DNA of 64,000 bases, from NCBI GenBank assembly GCA_029379225.1, contig JAQYWR010000001.1:124001-188000 (forward strand), in the 5' to 3' direction. Position numbers and translations under genes: made by a program. Source of the DNA: Nostoc sp. S4 (lineage in GTDB: Bacteria > Cyanobacteriota > Cyanobacteriia > Cyanobacteriales > Nostocaceae). Under the pieces are notes generated by a model that was not told where the DNA came from, searched no databases, and saw only the letters and a program-made list of their open reading frames with translations. Below, piece after piece: positions 1-64,000 of the stretch. Each line of letters begins with the position of its first letter. Within the stretch, counting starts at the first letter, position 1.

Positions 1-1821
1 CACTGATACAGATTCGACAATTAAGGTTTTCTCTAATTGAACGAAACCATAGCGAGATTGATGCTCCGTTTCAAATTTTTGTCGCATTACTGCCACTTCA
101 TCAGCAAAATCCACAGTCAAGATAGAGTTAGTACCTTCATATTTTAAATTAGCTTTGTAGACTACTTCTACTTCAGTCGGTACTTGATTGATTTCACTTC
201 TAGCTTGAGTTGCTAAATATTCTATTAACTGTTGTAATTTAGGGATTAATGTTTGAGTTAAGTGTTGTTCAACTCCTGCTTCTCTAATTCCTCGGACATC
301 AGCTAAGCCCATTCCATAAGCAGAGAGAACTCCAGCATAAGGATGTAAAAATATCTTTTTCATTCCCAAAGTATCGGCAATTAAACAAGCAACTTGCCCA
401 CCCGCACCACCAAAACAACACAGTACATATTTAGTGACATCATAACCACGTTGGAGGCTGATTTTTTTTATTGCATTTGCCATATTTTCCACTGCGATCG
501 CCATAAATCCAGCCGCTACTTGTTCGGGTGTACAATGATTTCCTGTAACGCTTGCAATTTCTTGGGCTAATTGTATAAATTTCTGAATCACAATATCTTT
601 ATCTAAAGGTAGATTCCCATCAATTCCAAAAACTGAGGGAAAATATTGCGGGTGGATTTTGCCTAACATCACATTGGCATCAGTAACCGCTAATGGCCCC
701 CCACAACGATAACAAGCAGGGCCAGGAATTGAACCAGCAGATTTAGGACCGACACGATAACTAGAACCATCAAAAAATAGAATTGAACCACCGCCAGCTG
801 CAATAGTATTAATTGCTAATACTGGAACTCGCATCCGCGTCCCAGCAATTTCTGAATCTAATTGTCGTTCGTACTCTCCTTTAAAATGGGCTACATCTGT
901 ACTGGTTCCTCCCATATCAAAGGTAATTACTAACTCAAAACCTGCTCTTTTACTAGTTTGAACTGCCCCAACAATTCCCCCAGCCGGGCCACTTAAAATA
1001 CTATCTTTTCCTTGAAATTGTTCGGCTGCAACCAAACCGCCATCAGATTTCATGAACATTAATTTTACTTGCGGTAACTGACTCGCTACTTGGTTAATGT
1101 AGCGACGTAAAATAGGAGTTAAATAAGCATCGACTACTGTTGTATCTCCTCGGCTAACTAATTTCATTAACGGACTAACTTGATGAGATACAGATATTTG
1201 CGTAAAGCCGATTTCTTGGGCGATTGCTGCTACTTCTTGTTCGTGTTTGGGATAGCGATCGCTGTGCATAAAAACAATAGCACAACTTCTAATTCCTGTG
1301 TTATAAACTACTTTTAAGTCACTTTTTACTTGTTTGAAATTGACTGCACTTAATTCATTTCCTTTGGCATCATAACGTTCATCTACTTCAATCACTTGTT
1401 CGTAAAGCATAGTTGGTAAAACTATCCGGCGAGCAAAGATGTGAGGACGATTTTGGTAGCCAATTCGTAGTGCATCTTTAAACCCTTTAGTAATTATCAG
1501 AAGGACGCGATCGCCTTTTCTTTCCAACAGTGCATTTGTCGCTACTGTTGTCCCCATTTTTATCACTTCTATTGCTTCATTAGGAATAAGTTCTTCACTG
1601 TCAAGACCGATAATATCTCGAATACCTTGAATAGCCGCATCTTGATATTGTTCGGGATTTTCTGAAAGTAGTTTATAAATTATAATCCATTGGCCATTAC
1701 GCAGCGGAACAATTAAAAATCGTTCAAGATGTTTTGATAATCTGTCTATAATTTGTTGGTTATTAGTAACAGCAACAATATCTGTGAATGTACCACCCCT
1801 GTCAGCAAAAACTTTCAACAT
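1..1821 (-). CDS. 5-oxoprolinase / hydantoinase A family protein (partial, N-terminal 607 codons)
   Basis: The reading frame is open from the ATG at 1821 to the left window edge, so the C-terminus lies outside. The protein begins MLKVFADRGGTFTD, the N-terminal nucleotide-binding signature of the HyuA/5-oxoprolinase family. It continues with EVIKMGTTVATNALLERKG, then FDMGGTSTDVA near residue 300, then a glycine-rich AAGGGSILFFDG and GPACYRCGGPLAVTDAN, all typical of the large ATP-dependent 5-oxoprolinases of about 1200 residues that hydrolyse 5-oxo-L-proline to glutamate. The part beyond the edge would then hold the HyuB-like half. It is divergent from the MscS gene at 2341. The HyuA-type N-terminus is certain; the exact substrate is inferred from the family. 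Confidence 0.9.
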   Translation of the reverse strand, partial: MLKVFADRGGTFTDIVAVTNNQQIIDRLSKHLERFLIVPLRNGQWIIIYKLLSENPEQYQDAAIQGIRDIIGLDSEELIPNEAIEVIKMGTTVATNALLERKGDRVLLIITKGFKDALRIGYQNRPHIFARRIVLPTMLYEQVIEVDERYDAKGNELSAVNFKQVKSDLKVVYNTGIRSCAIVFMHSDRYPKHEQEVAAIAQEIGFTQISVSHQVSPLMKLVSRGDTTVVDAYLTPILRRYINQVASQLPQVKLMFMKSDGGLVAAEQFQGKDSILSGPAGGIVGAVQTSKRAGFELVITFDMGGTSTDVAHFKGEYERQLDSEIAGTRMRVPVLAINTIAAGGGSILFFDGSSYRVGPKSAGSIPGPACYRCGGPLAVTDANVMLGKIHPQYFPSVFGIDGNLPLDKDIVIQKFIQLAQEIASVTGNHCTPEQVAAGFMAIAVENMANAIKKISLQRGYDVTKYVLCCFGGAGGQVACLIADTLGMKKIFLHPYAGVLSAYGMGLADVRGIREAGVEQHLTQTLIPKLQQLIEYLATQARSEINQVPTEVEVVYKANLKYEGTNSILTVDFADEVAVMRQKFETEHQSRYGFVQLEKTLIVESVSV

Positions 1822-2340
1822 TACTCTGTTTCCTCAATAGTATACAGATAGAGTAACAGGTGAATTTAGGGTGTTTCTACTTCAAGTGTAGAATTTTTTA
1901 CAACAGTTGTGTATAGGTTTTACTGCTATAGCAATCATATTTGATTTATGAAAAAGACTGCAAGATAATACGGGTAAAGATATATGTGTAATAAAGAACA
2001 ATCATAAATCAGCATCGAGAAATGGCGTATCTTCAGTAACCTTTCTTGCGGAACGCTGCGCGTAGCTTGCTTCCCGAAGGGTACGCTAATGTAGAATTAC
2101 AAGAATTTATAGATAGTCGCTGTTCGATTTTCGCTCTCTTCAGATGTACAGAGTTTTTTCAGGAATCAAATACTAGTCCTATACTAAAAAATATTCTAGA
2201 ATTATCAGAAAAGGAAGTCTTTAAAGATAAGTAAAGAGTTATATTTCCTAGCATTATATTTTGTACTTCTATTACATTTATTAATTTAGTATTTTTATAA
2301 TTTATAATAAATATGAAATTTTAAAATAGTTGCTCATACT
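1822..2340. other. Divergent intergenic region with two dispersed repeats
   Basis: This 519-bp spacer separates the divergent oxoprolinase and MscS genes and should hold both promoters. It contains a copy of the ATAGCAATC...TTTGATTT repeat at 1925-1956 and a GC-rich small dispersed repeat at 2045-2086. The stretch 2230-2340 is very AT-rich. I see no convincing gene in it. Confidence 0.6.
2045..2086. repeat. GC-rich small dispersed repeat (SDR-like)
   Basis: The segment reading TTGCGGAACGCTGCGCGTAG and continuing to GAAGGGTACGC is GC-rich in an AT-rich spacer. It resembles the short dispersed repeats that are common in Nostoc genomes. A 62-codon open frame starting at 2046 is mostly a by-product of this repeat. 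Confidence 0.55.
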
Positions 2341-4083
2341 ATGATATTATATAGTAATAAAAAATATTTAATTTTTTTTCACAGATTTATCTTCGTAGTA
2401 GTGATGTTATTTTTACTCATCACCACTATAACAGTTAGTTACTCTCAAGAAAAAAATCCTACTGTTAATCAAACTCCAGAAGCTGTTAGTAAGATAGATG
2501 GTACTCCTGTAGTATTGGGAGACAAAACGTTATTTATTATTAAAAAAAATGTCGGTTCTTTTTCTCCTGAAGAGCGATCGCAGGCAGTTACAAATAGAAT
2601 TGAAACAATAGCCAACGATCCATCTATTCGTCTTGATGGTTTAAAAGTTTTAGACCAACAAGACACTACAAATATTGTTTTAGGAAAGAAACTAATATTT
2701 ACTCTTACCGATAACGATGCAAGAGCCGCAGAAAAAAGTAAACAGGAATTGGCTCAAGAATATGTACAAATAATCAGTGATTCTATCACTAAGTATAGAG
2801 AAGAGCATAGCTTAAATAATATTTTAAAAGGTCTATTCTACAGTTTTCTTGCTACTCTGGGTTTATTTATATTTGGGAAAATATTTAATTATATTTTTCC
2901 CAAAATTATTAATAGACTACAGAATTGGCGCGGAATCAGAATTCCTGCTATTAGAATTCAAAATATTGAACTTTTACCTGCATCTAGAGTCAGCAGTATT
3001 GTAACTACGATAGTTAAGATATTCCGCTTGATTCTCATATTAGGGGTCATATATGTCTATGTTTCTTTAGTGTTGAGCTTTTTCCCTTGGACGAAACAGC
3101 TTAGTTCTAAACTTGTTAGTTATTTTCTAGAAGCTCTTTATCAGGTTTTGTTAGCATTTGTAGCTTACTGTCCTAAACTGTTCGCCTTGGGATTGATTTT
3201 CTTTATCACCTACTATATTTTGAAAATTATTAAACCAATATTTACAAGATTAGGTAATGGAACTCTATCTATTTCCGGTTTTTATTCTGACTGGGCAGAG
3301 CCGACATATAAACTAGTATTCTTTTTAATCATTGCCTTAGCATTAGTACTGGCTTTTCCCTATCTACCAGGCTTTGGTTCACCAGCTTTTCAAGGAATAT
3401 CTGTGTTTTTAGGTATTTTGTTATCGTTAGGTTCTACAGCATTGGTTGCCAACATTGTCGCTGGAATTATTCTAATTTATACGCGTGCTTTTCAGATTGG
3501 CAATCGCATTAAAATTGGTGATGCTATGGGCGATATTGTAGAAAAAACTTTGTTAGTAACCCGTATTCGTACTATCAAGAATGTAATAATTACTATTCCT
3601 AACGCAACTGTATTAACTAGCCAAATTATCAACTACAGCGCTCTTGCTCAAGACCCTAATTATCATTTAATTTTACATACTACAGTAACGCTTGGCTATG
3701 ATTTACCTTGGCGTAAGGTACATCAAGTTTTAATTGATGCCGCCCTAGCAACCAAAGATATTTTAGCGGAACCTGTTCCTTTTGTGTTGCAAACTAGTTT
3801 AGATGATTTTTATGTCAGCTATGAATTAAACGCCTATACTAATAAGCCAACAGTGATGGCGAGTATTTATTCACAACTGCACCAAAATATTCAAGATAAA
3901 TGCAACGAAGCAGGAATTGAAATTCTTTCTCCCCATTATTCAGCTATTCGGGATGGGAATCAAACTACCATACCAGAAAATTATTTGTCTCAAGATTATC
4001 AAGCACCGGGATTTCGTCTTTCTCCCTTGGATAAATTATTTCAGCAGTTCAACGGAAATAATACACCAAAGTCGGGTGAATAA
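2341..4083 (+). CDS. MscS-family mechanosensitive ion channel with N-terminal extension
   Basis: A 580-residue protein. A hydrophobic signal sequence or anchor lies at about residues 10-36, followed by a soluble, presumably periplasmic segment (about 37-160) and membrane segments near 160-185, 215-245, 265-290 and 320-380. The MscS pore and beta domain follows (about 345-540): a glycine/alanine-rich pore helix (GILLSLGSTALVANIVAGIIL), then the beta segment IGNRIKIGDAMGDIVEKTLLVTRI with NVIITIPNATV, a diagnostic MscS pattern. Family members open under membrane tension to release solutes in osmotic downshock. It is convergent with DUF2254 and ends 1 bp from that gene. The ATG at 2341 lacks a clear Shine-Dalgarno sequence; a later in-frame ATG at 2404 would shorten the signal. 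Confidence 0.9.
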   Translation: MILYSNKKYLIFFHRFIFVVVMLFLLITTITVSYSQEKNPTVNQTPEAVSKIDGTPVVLGDKTLFIIKKNVGSFSPEERSQAVTNRIETIANDPSIRLDGLKVLDQQDTTNIVLGKKLIFTLTDNDARAAEKSKQELAQEYVQIISDSITKYREEHSLNNILKGLFYSFLATLGLFIFGKIFNYIFPKIINRLQNWRGIRIPAIRIQNIELLPASRVSSIVTTIVKIFRLILILGVIYVYVSLVLSFFPWTKQLSSKLVSYFLEALYQVLLAFVAYCPKLFALGLIFFITYYILKIIKPIFTRLGNGTLSISGFYSDWAEPTYKLVFFLIIALALVLAFPYLPGFGSPAFQGISVFLGILLSLGSTALVANIVAGIILIYTRAFQIGNRIKIGDAMGDIVEKTLLVTRIRTIKNVIITIPNATVLTSQIINYSALAQDPNYHLILHTTVTLGYDLPWRKVHQVLIDAALATKDILAEPVPFVLQTSLDDFYVSYELNAYTNKPTVMASIYSQLHQNIQDKCNEAGIEILSPHYSAIRDGNQTTIPENYLSQDYQAPGFRLSPLDKLFQQFNGNNTPKSGE

Positions 4084-4084
4084 T

Positions 4085-5419
4085 TTAAGTTCGACTGTTG
4101 GAGTTTAAAGCTTTGATAACAGCTTGATACTGTTCTTGTACGTCTTTGCGGTCTAATTCTTCTGACAAACCCTCTTGGCTACCGCGCAAAATCATGTCAG
4201 CATGACGTTGTAAAACTGCTTGGTATTCTGGATTGTTAGTGTAAGTTGCGATATTAGCGAGCGCTTCTAATAAACGAATCGTTACTGATGCATCAGATCG
4301 TGCATATTGCCGAATTCCATTAAAGGCACTATCAACCAATCCTTCAAATGTCACCGCACGAGCGATCGCCCGTAATTTACGATCTTCATCGTAACGATAA
4401 GGTGAAGGAAAATCTTTTTGGGCTAAACGGCACAATGCAGCTCCGAGTCTATCAACACAGCGAATTCCAGTAAATGGGTCATTAATCCCTGGAGAGAGCG
4501 CACGTAGGGCAATTTCTACTAACTGCTCGATCGGAAACTCGATATCTTGCTGTTCGCTACGTTCTTTACCCAAAATAAAGGCATCATTAATTTGTTTGCT
4601 TAATTTTCGATTCACCAATTCACCAGGGAAAACCATAACCAAATTACTGTCCTTAATAACAAACTTTCCTGGTCGAGACTCCACACGCAACAAAAGATTG
4701 TATTTTTGAGCAATTTTAATTAATTCTTCATCGTCAATTGCTTGTATGTAACCATTATCAGTAACTCTTACCCCACAAGCAACTGAGTCAAAATCTTCAG
4801 GTATTTCTGCAAGTTCTTGTCCGAATGGAATACTACGTCCGATTTTTTGGGGAAATAAGCGATCGATGACTCTATCTAAGTCATCACAAACGTTCTTAAT
4901 GATATGCGAAGCCTGAATTATTGTAGAAGCATGATCGATAAAATAAATCAAAACTCCGATGCTAATAATTGCAAGTACAATACCGAATGTAATCGCAAGT
5001 TGTGGTACAAACTGATTATATCCATCTCCCTCACCATGAATAGTCCGCAGTACTAGTAAGCAATAAATAAACGTACTAATAAATGTTCCTAGTACAATTT
5101 GATTACCAGTATCCTGCATGAAATTACGTAGAAGCCGCGGCCCAAAATTAGAAGCAGCTAGCTGAAGCGCCACGATTGTAATTGAAAAAGCTGTAGCAGC
5201 AACACCGATCATCGAGCCTGCAACGGCTCCTAAAAGCGATCTAGCTCCATCTGCTCCACCAGTATAGCTCCACCAATAATTAACATTTGCCTTACCTGTG
5301 CGATCGAGCATTAATATTGTAAATGCCAAGGCAGTAGCAACTATAGCCATAATTGAAGGAATGAACCAGTAACTTGAGTGGAGCGTATCCCACAGTTTGC
5401 CCAACTTTATATTTTTCAT
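4085..5419 (-). CDS. DUF2254 family membrane protein
   Basis: A 444-residue protein with four predicted membrane helices in the N-terminal third (about residues 18-36, 60-85, 105-123 and 133-160), including AATAFSITIVALQLAASNFGPRLLRNF, which is highly characteristic of DUF2254. The remaining 280 residues are soluble, with a conserved DPFTGIRCVDRLG segment. The biochemical role of the family is unknown. The ATG overlaps the stop of the upstream MscS gene in the form ATGA (4 nt), so the two are translationally coupled. That pairing suggests a shared role in membrane tension or ion balance; this is inference. Confidence 0.88.
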   Translation of the reverse strand: MKNIKLGKLWDTLHSSYWFIPSIMAIVATALAFTILMLDRTGKANVNYWWSYTGGADGARSLLGAVAGSMIGVAATAFSITIVALQLAASNFGPRLLRNFMQDTGNQIVLGTFISTFIYCLLVLRTIHGEGDGYNQFVPQLAITFGIVLAIISIGVLIYFIDHASTIIQASHIIKNVCDDLDRVIDRLFPQKIGRSIPFGQELAEIPEDFDSVACGVRVTDNGYIQAIDDEELIKIAQKYNLLLRVESRPGKFVIKDSNLVMVFPGELVNRKLSKQINDAFILGKERSEQQDIEFPIEQLVEIALRALSPGINDPFTGIRCVDRLGAALCRLAQKDFPSPYRYDEDRKLRAIARAVTFEGLVDSAFNGIRQYARSDASVTIRLLEALANIATYTNNPEYQAVLQRHADMILRGSQEGLSEELDRKDVQEQYQAVIKALNSNSRT

Positions 5420-6426
5420 GTGTCTTTATTGACTGTTGGAGAATCTACCTTACTATTACCACCATCTTGCTTTTGAGCGATTAACCTGAGAGAATCTGTA
5501 ATCCGGCGCGGCTTTGGTACTTCACCTTTACCAGATGGCCAACCTTCACGCTGACGGGAGCGATCGCCATCTGTTTGTTCGGTTTGGTCGTGAAACAATA
5601 TTTGTTGCGTTGGGAAAGGTAAATCAATACCGTTTTCAGTCAACGTTTTCTTAATTGCCGTGATTACTTTGTCCCGCGAAGTCAGACTATCTGCCCGTCG
5701 TGGTGGATGAATCCACCAGCGCACGCGGATGTTAACAGTGCTTCCGGCAAGTTCCATTACCAATACATCAGGAGCAGGGTCTTTTAAAACTTCGTCTACA
5801 CTATGCATTGCATCTAGCATCAACTGCTTGGCTAGGTCAATATCATCACCGTAACCAATGCCAACATCGTACTCTAATCGGCGGTTATCAAAGGCAGTGT
5901 TGACAGTCACAGAATTAATAAACAATTCCGAGTTAGGAATCACAATCCGCCGACCGTCATAGGTTCTAATTGTTGTGGCGCGTGTTTGAATATTTTCGAC
6001 AGTTCCCTCAAAGTCTTTAAATACAATTTGATCGTCAATTTGAAAAGGTTCGGTTAATAGAATCAAAATCCCAGCTAAAAAGTTTTGCAAAATATCGCGG
6101 AAGGCAAAACCAATTGCAACACCGCTTATTCCCAAAAGTTGTATTAAATCACCGGCTTTAAATGTAGGAATCACAATCGAAAGAGCGATAAACAACCCAA
6201 TCAAAATTGTCGTTCCTTGCGCTAACCTTCCCAGTACTAGTCCGAGGTTCCGAGCAGAACGACGGTTGCGGGTTAATCGCTTAACAAATGTTTTAATTCT
6301 GCTAGCAACAAATAAAAATAGTATAAAGATAATCACTGCTAAGACAAGATTTGGTAGCAAAGCAATGAAACCGTTAATCATGCTTTGAACTTTATTCCAA
6401 ACTACTGAAATTTCTGTTTTCATCAA
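5416..6426 (-). CDS. Small-conductance mechanosensitive channel, MscS type
   Basis: A 336-residue protein close to the classical MscS size. Membrane helices lie at about 18-42, 65-90 and 95-135. The pore helix region has FKAGDLIQLLGISGVAIGFAFRD and is followed by NFLAGILILLTEPFQIDDQI and FEGTVENIQTRATTIRTYDGRRIVIPNS, the standard MscS beta-domain motifs. The C-terminus is an extra low-complexity tail of about 60 residues rich in Arg, Gly and Pro. It is first in a two-gene operon with DUF2254 (4-nt overlap). A decayed DUF389 gene lies just upstream on the same strand, so the operon was probably once longer. Confidence 0.92.
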   Translation of the reverse strand: MMKTEISVVWNKVQSMINGFIALLPNLVLAVIIFILFLFVASRIKTFVKRLTRNRRSARNLGLVLGRLAQGTTILIGLFIALSIVIPTFKAGDLIQLLGISGVAIGFAFRDILQNFLAGILILLTEPFQIDDQIVFKDFEGTVENIQTRATTIRTYDGRRIVIPNSELFINSVTVNTAFDNRRLEYDVGIGYGDDIDLAKQLMLDAMHSVDEVLKDPAPDVLVMELAGSTVNIRVRWWIHPPRRADSLTSRDKVITAIKKTLTENGIDLPFPTQQILFHDQTEQTDGDRSRQREGWPSGKGEVPKPRRITDSLRLIAQKQDGGNSKVDSPTVNKDT

Positions 6427-6440
6427 ATTTCCTTACTCAT

Positions 6441-6932
6441 TCAATTTCGGACGGATTTTCTCATTAGATGCTGTAACTTGTAGTTGACACTGCATATAAA
6501 TAACACAAAGCAGGGTATCTTGACCTTATCCCATCTGCCTACTGCACTGGCCATACCCACAATTCCCGCAGGTGGAGCTAAGGAAGCGGCTACTAACATC
6601 CCTGTCGCTGCCCCAGATACTAAACTACTTCGTTCTGACTGAACTAAATTGAGCGCCCCAGCTAGCTGCTCCGCCTGCCAATGGTAAAATTACTGCTACT
6701 GCTGAAACTTGGCTGTTTTCTACCATTAAAGTAGTGGGAATTTCTTGGCGTAATATCAGGCTAAATAGCCAATTAGTTACAATTGTGACTGCCAAAGTTA
6801 CAAAATATCGTAAAATACTCCGTCCCATGCATTTCTTTCCAATCGTGAGAAGTTTGCGCCATTGTAAGATTTGGCGATGTCTATAACTGCTTTGCCGTTT
6901 CCCCGTAGCACTTGGATAATGAGTTGGCGCAT
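6441..6932 (-). pseudogene. DUF389 (TIGR00341-like) membrane protein remnant
   Basis: Three pieces of one family lie in order on the minus strand but in different frames. First comes MRQLIIQVLRGNGKAVIDIA from 6932, the N-terminus of DUF389 proteins. Next is a membrane part RYFVTLAVTIVTNWLFSLIL and on to ENSQVSAVAVILPLAGGAA (about 6828-6660). After a frameshift at about 6660-6680 the frame continues as GALNLVQSERSSLVSGAATG and LVAASLAPPAGIVGMASAVG to about 6520, then loses similarity. Most of the N-terminal domain is missing between the first two pieces. At least two frameshifts plus a deletion make a sequencing error unlikely. A 67-codon frame at 6625-6828 is part of this relic, not a gene. 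Confidence 0.8.
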
Positions 6933-7265
6933 TTATTACCTCCTGCTGCTAACCATCTTGCTTTTTTAGCTAATAACTCTACTATCCAAAGAAATATTTT
7001 TTGAAAGATGTATCTCATACTCAATTAACACTTGATTTTTATCTGCAAAATTGGTATGTCCTAGCAAAACAACTGGTAATTGCAGCAGTTAATTAGGTTA
7101 TAGAAAACCTTCGAGCGCGTTATTTTTTATTTAGATTAAATTTAAATATAGAACTACTATTTGATTTCTGAAAAAGCTCGGTACATCCGAAGACACAGAA
7201 AATCAAACGTAGTATTTCGGAGGGTTTTCCGGTCCACCCAACAAGAGCTAAATTTTATGCATTAT
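6933..7265. other. Intergenic region, no gene seen
   Basis: This 333-bp spacer lies between the DUF389 relic and the CHASE2 kinase, both on the minus strand. It contains one copy of the TTTGATTTCTGAAAAAGCTC dispersed motif at 7153-7180. I see no gene. Confidence 0.5.
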
Positions 7266-9461
7266 TTAAATACGTTTTAAATCTTGTAAAACTGCGGCAG
7301 CTGATTGATAGCGATCGCTAAAATGATAACAAACCATTTTATCTAAAATTACTGCTAATTCTTCGCTGACTCGTGCTGTTTGTCGCCACATCACATTACC
7401 CGTTTCTGGATCTGGATGGAGTTCCTGTGGTGGTATTCCAGTTATCGCTTGAATGGCAATCATTCCTAAAGCGTAAATATCACTGCACAAGCGGGGATGA
7501 CCGGCAAATTGTTCTGGAGGTGCATAACCCCGCGTCCCGATAGCTACTGTTGCTAATTCTGTTTGCTCGCTACTCGGCGGTTGCATCAATTTCACAGCCC
7601 CAAAGTCAATTAATACTAACTGATTATCTTGAGTGCGTCTAATAATATTAGTTGGTTTAATATCACGATGAATTACTCGATGTTGATGGACAAATACTAA
7701 AATTTCCAAAACTTCTTTGAGTATTCCAATCACAAATGACTCGTTTTTTAAGTGACGTACAGGTGGCAATTCTTCACTTAAAGTATGTCCCTCAATATAT
7801 TCTTGAATTAAATAAAATTCTTGGTTATCTTCAAAATAAGCAAGTAGTTCTGGTATTTGATGATATTTACCTAAAGTTTCTAAAATTTCTGCTTCACTGT
7901 GAAATAATCTGCGAGCAACTTGCAAAAATCTACTATCTTGGCGAGCTGGCATTAATTTTTTCACAACACAAGTCGGATTACCTGGTCGTTGAGTATCTCG
8001 TGCTAAATAAGTGCGACCAAATCCACCTGCACCTAAGACTTTTGAGATTTGGTAACGTCCACTCAAAAGTAAATCTCCAGATTTTATTTGTGGTGAATCG
8101 ATTGTGCGAGGAAAATCAAGCTCTGAATCTGGAAGTGCTGTTTTATCTTCTAAGAGTAGATTTAATTGGGCGATCGCTGCTTGTTGTTTTTCAACTTGGA
8201 GAATAATTACCTGAGTCTGGCGCTGATTTTGATAATTAGTATAAGCCATGACGCTGATAATACTAATTATTAAAGCCAAACCAGAGGGAATTAACGGCAC
8301 CCATCCGGCTTGCAGAAATAAAATCATGCAGATTCCCACTAATACAACTAGGGTTACTCCTCCCACGATTAGCAAAAGTAACGGATTTCGCCACCACCAT
8401 GCTAAAGTACTACCTAAAACTGCCCAGCCCCACACCCAAATTAGTTCTACCCAGTCAGACCAGTACCAAATTAAAGGTCGCCCATCCAAGACTGTACCAA
8501 TCAATTGACTCGCTAGCTGTGCGTGAATATACAGAGCAGGCATTCTCGCTGGCTGATCTGGTAAACTGCTGTAAGGTGTATAAAAGCTACCTGGAACCAA
8601 GCTAGCTGAGGTAGTGCCAATAATTACCAGACGGTCTTTAAATAAACTGGGATTAACGCGATCGCTCAGAACTTCCGTTAGAGTCACTTGAGGAGCGAGG
8701 TAATTAGGGTGACGGTAATTTAATAATATTTGATAACCATCTGCATCCAAATGTTGGTAACTACCAGAATTAGGTTTTAGACGTGGGAAAATAATCTTAC
8801 CTAGCTGAAAATCTCCTTGATCTGTGAATTTATATTCAATGCCTTGTTTTTCCAAATAATTAATTGCAATTAACGCCCCAAATGCAAACGATGTTGTACA
8901 TTTATCATCTGTAGAATGAGCGAATAACAAACTGCGGCGGAGAATTTGGTCGTTTTCATTATCGGCAACTACATCGCTAAACCCAACATTATCTATGGGA
9001 AAATTTGGTGGTGGTGGAATTTCAGATCTCCCGACGCTGCTAAACAAGCAAGTGCCAATAATATTGTCTTGATTTTGCTTTGCTGCTAAATTTTTATCTT
9101 CTGGGCGAAAAAGATATAAACCAACAATACGCGGTTGATAAGACTCGATTTTTTGTAAAAGTTGATTAATTTTAGTATCTGACAGTTGCCATTTTTCTCG
9201 TTGGAGATCCTCGTCAGTGATTTTTACCAGCAAAATCCGCCGATCGGGTGCTTGTGTCGGACGCGATCGCAACATCTGGTCATAAACTCTTAACTCCCAA
9301 GCCTGCAACCATTTGAGTTCGCGAACTCCCCAGATGAGGGCGGTGACTCCCACACTAGTAACCAAAATAATTTGCAGCCAACTATTACCCAAGGATGTTT
9401 GACGCAAATCCCGATCTTTAACAAACGAGACACGCAGTTTTTCTAAAAGTCCACTAATCAC
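7266..9461 (-). CDS. CHASE2 sensor serine/threonine protein kinase
   Basis: A 731-residue membrane protein. An N-terminal membrane helix (about 28-47) is followed by an extracytoplasmic CHASE2 domain (about 50-330; DRRILLVKITDEDL and FKDRLVIIGTTSASL are CHASE2 hallmarks), then three membrane helices (about 340-415) and a short coiled linker. A Hanks-type kinase domain occupies about 470-730, with glycine loop LGAGGFGRTYLARD, catalytic loop HRDIKPTNII, DFGAVK and GTRGYAPPEQ. All core catalytic residues are present. CHASE2-kinase fusions are common in filamentous cyanobacteria; the ligand is unknown. The ATG overlaps only a low-complexity region upstream, so the gene is probably transcribed alone. 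Confidence 0.92.
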   Translation of the reverse strand: MISGLLEKLRVSFVKDRDLRQTSLGNSWLQIILVTSVGVTALIWGVRELKWLQAWELRVYDQMLRSRPTQAPDRRILLVKITDEDLQREKWQLSDTKINQLLQKIESYQPRIVGLYLFRPEDKNLAAKQNQDNIIGTCLFSSVGRSEIPPPPNFPIDNVGFSDVVADNENDQILRRSLLFAHSTDDKCTTSFAFGALIAINYLEKQGIEYKFTDQGDFQLGKIIFPRLKPNSGSYQHLDADGYQILLNYRHPNYLAPQVTLTEVLSDRVNPSLFKDRLVIIGTTSASLVPGSFYTPYSSLPDQPARMPALYIHAQLASQLIGTVLDGRPLIWYWSDWVELIWVWGWAVLGSTLAWWWRNPLLLLIVGGVTLVVLVGICMILFLQAGWVPLIPSGLALIISIISVMAYTNYQNQRQTQVIILQVEKQQAAIAQLNLLLEDKTALPDSELDFPRTIDSPQIKSGDLLLSGRYQISKVLGAGGFGRTYLARDTQRPGNPTCVVKKLMPARQDSRFLQVARRLFHSEAEILETLGKYHQIPELLAYFEDNQEFYLIQEYIEGHTLSEELPPVRHLKNESFVIGILKEVLEILVFVHQHRVIHRDIKPTNIIRRTQDNQLVLIDFGAVKLMQPPSSEQTELATVAIGTRGYAPPEQFAGHPRLCSDIYALGMIAIQAITGIPPQELHPDPETGNVMWRQTARVSEELAVILDKMVCYHFSDRYQSAAAVLQDLKRI

Positions 9462-9593
9462 GACGTTGCGGCGGTAGCCTGAATAGAGTAAATCGCTTTA
9501 AATTTAATGTAGCAATTTACTTGCTGATTCGAGCTGTTGATATAGCCCCACTTTGAAAGCCTTGCCTTATACCCGCGTAGGGCAAAGGGTAGG

Positions 9594-9679
9594 GGGCAGA
9601 GGGGCAGGGGAGCAGGGGAGCAGGGGGGCAGAGGGGTGAACAATAACTCCTCAGTCAACCGTCAACAGTTAACAGTTAA
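9594..9679. repeat. G-rich low-complexity tract followed by heptamer repeat
   Basis: 9594-9636 is a run of GGGGCAG/GGGGAGCA units. 9652-9679 holds four 7-bp units (CAGTCAA, CCGTCAA, CAGTTAA, CAGTTAA), a short tandemly repeated repetitive (STRR-type) sequence. A 66-codon frame through this region is an artefact of the composition. Confidence 0.7.
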
Positions 9680-9714
9680 CACTCTACAAACTCCTGTTTA
9701 TTGACCGCCCGATC

Positions 9715-9870
9715 GTGCTAAATTACTAAAGCTTGGGGTTGGGAAACTCCGGTGAAATTCCGGGACTGTGCCGCAGCTGTGATGGAATCGCCTAAGTCAG
9801 AATGCCAACTCTCAGGATGTCCTCAGGACACACTCACCGTCTACTCCCTGCGTTGCACGGGGAAGGAGTT
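9715..9870 (+). promoter_or_regulatory. Cobalamin riboswitch controlling cobG-cobH-cobI
   Basis: The sequence CCGGTGAAATTCCGGGACTG, then TGCCGCAGCTGTGATGG, then AAGTCAGAATGCCAACTC (about 9755-9816) matches the conserved core and B12-box of cobalamin riboswitches. The expression platform is probably translational: ACTCC (9843-9847) can pair with GGAGT (9865-9869), which contains the cobG Shine-Dalgarno AAGGAG. Cobalamin binding would then reduce translation of a B12 synthesis operon. Core identification is firm; the platform pairing is inferred by eye, and the 5' limit is approximate. Confidence 0.88.
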
Positions 9871-9876
9871 GTTAGT

Positions 9877-11241
9877 TTGGTTTCTGGATTTGCCACTTGT
9901 CCTGGCTTGTTTTATGCCACACCCGCCGAAGATGGTATTCTATCTCGCATGAGAATTCCGGGTGGGATAATTAATAGCGAACAGTGCCGCGCGATCGCAG
10001 ATATCGCAGAACTGCACGGCGGCGGCTATGTAGATGTGACTAATCGAGCTAACCTACAAATCCGCGAAATCCGCACTCCAATCGATTCTGAAGTTCTCAA
10101 CCGCCTACAGAATATCGGACTCGGTTGTTGCAATACCGATGTAGACCACATCCGGAATATTATGACCAGCCCAACTGCTGGTATCGACCCCCAAGAATTA
10201 ATCGACACTCGTCCTTTTGTCCAAGCTTGGGATAATTATCTGGCGACACATCCAGCTTTATCAAAACTCTCAGCAAAATTTAGCGTTTGCTTCGATGGTG
10301 GTGGCGTAGTTCAAGTGTGCGATCGCCTAAACGATATCCTATTTGCTGCTGTCTTAGTTGACGGTGATGTTTACTTCCGCCTGCATCTGAGTGCAGGCGC
10401 GAAGGGACAACCGCCTAGCGATACGAAAATTTTGTTACCACCAAATGATTGTTTACCCGTCTTAGCAGCTTTGGCGGATGTCTATCTCAATCATAGTGAT
10501 ATTAATAATCAGCGGCGGCTACGTTTAAGAGAGTTATTAAATAGTTTGGGTTGTGAAAATTATCTTCACCAAGTTCAGCAACGTTTACCTTTTACTCTTT
10601 CTTGCAGTCAAACATCCCCAGTCGCCCAGAGAATAGACACGAAATATCAGCATATTGGCATCCATCCCCAACGCCAAAAAGGATTATTTTATATTGGTGT
10701 CGTCTTACCCCTGGGACGAATCGAGAGTAGACAGATGCGGGGTTTAGCAGATTTAGCAACAAAATACGGCAATGGTATCCTCAGGTTAAGCCCCTGGCAG
10801 AATTTGCTCCTAACAGATATTCCTCAACAAAAGCTTACCGATGTCCAAAATGAAATTACTCTCTTAGAATTAGATTCCTCAGCAACCAACATCAAAAGTG
10901 GATTAGTTGCCTGTTCTGGTAATAAAGGTTGTGCCGCTTCTGCCACAGATACAAAAAGTCATGCATTGGCATTGGCAAAATATCTTGAAAGCCTTACTCT
11001 CGAACACCCAATTAATATCCACTTTACTGGCTGCCAAAAATCTTGCGCCCAACATAGCCAAAGTGATATCACCCTACTCGGTGTCAACTTTGAGGTAGAC
11101 AATCAAACAGTCGAAGCCTATCACGTTTATCTTGGTGACAGCAACAACAGTCATAAATTCGGCCGAGAACTATATCAATACGTCACCTTCCCCGAACTAC
11201 CCGCATTAATAGAGAAAATCATAGAAATGTATAAAATATAA
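9877..11241 (+). CDS. cobG: Precorrin-3B synthase
   Basis: CobG is an oxygen-dependent, sirohaem-like Fe-S enzyme that converts precorrin-3A to precorrin-3B in aerobic cobalamin synthesis. The protein has the nitrite/sulfite reductase ferredoxin half-domain early (GGGYVDVTNRANLQIREI) and the [4Fe-4S] ligands CSGNKGC (C-x5-C) and CQKSC (C-x3-C) near the C-terminus. I place the start at TTG 9877: AAGGAG lies at 9863-9868, 8 nt upstream, and the protein then begins MVSGFATCPGLFYATPAEDG, like other CobG proteins. The in-frame ATGs at 9802 and 9817 lie within or directly behind the riboswitch B12-box and give an implausible N-terminus. Length from TTG is 454 residues. First gene of cobG-cobH-cobI. 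Confidence 0.9.
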   Translation: MVSGFATCPGLFYATPAEDGILSRMRIPGGIINSEQCRAIADIAELHGGGYVDVTNRANLQIREIRTPIDSEVLNRLQNIGLGCCNTDVDHIRNIMTSPTAGIDPQELIDTRPFVQAWDNYLATHPALSKLSAKFSVCFDGGGVVQVCDRLNDILFAAVLVDGDVYFRLHLSAGAKGQPPSDTKILLPPNDCLPVLAALADVYLNHSDINNQRRLRLRELLNSLGCENYLHQVQQRLPFTLSCSQTSPVAQRIDTKYQHIGIHPQRQKGLFYIGVVLPLGRIESRQMRGLADLATKYGNGILRLSPWQNLLLTDIPQQKLTDVQNEITLLELDSSATNIKSGLVACSGNKGCAASATDTKSHALALAKYLESLTLEHPINIHFTGCQKSCAQHSQSDITLLGVNFEVDNQTVEAYHVYLGDSNNSHKFGRELYQYVTFPELPALIEKIIEMYKI

Positions 11242-11321
11242 CTAATTATTCACTAGCCCAACTCCATCTAGAATCTCTATCTCTCTGTGCGCCTCTGCGT
11301 GCAAATTCATAACTTTCCACC

Positions 11322-11948
11322 ATGCCCGACTACATCCGAGACGCCAACGAAATTTACCGTAACTCCTTTGCCATCATCCGGTCAGAAGCCAACCTAGATG
11401 TATTACCACCTGATGTAGCAAAAGTAGCTGTGCGTCTCATACATGCCTGTGGAATGACGGATATCATCAATGACTTGGGATATTCACCAACAGCAGTGCA
11501 ATCTGCAAGGGCAGCACTAGCAGCAGGAGCGCCGATTTTCTGCGATTGCCGGATGGTTGCTGAAGGTGTCACCAGACGCCGCTTATCAGCAAACAATCAA
11601 GTTATCTGTACCCTCAACTATCCCGAAGTGCCAGATATTGCCAAAACTCTTGATACAACAAGGTCAGCAGCAGCTTTAGAATTATGGCGATCGCACCTCG
11701 AAGGAGCAGTAGTCGCAATTGGCAATGCCCCCACCGCCCTATTTAGGTTATTAGAAATGCTTGATGATGGAGCGCCGAAACCTGCTATAATTTTAGGCTT
11801 TCCAGTGGGATTTGTCGGTGCAGCCGAATCAAAAGCCGCATTGGCAGCGGACAGCAGAAATGTAGCATTTTTGACATTACATGGTCGGCGTGGTGGCAGT
11901 GCGATCGCCGCCGCCGCAGTTAACGCCTTGGCAACGGAGGAAGAATAA
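11322..11948 (+). CDS. cobH: Precorrin-8X methylmutase
   Basis: A 208-residue protein of the CobH/CbiC family, which moves the C-11 methyl group to C-12, turning precorrin-8X into hydrogenobyrinate. Visible family features are the conserved histidine in RLIHACGMTDII (about residue 42), CDCRMVAEGVTR and the C-terminal FPVGFVGAAESK. Length is normal for the family. It lies 80 bp downstream of cobG on the same strand and its stop codon overlaps the start of the next gene (TAATG), so it belongs to the riboswitch-controlled cobalamin operon. Confidence 0.95.
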   Translation: MPDYIRDANEIYRNSFAIIRSEANLDVLPPDVAKVAVRLIHACGMTDIINDLGYSPTAVQSARAALAAGAPIFCDCRMVAEGVTRRRLSANNQVICTLNYPEVPDIAKTLDTTRSAAALELWRSHLEGAVVAIGNAPTALFRLLEMLDDGAPKPAIILGFPVGFVGAAESKAALAADSRNVAFLTLHGRRGGSAIAAAAVNALATEEE

Positions 11949-12652
11949 TGAAAACAAAAGGTCGTCTTTATGGAATTGGTGTCGGCCCAGGCGATCCAGA
12001 ATTATTGACCCTGAAGGCACTGCGGTTATTGCGTGCGGCTCCTGTGGTAGCCTATCAATCAGCCACAGATCGTGAAAGTATTGCTAGAGCGATCGTCGCG
12101 CAATATCTAACTGGGAATCAAATCGAGGTGTTATTTCACCTCCCCCGCGCTTTGGAACCAGAAAAGGCTAAGTCCATTTACGACAAAGAAGTTGAACCAA
12201 TCGCCGCTCATTTAGCAGCAGGTCGAGATGTTGTGGTGCTGTGTGAGGGCGACCCATTTTTTTATGGCTCATTCATGTACCTGTTCACGCGGTTATCTGA
12301 CGAGTACCAAACAGAAGTTGTCCCTGGAGTTTCCTCACTGATGGCTTGTCCGGTAGCTTTGGGCGTACCTTTCACCTACTACAACGATATCCTCACCGTC
12401 CTGCCTGCCCCACTGCCAGCAGAAGAACTAACTACACAACTGTTGATGACCGATGCAGCAGCAATTATGAAAATAGGTCGTCACTTTACCAAAGTGCGCG
12501 ACATTCTGCATAAATTAGGGCTAGCATCGCGGGCAAGATATATTGAACGGGCAACAATGACACAGCAACGCATTATACCCTTGGATGAAGTTGACCCCGC
12601 AGAAGTACCTTATTTCGCAATGATTGTAATTCCGACTAAAAATCGACTATAG
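11948..12652 (+). CDS. cobI: Precorrin-2 C(20)-methyltransferase
   Basis: A 234-residue SAM-dependent tetrapyrrole methylase. It has the GVGPGDPELLTLKALRLL start typical of CobI/CbiL, the CEGDPFFYGSFMYLF motif (SAM site) and PGVSSLMACP. It methylates precorrin-2 at C-20 to give precorrin-3A, the substrate of CobG, so this operon encodes two consecutive steps plus CobH. The start overlaps the cobH stop by 1 nt (TAATG). A copy of the TTTGATTNNNTGAAAAA dispersed repeat begins at the stop codon (12651). Confidence 0.95.
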   Translation: MKTKGRLYGIGVGPGDPELLTLKALRLLRAAPVVAYQSATDRESIARAIVAQYLTGNQIEVLFHLPRALEPEKAKSIYDKEVEPIAAHLAAGRDVVVLCEGDPFFYGSFMYLFTRLSDEYQTEVVPGVSSLMACPVALGVPFTYYNDILTVLPAPLPAEELTTQLLMTDAAAIMKIGRHFTKVRDILHKLGLASRARYIERATMTQQRIIPLDEVDPAEVPYFAMIVIPTKNRL

Positions 12653-12799
12653 GACTGCTATTTGATTGTGTGAAAAAACTCGCCTTAACGGATAAATTTT
12701 TCTTAACTTAAGTATATTGCTGCTAGTTCTACTATTGTCGAACTCACATTCAATTAATAAAGTAGGTAGCTTGAGTCAATAATATACAAAGATAAATCC

Positions 12800-13270
12800 A
12801 TGCTCATGTTACTGTTTAACGTTGGCAATGAGCGATATGCGATCGCCTCTCAAGAGGTTGTCGAAGTTGTACCGCTAGTTTTGCTCAAATCTTTGCCACA
12901 CAAGCCAGAATACATCGCTGGTGTATTTAACTATCGCGGACGCATTACCCCAGTCATCGATTTATGCCAGTTGATGGGGGGCGAACCTTGTAGCCATAAC
13001 TTGAGTACGCGGATTATATTAGTTAACCATTGTGGGTCTAATAATATTAAATATATTTTAGGTTTGATCGCACAACAGGTTGTGGAAACATTGCACAAGT
13101 CTGAAAGCGAGTTTGTTGATTCTAATATTCAGATAGATGCAGCGCCATATTTGGGCAAGATAATCTTAGACGACAAGGGTATGATTCAGTGCATCCGGAT
13201 TAAGTACTTGTTATCTGAGGCAGAGCAAGTTAATATCTTGCCTGAAAGTATTTTAAACACAGCAGTTTAG
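12800..13270 (+). CDS. CheW-like coupling protein (WspB-type)
   Basis: A 156-residue single CheW domain (about 1-145), with FNVGNERYAIASQEVVEVVP and YIAGVFNYRGRITPVIDL, both standard CheW motifs. CheW proteins link chemoreceptors to CheA at the membrane. It is the first gene of a chemosensory cluster and lies 24 bp before a CheR gene. Gene order (CheW, CheR-TPR, MCP, CheW with Cys-rich head, CheA-REC, CheB) makes this the counterpart of WspB in Wsp-type systems; that equivalence is inferred from order and domain content. A second ATG two codons downstream is an equally possible start. Confidence 0.88.
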   Translation: MLMLLFNVGNERYAIASQEVVEVVPLVLLKSLPHKPEYIAGVFNYRGRITPVIDLCQLMGGEPCSHNLSTRIILVNHCGSNNIKYILGLIAQQVVETLHKSESEFVDSNIQIDAAPYLGKIILDDKGMIQCIRIKYLLSEAEQVNILPESILNTAV

Positions 13271-13294
13271 ATTGGTCTGAAGACCACACAAATC

Positions 13295-14539
13295 GTGCAA
13301 TCTGTCATCGAAGCTTTACTAAAAAGCAAAATTGGTTTAGATGTTAACTCAATTGGTTATGGTGCGATCGCTAGTGCTATTTATCAACGAATGGCAGATT
13401 GTGGTATCAACCAGATGTCTAGCTATTTGGCACATTTACAGGATTCTCCGCAAGAATGGGACATATTAATTGACAGTGTAATTGTCCCAGAAACTTGGTT
13501 TTTTCGCGAACCAGAATCATTTGCATTTCTCAAACATTATGTATTATCGGAATGGTTGCCAAAGAAACCCCAAGGTGTACTGCGGGTTTTGAGCGTACCC
13601 TGTGCCACAGGTGAAGAACCATATTCGATTGCGATCGCACTTTTAGAAGCAGGATTAACATCTGCTCAATTTCACATTGATGCTGTTGATATTAGCAAAC
13701 AATGTTTATTGAAAGCCCAGCGACCAATTTATGATAATTATTCGTTTCGCGGCAAACATCTTTTCTTTCAAGAGCGCTATTTTGAATCAATAAATTCAAG
13801 ATATCATCTGCGAGAATCAGTCAAAAACTTGGTAAATTTTATCAACGCTAACTTAGCTAATCCTCATTTTTTAATTAATACACAGGTTTATGATGTAGTT
13901 TTTTGCCGCAACTTATTGATTTACTTTGATAGCACCACTAAAGAACAAACTATTCGCGTCTTAGAAAGGTTGTTAATCGAAGGGGGTTTATTGTTTGTTG
14001 CCCATGCTGAAGCTGCGTTACTTATGAAAACTCAGTTTGTCTCAGTGCGCCAATCTTCAGCAATTGTCTATAAAAAGTTGACTAACCATCAAAATATTGT
14101 TGAGAAAACTTATACTATTTCTACCAATCACAAATCAACAATCGCTCCTCAGTTACCAACACAAAACCGCTATCAATTTCCGGTTGAGAATAAGATAGAA
14201 GTTCCTCCCCAGAAATCGGAGGCTGCAAACAACCTTAACCCAAACTTATTAGATCTAGCTAAAACTGCTGCCAATCGAGGTTGCTTAGATGAAGCAGTGC
14301 AACTATGCAACGATTACCTCAATCAAAATCAAATGAATGCTGAAGCTTATGTTCTCCTCGGCCAAGTGCAGCAAGCAATGGGACACAATGAGCAGGCGGC
14401 ACAATATTTTCGTAAAGCAATTTATCTCCAACCTAATCACGAACCAGCATTGACTCATCTAGCATTACTCAAGGAACAGCAGGGAGATAAGATTAGTGCT
14501 AATCTGCTTTGGCAGCGCATCTACAGATTACAGGATTAA
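13295..14539 (+). CDS. CheR-type chemoreceptor methyltransferase with C-terminal TPR (WspC-type)
   Basis: 414 residues. The CheR N-terminal helical domain is followed by the SAM-binding domain (about 75-270): VPETWFFREPESF, SVPCATGEEPYSIAIALLEA and FCRNLLIYFD are signature CheR motifs. A low-complexity linker (about 270-315) leads to tetratricopeptide units at about 318-410 (AYVLLGQVQQAMGHNEQAAQ and the following unit). CheR with TPR is the form found as WspC. It would methylate glutamates on the two MCPs encoded downstream. The start is GTG at 13295, 24 bp after the CheW stop; no ATG fits better. Confidence 0.9.
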   Translation: MQSVIEALLKSKIGLDVNSIGYGAIASAIYQRMADCGINQMSSYLAHLQDSPQEWDILIDSVIVPETWFFREPESFAFLKHYVLSEWLPKKPQGVLRVLSVPCATGEEPYSIAIALLEAGLTSAQFHIDAVDISKQCLLKAQRPIYDNYSFRGKHLFFQERYFESINSRYHLRESVKNLVNFINANLANPHFLINTQVYDVVFCRNLLIYFDSTTKEQTIRVLERLLIEGGLLFVAHAEAALLMKTQFVSVRQSSAIVYKKLTNHQNIVEKTYTISTNHKSTIAPQLPTQNRYQFPVENKIEVPPQKSEAANNLNPNLLDLAKTAANRGCLDEAVQLCNDYLNQNQMNAEAYVLLGQVQQAMGHNEQAAQYFRKAIYLQPNHEPALTHLALLKEQQGDKISANLLWQRIYRLQD

Positions 14540-15009
14540 AAAAATGGGCATATAGCTGAATAAATAAGCTGTTTCACATCTAATTTACATATCTAAATTT
14601 TATAAAAGTCCTGATGGGTGGGTCGGAAAAGCCTACCCTAACTAATTTATTGCAGTTGAAGCATAGTTAAGACCATTAACTTAATAGTTAAGAATTGTTG
14701 ACATTGTTTTGAGCAGCTTCATAAATTTCCTTAAATTTTAAAACCAATAATTGTTAATTCAGTACCTAATTTGGGAATTCTAGGCACTGAAGGCTTTTTT
14801 ACCTTTGATAGAAGTCTACGACAATCTATCTAATACCAATTTTGAATTTTTGATTGGGAATTCAAAGTTTTTTATAATTGGCTATTTCAGGTATCAACAA
14901 CGATACTATCTAGTCTGATTTAACATCAAACTAAAAAGTTTGAAATTGAGGCAATTATTTGTAGTGTATATTAAGCTTACGTTTTCAAATTATTAACTTG
15001 TCAAAAAAA
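14540..15009. other. Intergenic region inside the chemosensory cluster
   Basis: A 470-bp AT-rich gap separates cheR from the first MCP gene. Several short inverted repeats rich in GGGAATTC (about 14770-14870) are visible. I see no gene. The gap suggests the receptor-CheA part has its own promoter. Confidence 0.5.
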
Positions 15010-16659
15010 ATGCTTATTAATTGGAAACTCAAAGACCAGACTTTACTAGGATTCTCTATCCCCACAATTTTAATCTTTGTATTTAGTGTCATAGTTTATG
15101 CTACTACCAATCAGGTAGGAAAAAGTTATAAACAAGTAGGATTATCACACGAAGCTATCTTAGGAGCAAATGACATAGCTTTGACCGTATCTAATATGAA
15201 TCTTTCTATTCGTCGATATTTATTTGATACGAAAAAGTATCCGGATGCTTTAGAGAGATACACAAATTTTAGAAAAAGTTTTCAGGATGCTTTAAATCGC
15301 GCATCTAATATTGTTGAAGATACCTCACAAAAACAAAGATTACAAGTAATGCAGAATATGTTTGAGGAACTTGATGATTTGGTTAAAAATACTGTTGCAA
15401 TACCAAATATCGACAAAAAGAAACTTTTAGTTGATAATTTTTTAGAAAAATCAAGAGATATAAATGACAAATTAATTCAAGTCAACAATGAGTTTAATAG
15501 TCAAGAAAAAGAAATTATGGAACGAAGTATTGGAAGTACAAAAGCAATGCTCAATTTTATGAGCTTATTAGCGGTGTTGGTGACACTTTTAACTGTAGCG
15601 ATCGCTATTTTTATAACTTCCCTAATTTCTAAATCTTTGGGCAGTAGAGTATCTACTGCTGTAAATGTAGCAGATAAGATTTCTGGTGGGGATTTAACCT
15701 CATCTTTGGCTGAGAGTGAATTCAATAAAAAAGATGAAATTGGACAACTCTTGGAATCTTTTAAAATTATGATTCAAAAGCTGAGTACCTTAATTCGTCA
15801 AGTACAAGGCTCAGGTATTCAGGTAACAACCTCAGCCACGCAGGTAGGTGCTTCCGGCAAACAATTAGAAGCAACACTTGCAGAACAAGTGGCTTCGACA
15901 AATCAAGTCACGGCCACAGCCAAAGAAATCGCCGCCACTTCTAAAGAACTCCTCAACACAATGGAACAAGTGGTCGCAATGTCACAAGCTACAACAACCG
16001 CCGCCAACATCAGCCAAAAAGATTTGATGCGGATGGAAACAAGTATGCAGCAGTTAGCAAAATCAACCAATAGCATTGCTGCGAGATTAGGAGTTATCAA
16101 CGAAAAAGCTCATAATATCAATAATATTGTTCTCACAATTACTAAAGTAGCCGACCAAACTAATCTACTGTCGTTGAATGCAGCCATTGAAGCTGAAAAA
16201 GCCGGGGAATATGGTTTAGGTTTTGCCGTAGTTGCTAGAGAAATTCGCAGATTAGCAGACCAAACCGCAGTCGCCACCCTCGACATTGAGCAGATGGTCA
16301 AACAAATGCAATCTTCCGTGTCTACAGGGGTGATGGAGATGGATAAATTTGCGGCAGAAGTAGGGCGGAGTGTGGCAGATGTGGGCAATATTAGTACCCA
16401 GATTGGGCAAATTATCCAACAAGTACAGGATTTAAACCCACGTTTTGAATCTGTAAATCAGGGAATGGAAATTCAGTCGGTAGGGGCACAACAAATTAGT
16501 GACGCGATGATGCAGTTGAGTAGCACTTCTATACAAACAGCCGATTCGCTGCGAGAAATTAATAATGCGATCGCTCAACTTAATCAAGTTGCCCGTAACT
16601 TACGTCAAGAAGTTTCTGTCTTCAAAGTTAATAACACAATTGTTGAACCTACCTTATAG
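15010..16659 (+). CDS. Methyl-accepting chemotaxis protein 1 (WspA-type)
   Basis: 549 residues from ATG 15010; an in-frame TTG at 14998 would add four. Topology is classical: TM1 about 11-32, a periplasmic four-helix ligand domain of about 145 residues, TM2 about 178-204, HAMP about 205-260, and a long methyl-accepting coiled coil (about 270-535). The hairpin tip reads [18 protein letters not shown], followed by [20 protein letters not shown], close to WspA-type receptors. The signalling half is very similar to that of the next gene while the sensory halves differ. Sensed signal unknown. Confidence 0.92.
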
Positions 16660-16866
16660 AAATTCCCAGTTTAGTGAGGTACAGAGTCCAGCGCAGAAAT
16701 ACACAAAGATTTGGCCAAGTTTATTAATGAATAATTCGGATTTTTTAATACAGCTTTTATGTCAATTTAAAGAAAAAAAGATAGTTTTTCTGATTGTTTG
16801 TAACTTGTAGTTGTCAAAAATTATCTAATTTATTTTGTCAAATATTTGTCAGGAGTAATAAATTTA

Positions 16867-18636
16867 ATGTTCAAGAATATGACTTTGCAAACGCGAATGG
16901 TCAGTTCGTTTTTATTCATGGGGCTGATAGCACTGATTGTTGGCTTGTTGGGATGGTTTACAACCAGCGAGTTAAATCAGTATATTGACAGCCTTGGTAC
17001 AAATCACATACCCACTATGAACGGGTTATGGAAGATAAACGAAGGACAGACACAAATTCAATCGGCAGAGCGCTTACTCTTCGATCCAGAAATCACTGTT
17101 GCTGAAAGACAAAATGCATTAACTCAGATGCAGCTTGCTTGGAAACAAATTGACGAAGGTAGTAAGGAGTACGAAGCAACACCATTTACTGAGCAAGAGA
17201 AGAAAGAGTATGACGCATTTCAGCAAAGTGTGACTCTTTGGAAGCAAGCCCATGAGAAATTTTTACAGATTGAGCAACAATACAATCAACTCGCTATTCG
17301 CAATCCCTGGAAAAAATCCCTAGAATTAATTCGTCAGAAACAAGAAAATTCATCAGAGTTTACTACCATTCAAGCTGCATTAAATTTACGCCAGCGGATG
17401 GATTCTGAAGGAGCGAACAAAGAGGAACCTTTATTTGCAAAAACAAAAGAGCAAGCATCTAATCTATTGGAACTTACTCAAAGTTACATATTAGATATAC
17501 AACAAGAAGTTAAGAGGAACTTGGCTCGCAGCATCTTCTGGGTTTCTTTGGGAATTGTTATCGGCCCGATTACTGCCATCGTTTTGGGATTTGCGAGCGC
17601 CCGACAAATTGCCAGTCAAGTTATTGATGTTGTTAGGGTTGCAGAGGAAATTTCCCAAGGAAACTTGACCAATCAAATCACGGCTGACTCTAGCAGCAAG
17701 GATGAGATGGTTAGGCTATTAAGTGCTTTCTCCACAATGACCCAAAATCTGAATGGCTTGATTGCTCAAGTACAAAACTCAGGAATACAGGTGACTACCT
17801 CTGCTACTCAAATAGCTGCTTCGGGTAAGCAATTAGAAGCAACGATCGCGGAGCAGGTAGCCTCCACCAATCAAGTGACTGCTGCTGGCAAAGAAATTGC
17901 TGCTACCTCCAAAGAGTTGGTAAACACAATGGAACAAATCGTCACCATGTCACAACTGACAACCACAGCCGCAACTGTTAGCCAAAAAGACTTAATTCGC
18001 ATGGAAACCACTATACGTCAGTTAGCAGAAGCTACTAATACCATTGCGGCTCGACTGGGAGTTATTAGCGAAAAGGCCAACAATATTAATAATATTGTCG
18101 TGACAATTACCAAAGTCGCAGACCAGACAAATCTGCTGTCGTTAAATGCGGCTATTGAAGCAGAGAAAGCTGGAGAATCTGGTTTAGGCTTTGCTGTGGT
18201 TGCCAGAGAAATCCGCCGATTGGCAGACCAAACCGCAGTTGCGACCATCGACATCGAGCATATGGTCAAGCAGATGCAATCTTCAGTCTCTACAGGCGTG
18301 ATGGAGATGGATAAGTTTGCCGCAGAAGTGGGAAGAAGTATGGCAGATGTTGGCAGCATTAGTACACAGGTTGGACAAATCATCCAGCAAGTACAAGACC
18401 TGAACCCGCGTTTTGAATTGGTGAACCGGGGTATGGAAACTCAATCTGTGGGAGCGCAACAAATTAGTGAAGCAATGGTGCAGTTGAGTAGTACCTCAGT
18501 GCAAACTGCCGATTCTTTGCGGGAAATTAATCGAGCGATCGCTCAACTGAACCAAGTTGCCCAAAGTTTACGCCAGGGAATTGCCCGATTTCAGGTGAAG
18601 GCTGAATCTGCCACCGCTTCACTGCTAGGCTCTTAA
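16867..18636 (+). CDS. Methyl-accepting chemotaxis protein 2 (WspA-type)
   Basis: 589 residues from ATG 16867, chosen because AGGAG lies at 16851-16855, 11 nt upstream; a TTG at 16846 also keeps the frame but lies before that site. TM1 about 11-32, a periplasmic helical domain of about 185 residues, TM2 about 221-243, HAMP about 244-295 and a methyl-accepting domain about 300-575. Its cytoplasmic half matches the first MCP over long stretches (for example [16 protein letters not shown] and [14 protein letters not shown]), so the pair arose by duplication with later replacement or divergence of the sensor half. The next gene starts 10 bp downstream. Confidence 0.93.
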
Positions 18637-18645
18637 GCAACCGCC

Positions 18646-19389
18646 ATGAATACTATCACAACCGAATCACATATAGAACGTTGCTGGAATTTCATCGGCA
18701 TTGAAGGCGATCGCTCTTGTCCGCAACTACGTACATACGCTCACTGTCGCAATTGCCCGGTTTATTCGGCAGCTGGTCGCCAGTTACTAGAACGCACAAC
18801 ACCAGAACAATATCGCCATGAATGGACGCAATTACTAGCCCAATCGAAAATCGAGAAAAATCCGCAAATGCCTTCCTACGCTGTGCGTACAAAGGAAACT
18901 CTGACAGTTGTGATTTTTCGTTTGCAACAGGAATGGCTAGCGCTTCCGGCTCAAGTCTTCAAAGAAACTACTCCTCTGAGCGTGATTCATACTCTGCCTC
19001 ATCGTCACAACCAAGTTTTACGGGGATTAATCAATATTCGCGGTGAATTGCTGTTGTGTGTTTCTTTAAGCCACTTGTTGAATATCGATAGCGATACACC
19101 CCTACAAGTGCTGAGTCCAGTAGTGCATTCACGCATGGTGGTAATTGAAAAGGCTGGTAACGCTTGGGTGTTTCCAGTAGATGAACTCTACGGCCTGCAT
19201 CGATTAGATCCGGCAAAATTGCGCGATGCTGCTAGGAATATGAGTCAAGCAAGCCAAACTTACACTAAAGGGTTATTCTCGTGGCAACCTGCTAACTTCC
19301 AGACTTCACACCAGGAAGTGCGTTCGCAGACTGTTAGCTATTTGGATGATGAACTATTATTTACCACTTTGGCGAGGAAGGCGCAGTAA
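18646..19389 (+). CDS. CheW-domain protein with N-terminal cysteine-rich head (WspD-type)
   Basis: 247 residues. The first 60 carry four cysteines in CWNFIGIEGDRSCPQLRTYA followed by HCRNCPVYSAAGRQLLER (C-x12-C-x8-C-x2-C), a head also seen in WspD proteins. A CheW domain follows (about 85-235; RQLLERTTPEQYRHEW leads in, and VLRGLINIRGELLLCVSL is the core motif). The cysteines look like a metal or Fe-S site; that is inference. The stop codon overlaps the CheA start (TAATG), so the two proteins are probably made together and act in one signalling complex. Confidence 0.9.
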   Translation: MNTITTESHIERCWNFIGIEGDRSCPQLRTYAHCRNCPVYSAAGRQLLERTTPEQYRHEWTQLLAQSKIEKNPQMPSYAVRTKETLTVVIFRLQQEWLALPAQVFKETTPLSVIHTLPHRHNQVLRGLINIRGELLLCVSLSHLLNIDSDTPLQVLSPVVHSRMVVIEKAGNAWVFPVDELYGLHRLDPAKLRDAARNMSQASQTYTKGLFSWQPANFQTSHQEVRSQTVSYLDDELLFTTLARKAQ

Positions 19390-21650
19390 TGATAGAAGAT
19401 TCCAATCTCAGCCAGTTTTCTTTGTTGGATTTATTCAACATGGAAGTCAAAACCCAGGTTGTGGTACTAAACAACTGTTTGTTGGCATTAGAAACAAACC
19501 CCGATCCTAAATCAGAATTAGCAGCTTTAATGCGGGCAGCCCATTGTATTAAAGGTGCAGCGAGGATTGTCCAAATTGAGCCAGCTGTCACCCTAGCCCA
19601 TGTAATGGAAGATTGTTTTAGTGCGGCTCAAGCAGGAACAGTGAGTTTAACTGCTGATTGCGTTGATGTGTTGTTGCAAGGGGTAGATATGCTACAACAC
19701 ATAGCCGAAAACCCAAATGTACAACCAGGGAATAATCCTCATATGCAATCGCTAATGAATGCGATCGCAAATATTGCAAATTCTGTAACCACCCCAGCAA
19801 TTTCACAAGTCAATATCTTACAGCCAACGCCACAGATAGAATCTCTACCAGCAGAAATCGCCTCATTTCCTGCTCCTACCTTTCCAGTTGAAGAACTTGT
19901 TACTACCCAAAACCGAACTGTACGCGTGAGTACGGACAATCTCAATCGCTTAATGGGATTAGTGGGAGAAACGATAGTCGCAACCAAGTGGTTAGAACCA
20001 TTTACAGACTCTTTTTTCAAGGTCAGAGCCAATCAACTAGAGCTATTTAACCTAGTAACTAAGTTACAGGAACTATTAAGCGATCGCCCGCTTGATAAAC
20101 ACATTAAAGAACATTTGAATGCCGTATATCAAAAAACCAGCGAATGTAGTCAGTTAATTAGCGATCGCCAAAACGAATTAGAATCATTTTCTCAGCGTTC
20201 TGGAAATCTGGCCCATCGCCTGTACCGGGAAGTGATAGCAACGCGGATGTGTTCGTTTACTGAGGGCGGACAAGGCTTGCCGCGCATGGTACGCGACCTC
20301 TCCCGGCAGTTGGGTAAACGCGTGAAGCTGGAAATTAAGGGTAAGTATACCTTGGTAGACCGAGATATTCTTGACCGATTAGAAGCGCCATTAACTCATA
20401 TCTTGCGAAATGCGATCGACCACGGTATCGAATCTCCCCAAGAGCGAGTAGCCGCAGGCAAACCAGAAGAAGGAATAATTGAAATAGAAGTTGTTCATCG
20501 CGCTGGGATGTTATCGATCGCCATCTCTGATGATGGCCGGGGAATTGATATCGAGTTTTTGCGTCAACAAGTCGTCAACAAACAAATGACGAACGCAGAA
20601 ATGGCAGCCCAGCTTACGGAAGCTGAGTTAATGGAGTTTCTGTTATTACCAGGGTTTTCCACTACTCAGACTGTGACTGAAATTTCCGGGCGCGGTGTGG
20701 GGCTAGATATCGTCCACAGTACAGTACGGGAAGTTGGCGGGACGCTGCGGGCAGTTTCTCACCCAGGAAAAAGCATGACCTTTTACTTGCAGTTACCGCT
20801 TACCCTATCGGTAGTTCGCACATTGTTAGTCGAGATTGCTGGCGAACCCTACGCTTTTGGGCTAACAAGAATTGAAAAAGTGCTGATGTTAGCTAAATCA
20901 GAGATTGCTGTCTCAGAAAATCGCCCGTTTTTCTTGCTAGACAATCAACCTGTGGAGTTGATTTCGGCGCGTCAAGTTTTAGAGTTATCGCCAGCTGCAG
21001 TAAGTCCAGACTTACTACCAGTGGTTGTCATTAGCGATCGCCTCAACCATTATGGATTAGTTGTTGACCGATTTATCGGCGAACACAGTTTAGTAGTTCG
21101 ACCTCTAGATGCCCGCTTGGGCAAAGTCCCTAACATTAGCGCCGCCGCCTTGATGGACGACGGTTCCCCAGTTTTAATTGTCGATGTCGAAGATTTAGTA
21201 CGTTCTATTGCCAAGGTGTTTTCTAGCGGACAACTTAGCCAGGTGAATCAGTCGGCGCGGCAAGTACTGGCTAAAACCTACAAGCGCGTGTTAGTAGTCG
21301 ATGATTCAATTACTGTCCGTGAAATGGAACGCAAACTTTTAGAAAATAACAGTTACAAAGTTGATGTAGCAGTTAATGGTATTGATGGTTGGAACGCAGT
21401 TCGCAGCAGTGATTATGACTTGGTAATTACAGATATTGATATGCCACGCATGAATGGCTTTGAACTCACCAGCCACATCAAAGCTCATGCTATGTTGAAG
21501 CAAATACCCGTGATTATCGTTTCCTACAAAGACCGTGAAGCAGACCGAATTCAAGGGTTAGAAGCAGGTGCAGACTATTATCTCACCAAAAGCAGTTTTC
21601 ATGATGATACTTTGTTAAAAGCGGTAATTGACTTAATTGGTGAAGGTTAA
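19389..21650 (+). CDS. CheA histidine kinase-response regulator hybrid (WspE-type)
   Basis: 753 residues, domains in CheA order: Hpt with phospho-accepting His52 in AAHCIKGAARIV; a P3 dimerisation and P4 ATPase region (about 180-480) with LEAPLTHILRNAIDHGIE, SDDGRGID and GRGVGLDIV as N, G1 and G2 boxes; a CheW-like P5 domain (about 485-620); and a receiver domain (about 635-750) with VLVVDDS, the phosphorylated Asp in LVITDIDMP, and YLTKSS. CheA with a C-terminal receiver is the WspE arrangement. Overlaps the preceding CheW gene by 1 nt and precedes cheB by 3 bp. Confidence 0.95.
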   Translation: MIEDSNLSQFSLLDLFNMEVKTQVVVLNNCLLALETNPDPKSELAALMRAAHCIKGAARIVQIEPAVTLAHVMEDCFSAAQAGTVSLTADCVDVLLQGVDMLQHIAENPNVQPGNNPHMQSLMNAIANIANSVTTPAISQVNILQPTPQIESLPAEIASFPAPTFPVEELVTTQNRTVRVSTDNLNRLMGLVGETIVATKWLEPFTDSFFKVRANQLELFNLVTKLQELLSDRPLDKHIKEHLNAVYQKTSECSQLISDRQNELESFSQRSGNLAHRLYREVIATRMCSFTEGGQGLPRMVRDLSRQLGKRVKLEIKGKYTLVDRDILDRLEAPLTHILRNAIDHGIESPQERVAAGKPEEGIIEIEVVHRAGMLSIAISDDGRGIDIEFLRQQVVNKQMTNAEMAAQLTEAELMEFLLLPGFSTTQTVTEISGRGVGLDIVHSTVREVGGTLRAVSHPGKSMTFYLQLPLTLSVVRTLLVEIAGEPYAFGLTRIEKVLMLAKSEIAVSENRPFFLLDNQPVELISARQVLELSPAAVSPDLLPVVVISDRLNHYGLVVDRFIGEHSLVVRPLDARLGKVPNISAAALMDDGSPVLIVDVEDLVRSIAKVFSSGQLSQVNQSARQVLAKTYKRVLVVDDSITVREMERKLLENNSYKVDVAVNGIDGWNAVRSSDYDLVITDIDMPRMNGFELTSHIKAHAMLKQIPVIIVSYKDREADRIQGLEAGADYYLTKSSFHDDTLLKAVIDLIGEG

Positions 21651-21653
21651 TTA

Positions 21654-22658
21654 ATGAGAATTGCCATTGTCAATGATATGCAGATGGCGGTGGAAGCACT
21701 GCGGCGGATTTTAGCTACCATACCAGATTATGATTTGGCTTGGGTTGCCTACGATGGTAAAGAAGCTGTCTGCAAATGTGCGGTTGATACCCCTGATTTA
21801 ATATTGATGGATGTGCTGATGCCGTACATGGATGGAGTGGAAGCCACACGGCAAATTATGAGCCAATCGCCTTGTGCAATTATGATGGTAACTGCCAGCG
21901 TTAACAAATATGCTGCCAATGTGTTGGAAGCCATGACTTACGGGGCTTTAGATGCTATCAATACACCTGTTGAGGGTAGTGTAGGCTTACTCAAAAAAAT
22001 TGCGACGATCGCCAAATTAATCGGTGCATCTTCCCAAAGACGAACAATCAAAAAATCAAGAATTTTTCAAAAATCATTACCACCACTAATTGTGATTGGT
22101 GCTTCTACTGGCGGCCCCCAGGCATTGGTTAAGATTCTCTCACATTTTCCCCAAGATTTTCCTGCTGCTGTAGCGATCGTTCAGCATTTAGATGCTCAGT
22201 TTGCTCCTGGTTTTGCGGTTTGGTTGAACGAACAAATTTCCATGTCTGTAGAAATAGCGAGTGCAGGTTCCACGCCGCAAGCGGGAAAAATTTTCTTAGC
22301 GGGTACAAATCATCATCTCGTCATGAATTCTAACTTGAGTTTTGAGTATGATGAACAACCATCAAATTGTTATTATCGTCCATCGATTGATGTTTTATTC
22401 AAGAGTGTAGCCGCTCATTGGACTGGACAAGAAATTGGGATATTACTTACAGGTATAGGAAGAGATGGCGCTCAAGGTTTAAAACTCTTACGGGAAGCTG
22501 GATGGTACACCATTGCTCAAAACCGCGAAACTTGCGCTGTGTATGGTATGCCTAAAGCTGCGGTGGAATTAAAAGCCGCCGTAGAAGTTTTGCCAGTTGA
22601 TGCGATCGCTACTGTTTGTACCAAGATATTACGGTTATCAGAAACTCGACCTATATAA
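21654..22658 (+). CDS. CheB-type protein-glutamate methylesterase (WspF-type)
   Basis: 334 residues: receiver domain (about 1-120) with phospho-acceptor Asp53 in LILMDVLMP, then the CheB methylesterase domain (about 140-330) with catalytic Ser in VIGASTGGPQAL, His in AIVQHLDAQFAPG and Asp in TGIGRDGAQG. It would remove methyl groups added by the CheR protein of the same cluster. The position of the conserved receiver lysine reads INTP, so the usual Lys-Pro is replaced by Thr-Pro. Starts 3 bp after cheA. Confidence 0.94.
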   Translation: MRIAIVNDMQMAVEALRRILATIPDYDLAWVAYDGKEAVCKCAVDTPDLILMDVLMPYMDGVEATRQIMSQSPCAIMMVTASVNKYAANVLEAMTYGALDAINTPVEGSVGLLKKIATIAKLIGASSQRRTIKKSRIFQKSLPPLIVIGASTGGPQALVKILSHFPQDFPAAVAIVQHLDAQFAPGFAVWLNEQISMSVEIASAGSTPQAGKIFLAGTNHHLVMNSNLSFEYDEQPSNCYYRPSIDVLFKSVAAHWTGQEIGILLTGIGRDGAQGLKLLREAGWYTIAQNRETCAVYGMPKAAVELKAAVEVLPVDAIATVCTKILRLSETRPI

Positions 22659-22939
22659 AATAATTTTTTATCCCGTAAAATTACTGTTCTTAAATTATTA
22701 AAAAGAACATAAATATAGTTTAGTCTTTTCTTTCAAGAAATCCATTATCTAGAAGCTGAGAATATTGTTTGATTTTGATATGTCAATATATTTACTTTTG
22801 TATATCTTAGGTTATAATCAACTTAAATAATTCATATTTAAACTTTTTTATTTAAAAATCTTTAGTAAAAATTACATAATCTAATCGGCGAACCTATCGT
22901 CAAGTCCAGCAAACAGAAACTTTATTACCTAAATTGACT

Positions 22940-24250
22940 ATGCAATTAGCATCAGCAAACTGTCTAAATGAAGTAAAAATTCACACAGAAACAGTGAAGA
23001 TTCTGTTAATTGACGATCAGGTAATAATTGGGGAAGCAATCAGTAGAATTATTGCTAACGAAACGGATATTAGTTTTAATTATTTCAACGATTCAACTCA
23101 AGCAATCCATCAAGCGATCGCCGTTGAGCCAACGGTAATTCTCTTAGATTTAATTATGCCAGATATCGATGGCTTAATGCTGCTACGTTGGTTTCGTTCT
23201 CATCCATTAACTCGTGATATTCCCATCATTATGTTGTCGAGTAAAGAAGAACCAAAGCTCAAAGCAGAAGCCTTTGCTGAGGGGGCAAATGACTATTTAA
23301 TTAAATTACCAGACGCTGTTGAGTTAATTGCTCGCATTCGCTATCATTCCAAGGCTTACAATAACTTTAAGGCACTCTCAACTGCAACTGTAAATGCTAA
23401 ACTACAAGCACAAGAATTAGAAGATACTGTACGTAAATTGCAAACAACTCAAGTGCAATTAATTCAAACCGAAAAAATGTCTAGTTTGGGCAGAATGGTT
23501 GCAGGGTTAGCCCACGAAATAAATAATCCTATCAATTTTATTCACGGTAATTTTAATCATCTCCACCAACATATCCACAGTCTTTTGAGTTTGATACAAT
23601 TTTATCAAAAAGAGTATCCTGAAGCTCAAAAGATTATTTTAGAGCCAATTGGCGAGATTGACCTAGATTTTATTATAGATGACTTTCAAAAAATTCTCGT
23701 TTCTATGAGATTAGGAACTGACAGGATTAAGGAAATTGTACTTTCTTTAAAAAACTTTTCCCGCCTCGATGAATCTGATAAAAAATCTGTAAATATTCAT
23801 GAGGGAATTGAAAGTACGCTATTTTTACTAAATCATCGTCTTAAACAAAAAATAGAAGTGATTAAAGAGTATGCTAATCTCCCACTAGTAGAATGTTATC
23901 CTGCACAATTAAATCAAGTATTCATCAATGTGATTAATAATGCAATAGATTCTTTATTAGAAAATTCAAATTATCAACATCAAAAACAAATTGTTATTAT
24001 AACCGAACTAACAGACTTAGAAACTATCAAAGTTAAAATTATAGATAATGGCTCTGGAATTGCTCCAGAAATCAAAAGTAAAATATTTGACCCTTTTTTT
24101 ACAACTAAACCTGTTAATAAAGGTACAGGTTTAAGTTTAGCAATTAGCTATCAAATTGTTGAAAAACATCGTGGCAAGATTTATGTAAATTCTCAACTTG
24201 GTAATGGAGCAGAGTTTATCATCGAAATTCCAGTTAAAGTCAGTATTTAA
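22940..24250 (+). CDS. Response regulator-histidine kinase hybrid, probable output of the chemosensory cluster
   Basis: 436 residues from ATG 22940 (a TTG two codons earlier is possible). Receiver domain about 15-130 (KILLIDDQ, ILLDLIMPDIDG), a coiled-coil linker (about 140-180), HisKA with phospho-acceptor His192 in GLAHEINNPINF, and HATPase_c (about 280-430; NVINNAIDSL, IDNGSGI, GTGLSLAISYQIVEKH). The output domain is a kinase, not GGDEF, so a Wsp-type signal would be passed into another phosphorelay. It is 281 bp downstream of cheB on the same strand; membership in the pathway is inferred from position. Its stop codon abuts a dispersed ATAGCAATC repeat. Confidence 0.88.
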   Translation: MQLASANCLNEVKIHTETVKILLIDDQVIIGEAISRIIANETDISFNYFNDSTQAIHQAIAVEPTVILLDLIMPDIDGLMLLRWFRSHPLTRDIPIIMLSSKEEPKLKAEAFAEGANDYLIKLPDAVELIARIRYHSKAYNNFKALSTATVNAKLQAQELEDTVRKLQTTQVQLIQTEKMSSLGRMVAGLAHEINNPINFIHGNFNHLHQHIHSLLSLIQFYQKEYPEAQKIILEPIGEIDLDFIIDDFQKILVSMRLGTDRIKEIVLSLKNFSRLDESDKKSVNIHEGIESTLFLLNHRLKQKIEVIKEYANLPLVECYPAQLNQVFINVINNAIDSLLENSNYQHQKQIVIITELTDLETIKVKIIDNGSGIAPEIKSKIFDPFFTTKPVNKGTGLSLAISYQIVEKHRGKIYVNSQLGNGAEFIIEIPVKVSI

Positions 24251-24523
24251 TATAGCAATCTAATTTGATTTCTGACTAACTTGTCTAGGCAGGGAACTTT
24301 TAACAGAGAATAGGAAGAAGGAATAGATAGTCAGCCCGTGCGGGGAAGTCAAAAGTCAATACGCTTAGTGTTAAGACTAAAACTCTTTGTAAAAATCTAT
24401 TTTTTTAACGAACCCCTAAGGACGCAGCGATTAGAGCAGAAGGTATCAAAATGCTGTCCTCTTCAAAGATGGGGGAGGCAAACACCAATTAAGGGACACA
24501 AGTCCAAGATGCGGCATTCTTGA

Positions 24524-24575
24524 GTGAAGTTGGAAGCCCACACTTTACTGTCAGGTCACAGTGTGGGTAATTCAC
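24524..24575 (+). repeat. Hairpin resembling the right end of an IS200/IS605-type (tnpB) element
   Basis: GTGAA (24524) and TTCAC (24571) enclose CCCACACT (24537-24544) and AGTGTGGG (24560-24567), a perfect 8-bp inner stem. The GTGAAGTTGGAAGCCCACAC wording resembles the 3' end structures that follow tnpB genes in filamentous cyanobacteria. No tnpB or tnpA remnant is visible next to it, so this would be an orphan end. The assignment rests on resemblance only. Confidence 0.45.
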
Positions 24576-24620
24576 CTCGAAAAAACAAGGAGTTTGAAGC
24601 CCTGCCTTTAAAGACGAGCA

Positions 24621-24651
24621 TTTTGGGCAAGTATTTAAACCTCGCCCAAAA
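24621..24651. terminator. Terminator-like hairpin between convergent genes
   Basis: TTTTGGGC (24621-24628) and GCCCAAAA (24644-24651) form a perfect 8-bp stem with T and A runs at the outer ends, so it can work in both directions. It lies just before the 3' end of the PHP gene on the minus strand. Confidence 0.6.
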
Positions 24652-24694
24652 CCTACTTTGTTGCCTATTTGCCGTTAAAAGCATAAATTCATCT

Positions 24695-25381
24695 TTACAA
24701 GCGTTGTAGCAAATTCAAACCGTGGGTATCAGTGCCACAGGTATTCAAAAGAAAATATTCATCAGCCAACTTTTGCACTTGTTCTGATTCCAAGGTACTG
24801 GGTTTCCAAGGGTTGGGGTTATTGTAGGCGTAGAAAGCTTCTACACCATCGATACCCTTTTGGGCCGCAGCTGGAATCAAGTCAAAATGCGATCGCTTGT
24901 AACGCGCAGGATGAGCCAAAACTGCCAATCCTCCAGCTTCATGAATCGCAGCAATCACATTACTTGCCTGATATTCTTTGCCTGTAGTCGCCCTTCTTTG
25001 CAGATAGGGTTTGATGCTAGGGTGTTCTAGCTCGAAAGCGTAACCCAAAATATGAACTTCTATGTCTAAAAGGTTGGCATTGATTTCTACACCACTCCAC
25101 AATAAAGGAGTGCTTGCACCGGGATTATTCCACCTCCAATCCTCTAACCAAGCTTGTGCTGCTTGATAGCCGCTAATACAATGATGATCGGTAATCGCAA
25201 ATCCTTTTAATCCAATTGCGATCGCCTGCTCCATCAATGCACTCGGCTGCAACCTCCCATCTGAATGGACAGTGTGCATATGAAAGTTGAATAACCTCGG
25301 ACAACTGTGTGCATCAATGTTCTGGAATACTTGCTTCAACACTTCTTTTGAAGCATTAGTGCGGGCCAAATTTACAACCAT
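24695..25381 (-). CDS. PHP-domain metal-dependent phosphoesterase
   Basis: 228 residues of the polymerase and histidinol phosphatase (PHP) superfamily. Metal-binding motifs are FNFHMHTVHSDGRL (HxH near residue 34), GFAITDHHCISG, LAVLAHPARY and GTDTHG at the C-terminus. Short stand-alone PHP proteins of this type hydrolyse 3',5'-nucleoside bisphosphates or small phosphate monoesters; the exact substrate cannot be read from sequence. Monocistronic by spacing. Confidence 0.88.
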   Translation of the reverse strand: MVVNLARTNASKEVLKQVFQNIDAHSCPRLFNFHMHTVHSDGRLQPSALMEQAIAIGLKGFAITDHHCISGYQAAQAWLEDWRWNNPGASTPLLWSGVEINANLLDIEVHILGYAFELEHPSIKPYLQRRATTGKEYQASNVIAAIHEAGGLAVLAHPARYKRSHFDLIPAAAQKGIDGVEAFYAYNNPNPWKPSTLESEQVQKLADEYFLLNTCGTDTHGLNLLQRL

Positions 25382-25809
25382 AACCCTCTCTAAACAAAAA
25401 TATATATTCCTAACACACTAAAACGCCACACCTACAGATGAGAAATACTCAAGACTGTAAATTAGTGTTGACAGCCAATTTCTTAGCTTTATTAGCAAAT
25501 TTTTCGATATGTTAAGACTACGTTAGCAAATCTCAACGTTAGTAGTCATAAATAGTTTAAATTACCTCTAAATTTTAAGTAGTAATAAATATTGCATATC
25601 AATTTTAGGGAACTCCAAGAAATAAAAACAACCACTTGAAGTTGCTGACTGATGGCTGTTGACTGTTGAGCAGCAGAATATTTTTGAGAAAGGAAGTCCC
25701 TTAATCGTCTGCCGATACTAGCTGTGTAAATAACTTAGAGAGTAAATTTTAATAAAGAAAATTACTCTGCTAAAGTAAAAATAAAATTTATATTACATAT
25801 AAAAAATTT
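25382..25809. other. Intergenic region, no gene seen
   Basis: An AT-rich 428-bp spacer upstream of the PHP gene and downstream of purM. It contains four heptamer units (TGCTGAC, TGATGGC, TGTTGAC, TGTTGAG) at 25643-25670. Confidence 0.5.
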
Positions 25810-26841
25810 TTATCTAAATGGTAATCCTACTAATTCTCCCGAACCAGTAATGACTTCCCCAATCGCCAAAGCCGGAATTTCATGCGATTGAAAATGGTTA
25901 ATTGTCTGCTCTACTTCATCGGGTGACACTAGCAATACAAATCCAATTCCCATATTGAATGTATTGTACATGCCTTGGGAGTTGACTTCTCCTACTTCAG
26001 CTAGCCACTGAAATACAGGAGGAATATTCCAACTGTTAGAGTCAATTTTAATTGCTTGAGCTTTTCCTAAGCATCTAGGCAAATTTTCTGGCAAACCACC
26101 ACCTGTGATGTGAGCCATACCATGAATTGACAAACCTGCTTGTAGTGCTGCTAAAACCGATTTGACATAAATGCGCGTCGGTTTAAGGAAAGTTTCGCCG
26201 ATAGTTTCGCCACCTAACAATTCTAGAGTATCGCTCCAAGCAAAGTTGCGATCGCTTACAATCTTTCGTACTAAACTCAAGCCATTACTGTGTACGCCTG
26301 TACTAGCAAGAGCGATCGCCACATCTCCTACTTGTACTTGCGAACCGTCCAACATCTGACTTTTTTCTACAATTCCCACACAAAACCCAGCCAAATCATA
26401 CTCACCCACCTGGTAAAAACCGGGCATTTCTGCCGTTTCTCCTCCCAATAAAGCGCAACCAGCTTGCTTGCATCCAGAACTTATTCCCGCAACTACATCA
26501 ACTAATTGCTTTTTGTCCAGCTTCCCGGTTGCTAGATAATCTAAAAAAAAGAGCGGTTGGGCACCAGATGTCAGTACATCATTCACACACATCGCCACCA
26601 AATCAATCCCCACAGTATCATGGCGGTTGAGCATGTGAGCTATTTTCAGCTTTGTACCCACGCCATCTGTCCCAGAAACCAAAACAGGTTCCTTAAAACC
26701 TCCTGGTAGTTGAAAGCAGCCGCCAAAGCCACCTAGTCCACCAATTACTTCTGGTCTAAAAGTACTCTCAACCAAGTTGCGAATTTGATTTACAAAGTCT
26801 CGACCAGCCTCAACATCAACTCCTGCATCCCGATAATCCAT
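25810..26841 (-). CDS. purM: Phosphoribosylformylglycinamidine cyclo-ligase
   Basis: 343 residues, normal for PurM (AIR synthetase), which closes the imidazole ring in step five of purine synthesis. It begins [13 protein letters not shown], the conserved PurM start, followed by [34 protein letters not shown] (metal and ATP site), [11 protein letters not shown] and [13 protein letters not shown]. Complete and unremarkable. The small 68-codon gene 89 bp upstream on the same strand may be co-transcribed. Confidence 0.97.
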
Positions 26842-26930
26842 TCCTGACTACACCTTTATTAATTTCAGTTAGAAATCATAAATTACCAAAACTCCTAACT
26901 CTTGGAAAGACTTGGGTTAATCGCGTCTCT

Positions 26931-27137
26931 TTAAAATACCTCATCTTCAATGCCCCGCCACCATTCCCCTAAATTCATCAAGTCTTGGTAAATATCTTCT
27001 AATTCTTTGTTGTAGGCATCGTCTGTGAGTGTAGCTCGACGCTCTTGCAGTTTTTTGAGGCGTAGTTGAACCAATAACCAAGGTTTACTGATACCATTCG
27101 TTGATTCGATGTATTGTGCTAATTCTTTACTATCCAT
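26931..27137 (-). CDS. Small conserved-looking hypothetical protein
   Basis: 68 residues, ATG start, MDSKELAQYIESTNGISKPW to the end GEWWRGIEDEVF. It is soluble, acidic and mostly helical with no cysteines, signal or membrane segment. Composition and codon use look protein-like and it lies upstream of purM in the same orientation. I do not recognise a family with certainty and assign no function. Confidence 0.6.
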   Translation of the reverse strand: MDSKELAQYIESTNGISKPWLLVQLRLKKLQERRATLTDDAYNKELEDIYQDLMNLGEWWRGIEDEVF

Positions 27138-27220
27138 ATATTTTGATTTTCATCTTACTCTTTTTAAGATACAGGAGGCAGCCCTTGCGAGGAAGTCAAA
27201 AGTTAAAACTCAAAAGTCAT

Positions 27221-27316
27221 ATATAGCAATCCTCTTTTATTTAGAAACTACTCATGTCGGGAGGGTACAGGGTACAGAGAACAGATTTGTTTGTATCTCA
27301 TTTAGGATTGCTATAG
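27221..27316. repeat. Inverted-repeat element with ATAGCAATCCT ends
   Basis: ATAGCAATCCT (27223-27233) and its exact reverse complement AGGATTGCTAT (27304-27314) bound a segment of about 95 bp. The right end overlaps the 3' end of the acetyltransferase gene. A further AGGATTGCTATA occurs at 27957-27968, on the other side of the same gene. Confidence 0.6.
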
Positions 27317-27864
27317 TCACTTTTTAATAAAGAAAATATCTTCAAATCATGGAATTGTCCTTTCCAAAATCCATATTCTCTTAAAATTCCTTCTTCTACA
27401 AATCTCAAATTGCCTAATAATTTGATAGAGGCAGTATTTTCTAACATGACAAATGCTTCAATTCGATTTAAATTTAACTGGTGAAAACCCCAGTGAATGA
27501 TAGTTCTTAAAGCTTCTGTCATTAAGCCCTTTCTCCAATATCCTCTTGCCAGTTCGTATCCTATTTCTGCCTGAAAGCGGTTTTTAATACTATAGCCACA
27601 GGAACCAATAATTATATTGTCTTCTTTCTTTGCTATTCCCCAGCGAATACCTTGTTGATTTTTAAATCTCTCTGCACGACGCTCAATTATAAACTGAACT
27701 TGCTCTAAACTAGTGGCAGTTTCTAAATCATGATACTTCGTTACTTCATCATCTGCAAAAATCTGAAAAATTGCTGGTACATCTGCTAGTTTTGTTTCTC
27801 GTAAAATTAAATTTTCAGTTGTCAGTTGAGGAAAGTTATTAAAAACAGTACTAAGGTTTTGCAC
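27298..27864 (-). CDS. GNAT-family N-acetyltransferase, RimJ/RimL-like
   Basis: 188 residues with a GNAT fold of the ribosomal-protein N-acetyltransferase type: TENLILRETKLADVPAIFQI at the N-terminus, IIGSCGYSIKNRFQAEIGYE, then ARGYWRKGLMTEALRTIIHW (acetyl-CoA site) and NTASIKLLGNLRFVEEG. The acceptor is unknown. The last codons (DYSNPK and stop) are written by the end of an ATAGCAATCCT dispersed repeat, so the natural C-terminus may have been replaced by repeat insertion. Confidence 0.88.
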   Translation of the reverse strand: MQNLSTVFNNFPQLTTENLILRETKLADVPAIFQIFADDEVTKYHDLETATSLEQVQFIIERRAERFKNQQGIRWGIAKKEDNIIIGSCGYSIKNRFQAEIGYELARGYWRKGLMTEALRTIIHWGFHQLNLNRIEAFVMLENTASIKLLGNLRFVEEGILREYGFWKGQFHDLKIFSLLKSDYSNPK

Positions 27865-28075
27865 ATTTTTGAATAAGATATATACAGCCGATCAGATTTT
27901 TGCTCTTAATTTAAGTTTCAGCTTTTTTTGTACCTTTTTCAACCCCTCCTCGAAATAGGATTGCTATATGTACCCAGCTAATCAAAAACAGCCACGATAG
28001 AAAATCATGACTGTTGTTAATTTTTTGATAACCGTTAAAAGCCACTGTCACAGCCAGTTGAAAACTGGTTGTTAA

Positions 28076-28678
28076 TTAAGCCTTGGCTAGGTTTTCAGCA
28101 ACGAAGTCCCAATTGACTAATTTATCTAGAAAATTCTTGATGAACGCTGGACGAGCGTTTCTGTAGTCGATGTAATAAGCGTGTTCCCAAACATCCAAGG
28201 TTAAAAGTGCTTTCTGACCATAAGCTAGAGGGTTCTCTGCATTTGGTGTCTTAATCACTTTCAACGTACCACCATCATCAATTAGCCAAGACCATCCGCT
28301 ACCGAACTGAGTTGCAGCTGCGTTAGAGAACTCTTCTTTGAATTTGTCGAAGCTACCGAAATCTTTCTCAATCTTGCTTGCGAGGTCACCACTGGGTGTG
28401 CCACCACCTGCTGGTTTCAAGGAATTCCAAAAGAAGGTGTGGTTCCAAACTTGGGCAGCATTGTTGAAGATTCCCGTCTTAGAGGAGTCTTTAAAGGAAA
28501 TTTTGATCACCTCTTCTAGGGGCTTCTCAGCAAGTTCAGTACCTTCAGTTAGCTTGTTGAGGTTGTCTACATAAGCTTTGTGATGCTTGCCATAATGGTA
28601 CTCGAAAGTTTCAGCTTTCATACCATATGGCTCTAGAGCATTCATCTCGAAGGGTAGGGGGGGCTGTACAAATGCCAT
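28076..28678 (-). CDS. sodB: Iron superoxide dismutase
   Basis: 200 residues, the usual FeSOD length, starting MAFVQPPLPFEMNALEPYGM. Metal ligands are recognisable: His in the YHYGKHHKAYVDNL helix, His in AAQVWNHTFFWNSL, and Asp/His in DVWEHAYYIDYRNARPAF. The Gln of AAQVWNHTF is the residue that favours iron over manganese in this family. It removes superoxide in the cytosol. No signal peptide. Monocistronic. Confidence 0.95.
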   Translation of the reverse strand: MAFVQPPLPFEMNALEPYGMKAETFEYHYGKHHKAYVDNLNKLTEGTELAEKPLEEVIKISFKDSSKTGIFNNAAQVWNHTFFWNSLKPAGGGTPSGDLASKIEKDFGSFDKFKEEFSNAAATQFGSGWSWLIDDGGTLKVIKTPNAENPLAYGQKALLTLDVWEHAYYIDYRNARPAFIKNFLDKLVNWDFVAENLAKA

Positions 28679-29417
28679 TGTGTGAAATCCTCTCTTTAGC
28701 GGTTTCCAGTTTTAAGGTATTGCAGAAGCTTAGAAAATGAGCAGCTTTTATTTTTGGTAGTTTTATGTCTTTTATAATGAAACATAAAACTTAACATCGT
28801 CATTCTACTACCAAAGTGAAGACAAAAACAAAGTACTCCTCTAATAAGTAAAATCAGTCAAATCGCGAGTATATAATTACTATAAATAAAAATGGCTAAT
28901 ATTTTATATCTGAAGACATACATTGCAATCCGATTTTAAGTACATCAATCGCAAGGCTTATGTTTCCTAGTTCTTTAAGAAGCGGCGGTTTTTTTGTTCG
29001 CGAATCATTCAGGATTGGTATTAAGTAATTAGCAGTTAGCAATTAAAGCTTTAAAAATTCTACCTTTAGTTAGATTAATTGCTATTTAAATAATCAACCG
29101 AAAGCTGGATGATTTAATACTTAAAATAATCTATAATGGAATGGTAATTGCCTTACTAATAAAAATAGCCAAAAATAAATTTATCTAATAGTTTTATTTT
29201 TCTACTGCCTCTAGCTGCAACAATTCTTAGGGAAGGAAAGATAGGATCGGAGTAGGGGAAAAAGGCAAAGGGAAAATGAATAAATTTACCATTAACCTTT
29301 GACAGGAGGCTTCGCCCACCAATATAGATTTCAAGCCTTTGGCTGTAAACGATATTTTCAAAGCGTTTTGGCTTAAGTTGACACCAATGTCCACACCTAC
29401 CCCTTACACCCTGTTCA
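28679..29417. other. Intergenic region with dispersed repeat, no gene seen
   Basis: A 739-bp AT-rich region upstream of sodB. The part 29290-29420 carries a sequence (CAAAGCGTTTTGGCTTAAGT core) of the style seen repeatedly in Nostoc intergenic DNA. The 99-codon frame through it looks like translated repeat. The sodB promoter should lie at about 28690-28850; I cannot name a specific operator. Confidence 0.5.
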
Positions 29418-31025
29418 TTACCACTCAGATAAACGTTGCTGGTAGTAGTTAACAATTTTTGTACTGACTTCAGATACGTCTAAACCATCAGTTTGAACTT
29501 CGATCGCATCCTTCGCTTTTTGCAAAGGGGAAATTTTACGCGTACTATCTTTCCAATCCCGTTCGGCGATGTCGCGTTCGAGCTGCTCTATACTCATTTC
29601 TGGTTGACCATGTTTTTGAAAATCTTGCTGGCGGCGACGTGCGCGTTCGCTTACAGAAGCGGTTAAGAAGATTTTCACTTCGGCATCCGGGAAGACATGG
29701 GTACCGATGTCCCGACCTTCAGCTACTAAACCACCTTTTTTACCCCAGCTTTGCTGTTGTTTAACTAGTGCTTGACGTACAGCGCTTTGTGCAGCGATCG
29801 CCGATACTTGGGATGTAACCTCAATCGTGCGAATTGCCTGGGTAACATCAGTACCGTTAATCCAAACCCGCACAGCAAATTGTAAATCCTGGGTGGGAGT
29901 CAGTTCAATATGACACTGGCTAGCTAATTCGGCGATCGCACACTCATCGTCAATGGCAATACCCTTTTGCAGTACTAACCAAGTCACAGCTCGGTACATT
30001 GCTCCTGTATCTAAATACACTAGATTCAGCTTTGCTGCCACTTGACGCGCCACTGTGGATTTCCCAGCACCGGCCGGGCCATCAATGGCAATGATGGGTT
30101 GACGATCGCGCAAAATAATATTGTCAATCAAACGTGTAGAACCCAGACGAGCTGCGATCGCCAGCATTCCTTCCTCCTGAACTTTTTCTAAAGACATCAA
30201 CGTAGTCGGTTCAACCAATTCAATATATTCCACTAAAAGCGTGCTGACCATTGTCAGTTCTTGCTGTACTATTGCTATCAACTTGTTGCGATCGCGAAGT
30301 CCTGCCCGAAAAGCAGTTTCAGCTTTTTGCAAGCCGCGATACAGCACTGCCGCTTGCTGTTTTTCTGTTGCAGTCAAATACTGATTACGAGAACTTAAAG
30401 CAAGACCTGATGCTTCGCGTACTGTTGGACAAGCAACAATTTCTATTGGCAAATTCAAATCAGCTACTAGCCGCTTAATAATTGCCAGTTGCTGACCATC
30501 CTTTTGACCGAAGTAGGCTCGGTCAGGCTGTACCAAGTTGAAAAGCTTAGTCACAATCGTAGCGACACCCTGAAAGTGACCCAGCCGAGAACGACCACAC
30601 AAGCCAGATATCATAGCAGATGGGGGGATAACTTGTGTAACCTTTGATTCTTGTATACTTTTCTGGGGTACTGCGATTTCTTCCGGAGTCGGCACAAAAA
30701 TTGCATCTACCTCAGCTTGGGAGCAAAATTGTTGGTCTTGCTCTAGAGTGCGGGGGTAACGTTGATAATCCTCATTAGGGCCAAATTGCAAGGGATTGAC
30801 GAAAATACTGACAATCACCGTGGAATTTTCTTGCCGCGCCCGTTGGATCAAGCTTAAATGACCTTGATGCAAATTCCCCATTGTCGGCACCAGACCGACT
30901 GCTGTCTGATGCCAGCTATTTATCTCATCTAGTGCCAGATTTTCTGTAACCCCAATCAGCTTGTTTTGCAAGCAGCGTCTAGTCAAATAACAGCGTAAAG
31001 CTGCAACTGTTGTCAGCAGGCGCAC
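29418..31025 (-). CDS. panC/cmk: Bifunctional pantoate--beta-alanine ligase / cytidylate kinase
   Basis: 535 residues with two enzymes fused, as is normal in cyanobacteria. Residues about 1-290 are PanC (VGLVPTMGNLHQGHLSLI, ATIVTKLFNLVQPDRAYFGQ, SSRNQYL), which makes pantothenate for CoA. Residues about 305-535 are Cmk (P-loop IDGPAGAGKSTVARQ, YLDTGAMYRAVTW, AEGRDIGTHVFPDAEVKIFL), which phosphorylates CMP and dCMP. Start is GTG at 31025, giving MRLLTTVAALRCYL, as in related cyanobacterial proteins. The linker is short and no residue of the nucleotide sites seems missing. Confidence 0.95.
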   Translation of the reverse strand: MRLLTTVAALRCYLTRRCLQNKLIGVTENLALDEINSWHQTAVGLVPTMGNLHQGHLSLIQRARQENSTVIVSIFVNPLQFGPNEDYQRYPRTLEQDQQFCSQAEVDAIFVPTPEEIAVPQKSIQESKVTQVIPPSAMISGLCGRSRLGHFQGVATIVTKLFNLVQPDRAYFGQKDGQQLAIIKRLVADLNLPIEIVACPTVREASGLALSSRNQYLTATEKQQAAVLYRGLQKAETAFRAGLRDRNKLIAIVQQELTMVSTLLVEYIELVEPTTLMSLEKVQEEGMLAIAARLGSTRLIDNIILRDRQPIIAIDGPAGAGKSTVARQVAAKLNLVYLDTGAMYRAVTWLVLQKGIAIDDECAIAELASQCHIELTPTQDLQFAVRVWINGTDVTQAIRTIEVTSQVSAIAAQSAVRQALVKQQQSWGKKGGLVAEGRDIGTHVFPDAEVKIFLTASVSERARRRQQDFQKHGQPEMSIEQLERDIAERDWKDSTRKISPLQKAKDAIEVQTDGLDVSEVSTKIVNYYQQRLSEW

Positions 31026-31119
31026 AAAAATACCCCTAGTTCTCTCATCCCTCCCCCGTTAGTTTATATCTGAAATAGAGGAGATGGTTGAACTAGGGGA
31101 ATTAAAGTAATGGGCATGG

Positions 31120-31257
31120 GGCAAACAGGGAGTGTGGGGAGTGTGGGGAGAGAGGAGGGATGGGGGAGTGTGGGGAGAGAGGGGGGCAAGATTTCTTCCC
31201 CATCCTCCCACACCTCCCTATCTCCTCATCTCCCCATCCCCCCAGTCCCCAGTCCCA
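31120..31257. repeat. Purine-rich tandem repeat with pyrimidine-rich mirror
   Basis: 31128-31192 is a G-rich tract with two copies of a unit reading GGGAGTGTGGGGAGAGAGG. It is followed by a C-rich tract (31196-31257) that can pair back on it. The whole separates rlpA from panC. Several overlapping frames here are composition artefacts. Confidence 0.65.
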
Positions 31258-32367
31258 TTATTTCTCCAAAACCTCAATATGTACTGGTGCAACGCCACTA
31301 CCCATCATTCCCAGAATTCGAGCTGCGCCAGCAGACAAGTCAATGATTCGACCGCGAATGTAGGGGCCTCGGTCATTAATCCGCACAATGACAGAACGAC
31401 CATTGCGGGTGTTGGTCACACGGACTTGTGTACCGAAAGGTAAGGTACGATGGGCGGCAGTCATTCCTTCTGGGTTGAACCTCTGACCGCTAGCAGTACG
31501 ATTGCCAGAACCGTCATAGCCATAAAAAGAAGCCATACCTCTGAAGCTGATTCGGACTCCCCCGACGGTAATCTCTCGGGGTAGCTTAGGTATTGATACT
31601 GGCTGACGCACTGGCATATTTGCAATCTCGCTTAAGGGTGATGCATTGCCTAGTAGTCTCCGCAAGCGATTGGTTGCTTGCAATGCATCTTGGGCCAGAT
31701 TGTTGGTGGTATCTGCTAATCGCGTATCTTGATTGATTTCTACTAATTCTTCACCGTTAACTTTGATTGTATAGCGATCGTCAGATCCTCCTTCTACAGG
31801 GAAGCTCTTGTTTTGAGCAACATTTGCAACTTTAGATTCACCCCCTGCTTTCCAACTGACGGTAATCTGACTCGCATCTACATTTTCCCGATTCAACTGG
31901 TTAATTTTAGCTGCTATTACACCAGCTATCTCAACTGGGTCATTATCAACAGAACTAATCTGATTATTTGCTCCAGCTACATTTCCAATACTCGCCGATG
32001 AAGGTGAATTGCTACTAATAAGGGCGTATGATTGTACGCCCTTGATTTCGTTTATTGCACCAACTTTTTTATTCTCAACATTGGTATCTGATACAGAACT
32101 CACAAAGGTGAGAACGGGAATATTTTTGATATAAAGGGTTGCCGCCTTACGTCCTCCAATGTTGTAAGGATGAATTTGTGTAATCACAGCATCCAAGGTT
32201 TGTTCCCCTGCTCTTGATTTGTACTCTCCCACTTTCACTACATCAGAAGCAGGTGATTTTTGAGAAGCTAGTGCATTTCCCTTGGTGGTTTGAGTGCAGC
32301 CAACTGTGGGTATTCCCAAAACAGCTAGAGACAGAGCAACAATAGTCCAAAAATGTCTTTGATTCAT
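31258..32367 (-). CDS. rlpA: Septal-ring lytic transglycosylase RlpA family lipoprotein
   Basis: 369 residues. The N-terminus is a lipoprotein signal with lipobox TVGC and lipidated Cys24. The middle (about 40-265) is a cyanobacterial extension without a named domain. The C-terminal about 95 residues form the double-psi beta-barrel of RlpA ([33 protein letters not shown] and [20 protein letters not shown], with the catalytic-type Asp of NDRGPY). RlpA proteins cut naked glycan strands of peptidoglycan. Acts in the envelope. A leader of more than 150 nt with a strong hairpin lies upstream. Confidence 0.9.
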
Positions 32368-32423
32368 GCGTCCAATTTTAAAGCGACTGTAGAACTTAAG
32401 AGAACTTAAGCCTTATAATTCGC

Positions 32424-32446
32424 GGGATTTTCACCAGTGAATTCCC
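32424..32446 (-). other. Strong inverted repeat in the rlpA leader
   Basis: GGGATTTTCAC (32424-32434) and GTGAATTCCC (32437-32446) form a stem with one bulged base, about 60-85 nt upstream of the rlpA start. It sits in a leader that contains further short inverted repeats (GAACGAGTTC). The RNA class is unknown to me. Confidence 0.4.
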
Positions 32447-33246
32447 TTCAGCAAAACTCGAACTCGTTCCGCCTTCACTTTTTTTTTGTAACTGCAACAG
32501 ACTAGCATGAACCTTTTGGCTTGGGGATCAGGGTTTTAGCGTAATTATAGATAACTTTATCCAAATCAAATTGCTATTTTCAGGGTGAAACCTTTCTCAA
32601 ATGCGGATTTGGGCTGTGTAACGTTTTTTTAGGTAAGTCAAAAATTTCTTTAGAAAACTTTGCATTTTTTGTGAACCAAACTCACAAAACCTTGCTTACA
32701 TCAGTTTCCAAGGCTAACAACCCTATTTGTAGTCTATAAAACATAATTTTTGGTAAGTTACTGAGAAAAATAAATATGATTTTAATTAAAAGACATCGGC
32801 ATAAATACTCAAAATTACTTATTTAATTAAATCTTTAGATTTGAGTACAAATAAGTTGTTATCGGAGTTAGATATAAAATAGTCATGTAAATCAGTTGAA
32901 GTTTACTATCCTTTTTTTGAAGTTTTTTCTAGCTAAATTAACCATGACTTGTATTATCTCTAACTAAGTTTAACTGAGTGATTTATATAACTTTCTATAT
33001 CAGTATTGCTGTGTATAAAAAAAAGAATAATACGCAAGCGAACCTTTTTTATAATTAATGCTAAAAAAATTAGAAAAACTTGGCGATCGCTTCTAAATAA
33101 TTATTATTTTGTAATAAAAAGCACACATAGTGTTTTGTAGTTTAAGTAGTTAATCGAGTATAAATAGGCAATGGGCAATAAAGAAAGATAAATTGCCTCT
33201 TGCCTTAAGGTATACGGTATTTTTCAGGCAATCAAATTCAATCGCG

Positions 33247-33373
33247 ATATACAGCAGTTTGCAACTAAATAAGGTACAAAACGTAGGACTCACGTATCAA
33301 ATATAAAGAGTTTCTGCCTCCTGCCTCAAAATCTTTAACTTTGTACCTCATGTAAAAGAAAAGTGCTGTATAT
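33247..33373. repeat. MITE-like element with ATATACAGCA terminal repeats
   Basis: ATATACAGCA (33247-33256) is mirrored by TGCTGTATAT (33364-33373). A second nested pair AGGTACAAA / TTTGTACCT (about 33272-33280 and 33340-33348) makes imperfect terminal repeats of about 35 bp around a 127-bp element. It encodes nothing. No target duplication is evident. Confidence 0.6.
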
Positions 33374-33470
33374 ACCAGGTATTTCGTAAAATGCTATCAG
33401 CCTCATAGTAAACCAAGTAAATTCAGGAGATTTAGAAATAGACTCGTCATTATTAACTGTTCTCAACGAC

Positions 33471-34394
33471 TTGCATTCCCAGTACAAGTCATTGGGTGAG
33501 GGTGCAGTAGCGAATTACATTCCAGAACTGGCAAAGGTAAACCCAGACTTATTTAGTATTTGCATTGTCACTGTAGATGGTCAGGATTATAAAGTCGGGG
33601 ACTGGGAACAGTTCTTTACCATTCAATCGATTTCCAAGGTATTTGCTTATGGACTTGCCTTAGAAGATCATGGACGGGATTATATTGTGACGAGAGTTGG
33701 TGTCGAACCGACGGGGGATGCATTCAACGCGATTATTTTGGATGAGCAATCGAAGCGACCTTATAACCCAATGGTAAATGCTGGAGCGATCGCCACTACT
33801 AGCTTAATCAAAGGATCTGCTCCTACCGAACGGCTCAACCGGATGCTGGAGATGTTCCGGCGATATATTGGCCGCGATGTGTTCGTTGACATTTCAGTTT
33901 TTACCTCAGAGCGCAGTACCGGACATCGCAACCGCGCAATGGCGCACCTGATGCTCAACTTTGGCATGATTGACCAAAATATCGAACAAGCGCTGGATCT
34001 TTATTTTCAGCAGTGTGCTGTACTGGTGAATTGCCAAGACTTAGCAGTGATGGCTGCTACCCTGGCTAACAGAGGTATTAACCCGATTACCAAAGAACGG
34101 GCAGTAGATAAGCGTTACATCAAAGATATTTTGAGTGTGATGTACACCTGTGGCATGTACAACTTTGCGGGTGAGTGGGCTTATAAAATTGGTATTCCGG
34201 CGAAAAGCGGAATTTGTGGTGGGATTATTGCCGTTGTACCGAATAAGATGGGCATTGGCGTATTTTCGCCGCCACTGGATGCGCGTGGTAATAGCGTGCG
34301 GGGAGTAAAGGTGTGTGAAGAACTTTCCCAGCGTTTGAGTTTACATTTATTTGATTGTTCTGGTGAAAACAGAAAATTAGGAACTGAGGAATGA
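33471..34394 (+). CDS. glsA: Glutaminase
   Basis: A serine-dependent glutaminase converting glutamine to glutamate and ammonia. The catalytic Ser-x-x-Lys is in [53 protein letters not shown] and [20 protein letters not shown] are conserved. From TTG 33471 it has 307 residues, but this start cuts the first helix: the frame upstream reads [20 protein letters not shown] and is open back to a stop at 33387. The only site with a good Shine-Dalgarno (AGGAG, 33425-33429) is followed 8 nt later by ATA at 33438, not ATG. The true start may be that ATA. Function is certain; start is not. Confidence 0.9.
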
Positions 34395-34455
34395 AAAGTG
34401 GGAAAGATGAAGGGAGCAGGGAGTTCTTAGCAGAGGGGAAATTTGATAATGCCTA

Positions 34456-35139
34456 TTACCGCTGAATCTGCTGAAGAAGGGCTTGCGTTTGCTGATACTT
34501 CTGGCTGTCTCCTTGCTGTTGAAACAGACTTGCAGCTTGTTGTAAATCAGTAATAGCGCTTTTGCGATTGCCTAAAGCATATTCAGCAAGTCCCCGGTTG
34601 CCATAAGCATCAGCTAAATTGGGATTGATTTTTAGTGCTTGGTTAAAATCAGCGATCGCCAGCTTGTGATTTCCCTGCCTATAATTTAAAAACCCCCTAT
34701 TATAGTAAGCATCCACAGACTTGGGATCGATTCTCAGAACTTGGTTAAAGTCGGTAATCGCAGCTTGAATGTTTCCTAGTTCTGCATGAGCAGTTCCCCG
34801 ACTGTTGTAAGCATCTATATGGTTGGGATTTAGTCGCAGTGCTTGATTGAAATCAATAACGGCTGCTTTAAAGTCTTTTAATTGAGACTTTGCCAAACCT
34901 CTCAGGCAGAAACCTTCGTAGTAGCTAGGATTTAACTCTACTACCCGGCTAAAATCCTCTATTGCGCCGTAGAAGTTGCCTTGCTCAAGCTTTTGTACAC
35001 CCTGGTTATAGTATTGTTGAAAATTTATTTGTTGGCTGCGCGTTGGTTGTTGCTGTGCAGCGTGGACAGCAACAGGTATTCCACTCAATACACTACTCGT
35101 TATTCCCAGGATGACAACAGTTTTTTGAATGTAATTCAT
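34456..35139 (-). CDS. Exported TPR-repeat protein
   Basis: 227 residues. A signal peptide (about 1-27, cleaved near VHAAQQQ) is followed by five consecutive tetratricopeptide repeats (about 40-210), each near YYNRGFLNYRQGNHKLAIAD with N-P-x-x-x-A-Y/F spacing. These form a superhelical binding surface for another protein. Such short periplasmic TPR proteins are numerous in cyanobacteria and the partner is unknown. Convergent with the glutaminase gene, 61 bp away. Confidence 0.88.
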   Translation of the reverse strand: MNYIQKTVVILGITSSVLSGIPVAVHAAQQQPTRSQQINFQQYYNQGVQKLEQGNFYGAIEDFSRVVELNPSYYEGFCLRGLAKSQLKDFKAAVIDFNQALRLNPNHIDAYNSRGTAHAELGNIQAAITDFNQVLRIDPKSVDAYYNRGFLNYRQGNHKLAIADFNQALKINPNLADAYGNRGLAEYALGNRKSAITDLQQAASLFQQQGDSQKYQQTQALLQQIQR

Positions 35140-35743
35140 AGCTTGACTTTCTCCTTGATAAATATATCAAGACAGATGCACGGGATTATTTTTGACTAAA
35201 TCTATCCTAAGCGGTTTAAAGCTAGAAACCCAATTAACTAGCGAACAGTCTGTTGAGTAGAAGCGCAAAATGCTTGAGATTTTTGGAGTTGATGACAGAT
35301 GACTGTTGACTGATGACTCTTAACAGTGGGATATTTGGCGTTGCCGAATCGAGGGATAAAATTTATATTTTGAAATCCAAAGCTCTTTATCCTCTCTGCG
35401 TCTTTGCGCCTCTGCGTGAAAAAATCATCCCATAAATCAGCAACGCCGGATATTTTTTATTTCTCAATCTGTTAGAACACTTGATACATTATTCTTTTGA
35501 GCTAAAGACCTGTTTCGGCAAAAAGTTAAGTGTAAATGGGTATAACAAGTAAAAATGCTAGATGATATTCAGGCGATCGCTGTTAATCACAGTTGTGAGA
35601 CTGATTTTTTTGCAGGGCTGAAACCTTTGTTTTTATGTAGGTTTTTGAAAGTTTGCTATTTACTGACTGTAGTATTATTATCGATAAAGGGGAGATGTCT
35701 AGAATACGCTACGCATGGCAGCTGATACTATTTGCTAAAAATA
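35140..35743. other. Intergenic region carrying a MITE copy
   Basis: A 604-bp spacer. It contains heptamer repeats at 35290-35317 (TGATGAC, AGATGAC, TGTTGAC, TGATGAC) and a complete miniature element at 35337-35447. I see no gene in the remainder (35460-35743). Confidence 0.6.
35337..35447. mobile_element. Miniature inverted-repeat element, copy A, with 8-bp target duplication
   Basis: The 111-bp element starts GGCGTTGCCGAATCGAGGGA and ends with the near-reverse complement (TCATCCCATAAATCAGCAAC then GCC). The 8 bases GGATATTT directly precede it (35329-35336) and directly follow it (35448-35455), a perfect target-site duplication. It has no coding capacity, so it must be moved by a transposase encoded elsewhere. 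A second copy lies at 60126-60286. Confidence 0.88.
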
Positions 35744-37447
35744 TTATAAATTCCTTGGTATCGTCTTAAATTTATCCACTGAACCTAGAGAATAATCTTC
35801 TAATTTAAAATCAGCAAAGGGCTTTTTTTCTAACCTATTTCGTAGAGCTTCATCTATAATTACATCTGTTGATTCTTTTTTGACACCAATAATTATAATA
35901 CTTCTTTGATATGTAGTTAAATCTTGATTTGCTTGACAATCACTCCGTTGAAATTGACCCAAGTTTAATAAGCGATAGCTTTTGATGCTTGGTTGATTAA
36001 TAAATATTTGTTTTACTAAAAGCTGTGTTTGTACGGCTCGTTCTAAAGCTATACGTTGTTGAAATTTTATATTATCCTTACAAGAAGTTGTACCTACAGA
36101 GATAATCTCACCAGAATCTTCCATTATATTCTGTAGACCTTCTTGTTCTAGATTCAACTTTAATAGGTTAAGACTAATAATTTGATCGTTATATTTAATT
36201 TGAAAATTGCTCCCCACAACCCATTTATATTGTACTGATAAAACAGCTATGTTAAATTTAGCAATTCTTCCCTGACTATCTTTACCTTCTTTATAGGGAA
36301 AATAATCAATATTACCTTTTTTTTCGGGAAGTTGCCCGTAATTTTGGATCGAAGAACTATTTGATGTCTGCGTCGCTAGAACAACTATACTAAGTAATCC
36401 TAAAACCAATAGTAATGCAGCAAAAAGTCCGAGTAGTGGTACTTTTCTGTGCTGACTATTGAAATTGGACAAAGTTGGAGTAATTGATGGTAACTGTTCG
36501 AGTTCAGAATTATTTATAAAATTAATTTTTGAAGTATTAGTTATTATTAGTTGATTTTCAATTTCTTCTAATTCCTGCAAAATTTCCTGGGCATTAGTAG
36601 GACGCTTTTCTACATCCGCTACTATCAGCCAATCAATTAAATTTAATAGTAAAGGTGAGATATCGATGGTGTGATTGCGCCAGTACAACAAATTTTGTTG
36701 GACATCATACATATCTAAGGGATGGTTTCCTGTGAGCAAAAACACAAAAGTGCGTCCCAAGGCAAAGAAATCTGATTGTGGTACACCTTGACCATTCATT
36801 TGTTCTGGGGCGCTGTAACCAGATGACATAAGTGCTGTCATTCTAGGGCTGTCGCTGAGTTCTTCTGGATAGGTTTTGCTGATTTTATAGGCGGTGCCAA
36901 AATCAATGATTACTAATTGCCCATCGGGTTTAATCATAATATTGGATGGCTTAATATCTCGATGCAGGTATTGTTTGCCATGTACTAAATCTAAAATTTC
37001 TGTTAACTGTTTTAACCAGGCGATCGCTTGTTCTTGGGAAATGGGACAATTCTGCTGCTCAAACCATTCTTCTAAGTTGTACCCGTCGATTTTTTCCATT
37101 GCAATGCAATGCAATACTAAACCATTTCGAGTTTGATATTGGAAGTAACTATCTTCCTTAGGAATACCGGGATGGTTCAGTTTTAGAAGGACAGTTAACT
37201 CTTGCTGAAATAGTTCTACTGCTTGGGGATCGCTTGATAAATCTTCTTTGAGTATCTTGAGGATTTTGGGGGTATTTTGTTCGTATGCCTCGTAAACTTT
37301 ACTAAAACCTGTTTCGTCATTCAACAGACACTTCACCCGATAACGCCCTAGCAATTCCAGATGAGAACCACAACTTTGACAAAAACGGTTTTGATGATTA
37401 TTTGGGTGATTTGGTTTCGGGCAAAGGGGATTAATACAAAGGCTCAT
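35744..37447 (-). CDS. 4-Cys zinc-ribbon serine/threonine protein kinase with transmembrane and C-terminal sensor part
   Basis: 567 residues. The N-terminus has four cysteines (C4, C9, C23, C26) forming a zinc ribbon. The Hanks kinase domain (about 33-292) has HRDIKPSNIMIKPDG, IIDFGTAYK and SSGYSAPEQMNG, so the catalytic and magnesium-binding residues are present, but the glycine loop reads CLLNDETGFSKVYEAYE and lacks the normal GxGxxG. One membrane helix (about 337-360) leads to a C-terminal domain of about 190 residues, presumably on the other side of the membrane, of no family I can name; its EIISVGTTSC and RIALERAVQTQLLV parts faintly recall OmpA-like folds. Confidence 0.88.
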   Translation of the reverse strand: MSLCINPLCPKPNHPNNHQNRFCQSCGSHLELLGRYRVKCLLNDETGFSKVYEAYEQNTPKILKILKEDLSSDPQAVELFQQELTVLLKLNHPGIPKEDSYFQYQTRNGLVLHCIAMEKIDGYNLEEWFEQQNCPISQEQAIAWLKQLTEILDLVHGKQYLHRDIKPSNIMIKPDGQLVIIDFGTAYKISKTYPEELSDSPRMTALMSSGYSAPEQMNGQGVPQSDFFALGRTFVFLLTGNHPLDMYDVQQNLLYWRNHTIDISPLLLNLIDWLIVADVEKRPTNAQEILQELEEIENQLIITNTSKINFINNSELEQLPSITPTLSNFNSQHRKVPLLGLFAALLLVLGLLSIVVLATQTSNSSSIQNYGQLPEKKGNIDYFPYKEGKDSQGRIAKFNIAVLSVQYKWVVGSNFQIKYNDQIISLNLLKLNLEQEGLQNIMEDSGEIISVGTTSCKDNIKFQQRIALERAVQTQLLVKQIFINQPSIKSYRLLNLGQFQRSDCQANQDLTTYQRSIIIIGVKKESTDVIIDEALRNRLEKKPFADFKLEDYSLGSVDKFKTIPRNL

Positions 37448-37479
37448 GACTGGCTAACTGGAAAGTGGGGAGTGGAGGC

Positions 37480-37514
37480 TAGGGACTAGGGACTGGAGAC
37501 TAGGGACTAGGGAC
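37480..37514. repeat. Heptanucleotide tandem repeat (STRR type)
   Basis: Five 7-bp units: TAGGGAC, TAGGGAC, TGGAGAC, TAGGGAC, TAGGGAC. Short tandem heptamers are a known feature of heterocystous cyanobacterial genomes. It lies in the short spacer between the 4-Cys kinase and the hydrolase. Confidence 0.85.
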
Positions 37515-37611
37515 TAGAAAATAAATTAGCTATACTTTGCCAGTACCCAATCCTTAGACATCGCTCATCTTAATTCTTCTATTTCTGTGGGATAATCCCG
37601 TCTAATAATCA

Positions 37612-38460
37612 TCAGATTTTTGAACTGTGTTTTGCCAAGAAAGCTGCTACAGTCTGGTTGAATGGATCTGGTTGTGTCAAAAATGGCCAATGATTGCCAG
37701 GAACTTGGCAAATGCGTAAGTTTTTCAAATAGGTTTTATAGGGTTGAATTTGCCAATTTTGGCGGTTGAGACCTTGTTCTGGCTGGATGAAGAGGGCAGG
37801 GGTGTCAAGGGGTATTGTAAAACCAGGCACTTGCATTACTGCCTCAAAAATTCCGTCGCGGGCGGCAATAGTAAATTTGCTCCCCCAATTACCATCGGGT
37901 TTTTGTTCAATTCCTGCTTGGAAGACTTGCTGCTGTAGCGAACTCCATCCTTGATATTGCTTTAATTGCCGTGCTTGTTGTTCGGCTTCTTCGTAACTGG
38001 CGAAGGGACCCATACTTTTGAGAAAAGGCAACAAGCGGTACAACATCGGAAAAGTTAGCCTGAAAAAGTTAGGCATTTTCCAGATGAAAATTGGATCGAT
38101 TAAAATCATACTTCGTAAACGCTTTGGGTTTTGTCTTGCCCAAATGACGGCTAATTTGCCTGTCCAAGAGTGAGTAACAATATGGGCAAAAGTCCATCCG
38201 AGACGATCCATGAGTGCTTCTAGGTCTGCGATCGCACTTTCAAAGCTATAGTCTCTCTCTGGCTTACTAGTTTCGCCATGTCCACGCATATCTGGTGCAA
38301 CTATGTGGTAATCTGCCGCCAAGCGATCTGCTAAATTAGACCACACAAGAGCATGGTCACCTAAACCATGTAACAACAGTAGAGGTTCTTGACCTTGGCT
38401 CCACTCTAAATAAGAAAGTTGGATATCGGGTTTTGATAAAGTTTGACGAACAGGTATCAT
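37612..38460 (-). CDS. Alpha/beta hydrolase
   Basis: 282 residues of the alpha/beta hydrolase fold. LLLLHGLGDHALVW carries the oxyanion HG motif and VAPDMRGHGETSKP follows. The nucleophile elbow is VTHSWTGKLAVIWA (nucleophile Ser about residue 97, with H-S-W-T-G in place of GxSxG). A conserved catalytic His is in PGNHWPFLTQPDPF near residue 258. Cap helices lie between. It could be an esterase, epoxide hydrolase or similar; substrate unknown. Not part of an obvious operon. Confidence 0.85.
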   Translation of the reverse strand: MIPVRQTLSKPDIQLSYLEWSQGQEPLLLLHGLGDHALVWSNLADRLAADYHIVAPDMRGHGETSKPERDYSFESAIADLEALMDRLGWTFAHIVTHSWTGKLAVIWARQNPKRLRSMILIDPIFIWKMPNFFRLTFPMLYRLLPFLKSMGPFASYEEAEQQARQLKQYQGWSSLQQQVFQAGIEQKPDGNWGSKFTIAARDGIFEAVMQVPGFTIPLDTPALFIQPEQGLNRQNWQIQPYKTYLKNLRICQVPGNHWPFLTQPDPFNQTVAAFLAKHSSKI

Positions 38461-38709
38461 TGCACATCCACCTGTGGAGAGATATCTTTGCGTTTATATC
38501 GTACAGCGAAAGGGGAGTTGGGGGATAAGGGGTATGAGGGAGATGAGGGAGGATGGAGAAGAGTTAAAACTAAAATCAAAACCTTAAACTCCTTCTCTGT
38601 GTTATCTCCCTGATTTGCCTTATCTTCTCACTTTCCCAATTCAGTTACCAATTACCACTTTGTAAGTCTGAGGATTGTACTAATTGACACGAAATAATGA
38701 GACTGATGA

Positions 38710-40287
38710 ATGCCAAGATCAAAAATAAGGATGCCCAAGGATATTAAAAGTACTATGCCAGAATTACACCAATCAATTGCTCAGCATTATCACGAACGGA
38801 CTAAATACGATCCTGAGACTCTCGCTTTGAAAAATCAAAGGTTAGACTGGGCTAAGCAGCCAGTACCTTTCAAAGAATACAAAATTGGCTCTACTTACGA
38901 TCTCAAACCTTATATCCAAGAAAAACCAGAGGCTTTTGCTAATAATTCAGATGCTCAACGGTGGCAAAGACTGTCGCGGTTGCTGTTTCGCAGCTATGGA
39001 CTAACGGCGAGAATGCCTTCTATGGGAAGTGCGGTATATTTACGTGCGGCTCCCAGTGCTGGCGGGTTGTACCCGGCGGAGGTGTATTTAGTTTCTCGTG
39101 GCACGTCGTTATTGCCAGCAGGACTGTATAATTACCAGTGCCGAACTCATTCCTTGATGCATTATTGGGAAAGTAATGTTTGGCAAACCCTACAAGCAGC
39201 TTGTTTCTGGCATCCTTCGCTAGAAAATACCCAACTAGCAATTATTGTGACAGCGGTTTTCTACCGTTCTGCTTGGCGCTATGAAGACCGAGCTTATCGT
39301 CGGATTTTTCTAGATGCGGGGCACCTTTTGGGTAATATCGAGTTAGCTGGTGCGATTACTGACTATCGCCCCCATTTAATCGGCGGTTTTGTGGATGAAT
39401 CGGTAAATGATTTGCTTTATATAGATCCACAACACGAAGGTGCGATCGCCATTTTACCTCTGGCAGACTTGTTAGATATTAATCAAAATCTGCCATTGGG
39501 ATGCACTGCCCTGCCTTCTGCTACCGAAACCAGTTATCCCCAAATCGCTGATGGAGAACTACTAAAATATTTCCATCAACACACCCAGATTGAACTAGGT
39601 ATAACTGGCAAGCTGAATCTACCAACTATCAAACAAGAAAAATCTTTGGAGGATAAATATAATTTTCCTTTCTGTTTGAAAATTCCTACTGGGACTACAC
39701 CTATATATTGGGGGGAAAAGCTCTCAGATTTAGATATCGCTATGTACAAGCGACGTTCTACCCGCGCCTACAATGGTGATGATTTAACTTTCGATGAGTT
39801 AAAAAACTTACTCGATTTCACTTATCAACCACAAAATTACATTGACCAAAGTTTAGACATTTCTCCAGATTACTTTGACCCGAACTTAATACAAACATTC
39901 ATTGCTGTTTGTGGCGTCAAAGGACTGGAAGCTGGCTGTTATTATTACGCGCCCAAAGCCCAAGAATTACGTCAAATTCGTTTTAAAAATTTCCGGCGAG
40001 AGTTATATTTTCTTTGCCTGGGGCAAGAATTAGGACGGGATGCCGCAGCGGTGCTGTTTCATACAGCGGATCTCAAAGCTGCGATCGCTCAGTATGGCGA
40101 TCGTGTTTACCGTTATTTACATATGGATGCTGGTCATTTAGGACAACGCTTGAATTTAGCGGCAATGCACCTAAATATAGGCGTTAGCGGTATCGGTGGA
40201 TTCTTTGATGACCAAGTAAATGAAGTTTTGGGTATTCCTGCTGATGAAGCTGTTTTATATATCACTACATTTGGACGCCCAAGATAG
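38710..40287 (+). CDS. SagB/ThcOx-type nitroreductase-fold oxidoreductase, tandem domain
   Basis: 525 residues with two nitroreductase-like domains in series: one about 70-250 (SRLLFRSYGLTARM, AAPSAGGLYPAEVYLVSRG, DAGHLLGNIELA) and one about 335-520 (YKRRSTRAYNGDDLTFDELK, HMDAGHLGQRLNLAAMHLNI, GFFDDQVNEVLGIPADEAVL). This is the SagB/ThcOx family, FMN enzymes of which some oxidise azolines in peptide natural products. No precursor peptide, YcaO cyclodehydratase or transporter is nearby, so a peptide-tailoring role is not supported here. Possible starts are ATG 38710, 38731 and 38755; the last gives MPELHQSIAQHYHERT and fits best by eye. Confidence 0.87.
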   Translation: MPRSKIRMPKDIKSTMPELHQSIAQHYHERTKYDPETLALKNQRLDWAKQPVPFKEYKIGSTYDLKPYIQEKPEAFANNSDAQRWQRLSRLLFRSYGLTARMPSMGSAVYLRAAPSAGGLYPAEVYLVSRGTSLLPAGLYNYQCRTHSLMHYWESNVWQTLQAACFWHPSLENTQLAIIVTAVFYRSAWRYEDRAYRRIFLDAGHLLGNIELAGAITDYRPHLIGGFVDESVNDLLYIDPQHEGAIAILPLADLLDINQNLPLGCTALPSATETSYPQIADGELLKYFHQHTQIELGITGKLNLPTIKQEKSLEDKYNFPFCLKIPTGTTPIYWGEKLSDLDIAMYKRRSTRAYNGDDLTFDELKNLLDFTYQPQNYIDQSLDISPDYFDPNLIQTFIAVCGVKGLEAGCYYYAPKAQELRQIRFKNFRRELYFLCLGQELGRDAAAVLFHTADLKAAIAQYGDRVYRYLHMDAGHLGQRLNLAAMHLNIGVSGIGGFFDDQVNEVLGIPADEAVLYITTFGRPR

Positions 40288-40309
40288 AACGAACCCTTTC
40301 CAGGCAGAG

Positions 40310-40339
40310 GACACAGAGATATCAAAAAATCTCTGTGTC
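40310..40339 (+). terminator. Strong hairpin after the SagB-like gene
   Basis: GACACAGAGAT (40310-40320) and ATCTCTGTGTC (40329-40339) form a perfect 11-bp stem with loop ATCAAAAA, 23 bp after the stop codon. There is no clear T run, so it may act as an RNA-stabilising end or an atypical terminator. Confidence 0.65.
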
Positions 40340-40739
40340 TAGAGTGGTTTAATTTTAGCGCTAAATCTCTGGCAACAATTTTAGTATATAATTTTACTAT
40401 CTATTAAAATGAGCTTAATAAGCTGTCAATAATCACATTATATGTAGTATGAAAACACTCTAAAACATATAGAGTACTGATAAAGATTCTTTATTTTTTA
40501 ATAAAACTTGTTTAATTAATATCAAGTGATTATTGAAAATCAAGTAAAATTAATATTTTCAAAACATTATCGAGTTAAAATATTAATTTTAAAACAATAT
40601 TAATTTAAAAATATATTTTAGCTAATTGAGAAAAAATAACTTTTTTAAAAAATAAATTATTCCAAAATAAATACTAGTTTTTTAAAATAGTAAGTAAATT
40701 AAAATTAATTATAAAAAATCTTTTTTCATATAACAACCG
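40340..40739. other. Very AT-rich leader region, no gene seen
   Basis: About 400 bp dominated by A and T (long A and T runs at 40480-40735) in front of the sensor-kinase operon. I see no gene or dispersed repeat. It should hold the promoter of the two kinases. Confidence 0.5.
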
Positions 40740-43538
40740 ATGCTACTTCCTGAAAATGAAAGCCAACGGCTAGAAGTACTTAATCAGTATCAAATTTTAG
40801 ATACACCTCCAGAAGAAGTTTTTGATGGACTAGCTCAACTAGCTGCTAATTTTTGTGAAACACCAATCGCTTTGATTACTCTAGTCGATGCACAACGAGA
40901 GTGGTTCAAGTCAAAAATTGGAGTAATTATATCGGAAGTTCCACGAAACATTGCCTTTGGTAGCTACACCATATTGGAAAGCCGAATATTAATTATCCCT
41001 GATACTTTGCAGGATGAACGGTTTGCCACAAATTCCTTTGTAACATCAAATAATTGTTTTCGCTTCTATGCAGGGGTTCCCCTAATTACCTCTAATGGCT
41101 TTGCATTAGGTACTCTTTGTGTAATTGATTTTGCTGTACGAAACTTAAATCTTAAGGAGCAAGTAGCTTTACAACAGTTGGCTCAACAAATAATCGGCTA
41201 TTTAGAGTTGCATCGGCAAAAAATTATTGATGATAGTCAAAAAAGTTTTAATCTCCTTTTCTCTAAAAATCCTAACCCTATGTGGGTATTTGATAAAAAA
41301 AATCTGCGATTTTTAGATGTAAACGAAGCTGCTGTTGTTCATTATGGCTACTCACGAGAAGAGTTTTTACAAATGCGAATAACTGATATTCGCTGTCCAG
41401 AAGATGTCCCCATCTTGTTGGAACATTTAGACCAAAATCATTCTAGCTTACACTTTTGTGGACAATGGCAACATCGTTGCCAAGACGGACAGATTATTGA
41501 TGTAGAAATTGTCTCGCATCCAATAGACTATGCCAATTCCAAAGCTCAGTTAGTTAATATTAAAGATATCACAGCATACAAACAACTAGAAAAAAATATT
41601 GAAGAAAATAAAGCTATATTTGGAGCTATTTCTGAAGTAATTCCTGTTCCATTAATGATTTTGCGGGTGTCTGATGGGTTAATTTTATACGCTAATCAAG
41701 AGTTAATTCAAACGTTTCAGTTTTCACCAATAAATTTAGTTAAGCAAAAAAAAATCTTAGATTTATACTATGACTTAGCAGATTTAACAGCACTATTAAA
41801 AATTCTTGAACGAGATGGATATATCCGTAATTATGAACTTCAATTAAAAAGAGCAGATGGCAGTCAGTTTTGGGCGAGTGCTTCACTGCAATATTTAAGT
41901 TTTAACAATGAAGCAGCAATTTTAATAGTAGTATATGATATTAGTATTTCTAAAAGTGAACACAAAAAACTTCAAGAACAAAACGAATTTTTAAAATTAA
42001 TTTTTGAAAATATTCCCTTGATGATTGCACTGATTAATACCAATAACAAACTTCAGTGGGTAAACCAAGAATGGGAAAGAGTTTTAGGTTGGAAATTTCA
42101 AGATTTACAAAATTCTGATATCCTAGAAGTCTTATATCCTAATCCCGAATATCGTCAAGATGTGATTAATTTTATTCAGTCTGCACAACGCAACTGGGGT
42201 GACTTTAGAATTCAGGTACGAGATGGTCATTTATTAGATACATCTTGGACAAATGTTAAACTTGCAAATGGTCAAATTATCGGTATTGGGCAAGATATCA
42301 CAGAACGTAAGCAAACTGAACTTGCGATTATTGCTCAAGCCGAGCGAGAGCAATTGATGCGAACTATTGCTCAACGAATTCGTCAATCTTTAAATCTCCA
42401 AGATATTCTCAATGCAACAGTTCAAGAAGTGCGAGATTTGCTGAAGGTTGAACGAGTGGTAGTTTATCAGTTTGACCGAGAGATGATTGGCACAATTATG
42501 GCAGAATCCGTAGAGCCTGGATGGAGAGTTTCTTTAGGTGCACAAATTCATGATACTTGTTTTCAAACAGGCGCAGGAGTGGAGTATTATCAAGGACGCA
42601 AACGAGCGCTTGCTAATATTTATCAAGCTGGACTAAGTGATTGCCATATTAGCTTATTAGAACGGTTTGGTGTCAAAGCAAATTTAGTCGTACCCATTTT
42701 ACTAGAAGTAAGCTCTCAAAACTCTGGTTCTCACCTTTGGGGTTTACTAATTGCTCACCAATGTTCCCGTTTTCGGGAGTGGGAAGAAAATCAATTAGAT
42801 TTGCTCGATGGAGTTACAGTACAATTGGCGATCGCCATTCAACAATCTAGCATGTTTGAACAAGCTCAAACTGAACTTGTGCAAAGACAAAAAATGGAAG
42901 TGAAGTTAAGAAGTGCGTTAGCAGAAAAAGAAGTTCTTTTAAAAGAAGTACATCATCGAGTTAAAAATAATTTGCAGATTGTTTCTAGCCTATTGCAACT
43001 CCAGTCTCACTCACTTAAAGATCCACAAATCATTAAAGTTCTTAGAGAAAGTCAGAACCGCATTGAGTCAATCTCTCTAATTCACAAAAATTTATATACT
43101 TCCGCTAATATTGGACAAATTGATGTTGGTGATTATATCCATAATTTGGCAACCAGCCTGTTAATTTCCTATCAAATTGTTCCTGGGAGAATTGCTCTAG
43201 AAACTGATATAGATTCAGTTAGTTTGAATATCGATCAAGCCATTGCCTGTGGATTAGTAATCAACGAATTAATCTCTAATGCTCTAAAGCACGCTTTTCC
43301 GAATCAACAAGCAGGCACAATTCGTATTAGCTTACGAAATCTTGATAATAGAATCGAGATGACTATTCAAGACAATGGTATTGGTTTACCAGATAATTTA
43401 GATTGGAGAAATACTGCTTCTTTGGGTCTCTCTTTAGTGTATGACTTAGTTACAGAACAACTCGAAGGTGAGATTACTCTAGAATGCGATCGGGGAACAG
43501 TATTCAAAATCCAATTCACGCAGTTAACTTTGGATTAG
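40740..43538 (+). CDS. Multi-domain sensor histidine kinase with cyanobacteriochrome-type GAF domain
   Basis: 932 residues. In order: GAF (about 20-160), PAS (about 165-285), PAS (about 290-405), PAS (about 410-520), a second GAF (about 535-715), HisKA_2 with His738/His739 in EVHHRVKNNLQI, and HATPase_c (about 830-930; NELISNALKHAF, DNGIGLPDN). The second GAF has DTCF with Cys607, the DXCF motif of blue/green cyanobacteriochromes, and SDCHISLLERFGVKANLVVP with Cys635-His636, the canonical bilin attachment site. This suggests a light sensor that passes phosphate to a partner. The gene for REC-PAS-kinase starts 10 bp downstream. Chromophore binding is predicted, not shown. Confidence 0.88.
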   Translation: MLLPENESQRLEVLNQYQILDTPPEEVFDGLAQLAANFCETPIALITLVDAQREWFKSKIGVIISEVPRNIAFGSYTILESRILIIPDTLQDERFATNSFVTSNNCFRFYAGVPLITSNGFALGTLCVIDFAVRNLNLKEQVALQQLAQQIIGYLELHRQKIIDDSQKSFNLLFSKNPNPMWVFDKKNLRFLDVNEAAVVHYGYSREEFLQMRITDIRCPEDVPILLEHLDQNHSSLHFCGQWQHRCQDGQIIDVEIVSHPIDYANSKAQLVNIKDITAYKQLEKNIEENKAIFGAISEVIPVPLMILRVSDGLILYANQELIQTFQFSPINLVKQKKILDLYYDLADLTALLKILERDGYIRNYELQLKRADGSQFWASASLQYLSFNNEAAILIVVYDISISKSEHKKLQEQNEFLKLIFENIPLMIALINTNNKLQWVNQEWERVLGWKFQDLQNSDILEVLYPNPEYRQDVINFIQSAQRNWGDFRIQVRDGHLLDTSWTNVKLANGQIIGIGQDITERKQTELAIIAQAEREQLMRTIAQRIRQSLNLQDILNATVQEVRDLLKVERVVVYQFDREMIGTIMAESVEPGWRVSLGAQIHDTCFQTGAGVEYYQGRKRALANIYQAGLSDCHISLLERFGVKANLVVPILLEVSSQNSGSHLWGLLIAHQCSRFREWEENQLDLLDGVTVQLAIAIQQSSMFEQAQTELVQRQKMEVKLRSALAEKEVLLKEVHHRVKNNLQIVSSLLQLQSHSLKDPQIIKVLRESQNRIESISLIHKNLYTSANIGQIDVGDYIHNLATSLLISYQIVPGRIALETDIDSVSLNIDQAIACGLVINELISNALKHAFPNQQAGTIRISLRNLDNRIEMTIQDNGIGLPDNLDWRNTASLGLSLVYDLVTEQLEGEITLECDRGTVFKIQFTQLTLD

Positions 43539-43548
43539 TAAATATCAA

Positions 43549-45048
43549 ATGGGTCAAGCTAGGATTTTAGTCGTTGAAGATGAAGTGATTGTGGCTAGAA
43601 CTATTGCCAGACAACTCAGTCAACTAGGGTACACTGTCACGGGTACAGCTTCCTCTGGGAAAGTTGCCATTGCCAAGGCATGGGAAACTCAACCAGAATT
43701 AGTACTAATGGATATTATCCTTAAAGGTGAGATGGACGGTATTGCCACTGCCACTCATATTCGCGAACAACTAGATGTACCTATAATTTTTCTAACTGCG
43801 TATGGTGATGAAAATACTTTAGAAAGAGCGAAAATTACTCAACCTTTTGGCTACATTGTTAAGCCATTTACTACAAAAGATTTAAGAATAGCTATTGAAA
43901 TCGGTTTATTAAAACACCAGTTAGAACGCGAACTGCGGGAGAATCGAGATCAGTTAGCAACTCTTCTAAACTCCATGAGTGATGCTGTGATTGCCACCAA
44001 TGAGCAAGGAATGGTGACATTTATGAATCCGGCAGCTGAGGTGATAACTGGATGGCAGCAAAAAGATGCTCTAGGCAATGAAGTGTCAAAGATTTTTCAT
44101 ATTGTTGATGAAGTTACAGAAGCTACCTTAGAAAACCCAGTCACAAAAGTGTTGCGGGAGCAACAGGTTGTTTATTTGGGGGAATTTACATCTCTGATTA
44201 CTAAAGACGGAAAAAGAGTTCCCATTGGGGATAGTGCTTCACCATTGAGACGGCGACCTGACCAGATTAATGGTGTAGTAGTTGTTTTTTGGGATCTTAG
44301 CGAACGGCGTCAAGCAAAATTGCTAGAGCAAGCATTGCAAAAGGAGCAAGAACTTAACCGCCTTAAGTCCTTATTTATCTCGACTGTATCTCATGAGTTC
44401 CGCAATCCCTTAACGGTTATTCAAACGTCAGTAGAACTTATAGAAATCCAAGGAAGACATTTGACTGATGTTAAAAGACGTACCTATATAAAGCGTATTC
44501 AAGGAGCTGTGGAATCCATGAACAAACTCATGGAAGAGGTGCTATTTATGGGTCATGCGGAGGCAGGAAAACTGGTATGTAATCCTGCTCCAATTAACTT
44601 AGAACAATTTTGTAAAGAACTAATCGAAGATTTTTCTACTGTTGTAAAGAGTGTGAGTCAAATTATTTTTACTTGTCATAGTGATGATACGAATGCTGTC
44701 ATGGATGAACGGCTCTTGGATTACATGTTTGGTAATCTACTCTCAAATGCAGTTAAATATTCTCCCAGAGGTGGCAATATTCAATTCGATTTAATATGTG
44801 ACCCTGCTCAGAAAGTAGCAATTTTTTATATTCAAGATCGAGGAATTGGTATTCCGGAAGCAGACCAAGCCAGACTTTTTGAATCATTCTACCGAGCCTC
44901 CAATGTCCAATCAATTCAGGGCACCGGATTGGGGTTAGTCATCGTTAAAAGGTGCGTTGATGCTCACAACGGTCAAATCAGTGTCACAAGCCAAGTTAGT
45001 ATTGGTACTACATTTACAGTAATTTTGCCTTTAAATCCCGAATCATAA
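43549..45048 (+). CDS. REC-PAS hybrid histidine kinase
   Basis: 499 residues. Receiver domain about 1-125 (ILVVEDE, phospho-acceptor Asp55 in LVLMDIILKG, GYIVKPF), PAS about 130-250 (SDAVIATNEQGMVTFMNPAA), HisKA with His282 in TVSHEFRNPLTVIQTS, HATPase_c about 385-495 (NLLSNAVKYSPRGG, DRGIGIPEADQARLFESFYR, GTGLGLVIVKRCVDAH). It lies 10 bp after the GAF-type kinase gene, so the receiver is the likely target of that kinase, with this protein relaying the signal onward. No DNA-binding output is encoded beside it. Confidence 0.93.
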   Translation: MGQARILVVEDEVIVARTIARQLSQLGYTVTGTASSGKVAIAKAWETQPELVLMDIILKGEMDGIATATHIREQLDVPIIFLTAYGDENTLERAKITQPFGYIVKPFTTKDLRIAIEIGLLKHQLERELRENRDQLATLLNSMSDAVIATNEQGMVTFMNPAAEVITGWQQKDALGNEVSKIFHIVDEVTEATLENPVTKVLREQQVVYLGEFTSLITKDGKRVPIGDSASPLRRRPDQINGVVVVFWDLSERRQAKLLEQALQKEQELNRLKSLFISTVSHEFRNPLTVIQTSVELIEIQGRHLTDVKRRTYIKRIQGAVESMNKLMEEVLFMGHAEAGKLVCNPAPINLEQFCKELIEDFSTVVKSVSQIIFTCHSDDTNAVMDERLLDYMFGNLLSNAVKYSPRGGNIQFDLICDPAQKVAIFYIQDRGIGIPEADQARLFESFYRASNVQSIQGTGLGLVIVKRCVDAHNGQISVTSQVSIGTTFTVILPLNPES

Positions 45049-45169
45049 GATTGAACAGGGTGTAGGGTGTAGGGGGCATAGAAAGATGAGGCAGATAAAA
45101 CAGCAAGTCTTTCCCCTTTATCCCTTTGCTTGTTCTGCCCAATGCTCCATTCGTGATTGCCATTTTTGA

Positions 45170-47851
45170 TTAATAATTCTGTTGCACGCCGTTCACTACT
45201 GGCTTAATTTCAGAAAATGGATCGGCACCGCCATTCCAATTAAAATCACTAATTCGGATACTGAAGCCACCTAACTCCAACACTGGATTGTAACGCAAGG
45301 TGATGCCATAGGTGCGGCGGCTATACTCCAAAATGTAGTCTGTGCTAGATTGTTGACCCGTATCCAAGTTAACTGATGTTTGAAAGCCTAAGCGGAAAGG
45401 CCCATAGATTTGCTGTATAATCCCAGCACTCAATACTTTGTTATCAACGGAGCGATCGAATAAAAAGGGCGATAGTCCGCTGTTTAAACCTTGAGAGAAA
45501 GTAATATTGAAAGCAGTATAGTCTAAAAAGGGTCGAGAAAAATGACCAATTTGCCCTTGTAAGCCAATTGTACCAGTTAGGGTGCTTTGGTTATCCCCAT
45601 TGGTGTAATAACTGCTAGTGCCAGTAACGCCAGCGATCGCTAGCAAGTAAGGAACTACAGGGGTAGCTGTGTATCGTAATCCCTGACTGGCTGTGGCTGG
45701 TAATGGTTTTCCCTGCCACAGTCGCAACCCAGTACTTAGGGATGCACTAGCTTGTAGGCGACCTAGTGAGATGCGATCGTTATTCCGCACTGGTTCTAGT
45801 AAGTCTAGGCGATCGGTGTTGGCATCGATATACTGGGCACTTCCTTGATAGCTGAGGTTAATGCCACTTTTCCCTAAAGGAATCACAGGAGAGGTAATCA
45901 AAGCACCAAGACTACTCTGGACAGTTTGAAAGCCAAGGGTGCCGTTGTAGAGACGATCGCGGTAATTATATTGTAGAGTCAAGATATGGGGAAGGCGATC
46001 GCCTAATGTTTGGCGCAATGCCAAATTCGCCCGGAAACTTTCTTCCACATTGTTGAAGTTAAAACTCGTTAATTCTCCAGTCCCCTGAACTACAGTTCGT
46101 GGACTCAAAACAGAATTGACCCTTGTTTTTACACCAAACAGTGCGCCTAAGTCACCCACTCCTTCTTGTATACCCCTTTGTACTAATAACTGGGGTGTGA
46201 CTGTCCAGCGTGTCTGCTCTGTCTCGATGACTGGAAAGCCGCGCTCAACATAGAAACCACCACGGTCTTTTCCATCATAGCCAGGAGAGACTATAAAGGG
46301 TGAAACATCCCGCTCCCGACGGTCAATTGTCTGTTGATTCACCGGAATTGGTAAAGAGAACCTTTGATCTAATACCAAACGCTGTCGCTGGGTACGGATG
46401 CGGTCTACCAAGGGTGACTCTCGCGTCAAAGTGACTTTATCTGCACGTAACTCTAGTTCTGGCGGTGAAAAAGGGTCATTAGTAATCCGGACATTGCTTG
46501 CTTGCCAACCTTGGGGATAGAAGTCAATCTGTTGGGCTTCAAACCTCAGGCGCTTGACTGCACCGCCAGTTTTCGGGGGCGGGATGTTGCTGGCGTCAGC
46601 CTGACCACCAATTGTGACATCAATTCCTCCAGAACTGCTGACACCTGAAAACGGCTGACTGGCTGTAATACGTTCGCTTGGCGGGCGTTTTGGTACTCCA
46701 CCAGCAGTTACATCTGTGGACGAGAAAGCAAAATCTGTATCAGCTGAGGGTACGTAAATTTCTCCTCTGCCATTTTGCAGTTCTCCACTATCTTGAACAA
46801 AGTTATAAGTAAAGCGTTGTCCCCGCAATATTTGGTCGCCCCGTGTTAAAGTTACGTTGCCTTCCCCCGCAGCAATCAAGTTGTTTAAACTGACTTGCAA
46901 GCGATCGGCATCTACCACCGCTCCATCAAATCGCACAACTACATTACCAACAGCCGTAATAATTCGCCGTTGTTCGTCATACTCTTGCCGATCTGAAGTT
47001 ACTTCCACAATTCTCGGTGCGGCTGGTGGCGTGCTAGTTGGCGCTTGTGGCTGATTTGTGTCTACTTGTGGCGTGCTAGCTGGCGGTTGTGGCTGATTGG
47101 TGTCTACTTGTGGCGTCGGCGTTGGTGCTTGGGTTTGGGAATAAAATTCTACGGTGATGGGCGCAGAGAGTTGGTTTGTTGGCTTGCGAGACTTAAATTG
47201 TATTAAATTTTGTATTGATTGAGAATTCGATGCAGAAATAGCAGGGGGAGAAGCTCTGAGGCTCTGAGGCTCTGAGGCAGTGGAGTTAAAGTTAAAAGAG
47301 TCTAATAAGGTTTGTTTTTCTTTACTACTAGAGTCAGGATTTAGCGATCGCTGTTGGAGTTGTTGAGAAACTTCTAGCTCTTGCTGTTTGTATCCCTGCG
47401 TCTGTTCGTCAGAGCGTTCGGATACCTGTGTATTTTCTTTCTCATCTTCATTAGAAATTTTAACTTGCTGCCTGGGATAACCAATTTCTAGAGATTGCCC
47501 CAGAAGCGCTGCACTTTGGGGGGTGGTGATAGAGGAAAATTCTGCTGGCAGAGTTTTTGGTGGATTGGCCAGGGATGGAGTTTCGGCGACTTCCAATTTC
47601 TGACTAGTTAATTTGAGCAAACTTGGCGATCGCGGATAACTTCTGGTATCACGTGCGATCGCCAACTGGGCCAAATCTTGATGATGCTTGAATTTTATCG
47701 GGTTTGGGCGTATCCCAGTCTTGACACCTGAACCAGACTGTGTATTGCTAGCAGATGAGACGGAATTGGCAGGTTGTAAAGGTTCGAGGATAGGAGGCGG
47801 AGCGGGCGGCAGAACTGGATGAAGCATATTTGAGCAAAACTGAGCTAACAA
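45170..47851 (-). CDS. DUF3769 outer-membrane protein, LptD/OstA-like
   Basis: 893 residues. The first about 310 are low complexity, rich in Pro, Gln, Ser and Thr, with an in-frame repeat around QVDTNQPQPPASTP. An OstA/LptA-like beta-jellyroll segment follows (about 300-375; VEVTSDRQEYDEQRRIITAV, then VVVRFDGAVVDADRLQV). The C-terminal about 450 residues have alternating beta-strand pattern ending in Tyr and look like an outer-membrane barrel. This matches the cyanobacterial DUF3769 family thought to take the place of LptD in lipopolysaccharide insertion; that role is inference. The ATG at 47851 gives MLAQFCSNMLHPVLPP with no obvious signal peptide, so the true N-terminus is uncertain. Confidence 0.85.
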   Translation of the reverse strand: MLAQFCSNMLHPVLPPAPPPILEPLQPANSVSSASNTQSGSGVKTGIRPNPIKFKHHQDLAQLAIARDTRSYPRSPSLLKLTSQKLEVAETPSLANPPKTLPAEFSSITTPQSAALLGQSLEIGYPRQQVKISNEDEKENTQVSERSDEQTQGYKQQELEVSQQLQQRSLNPDSSSKEKQTLLDSFNFNSTASEPQSLRASPPAISASNSQSIQNLIQFKSRKPTNQLSAPITVEFYSQTQAPTPTPQVDTNQPQPPASTPQVDTNQPQAPTSTPPAAPRIVEVTSDRQEYDEQRRIITAVGNVVVRFDGAVVDADRLQVSLNNLIAAGEGNVTLTRGDQILRGQRFTYNFVQDSGELQNGRGEIYVPSADTDFAFSSTDVTAGGVPKRPPSERITASQPFSGVSSSGGIDVTIGGQADASNIPPPKTGGAVKRLRFEAQQIDFYPQGWQASNVRITNDPFSPPELELRADKVTLTRESPLVDRIRTQRQRLVLDQRFSLPIPVNQQTIDRRERDVSPFIVSPGYDGKDRGGFYVERGFPVIETEQTRWTVTPQLLVQRGIQEGVGDLGALFGVKTRVNSVLSPRTVVQGTGELTSFNFNNVEESFRANLALRQTLGDRLPHILTLQYNYRDRLYNGTLGFQTVQSSLGALITSPVIPLGKSGINLSYQGSAQYIDANTDRLDLLEPVRNNDRISLGRLQASASLSTGLRLWQGKPLPATASQGLRYTATPVVPYLLAIAGVTGTSSYYTNGDNQSTLTGTIGLQGQIGHFSRPFLDYTAFNITFSQGLNSGLSPFLFDRSVDNKVLSAGIIQQIYGPFRLGFQTSVNLDTGQQSSTDYILEYSRRTYGITLRYNPVLELGGFSIRISDFNWNGGADPFSEIKPVVNGVQQNY

Positions 47852-48008
47852 ACAGCCAAATGACGAACAAAAGGATGAATATACATTTTGCCTTCCGACT
47901 GTCGCCTTCTGCTACCTAGAGCAGGAAACTTACTAACTTTAGCGCAGTAAGTTTCCGTGGCGTTGAGTATCTTCCGCCTTCCAAAGTCGTGGATGATTTA
48001 TCGCCCTT

Positions 48009-48125
48009 TTACTCCAAGTCTCGACGGCCAGGGTTACGAGCTGGATCGTTCGATAAAAATCCGAAGACAAAGATAGTTACGAAGAAGGCAACAACAATAT
48101 AAACAATGATTTTTAAAGTCACCAT
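48009..48125 (-). CDS. psbI: Photosystem II reaction centre protein I
   Basis: A 38-residue protein encoded from ATG 48125 to the stop at 48009: [20 protein letters not shown], then [18 protein letters not shown]. One membrane helix (about 4-24) and the C-terminal DPxRNPGRxDLE are the defining features of PsbI, a small subunit next to D1 in photosystem II. It is complete at the standard length and lies 157 bp upstream of the DUF3769 gene on the same strand. Confidence 0.96.
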
Positions 48126-48504
48126 ACAAATATCTCCAACAGGTATGACAAAGAGAGCTTTTCTTTGAGTATCTGCCATGCAGAAAAGGTAGCTACTTTA
48201 TATTACCCACATCTCGTCCCTTTTTGAGACGATATTCTGTTGAGTGTTGACTGTTGATTGGAGAACGCTGGGAGATGAGGGACACAGAAAATAATACTAA
48301 CTCTTAACTCAGCACTCCCTGTTTGTCCAAGTTTACTGAAAATCGTGCGTGTATGACTTGATAGATGTCCCTAAAAAATAACTTAGAGACTGACTATTTT
48401 TGTGACGTTAAATAACCGCATAAGTTTCCCAAAAAAGTAGGGTTACAGGGAATACTTACCATCTCCCAGTCAACAGTCACCAGTCACCAGTCATCAGTCA
48501 CCAC
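48126..48504. other. Intergenic region with heptamer repeats
   Basis: 379 bp upstream of psbI. It holds three TGTTGAN units at 48238-48258 and five units at 48467-48501 (CAGTCAA, CAGTCAC, CAGTCAC, CAGTCAT, CAGTCAC). The psbI promoter should be at about 48130-48200. I see no other gene. Confidence 0.6.
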
Positions 48505-49230
48505 TCAACACCCCGATTTCTCCTGGAGTTTTGCTAAGTCTTTGCCAATTCGCTTTTTGATAACTCGTGCAGGTATGCCTACAGCAACAGAGAAAGGAGG
48601 AATATCTTTATTGACAACTGCTCCTGCACCAATTACACAGCCTCTACCAATGGTAACGCCATCTAATACTGTTACTCCATGTCCTAGCCAGCAGTCATCC
48701 TCAATCACAATTCCTTTACGAGTCACACCCTGGTATTTCATCGGCTCCATTGGATCGGCAAAATTATGATTATTGGCATATATCCCTGAATGAGCAGCAA
48801 TCATACAGTGTTTGCCAATTTTGATATCTCCTGGCCCTTCAATACACACGTTGGGGCCAATGAAGGTGTCTTCATCTATATGTATATACGTATCTGACAA
48901 ACACCCTATGTCAGCGTAACGTTCAATAGCGACTCTATTTCCCAGACGAATTCTATTATTTTTATCTCCTCTAGCATCCATCCGCACGCCTTGAAAAATA
49001 TATACTCCATTGCCAATTTCAATACAAGAAGTACTGTTAAATTCGACACCATTTTGAATATAAACTGGGCTGCCTATTCGGGCAAAAATAGTACGATATC
49101 CTAAATTACGCAACTTTGGCCCCAAAATAACTGTTGGAATATCTCCTAATACGGTAGTTACTAAAAGTTCTTGCGCGCGTTGCAATTTTGAGTAATATTG
49201 CTTGTTATGCATGGTTACATATCTCTTCAA
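48505..49230 (-). CDS. Hexapeptide-repeat (left-handed beta-helix) acyltransferase
   Basis: 241 residues. From about residue 50 the sequence has imperfect hexapeptide turns typical of LbH transferases: EIGNGVYIFQGVRMDARGDK, IHIDEDTFIGPNVCIEGPGD, IVIEDDCWLGHGVTVLDGVT and GRGCVIGAGAVVNKDIPPFS, ending with VAVGIPARVIKKR. The HNF of NNHNFADP marks the catalytic His region seen in sugar O-acetyltransferases of the WcaF/NodL/MaoC-like group. It probably acetylates a sugar of a surface polysaccharide; no glycan cluster surrounds it. Monocistronic by spacing. Confidence 0.87.
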   Translation of the reverse strand: MKRYVTMHNKQYYSKLQRAQELLVTTVLGDIPTVILGPKLRNLGYRTIFARIGSPVYIQNGVEFNSTSCIEIGNGVYIFQGVRMDARGDKNNRIRLGNRVAIERYADIGCLSDTYIHIDEDTFIGPNVCIEGPGDIKIGKHCMIAAHSGIYANNHNFADPMEPMKYQGVTRKGIVIEDDCWLGHGVTVLDGVTIGRGCVIGAGAVVNKDIPPFSVAVGIPARVIKKRIGKDLAKLQEKSGC

Positions 49231-49858
49231 TCAAGTTTTGTTGACAGTTTTGAAGCTTTTTTTGGGTTGTATCCTAATCTGTTGCTCACACTAATATAAT
49301 TAGTGTGTATTAATACTTAGATTTAAAGTACTAATTAATATTTTCCCAGATTTTTAAATGGTTTTTAAATTTGGAAAAAACCATAGTCTAGATTTGACTC
49401 TATGAGCAATTATTTTACTTAGGTGTGTAGAGTTACTCAAATGATATGCAAAATTACCTTGGTTACTAGAAGTTTGTGTACCAATCTTATGTAACCAGTT
49501 TGCTTGTTTTTCACGAGAGTGAATAAACAAAACAATATCAGTGCATTGCCGAGTCAAAGCTCAGACAATTTAATTGTCTGATAGAAATATTTGCTAGTTA
49601 AGATCGGCTACTTTTTTGGTTATCAGAAAATTTGAAAAGCTTGTTTGCGCGACTACAGATAGAGTCATTTATCCAAAGGTTACTTACTCACAGAGAGTTT
49701 TAGTGTTTTAAAACAACTGAGTCCTACAAGCTATTTTGTAACAAAAATACATTTAACTAGACTCTCTCAAAAAATAGAGACAATTTCTGTCTAGCAGAAT
49801 TATGTAATTATTGTTGGATTTTGATTGGCACTTAATATCCAAATAAAATCCAATTCAA

Positions 49859-50023
49859 TTAAGGTGGATTATCTCCCACATCAGCCATCACATTGAAGTT
49901 AACCATCGGTGCAAACAAGTAAGCGCTTCCCCGACTGCTATGACGGCTTTCTTGCAACGAATTTCTAGAGTATGCTGCTCCAATCATGTTGCACACGGAT
50001 GATTTACGGACTAACCAATTCAC
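49859..50023 (-). CDS. Possible small protein of 42-54 residues (uncertain)
   Basis: A minus-strand frame ending at 49859. From ATG 49987 it gives 42 residues (MIGAAYSRNSLQESRHSSRG, then SAYLFAPMVNFNVMADVGDN PP); a GTG at 50023 adds VNWLVRKSSVCN. Its composition is protein-like and it is GC-richer than its surroundings, which is why I list it. There is no Shine-Dalgarno at a good distance and no family I recognise. It may be a genuine peptide gene or the end of a lost gene. Confidence 0.3.
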   Translation of the reverse strand: MNWLVRKSSVCNMIGAAYSRNSLQESRHSSRGSAYLFAPMVNFNVMADVGDNPP

Positions 50024-50404
50024 CTTTGTAATGAGATGAATGGCTTTTAATCAGAATTGTTTTTAACGATAACACATTTTATTTTAAGTGGAGTAATCTT
50101 ATTAAATAAGTTGTTTTCTAGGCTATTTACTGATGAAAATGATGAAAATAAGCTAACTTTTTTACGGAAGCGATCGCTAATTAAGTAATAGAGAGATGAA
50201 ACAGAAGAATTAATCACCTATTCCCTGTTTTTCCAATACCTAATATCACTTTCTCGGTTTGGTGTCGATATTTATACCGTTACTTATCCCCAAACAGATT
50301 TATGATTGGATGTTAAATTCAGAATGATATCTACTATACTTAATTACACCCTCTTTTTGAGAAAAGCAAAAATCAATAAATTATCTTCTTCCTTATTACT
50401 TATG

Positions 50405-50440
50405 TCTTCAAATTTGTAAATCACCCATTTGGGTGAACCA
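50405..50440 (+). other. Hairpin in the leader of the 106-residue gene
   Basis: TCACCCATTTGGGTGA (7-bp perfect stem, 2-nt loop) is followed by ACCAAGCGGGTGATGCG about 150 nt upstream of the start at 50584. The repeated GGGTGA could pair alternatively with the same TCACCC, a switch-like arrangement. RNA class unknown. Confidence 0.35.
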
Positions 50441-50583
50441 AGCGGGTGATGCGTGCTTGCTATTACTTGTTATAAATTTTATTCAAAGCTAAAACGGATC
50501 TCAGTTTCGGGTCAAAGTTGACAAAGCAAGATGCAATGCCCAAGCTAAGGTATCGTTTTAAACTCACACACTTGGTTTAAACT

Positions 50584-50904
50584 ATGGCTTTAATTAAAGA
50601 AATTGTAGAAGAAGCTCTCGCCAGTGGTTATCTGAGTATTGTAGCTGAAGGCAAAATCCGATCGCTGATTGAAAGTGATTATGACTCCGAAGATCTAGAT
50701 GCATGGATCTTATTACAGCGAGCGGTTGTCGCAGGTGATGTCAAGCAAGAATCCCGCCGCAAAAAAGTTTCTTCTTCTAAAACTAAAGACGCTTCATCAA
50801 GCATTAAACTTGCTTATCAAATGGCAGCGGAGATTGCTTATGCAGCAGCGGTAGCTCTCTCCATGTCAAAAAACACTAAGGATCAGCCTTCATTAGGTGC
50901 ATAA
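50584..50904 (+). CDS. Hypothetical cyanobacterial protein, 106 residues
   Basis: ATG start, MALIKEIVEEALASGYLSIV to KDQPSLGA. The first 55 residues are acidic and helical (ALASGYLSIVAEGKIRSLIE, SDYDSEDLDAWILLQRAV). A Lys/Ser-rich linker (about 57-73) and an alanine-rich helix (about 76-95) follow. No membrane segment long enough to be sure, no metal motif. It looks like a real gene by composition and start context, and short proteins of this kind are widespread in Nostocales, but I do not know a function. Confidence 0.7.
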   Translation: MALIKEIVEEALASGYLSIVAEGKIRSLIESDYDSEDLDAWILLQRAVVAGDVKQESRRKKVSSSKTKDASSSIKLAYQMAAEIAYAAAVALSMSKNTKDQPSLGA

Positions 50905-51483
50905 AATTAAGATATTAAATTGTTTTTCGGTGTAGTATCAATTTTTGATACCAAGGAGTTGGCGTAGCCCGTCGTAGACATCGCTTTTTTAGCTAACATA
51001 TTTGCTAGAGTTTTCGTCAGCGATAGTTTTCGGCTGGATGAAACAATCTCGTACGAGCGCATAAACTTAGGTTAACCTTAATCTATTCATCATCACGACT
51101 CTAGAGCAGCACAAATTTATTAAAAAATAATTAAAATTTTTCCAGCTTATCGGATTGGCTATGATAAATTTTTAGCCTCAGCCAAGGCACAGAAATTGAT
51201 CCCCAGAATAAATACTAAAAAAAAGTTAAATAATTTCTTCAAAACTAAATTATTTTCCAGAATACATGCCAGTAAATGATTAAATTTTAATATACCAAGT
51301 ACATGGCTTGTCGTAACGCATAGAATAAAAAATACCTTGGCGTCAACTATAGCAACGAGGTGAAGAAAATTTTCAATGCTTAACAAAGTCATCGCTTTTT
51401 CACAAACTAGACTATAAAGAATTGGCAACATTGGTAAATAAAGTAAACAATAACCATAGCTAAACTTGGAGTTTTGCCAACCT
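50905..51483. other. Intergenic region upstream of glycogen phosphorylase
   Basis: 579 bp. It contains a 24-bp small dispersed repeat at 50961-50984 and AT-rich DNA to 51480. A 113-codon minus-strand frame (51159-51500) overlaps the phosphorylase start and looks spurious. Confidence 0.5.
50961..50984. repeat. Small dispersed repeat (GGCGTAGCCCGTCGTAGACA type)
   Basis: GGCGTAGCCCGTCGTAGACA plus TCGC is a GC-rich 24-bp word of the sort repeated many times in Nostoc genomes as small mobile dispersed repeats. Seen once here, in AT-rich intergenic DNA. Confidence 0.55.
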
Positions 51484-54048
51484 ATGCAGCCAATTCGCAC
51501 ATTTAACGTCTCTCCTTCACTACCGCCGCGACTCGAACCGCTGCGGCGGCTGGCATATAACTTGCACTGGGATTGGAACGTTGAGACTAAAGATTTATTT
51601 CGTCGCTTAGATTCCGACCTGTGGGAATCTAGCCATCATAACCCGGTGTTAATGCTGGGTACTATTTCTCAAGCGCGGCTTTTGGAAGTTGTCGAAGATG
51701 AAGGCTTCCTAGCGCAAATGGATCGAGCTAACCGTCAATTAGAAGATTATTTCCAAGAGCGCACTTGGTATCAAAAACAACGCGAACATAAGCCAAAAGA
51801 ATGTTACGCCTATTTTTCGGCAGAATTTGGACTTGTAGATTGTTTGCCCGTTTATTCTGGAGGCTTGGGCGTTCTGGCGGGGGATCACCTGAAATCTGCC
51901 AGTGATTTGGGGCTACCACTTGTAGGTGTAGGTTTACTCTATCAGCAAGGTTACTTTGCCCAGTATCTCAATGCTGATGGTTGGCAGCAAGAACGCTACC
52001 CCATCAACGATTTTTACAATATGCCCTTGCACCCAGAACGCAATCCCGATGGTTCAGAACTGCGAATTGCAGTAGACTATCCAGGGCGCAAGGTGTACGC
52101 CAGAGTTTGGCGCGTACAGGTGGGAATGGTGCCTCTATATCTGCTAGACACCAACATTGAACCCAACAACGTTTACGACCACGACATCACCGACCAACTT
52201 TATGGTGGCGACATTGACATGCGTATCCACCAGGAAATTATGTTGGGGATCGGTGGTGTACAAATGCTCAAAGCCTTGGGGTTGAAGGTAACCGCCTACC
52301 ACATGAATGAAGGTCACGCCGCCTTCTCTGCCCTAGAACGTATCCGGCTGCTGATTCAGGAAGAGGGATTGGATTTTGCCGAAGCCAAACAGGTAGTGGC
52401 TTCCAGCAATATCTTTACTACTCATACACCAGTACCAGCAGGGATTGACTTGTTTGCCCCTGACAAAATTTTGTATTATCTGGGGTACTACGCAGAAATA
52501 TTTGGCTTGCCGAAAGAACAATTTTTAGGACTGGGGCGGGAAAATACAGGCGATTTATCTGGGCCTTTCAGTATGGCAGTGTTGGCGTTAAAAATGGCAA
52601 CGTTTTCTAACGGTGTAGCACAACTGCACGGTGTAGTGTCGCGGCAAATGTTCCAGGGCTTGTGGAAGAAAGTGCCAGTAGAAGAAGTGCCAATTGCCGC
52701 CATTACCAACGGTGTCCACGCTCGCAGTTGTGTTGCCAAATCAACTCAAGAGTTATACGATCGCTACCTGGGACCAAATTGGTCATCAGCACCAGTAGAT
52801 AGCCCACTGTGGGAGCGGATGGACGCCATACCCGATGAAGAATTGTGGCGGAATCACGAACGCTGTCGCTTAGACATGATATTGTTTGTGCGGGATCATT
52901 TGGTGAAGCATTTACGCGATCGCGGCGCTTCGCCCTCAGAAATTGTCCAAGCCCAAGAAGTTTTAGATCCTTACGCTTTCACCGTTGGCTTTGCTCGTCG
53001 CTTTGCCACCTACAAACGTGCTACGCTTTGGATGCGCGATGTAGAACGCATCAAGCGGATTTTATTAACCAATAAAAACCGAAAAGTGCAATTTGTGATT
53101 GCTGGTAAAGCACATCCTAAAGATATTCCCGGTAAAGAACTAATCCGCGACATCAATCACTTCATCCGCGAACAGCATTTAGAAAAGCAGGTAGTGTTTG
53201 TTCCCAATTACGACATTCACATCTCCCGGTTGATGGTAGCAGGTTGTGATATCTGGTTAAATACACCGCGTCGTCCACGGGAAGCCTCTGGTACTAGTGG
53301 CATGAAAGCCTCAATGAATGGATTGCCGAATTTAAGTGTCCTAGATGGTTGGTGGGATGAAGCTGATTACGTTCGCACAGGCTGGGCAATTGGACATGGA
53401 GAAAATTACGACGATCCCAACTATCAAGATGAAGTAGAAGCAAACGCCCTCTACGATTTGTTAGAAAAGGAAGTTGTACCGCTATTTTATGAACATCGCG
53501 ATAGTGATGGCTTACCGCGTCCGTGGGTTGCCAAAATGAAAGATGCAATTCGTTTGAATTGTCCATTCTTTAATACAGCGCGGATGGTAGGAGAATATGC
53601 TCTTAGAGCTTATTTTCCTGCTAGCGATCGCTATCATACCTTGACAGTTGATAACTATGCCCCAGCCAAAGAACTAGCCGCTTGGAAAGCAAAACTTGGC
53701 GAACACTGGTTCAACATCAAAATCAAAGATATCGATGTATCCACACCTGCGGATATTGAAGTTAACCAAACTGTGGCTGTGAAAGCTAAAGTTGACTTGG
53801 CAACTTTGGTTAATAATGATGTACAGGTAGAGTTATATCAAGGTGCGATCGACGCCAATGGTGATATTGTCAACGCCGTACCAGTGGTAATGGATTACCA
53901 AGGTGAAGATGCCCAAGGATTGAGTAGTTACACGGCTAATATTACATACACTCACTCTGGTTTGCAAGGCTTGTCTTTACGGGTATTGCCAAAAAATGAA
54001 CACCTGGCTAATCCCTATGAGCCAAGGTTGATTGCTTGGGCAGAGTAA
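51484..54048 (+). CDS. glgP: Glycogen / alpha-glucan phosphorylase
   Basis: 854 residues from ATG 51484 (MQPIRTFNVSPSLPPRLEPL); an in-frame TTG at 51466 would add six residues but has no better ribosome site. GT35 phosphorylase of the short bacterial type: AYFSAEFGLVDCLPVYSGGLGVLAGDHLKSASDLG, MNEGHAAFSALERIRLL, GFARRFATYKRATL and the pyridoxal-phosphate lysine in EASGTSGMKASMNG. It releases glucose 1-phosphate from glycogen, as cells need in the dark. A hairpin with a T run follows at 54082-54113. Confidence 0.95.
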   Translation: MQPIRTFNVSPSLPPRLEPLRRLAYNLHWDWNVETKDLFRRLDSDLWESSHHNPVLMLGTISQARLLEVVEDEGFLAQMDRANRQLEDYFQERTWYQKQREHKPKECYAYFSAEFGLVDCLPVYSGGLGVLAGDHLKSASDLGLPLVGVGLLYQQGYFAQYLNADGWQQERYPINDFYNMPLHPERNPDGSELRIAVDYPGRKVYARVWRVQVGMVPLYLLDTNIEPNNVYDHDITDQLYGGDIDMRIHQEIMLGIGGVQMLKALGLKVTAYHMNEGHAAFSALERIRLLIQEEGLDFAEAKQVVASSNIFTTHTPVPAGIDLFAPDKILYYLGYYAEIFGLPKEQFLGLGRENTGDLSGPFSMAVLALKMATFSNGVAQLHGVVSRQMFQGLWKKVPVEEVPIAAITNGVHARSCVAKSTQELYDRYLGPNWSSAPVDSPLWERMDAIPDEELWRNHERCRLDMILFVRDHLVKHLRDRGASPSEIVQAQEVLDPYAFTVGFARRFATYKRATLWMRDVERIKRILLTNKNRKVQFVIAGKAHPKDIPGKELIRDINHFIREQHLEKQVVFVPNYDIHISRLMVAGCDIWLNTPRRPREASGTSGMKASMNGLPNLSVLDGWWDEADYVRTGWAIGHGENYDDPNYQDEVEANALYDLLEKEVVPLFYEHRDSDGLPRPWVAKMKDAIRLNCPFFNTARMVGEYALRAYFPASDRYHTLTVDNYAPAKELAAWKAKLGEHWFNIKIKDIDVSTPADIEVNQTVAVKAKVDLATLVNNDVQVELYQGAIDANGDIVNAVPVVMDYQGEDAQGLSSYTANITYTHSGLQGLSLRVLPKNEHLANPYEPRLIAWAE

Positions 54049-54081
54049 GAGTAGTAAATAATTTTTGAATACTCAAGATTA

Positions 54082-54113
54082 GGCGTTGCTGATTTAATAG
54101 CGACGCCTTTTAT
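54082..54113 (+). terminator. Intrinsic terminator of glgP, similar to a MITE end
   Basis: GGCGTTGCT (54082-54090) pairs with AGCGACGCC (54099-54107), nine pairs with one wobble, loop GATTTAAT, then TTTTAT. It is placed 33 bp after the glgP stop. The first 15 bases, GGCGTTGCTGATTTA, are identical to the terminal repeat of MITE copy A. Confidence 0.75.
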
Positions 54114-54390
54114 CAGGTAAATTTTCAGAGGATGTTGCTTAAAGTATAATTATTATAAAACTTACGTAACAATATAGTTTTTGGCTCTAACCCAGATATC
54201 TTTCTTTTGTCACTCTCGGAAAACAATAATCGAACCTAAATTCTGAGAGTTGAAATTAATCAAGCTTTGAGGCTTTCTTTTCTAAGAGTAACTAAAATTT
54301 ATAGTAAAAGAGCGGAAATTCAAGTGCCAAAAGGGTTTCACAGATTGAGTTTTCCCACTCTGACAAAAGAGGGATATATTGCCTTCTATT
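54114..54390. other. Convergent intergenic region, no gene seen
   Basis: An AT-rich spacer between glgP and the DUF29 gene, which point towards each other. Apart from the glgP terminator I see no feature. Confidence 0.45.
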
Positions 54391-54858
54391 CTATATAATT
54401 TCAGGTAGATAATTAATATCTAGCAGATCTTCTAAGATATAAGTGCAAGATTGAGGTAAATTATTGAGTTTGCCTTCAGTTTTCTCAATAACATATCCTA
54501 AAGCATCTTCATAAATTGAGGCTAATTCTTTTTCTAAAAATTTGTATAAATTTGTTGTCAAGTTACGTTTTAATTGATTCCTAAAACTTCTAATTTCTGC
54601 TTTACAATGTCCAGAATTATATAGAGATTCTTCTATCCAATATTGCAACAATAAAAGATGTCTAATAATTTGTTCTAATAAACTAACAACCCTGGCTTTG
54701 TCTCTTCGACTCAAATTTTCTAGCTCCTCAATTAAATTTTCTAAATCTAATTCTTCTAAATGATTAGCTTTTAATAATTTAATTGTTTCCTCTAACCAAA
54801 GATGCTCATCAATTTCATAAAGCTCTTTTAAGCTTAAATTAGAACTAACTCCTTGCAT
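54391..54858 (-). CDS. DUF29 domain-containing protein
   Basis: 155 residues, almost entirely helical. The signature DEHLWLEETIKLLKANHLEE and LDLENLIEELENLSRRDKAR near the N-terminus and LLEQIIRHLLLLQYWIEESL in the middle are typical of DUF29, a family abundant in cyanobacteria and often present in many paralogues. Its function is unknown; family members are sometimes listed near toxin-antitoxin or mobile loci, but nothing here supports such a role. Confidence 0.85.
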   Translation of the reverse strand: MQGVSSNLSLKELYEIDEHLWLEETIKLLKANHLEELDLENLIEELENLSRRDKARVVSLLEQIIRHLLLLQYWIEESLYNSGHCKAEIRSFRNQLKRNLTTNLYKFLEKELASIYEDALGYVIEKTEGKLNNLPQSCTYILEDLLDINYLPEII

Positions 54859-54982
54859 AAATCCTCTATAAAAAGAACTGGAGATTGGGTTTGCAGCTTT
54901 ATTACCTTAATAATCTAACACTTATTTTGTACGTCCTCTGTTGCCTCTGCGTGAGATCAAATCCTACTTCCCAACACCCATT

Positions 54983-55723
54983 TTAAGCTAAAATCCTTTG
55001 AGGAATAACAATATAGCCAGTAGTGCGATCGCCAAGTACCAAATTATGTTGTTCTCCCCAATACCACCAGTATGCACCAAGGTAAGCGCAAATTAGACCA
55101 TCTAGTTTATCTTCAGTTGCTTTCAGGGCTGCGCCTGTGGTTGGAATTTCCAAAAAAAATGAATCGTCCAGACGCACAGCAGGAGAAAGAGAGGGAAGGA
55201 TATTGACAAGATAATTTTGAAGTTTGATTAATTCTAAGCGACGTTCGCTGAGGCGTCCTTTTTTGTATTTGAGGATGCGTTCTAAGTTAAAGAGATGAAC
55301 AATTGCTGGATGGGGAAAGACTTCTATTTGATATCTGCCAAGTTTTTGCGGTTCGATGGTGGGTGCGTGTACATAGCCGCGAGATTCTAATTCTAAGCCA
55401 AAGTTGATAGTGCGATCGGCAAAGGGTAGGTTTTTGTTAGCTGGGTAGCATCCGGCGTGATATTTACCAAAGTATTTGTGAGTGAGTTTGTCTGGAAGGC
55501 GACTTCCACCCTCATTGGGTATGAGGGTAGGTGCATCTACAGCGATAATAGCTGGTTCATCTGGTTGTACGCACTCATCAATCCACCTCAGGATATCTGC
55601 AATGGCTTCTTTGCGGTCTAAATCGAGTAGTTGCAGTTGTCCATTTATCCATTTTAAGTAGCAAAGTCCACTTGGTTGCGATTTCCAACCTAAATCAATA
55701 CCAATAAATTTCATGGTCATCAC
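54983..55723 (-). CDS. DUF429 domain-containing protein
   Basis: 246 residues from ATG 55723; the third ATG (55714) gives MKFIGIDLGWKSQPSG and is the likelier start. The N-terminal FIGIDLGWK with a later IIAVDAPTLIPNEGGSR shows the RNase H-like fold of DUF429, a predicted nuclease or phosphotransferase-like family. The acidic residues Asp in GIDLG and AVDAP, and Asp in KATEDKLDGLICAYLG near the C-terminus, are in positions expected for a metal site. Role unknown. Confidence 0.83.
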   Translation of the reverse strand: MMTMKFIGIDLGWKSQPSGLCYLKWINGQLQLLDLDRKEAIADILRWIDECVQPDEPAIIAVDAPTLIPNEGGSRLPDKLTHKYFGKYHAGCYPANKNLPFADRTINFGLELESRGYVHAPTIEPQKLGRYQIEVFPHPAIVHLFNLERILKYKKGRLSERRLELIKLQNYLVNILPSLSPAVRLDDSFFLEIPTTGAALKATEDKLDGLICAYLGAYWWYWGEQHNLVLGDRTTGYIVIPQRILA

Positions 55724-56200
55724 CCAAATTTTGTGATTATTTTCGCATTTTCAGGCAACGGTTCGCTAAAACAGCGCTAAATTACAAGTGCTGATACCAA
55801 GTTGCATTCGATGAGGGGGATTAGGGAGATGTTACTTCATTTCTAGATGCTATTTATGAACCTAATTTAGTATGGGTATTCAATAATAATTTAAGTTAAC
55901 TAATTATTTAATGACAAAAATATTGTAAATAATCTTAATAATCTAAAAAATTTTGTGACAATTTAGCAGTTAGAATGGTTGAAGAATTGAGATAAATTAT
56001 GATAAATCAAAATAGATATAATTATTTTTTTAATAGAGAAAATATGCCCAAATTATTTAAGAGTTGGGAAAACTATTATTTTTAATTTTCGTAAATCAAA
56101 TATAATTGTTAGATACTACCATACTAAAATAATGACTAATTCTAAATTATAAATCCTGACTACTATTTTATTTTTAATTACAAAAATTGAAATTATTTCT
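55724..56200. other. AT-rich divergent intergenic region, no gene seen
   Basis: 477 bp between divergent genes, very AT-rich from 55860. It should hold the promoter of the glycosyltransferase gene. No repeat or hairpin stands out. Confidence 0.45.
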
Positions 56201-57469
56201 ATGCAGATTTTATTTTTACATCCCAACTTTCCCGCGCAATTTCGCAATTTGGTGATGTTTTTGGGTAAGGATAATAATTGCAAAGTTGTGTTCTGTACAA
56301 ATCGTCGAGAAGGAGAAATATCCGGTGTTTATAAAGCTATTTATACTCCTTCTCGTGAAGCTGCTTCCCAGACCCACCACTACGTTCGCAGCCTGGAAAA
56401 TGCTGTACTCACTGGTCAAGCTGTTTATCGAATTGGAGAAAAATTAAAAGCTGAGGGTTTCGTTCCAGATATCGTTTACGGTCATTCTGGTTGGGGGCCG
56501 ACTTTGTTTATGAAAGATGTGTTTCCGAAAGCAGAATTGTTGTGTTATTTCGAGTGGTTTTATCATGCTCGCGGTTCTGATGCAGATTTTGATCCTAGCG
56601 ACCCATTAAATGTTGATGATGTATGTCGAATTCGCGTGAAAAATGCACCAATTTTGACTGATTTATATAGTTGCGATCGTGGACTTTCTCCTACTCATTG
56701 GCAGCGACAACAGTTTCCTAAAGAATTTCAGGATAAAATCACAGTATGTCATGATGGCGTTGATACAAAATTTTTTACTCCTAAACCAGGTGCGAAACTA
56801 ATTTTACCGAGAATAAATCTCGACCTTTCCCATGTAGAAGAGTTAGTAACTTATGTGGGACGAGGAATGGAACCTTATAGAGGTTTTCCTCAGTTTATGG
56901 AAGCCGTAGCGTTAATTCAACAGCGGCGACCTAAGTGCCATGTAGTAGTTGTGGGAGAAGATAGAGTTGCTTATGGGAAAAATCTTCCTGATGGCAAAAC
57001 TTATAAACAATTAATGCTAGAAAAATTATCTTTAGATTTATTAAGGCTGCACTTTACAGACAGCCTGCCTTACCATGAATATCTTCAGGTATTACAAGCT
57101 TCTTCTGCACATATTTATTTAACTCGTCCTTTTGTTTTATCCTGGTCAATGTTAGAAGCAATGTCCGTGGGATGTGTGCTAGTAACATCCAAGACTGCGC
57201 CAGTGTTAGAGATTGTACAGGATGGAGTTAATGGACTGCTGGTAGATTTCTTTTCTCCTCAAAATATTGCTAATCGTGTTGAAGAAGCCCTAAATTATCC
57301 TCAAGAAATGAATGCAATTCGTGCCAACGCGCGAGCAACAATTCTCAAGCATTACGATTTGGCAAAACTGTTACCGCAGCATTTACAATGGATTTTCGCT
57401 AATAAAAATTATGTAAGTTTTAAAAAGCGCCAAACTCCTAAAATTTATAAAGGATTCGGCGGAAATTAG
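56201..57469 (+). CDS. Glycosyltransferase family 4 protein
   Basis: 422 residues, GT-B fold. The N-terminal domain has MQILFLHPNFPAQFRNLVMF and YGHSGWGPTLFMKDVFPKAE; the C-terminal domain has VTYVGRGMEPYRGFPQFMEA and VLSWSMLEAMSVGCVLVTSK with GVNGLLVDFFSP, the E-x7-E region and nucleotide-sugar site of GT4 enzymes. It transfers a sugar from an activated donor, probably onto a surface glycan; donor and acceptor cannot be read. The next gene on the same strand starts 83 bp downstream and may share the transcript. Confidence 0.92.
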   Translation: MQILFLHPNFPAQFRNLVMFLGKDNNCKVVFCTNRREGEISGVYKAIYTPSREAASQTHHYVRSLENAVLTGQAVYRIGEKLKAEGFVPDIVYGHSGWGPTLFMKDVFPKAELLCYFEWFYHARGSDADFDPSDPLNVDDVCRIRVKNAPILTDLYSCDRGLSPTHWQRQQFPKEFQDKITVCHDGVDTKFFTPKPGAKLILPRINLDLSHVEELVTYVGRGMEPYRGFPQFMEAVALIQQRRPKCHVVVVGEDRVAYGKNLPDGKTYKQLMLEKLSLDLLRLHFTDSLPYHEYLQVLQASSAHIYLTRPFVLSWSMLEAMSVGCVLVTSKTAPVLEIVQDGVNGLLVDFFSPQNIANRVEEALNYPQEMNAIRANARATILKHYDLAKLLPQHLQWIFANKNYVSFKKRQTPKIYKGFGGN

Positions 57470-57552
57470 GCATTAAAATTGCGATCTGGAGTATTAGATA
57501 TTAACAAATGACCATTGACCAATAACAAATAATTATAAAACTAATATTTAAA

Positions 57553-58419
57553 ATGCGAATTCTTCTTACCATTGCTCATTTTTTTAAATTTAGCAATGAA
57601 GGTCGTCATGCTTCCCAACGCAAAGACCCCCAACCCCGCTTGCAAGCTTTAAGTAAAAGTCTTACTACTTTGCACCAATTATTTGGTAAATCTCAAAGTG
57701 TTATTAATATTGCTCAGCGATTAGCTTTTCCTGTTAATCAACCCCTATCTCACGAATTAGATATTGTTATTTGTACAACTCAAAATAATCATCTTTTGAA
57801 TCAGCTTTCTGTACTATCTCATTTATACAGGCATCATTCTACTAATGTAGAACCTATGCTTTTAGGATTTGAATGCCAAGTTTTTCTGCAAAGTTGTCTT
57901 GGTCAATATGATTACTACTGCTTTCTAGAAGATGATTTAATCATCCATGACCCTTGGTTTTTTATTAAATTAAACTGGTTTACCCAACAAGCAGGTGACT
58001 CGAACTTGCTCCAGCCAAATCGTTATGAAATTTCCCCTCATGGCTTAGTTCATAAAGCTTACATTGATGGAGATTTGGCTTTGCGAGTAACTGCTCCCTT
58101 TCAAAATGTCCGAGAGCAACAAGAACTCAAGGGTTCAATTATGAATACACCAATTATCTTTCATCGTGCCCTCAATCCTCATGCAGGCTGTTATTTTTTA
58201 AATGCAAATCAGATGGCTCAATGGGCTAATAAAGATTATTTTTTAGACCGAAATACAAGCTTTGTTGGTCCTCTAGAAAGTGCTGCTACTTTGGGAATTA
58301 TGAAGACATTCCGAATTTACAAAACCTCACCAGAGCAAGCAAGTTTCTTAGAAATTCAGCATTTTGGAACAGGATTTTTAGGACTAATTGGAGGACAGGT
58401 GGGTTTGGTACAAAGGTAA
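57553..58419 (+). CDS. Putative glycosyltransferase (GT-A-like), 288 residues
   Basis: The sequence starts MRILLTIAHFFKFSNEGRHA. In the middle, QYDYYCFLEDDLIIHDPWFF has an acidic EDD cluster after hydrophobic strand residues, like the DxD metal site of GT-A enzymes. HELDIVICTTQNNHLLNQLS resembles the first strand of that fold. LNPHAGCYFLNANQMAQWAN and FVGPLESAATLGIMKTFRIY follow. No membrane helix or signal peptide. Position directly behind a GT4 gene supports a role in the same glycan pathway. The assignment is by motif and context, not by a recognised family. Confidence 0.65.
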   Translation: MRILLTIAHFFKFSNEGRHASQRKDPQPRLQALSKSLTTLHQLFGKSQSVINIAQRLAFPVNQPLSHELDIVICTTQNNHLLNQLSVLSHLYRHHSTNVEPMLLGFECQVFLQSCLGQYDYYCFLEDDLIIHDPWFFIKLNWFTQQAGDSNLLQPNRYEISPHGLVHKAYIDGDLALRVTAPFQNVREQQELKGSIMNTPIIFHRALNPHAGCYFLNANQMAQWANKDYFLDRNTSFVGPLESAATLGIMKTFRIYKTSPEQASFLEIQHFGTGFLGLIGGQVGLVQR

Positions 58420-58647
58420 TACCTTATTATAATCCCTCTTTATATTTTTTACTGTTTGATTCAACCTTGGCTGACAGTATTTAATATTCCTTGTATAAAG
58501 GCGTTGCTTTTTAAAATTAATCGACTTCATGAATGATTTTCAGGCTTCTCCCCTAACTTTCCTTCTTGCTAGTTAAATCTTTTGCTGTTTTTTCTCTTCC
58601 TAAAGTAACAAAAGAGGGATTACGTTATATTTTATATGAATAAATAG

Positions 58648-58679
58648 AGTAGGGCGAGCATTGTATTGCCTACCCTACT
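58648..58679. terminator. Hairpin between convergent genes
   Basis: AGTAGGG (58648-58654) pairs with CCCTACT (58673-58679), with an inner GC pair near 58658-58669. The GTAGGG...CCCTAC form is common in Nostoc intergenic DNA and here separates two convergent genes, so it may end transcription on both strands. Confidence 0.55.
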
Positions 58680-58710
58680 ACTAGGGATAAACTTACTTAG
58701 ACAAACTTAT

Positions 58711-59613
58711 TTAAGCGTGCTGCTTTTTCTTGCGAAGCTGTGGAAGTTGGCTGGCCATAAAACTCAAGCCTGTCAACAGTAAACCAATTGTTCCAGCAGA
58801 TTCTGGTACAGATTTAAGATCGCCCTTGAGAGCTATTGCATCATTGCCGCACTCTAGGAAGATATTAGTAACATAATTACCCTCGCCAATTAAAGACTTA
58901 TCAAACGAAAAACCAATCGTGTAGTCGCCACTGGCAGAAAAATTAGCAAAATTTAGTCCAGCAACATTGAGTTGCTGAGCGTTGAGCATGGAGATATTTC
59001 CAACTTTCGTACCTGACCCAATAGCGTTGAGAATCGGTGTATTATCCCAAGTAGGATTCTGAGCGACATCAGATTTGTAGTAGTAGTTGTAAACGTCTTG
59101 TGTGGTCGCTAGGTCTGTACCTTGAGTATTATTCTGACCCCAACCCCAGTCGTAATACCACTTCAAATTGCTGTAGCCTCCATGTTGTGTAGTGATACTC
59201 TTTGCTTGGACTCCTTGGTAGACTCCAGTTGCCAAGCTATTGTCATAATCGGCAAATCTCACACCAAATAGCTGACTACTTTGACTAGCTGTTTGGAAGT
59301 CTTTACCTGAGAAATTGAAGAATAAGTCGCTCCAACCAATATGGACTGAATGACCCGGATTCCAGTAGTCATCGGGATCAGTTGTACCACCCAAAGGCAT
59401 CCCGCCTGTAAGAGCAACATAAACTTTGTCACCTGAGTCTTTGACCGCCATGCCTTTGATATCGAAAACCGAACCTCCAGAACCATCTTGGAAGGAATCA
59501 ATACTATAGTTCCAACCATCTACAAGTTGGCCGGCACTTGCCTGTTGATTAGATAGACTAACGAGGCTGAGGCTGATAGCTGTAGTGGCAAGAAGAACTT
59601 TTAGAGTTTTCAT
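58711..59613 (-). CDS. Secreted exosortase-type (PEP-CTERM-like) surface protein
   Basis: 300 residues. Signal peptide about 1-27 (SLSNQQASA), then a beta-rich extracellular domain of about 240 residues with SFQDGSGGSVFDIKGMAVKD, VYVALTGGMPLGG and HSVHIGWSDLFFNFSGKDF. The C-terminus is a sorting signal: SVPESAGTIGLLLTGLSFMA, hydrophobic stretch, then QLRKKKQHA. The VPES in place of VPEP is a tolerated variant. It resembles the family of exosortase-dependent surface proteins labelled XDD-type in cyanobacteria, which I recall but cannot verify. Likely anchored or released at the cell surface. Confidence 0.8.
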   Translation of the reverse strand: MKTLKVLLATTAISLSLVSLSNQQASAGQLVDGWNYSIDSFQDGSGGSVFDIKGMAVKDSGDKVYVALTGGMPLGGTTDPDDYWNPGHSVHIGWSDLFFNFSGKDFQTASQSSQLFGVRFADYDNSLATGVYQGVQAKSITTQHGGYSNLKWYYDWGWGQNNTQGTDLATTQDVYNYYYKSDVAQNPTWDNTPILNAIGSGTKVGNISMLNAQQLNVAGLNFANFSASGDYTIGFSFDKSLIGEGNYVTNIFLECGNDAIALKGDLKSVPESAGTIGLLLTGLSFMASQLPQLRKKKQHA

Positions 59614-59883
59614 AATTATGAGAATATCTCCGATTAGGCAGTGATTTTTTATCTGTAAAAAGCCTAACCAAACTTATATAAATTCTGTAGTGTTCAAGAT
59701 AATTTATTTTGAAAAAATATTGTAAATTATTTTGCTTATTTTTCTATAAAAACTCAGTATTATACTTAGTTATTTAGATGAAGTTAGGTTATTTTATATT
59801 TGAGATAATTTAATATCTGGTTAGTCAGGTAGAAATAAGTAAAGTGATGACCCAAAAAATATATATTTTTAATTAAGCATTAA

Positions 59884-60039
59884 TTATTTAATTGTTGTAC
59901 CCTTGATTTCAACTAGATGAGTATGTTTTATTAAATAGAGTTTTTTAGGTTTTCTACCTAGGAGCCATTGCCACCGAAAACGGAAACGAGTTGAGCGAAC
60001 AATAACCTGATGCCAAACAATTACCAGAAATAATCGCAT
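59884..60039 (-). CDS. Possible small basic protein, 51 residues
   Basis: A frame from ATG 60039 to stop 59884: MRLFLVIVWHQVIVRSTRFR, then FRWQWLLGRKPKKLYLIKHT, HLVEIKGTTIK. The N-terminus is hydrophobic and the rest strongly basic. The ATG follows the stop codon of the PepSY remnant reading frame by 1 nt (TAAAATG) with CGGA just upstream, which suggests it once lay in an operon behind that gene. No family recognised; a real but unannotated gene or a decaying one are both possible. Confidence 0.4.
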   Translation of the reverse strand: MRLFLVIVWHQVIVRSTRFRFRWQWLLGRKPKKLYLIKHTHLVEIKGTTIK

Positions 60040-60125
60040 TTTATTTCCGGCGTCTTGCAGTTTCGTTTATCCTAGTTTTAGCTTGATAATGACACCGCCA
60101 CATCACAAAGCCAGTAAGAAATAAA

Positions 60126-60286
60126 GGCGTTGCCGATCAATGGGATGATTTTTGTCTCACGCAGAGACGCAGAGAGAAGTCGGAGCGGCGGCTTCCGCCG
60201 ATCTGAACTTCGGTGGGCGCAGAGAGTAAGAGTTTGAGAAATTGAATTTTGAGTTTTCATTCCTTTATTCAGCAACGCCCAACGCC
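60126..60286. mobile_element. Miniature inverted-repeat element, copy B, inside the PepSY remnant
   Basis: 161 bp, starting GGCGTTGCCGATCAATGGGA and ending with CAACGCC given twice. The 8 bases GAAATAAA stand on both sides (60118-60125 and 60287-60294), a perfect target duplication. Removing the element and one duplicate restores alignment with the intact paralogue at 60525-60575. In inverted orientation it matches copy A along most of its length except for an internal extra piece (60177-60226). Confidence 0.92.
60177..60217. repeat. 41-bp palindromic repeat nested in MITE copy B
   Basis: The piece (AAGTCGGAGCGGCGGCTTCC to CGGTGGG) contains the palindrome CGGCGGCTTCCGCCG. It is flanked by CGCAGAGAG on the left (60168-60176) and again on the right (60218-60226), a 9-bp duplication. 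Copy A lacks both the piece and one CGCAGAGAG. It has the look of a small mobile dispersed repeat. Confidence 0.8.
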
Positions 60287-60457
60287 GAAATAAAATTAAC
60301 GGTGCAAATCCGACGAAGACATAGAAAATCTGAGATAGAAGTCCCCAGGAAGTACCATAGTGCAAATGGTTAAAAGAATTAAGGACACAACTGCCTTTGA
60401 TTTGTGTTGCGTGAGTCCTGAACCACTGAGTAAATAAAAATGCCAATTTGTAAAGAT

Positions 60458-61594
60458 TCAATTTGAATTTGTATAAATCTTATCTTTTGTAGTCAGTTTT
60501 ATACGGTAACGATACCCCCACATCACAAAGCCAGTAATAAATAAAATCAACGGTGCAAGCCCAACAAATACGTAGAAGATACGGGTGGGTAAGCCAGCAA
60601 ATGTGCCATAGTGCAAAGGTACAAAAGAGTTGAGGACGCGATCGCCCAACCGCATCTTTAAAGCATTATCAACTCTTAAAACCTTACCACTGTACTGGTC
60701 AAGATAAACATTACTATTACCATACTCTTCATTTTCCTGTGGCAGCTTCATGCGGATTTGTAGAGTTTCTTCTGGTTTACTAGGAAAGTAAATGCTCTTG
60801 GTAATAGCACCTGGCAAGGCAGCATCGGCAATTTTCAGTTGTTGGGTTAGATTTAAAGTTGATTTCCCAGGAATTGGTTTGGATACTGGCTCAGATGGTT
60901 TTGGAGTGAATGTAACAGCGTAAATAATCGGCTCAGTCAAATCGTAGAAGTTCCAGCAAAAGCCAGTAAAGCCAGTAAAGAATAAAAAAACCACAGCGAT
61001 AATGCCAGCCACTTTATGAATATCAAAGTTGGCGCGTTTAGGATGAGCATCAAGCTTGATTTTGAAGCCTGCAATTAATCTACGCCAACCAGGCCAAAGA
61101 ATTAAACCTGTAATGGTGAGGACACACATGAAAAAGGCAGCAATGCCAACAATTATAGTTCCAGTTTCACCAGCCATCAGGCTGTAGTGCAGACTAAGGA
61201 TCGTACCTATTAAGGTGTTATCTGATATCCGCTCACCAATAATTTTGCCTGTATAAGGATTGAGAAAAACTTCTGTCCTTTGATCCTTAGTTGTTGACAA
61301 CTGCCCTATGTAGGGAGAAGCAGGAGTATCTGGTAAATAAATCCGAAAAAGATGGAGATCGCTTCGTGCAGCATACTTCGTCTTAATTGTATTCATCACT
61401 GACTCTGGGGATACTAACTGCACCTGTTGAGGAGTAATCTGTCCATACTGTTGAGCGATCGCAAAGCGGTCAAAATCTTGCTCGAACACTAACAAGCTAC
61501 CTGTCAGACCAACGATAACCAGCAGCAGTCCTACTGCTAAACCAACATAGCGGTGCAGAGTAAATGCTAAATCGCGTATTTTTTTAGAGTTCAT
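60458..61594 (-). CDS. PepSY-associated TM helix protein (PiuB-like, siderophore-linked)
   Basis: 378 residues from ATG 61594, chosen because GGAG lies 8 nt upstream; a TTG at 61645 would add 17 residues without a ribosome site. Four membrane helices: about 17-38 (HRYVGLAVGLLLVIVGLTGS), 140-165, 190-215 and 345-365, with PepSY segments between. This family is encoded beside TonB siderophore receptors and is thought to reduce or handle ferric siderophores at the inner membrane. It follows the receptor gene here, 54 bp after its stop. A broken copy of its 3' end lies immediately downstream. Confidence 0.9.
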   Translation of the reverse strand: MNSKKIRDLAFTLHRYVGLAVGLLLVIVGLTGSLLVFEQDFDRFAIAQQYGQITPQQVQLVSPESVMNTIKTKYAARSDLHLFRIYLPDTPASPYIGQLSTTKDQRTEVFLNPYTGKIIGERISDNTLIGTILSLHYSLMAGETGTIIVGIAAFFMCVLTITGLILWPGWRRLIAGFKIKLDAHPKRANFDIHKVAGIIAVVFLFFTGFTGFCWNFYDLTEPIIYAVTFTPKPSEPVSKPIPGKSTLNLTQQLKIADAALPGAITKSIYFPSKPEETLQIRMKLPQENEEYGNSNVYLDQYSGKVLRVDNALKMRLGDRVLNSFVPLHYGTFAGLPTRIFYVFVGLAPLILFITGFVMWGYRYRIKLTTKDKIYTNSN

Positions 61595-61648
61595 GGTAAA
61601 AGCTCCGTGATACCATACAGCACTTAATGAGTTAAGAAATTGCAAGAA

Positions 61649-64000
61649 TCAAAACTCAACTGAAACTGTTCCCAGTACAGTCAAAGGCTCACCAGGACGA
61701 AGATAGTAGCCTTGAGAATCGTAATACCGAGTACTGGTAAAATTCTTTAAGTTCAATCCAACCCTCCAGCGATCGCGTTTGTAGAAAATTGAGGCATCAG
61801 CACGCACATAAGAGGGAATTTTGAATGTGTTGGGAAGTTCAGCTTCGCGATCGCCAGTATAAAATACTCCCCCACCAAAACCTAATCCTTTCCAATTCCC
61901 GTCTTGAATTTCATAAGTTGTCCACAAACTACCGCCAATACCAGGAGCATTTACCAGCGAGTTGCCCACTGGCAGACTATCATCTTTACTGACAAAAGCA
62001 TCGTTATGGAATAAGGACGCAATCACATTCCAGCCTGGTAAAATCTGCCCAGAAACGTCAAATTCTAAACCGCGACTTTTCACTTCTCCAGCTGCAATCG
62101 AATAATCAGGATTATTTAGATCCGTTGTAGCGACATTTTCCTTGGTAATATCATAGGCGGCAAAAGTAGCAGATAACCTGTCTTTAATTAGTTCCCCTTT
62201 GACTCCCACTTCATACTGAGTGCCGCGTTCTGGTGGGAGTTGAGTTCCATCTACTGTCCGCGAGTCACTGGGATTAAACGAGCGGCTGTAGCTGGCGTAA
62301 ATTGAAATCGGTTCAATTGGTTGATAAACAATGCCAACGCGAGGTGAAAAAGCTTCATTATACAAGTGGTCAACGCTCTCATCACCAATCAGATTGTTGC
62401 CCGTAGGATCTAGTGGTCGAACGGTATTCTTCCGATTAATAAAGTCATATCTGCCACCCGCCAATAGCTTCAGATTTGGCAGCAACGTTATTTGATCTTG
62501 CAGATAAAAGGCGATCGTGTCGCGGCCGTAGCGCTCGCGCTCTGAGGCTTCATCAAACTCTGGTGGTGGAGAAGCACCATACACCGGATTAAACAAATCA
62601 ATACTGGGAGTCAGGGAAGTGGTACTGCGGAGATAATCGAAGCCCTGGAGGTCTTTATTCCACTCCAACCCCAGCAAAACTTGATGTTGCACAGATCCCG
62701 TATTGAAGTTACCAATTAGATCCGTTTGCAGGGAGTAGTTGCGGTAAAGGTTTCTATCTACTGCATACCGTCGTAACACAGTACGACCATCTGCATCAAG
62801 AGAGTCCGGTCGAAACGCTAAGTCATCACCATCAGTCAGCTTAACGGAAAAGGCACTGCGGAGCCGCAGGTTTTTGTTAAAACTGTGATTAAGAGTTAAA
62901 TTAATGAAATGCGATTGAGCCGAGTAATAATCTCCTGGCTCTCCCAAGAAGCGATTAATCGGCACGTTGAAAACGTTAGGATCGGGTAATAAACCGTCGT
63001 AGAAAGTGCGATCGGCATTGAGATATTCATATTGAAATGTTAACGTCGTTGCCTTCCCAAGTTTGAACGTGAGTGCAGGGGCGATGCTAAGGACTTTTTC
63101 ATTCAAAAAGTCAACGAAGCTACCGGAGTTTTCATAGGCAACATTCAAACGATACAGAATGCTTTTGTCTGAGTTAAGCGGTCCAGAAAAATCGAGGGAA
63201 GGACGATAGGTGCTAAAGCTTCCATCTGTAAACTCAGCAGAGTAATAGGGATAATCGAGTGGTTTTTTGGTAACATAATTCACCACCCCTCCCGGCTCAA
63301 ACTGCCCATATAGCACGGATGCTGGACCCTTAAGCACTTCAATCCGCTCAATATTTGTTGGATTTACAAAGTTACCAATGGCATAGAAACCATCTCTCAA
63401 AGTGGCGTAGGTGGTAAAACCGCGAATGTTGTAAGTATCTGACAAATTGGCAAAGTCTCCCTGAATAGTCACACCACTTACATTCCTTACAGCATCGCTA
63501 ATCCGCGTAATTTGTTGATCCTTAATGACTTGTTGAGGAATAACTTGAATTGACTGGGGAATGTCGCGTTGAGGAGTATCAGTTTTAGTTGCAGTTGTGC
63601 TATCTGGTACACTATATCCGTCTTGTTCGCCTGTGACTACCAACTCAATCGGTTGATCACCTTGTGTTGATGGTTTTGGCTGTGTTTGACTTTCTGGCTG
63701 TTCAGGAGTTGGTTGGGTTTGCGATTGTTGTGCTATGGATGCAGCAGTCGCCACACTAAAAATTAAACCCTCATCCGCACTGTCAAATAACTCGACAGTT
63801 GGAACACCTGTTTCTCCGATCGCACTTACCCGGATAGTATTGGCATCAAAGTTAGTAACTGTGATTTCACTAACACCCGCAATTGGCTTTTGGGAGCGGA
63901 ATGTAAATGCTTCGCCCGATGGTAGGCGCAATTGAGCATTGGGAATATCAGCAATGAAGTTATTACCAGCACTGCGATTTGTGATTTGTAACTGTTCGCC
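61649..64000 (-). CDS. TonB-dependent siderophore receptor with AMIN domain (partial at 5' end)
   Basis: The frame is open through the right edge, so the start is outside; at least 784 residues are visible. The first visible residues (NAQLRLPSGEAFTFRSQKPI, TVTNFDANTIRVSAIG) are an AMIN domain, common at the N-terminus of cyanobacterial receptors. A Pro/Gln/Thr-rich linker is followed by the TonB plug (DIPQSIQVIPQQVIKDQQ, NIRGFTTYATLRDG, ERIEVLKGPASVLYGQFEPG) and a 22-strand barrel ending in Phe (VSVEF). It belongs to the FhuA/FoxA-like siderophore group; the ferric ligand is unknown. Operon with the PepSY gene. Confidence 0.93.
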   Translation of the reverse strand, partial: GEQLQITNRSAGNNFIADIPNAQLRLPSGEAFTFRSQKPIAGVSEITVTNFDANTIRVSAIGETGVPTVELFDSADEGLIFSVATAASIAQQSQTQPTPEQPESQTQPKPSTQGDQPIELVVTGEQDGYSVPDSTTATKTDTPQRDIPQSIQVIPQQVIKDQQITRISDAVRNVSGVTIQGDFANLSDTYNIRGFTTYATLRDGFYAIGNFVNPTNIERIEVLKGPASVLYGQFEPGGVVNYVTKKPLDYPYYSAEFTDGSFSTYRPSLDFSGPLNSDKSILYRLNVAYENSGSFVDFLNEKVLSIAPALTFKLGKATTLTFQYEYLNADRTFYDGLLPDPNVFNVPINRFLGEPGDYYSAQSHFINLTLNHSFNKNLRLRSAFSVKLTDGDDLAFRPDSLDADGRTVLRRYAVDRNLYRNYSLQTDLIGNFNTGSVQHQVLLGLEWNKDLQGFDYLRSTTSLTPSIDLFNPVYGASPPPEFDEASERERYGRDTIAFYLQDQITLLPNLKLLAGGRYDFINRKNTVRPLDPTGNNLIGDESVDHLYNEAFSPRVGIVYQPIEPISIYASYSRSFNPSDSRTVDGTQLPPERGTQYEVGVKGELIKDRLSATFAAYDITKENVATTDLNNPDYSIAAGEVKSRGLEFDVSGQILPGWNVIASLFHNDAFVSKDDSLPVGNSLVNAPGIGGSLWTTYEIQDGNWKGLGFGGGVFYTGDREAELPNTFKIPSYVRADASIFYKRDRWRVGLNLKNFTSTRYYDSQGYYLRPGEPLTVLGTVSVEF

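Follow-up and report, generated by a model that had tools for sequence, protein, structure and literature searches.

Examination of a stretch of 64,000 nucleotides in a 7.66-Mb draft genome of Nostoc sp. S4 (G000:C60:124001-188000, hereafter the window) revealed what are very probably two nested kinds of mobile DNA: a MITE that inserts with an 8-bp target duplication, and a 42-bp hairpin repeat that entered the MITE earlier and inserts without one. Both lie in the remnant of a PepSY-type gene, in the following setting.

60085 to 60385, minus strand: 3'-end remnant of a PepSY-type gene, split by the MITE (query positions 45-85 and 248-345 match C60:191223-191263 and C60:191257-191354, each at 88%)
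60458 to 61645, minus strand: neighbouring PepSY_TM gene, complete, 395 aa (PF03929, E=9.9e-69; PF03413, E=6.1e-10), with an uninterrupted homologue of the target site inside
61649 to 63931, minus strand: TonB-dependent receptor gene (PF00593, E=1.8e-66), adjoining the PepSY_TM gene and given for context

The initial annotation had taken the remnant for a duplicate of the adjacent PepSY gene's 3' end. Alignment contradicts this, with a match of 73% over 99 bp to that gene against 88% over 98 bp to a third paralogue located about 7 kb away, outside the window (C60:191257-191354); the best copies in relatives, among the matches listed, reach 84-87%. Because it is closer to the third paralogue than to the neighbour, the fragment is, judging from these alignments, the remnant of a different paralogue and no copy of the neighbour's end. 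Such a remnant might result from a deletion between tandem PepSY cassettes. To its left, positions 59967-60044 have matches of 82-88% in at least 15 of 53 genomes and are possibly a regulatory or coding remnant; an Rfam search of positions 59700-60700 gave no match up to E=1.

The element that splits the remnant, its target duplications and a second copy in the window were delimited as follows.

60126 to 60286, no strand assigned: MITE with IS1-like ends, 161 bp including an extra 7-bp tail (terminal repeats and duplication)
60118 to 60125, no strand assigned: left 8-bp target duplication GAAATAAA, present as one copy in uninterrupted PepSY homologues
60287 to 60294, no strand assigned: right 8-bp target duplication GAAATAAA, likewise present as one copy in those homologues
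60126 to 60148, plus strand: left terminal inverted repeat, 6/23 mismatches to the nearer end of an IS1 element
60257 to 60279, minus strand: right terminal inverted repeat, 4/23 mismatches to the nearer end of that element
60280 to 60286, no strand assigned: extra CAACGCC, a tandem repeat of the element's last 7 bases, which precedes the right duplication and is absent from the other copies listed
35337 to 35447, minus strand: MITE copy A, without the palindrome and with three array units, target duplication GGATATTT at 35329-35336 and 35448-35455

The element is short, carries terminal inverted repeats and encodes no transposase, as is usual for a MITE. Its 23-bp ends are imperfect inverted repeats (78% complementary), and lengths range from 91 to 177 bp over the 24 end pairs listed with a target duplication. 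That a 161-bp inverted-repeat element entered the PepSY remnant with perfect 8-bp duplications, as had been proposed, is confirmed by GAAATAAA on both sides and by other copies, at which the same kind of repeat was sought and found. Twenty-nine terminal-repeat pairs were taken from fetched stretches of the genome with no filter for duplications, some overlapping or chance pairs being included; a perfect 8-bp duplication flanks 16 of them and one more has a single mismatch, against 0/29 at one mismatch or fewer for the next 8 bases outward. The target duplication is of constant length (8 bp) across several copies and is more than chance. The window element counts as a miss among the 29, not among the 16, because the extra CAACGCC stands before its right duplication; beyond this tail the duplication is perfect.

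The target is present once in all eight uninterrupted PepSY homologues located, namely the third paralogue (C60:191238), the neighbour (60531), which had been designated as an empty site for the MITE, and L066, L067, L068, L069, L070 and L074. The latter six are those matched when ten stretches from relatives were searched with a sequence expression for the target site; the expression was unmatched in the other four (L071, L072, L073 and L075). Elsewhere, one MITE insertion (target duplication AAAAACCC, with a single mismatch in two cases) is common to four genomes, at L059, L007, L047 and L050, and three of these gained a third palindrome within it.

IS1 elements have a two-ORF layout. A search of the genome for the IS1 transposase family gave 10 places, among which an element on contig C38 measures 753 bp, has the target duplication CAAAGTAT on both sides, ends in GACATTGCTGAATGAAGGGATGA and GGCGTTGCATAATAGAGGGATGA and contains two ORFs, of 127 and 113 aa, that overlap. 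PF03400 is matched at E=8.4e-20 in the genome search and at 1.4e-18 by the 113-aa ORF; the 127-aa ORF gave no IS1 family match and a zinc-ribbon match alone, below the cut-off. Compared with whichever C38 end is nearer, the ends from nine MITEs have 3-8 mismatches in 23 and 5000 random 23-mers of the window at least 9; the left C38 end begins GACATTG, not GGCGTTG. Because of this similarity of ends and the 8-bp length of the duplication, the MITE would owe its movement to a transposase of the IS1 family encoded at another genomic locus, through ordinary transposition with 8-bp staggered cuts, and the C38 element is a plausible source of the enzyme. At L105, L126 and L127, three further loci of IS1 type whose ends could be recognised, no matching 8-bp duplication stood at the ends examined, and no autonomous partner came up when end pairs spaced 0.5-3.5 kb apart were sought around perfect-end sites. 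With the IS1 family as a whole, characterised by the PF03400 transposase, two overlapping ORFs and, at C38, the 8-bp duplication, the MITE shares the type of ends and the duplication length but lacks the transposase gene. The Nezha MITE is said to be linked to ISNpu3-like elements. It is likewise a MITE from the same cyanobacterial group, Anabaena/Nostoc (Zhou et al. 2008), and is likened here through mentions of it.

Within the window MITE, a short array of heptamers is interrupted by the hairpin repeat.

60160 to 60166, plus strand: array unit 1, CGCAGAG (from sequence and unit offsets)
60168 to 60174, plus strand: array unit 2, CGCAGAG (from sequence and unit offsets)
60218 to 60224, plus strand: array unit 3, CGCAGAG, shifted by exactly 42 bp relative to L044
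60175 to 60216, plus strand: inserted 42-bp hairpin repeat, AG + 34-nt core + CGGTGG (window against L044, with 1 bp of placement freedom)
60177 to 60210, plus strand: 34-nt conserved hairpin core (repeat family comparison)

A GC-rich palindromic stretch at 60177-60217 stands between two perfect 9-mers, CGCAGAGAG, at 60168-60176 and 60218-60226, and had been described as a 41-bp palindrome flanked by a 9-bp duplication. The 9-mer occurs four times in the window, counting both strands (60168, 60218, 47162 and, on the minus strand inside copy A, 35392). Palindrome-free MITE copies contain two or three CGCAGAG-like units, and four of them, L044, L013, L048 and L009 (copy A), were compared with the window element. 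The best fit is L044 (genome G001, three units). Around the junction 1 of 56 bases is mismatched, and the window element exceeds L044 by an insert of 42 bp, with no more than 1 bp duplicated; the unit offsets of L044 are 34, 42 and 50, those of the window element 34, 42 and 92. Two-unit L048 differs by 50 bp with 7 mismatches in 56, and L013 by 42 bp in a poor fit (12 mismatches in 56), about as poor as that of L002 with L013 (11 in 56). Copy A has three units at offsets 31, 39 and 47, the middle one reading CGCAAAG, and itself contains CGCAGAGAG; it gave no alignment with the window in the ungapped junction test.

In a second MITE subfamily the array units are individually marked (CGCAGAGG, CGCAGAGT and CGCAGAGAG). 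The filled member L037 (G012) differs by exactly 42 bp from L016 and from L020, with 5 mismatches in 56 each, and retains the distinguishing T of array unit 2 once. Because the L044 and L037 pairs give 42 bp and copy A has three units, the 9-bp repeat is to be read as a unit of a pre-existing array and no target duplication. The flanking 9-mers of the initial annotation are thus real; as array units around a 42-bp insert, they do not mark a duplicated target. Nor does copy A serve as the empty-site control assigned to it for a 41-bp unit with a 9-bp duplication, since it has three units, as does the filled element.

The palindrome had been supposed to enter last. At C20:144907 and C4:110, copies of this MITE carry this palindrome at the same internal spot, and the target duplications of these composites, AAATTTTT on C20 and AAATTTTA on C4, both differ from that of the window. 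Three sites hold the composite, each with a different 8-bp duplication, and the 42-bp hairpin repeat was therefore almost certainly present in the MITE's CGCAGAG array by the time the window copy landed in the PepSY remnant; the reverse order would need three like insertions. Among the matches listed, the CGCAGAG-palindrome-CGCAGAG core occurs in relatives at G024:C30 (99%, query 279-347) and G018:C123 (97%, query 281-346), and no MITE end pair with a target duplication was found at either locus. The initial annotation would have yielded to a composite at unrelated loci of relatives without empty sites, or to 8-bp and 9-bp repeats absent from other copies; the core does stand elsewhere in relatives, but empty sites exist, and so do 8-bp repeats at other copies. 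The exact 64-base composite had no match in a contig search possibly run without the window's own genome, and eight plasmid records matched in part, none reaching 80% query coverage.

Outside MITEs, the length of the insert was read from filled and empty sites. The flanks of 36 copies, joined, served to query 12 genomes, and 40 candidate empty sites for 13 filled loci were selected from the matches listed. An exact ungapped junction test was run on 29 pairs, made up of 20 of these 40 sites and nine MITE pairs; 26 aligned, and window/L009, L037/L096 and L187/L239 did not. The insert is 42 bp in 9/26 aligned pairs (six MITE pairs and three of L184) and 48 bp in another nine (five of L208, three of L177, one of L189). 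Neither length is seen in the remaining eight, which give 50 bp for window/L048, 55 bp for L189/L229 and L186/L233, 41 and 43 bp for L188, an ambiguous 55, 62 or 69 bp for L205/L224 and twice 66 bp for L212, where a further palindrome forms a tail to the insert. Of the eight non-MITE loci aligned, three (L208, L184 and L177) show 42 or 48 bp in every pair, L189 shows both 48 and 55 bp, and L186, L188, L205 and L212 show other or unclear lengths. As for the other 20 candidate sites, L223 and L250 are occupied; among the 18 others, which have multiple gaps, net differences range from 19 to 101 bp, so that they speak neither for nor against an exact length.

The cleanest of these loci is L208, filled in G025 and empty in G000, G038, G012, G051 and G048, with 48 bp at all five empty sites. 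Against the empty site L215 there are 0 mismatches in 56 and at most 2 bp (AG) shared, and the site is not in an array. The inserts of L208, L184 and L177 (48, 42 and 48 bp) share 0-2 bp except in one pair's worst placement, the three L177 pairs fitting less well (11-14 mismatches in 56). L184, L177 and L189 sit within GACAAA/TGACCAA-like arrays, not CGCAGAG arrays. Filled and empty orthologous sites at L208 (five empty), L184 (three) and L177 (three) attest to recent mobility of the hairpin repeat. The 50-bp difference (42+8) and the two of 55 bp (48+7) can be read as one array unit extra, arising either from a change in array length or from a 7-8-bp duplication; that L189 gives 55 bp with L229 but 48 bp with L254 favours the former. 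At L208 (G025:C1:291000-291750) the 48-bp copy lies in frame in an ORF, where it adds 16 residues, VLKSSERRKLPLRLFA, relative to the translated empty site L215 (G000:C71:18780-19133); four further genomes are without the insert at the DNA level.

The repeat family is widespread. At one mismatch or fewer the core pattern is present in 37/53 genomes of the genus (reversed control 0), and 39 copies at two mismatches or fewer were counted in the window's own genome (control 0); a search with a 42-base pattern gave 15 stretches, 12 from Nostoc, 2 from Chlorogloeopsis and 1 from Komarekiella. The 98 distinct core occurrences read from fetched stretches have ends of three types: (i) ...GAG-core-CGGNGG, the type of the window copy, (ii) GCGCA-core-TGTAAGAG, mostly within TGACAAA-like heptamer arrays, and (iii) GCGRA-core-TYYAAGAC. 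The ends of the unit differ by 2-3 nt from site to site.

The hairpin is single and imperfect, with a conserved bulge. Pairing was compared with 1000 shuffles in 68 distinct cores at the pairs that are free on both sides in the search pattern (6-28, 12-22 and 13-21), and these are paired in 64, 60 and 60 cores against shuffle maxima of 49, 51 and 45. The same three pairs include 34 G-T/T-G against 4 A-C/C-A combinations, the 15 pairs together 46 against 18; at the half-fixed pairs 10-24 and 11-23, A-C/C-A (5 and 4) is commoner than G-T/T-G (1 and 3). Given the 34 to 4 excess at the free pairs, the hairpin preserved seems to be that of one strand. Folded as RNA in the preserved orientation, four units have energies between -18.6 and -23.2 kcal/mol, with z from -3.1 to -4.7; the window unit has -21.7 kcal/mol against -17.9 for its complement and, as DNA, -13.5 against -9.8.

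Other palindromes occupy the same kind of element. A second one, a 46-bp unit GAGCCACTGCG...GTGGCGTC in the same MITE array, makes a difference of 46 bp in 6/6 pairs (four filled and two empty copies), with 0-1 mismatch in 44 and a 1-bp ambiguity. A third, beginning GGGCTTACGCCCC, is found on the 5' side of the array, in a MITE whose site is orthologous, with the same flanks, in G000, G003, G020 and G037; its length differences of 72, 73 and 56 bp are not clean, and the pairs L007/L044 and L104/L016 gave no alignment. At L223 (G025:C42:7183-7619) a palindrome of the GAGCCACTGCG type, about 45 bp long, interrupts a hairpin core, and small repeats thus nest in one another; at L153, L173, L176 and perhaps L207 the core sits in the middle of a palindrome GCCARYGYGTTG...GGGTTCCCCCCGTTGT, another order of nesting.

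At its cleanest sites, the hairpin repeat inserts as an exact piece of 42 or 48 bp sharing 0-2 bp with the target; the site often falls between neighbouring units of a short tandem array and in at least one case within a coding frame. The repeat seems not to travel by the IS1-type route, because L208 lacks the duplication expected from staggered cuts. Our leading idea, held tentatively, is spread by a single-strand route, in which a folded copy, either RNA or ssDNA, would be inserted without staggered cuts; it is suggested by the hairpin of one strand being kept by compensating changes that include G-U/G-T pairs.

The repeat could also be carried into the arrays of MITEs by gene conversion, or by an unequal exchange, with other CGCAGAG arrays, and not by insertion of its own. 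The array-repeat-array core found in relatives, at 97-99% with the array units included among the matches listed, offers the homology on both sides that such an exchange needs. The target at L208, however, is not an array and has gained an exact 48 bp with 0 mismatches in 56, and L184, L177 and L189 lie in arrays of other heptamers, which makes conversion doubtful as the general route; it may add to the spread within CGCAGAG arrays without explaining L208.

IS200-type insertion leaves no target duplication. A REP/REPIN-like repeat moved by a Y1 (HUH, RAYT/IS200-type) transposase would accord with the single imperfect hairpin, its conserved bulge, the strand-specific pairing at free positions and the want of a clear target duplication, and Y1 genes are present in 8/8 genomes searched. 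A PF01797 search of these eight genomes gave 19 Y1 matches, but the core is within five mismatches in the fetched flanks of none, G004 and G028 have Y1 genes with 0 core copies at one mismatch or fewer, and the conserved core shows by eye no GTAG/CGTC. This route is unlikely, and a Y1 transposase as the agent is unsupported, with no core near any of the 19 loci.

Very improbable is the earlier model, in which the 9-bp repeat (CGCAGAGAG) would be a target duplication made when a 41-bp palindromic unit transposed. The two perfect 9-mers and the 50 bp (41+9) separating the window from two-unit L048 speak for it, as do the two non-MITE array sites that differ by 55 bp (48+7). Yet L044 fits with 42 bp and 1 mismatch in 56 where L048 has 7, L037 gives 42 bp against both L016 and L020 and keeps the T of unit 2 once, copy A has three units, and L208, outside arrays, shares at most 2 bp; movement of the small palindrome with a 9-bp duplication is thereby contradicted at L044, L037 and L208, whose pairs show exact inserts of 42 or 48 bp. 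That the empty sites are precise excisions and not pre-insertion states is scarcely credible, being formally possible where a single empty site is known, with nothing else in its favour, and opposed by L208, filled in one genome and empty in five others aligned.

These results lead us to the cautious proposal that AAGTC-N-GAGC...GAACTT hairpins of 42 and 48 bp, together with at least one unrelated 46-bp palindrome, may be micro-elements which, lacking Y1 transposases of their own, insert exactly and with no target duplication by a copying route undescribed for such small DNA, and which may extend proteins in frame. The comparison corrects a tempting inference of target duplication for a tiny repeat, and the marked-unit MITE copies and orthologous empty sites constitute a usable data set which, at clean sites, fixes the insert length of a micro-repeat to the base. 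Because they arrive as exact pieces of 42, 46 or 48 bp without duplication, these repeats argue against IS1-type staggered-cut transposition and for single-strand or template-based copying, a testable idea.

The small dispersed repeats (SDR) of Nostoc that Elhai et al. are said to have described in 2008 are reportedly tiny hairpins with compensating changes, with units of 21-27 nt, that sit in heptamer arrays and minitransposons and also nest in one another. Our hairpin repeat resembles them in being a small dispersed hairpin with compensating changes and recent mobility, and a MITE with a hairpin nested in its heptamer array fits what is reported of them; the unit length does not, with a 34-nt core and 42 or 48 bp inserted here. 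SDR5 inserts precisely within HIP1, according to the parts of the source consulted (PMC4390886), in agreement with hairpin insertion without duplication. In the sections consulted of seven papers (PMC3733652, PMC10969869, PMC3116915, PMC4390886, PMC6006769, PMC2884548 and PMC2408588), a set that leaves out the 2008 SDR paper as the likeliest source, no description of the core or of its exact 42/48-bp junctions was found. REP/REPIN sequences with RAYT are short hairpin repeats that spread, as ours do, in the excerpts seen (PMC3116915, PMC6006769), and REP-type repeats occur in cyanobacteria (PMC6006769, PMC3733652, likewise in excerpt); they differ in that our hairpin core has no GTAG-type foot and flanks no Y1 gene (0/19). 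Finally, the palindromic elements of Rickettsia, in the portion of the source seen, are about 150 bp long (PMC10969869) against 48 bp here, and share with the L208 copy a position in frame in a coding gene, where ours adds 16 residues.
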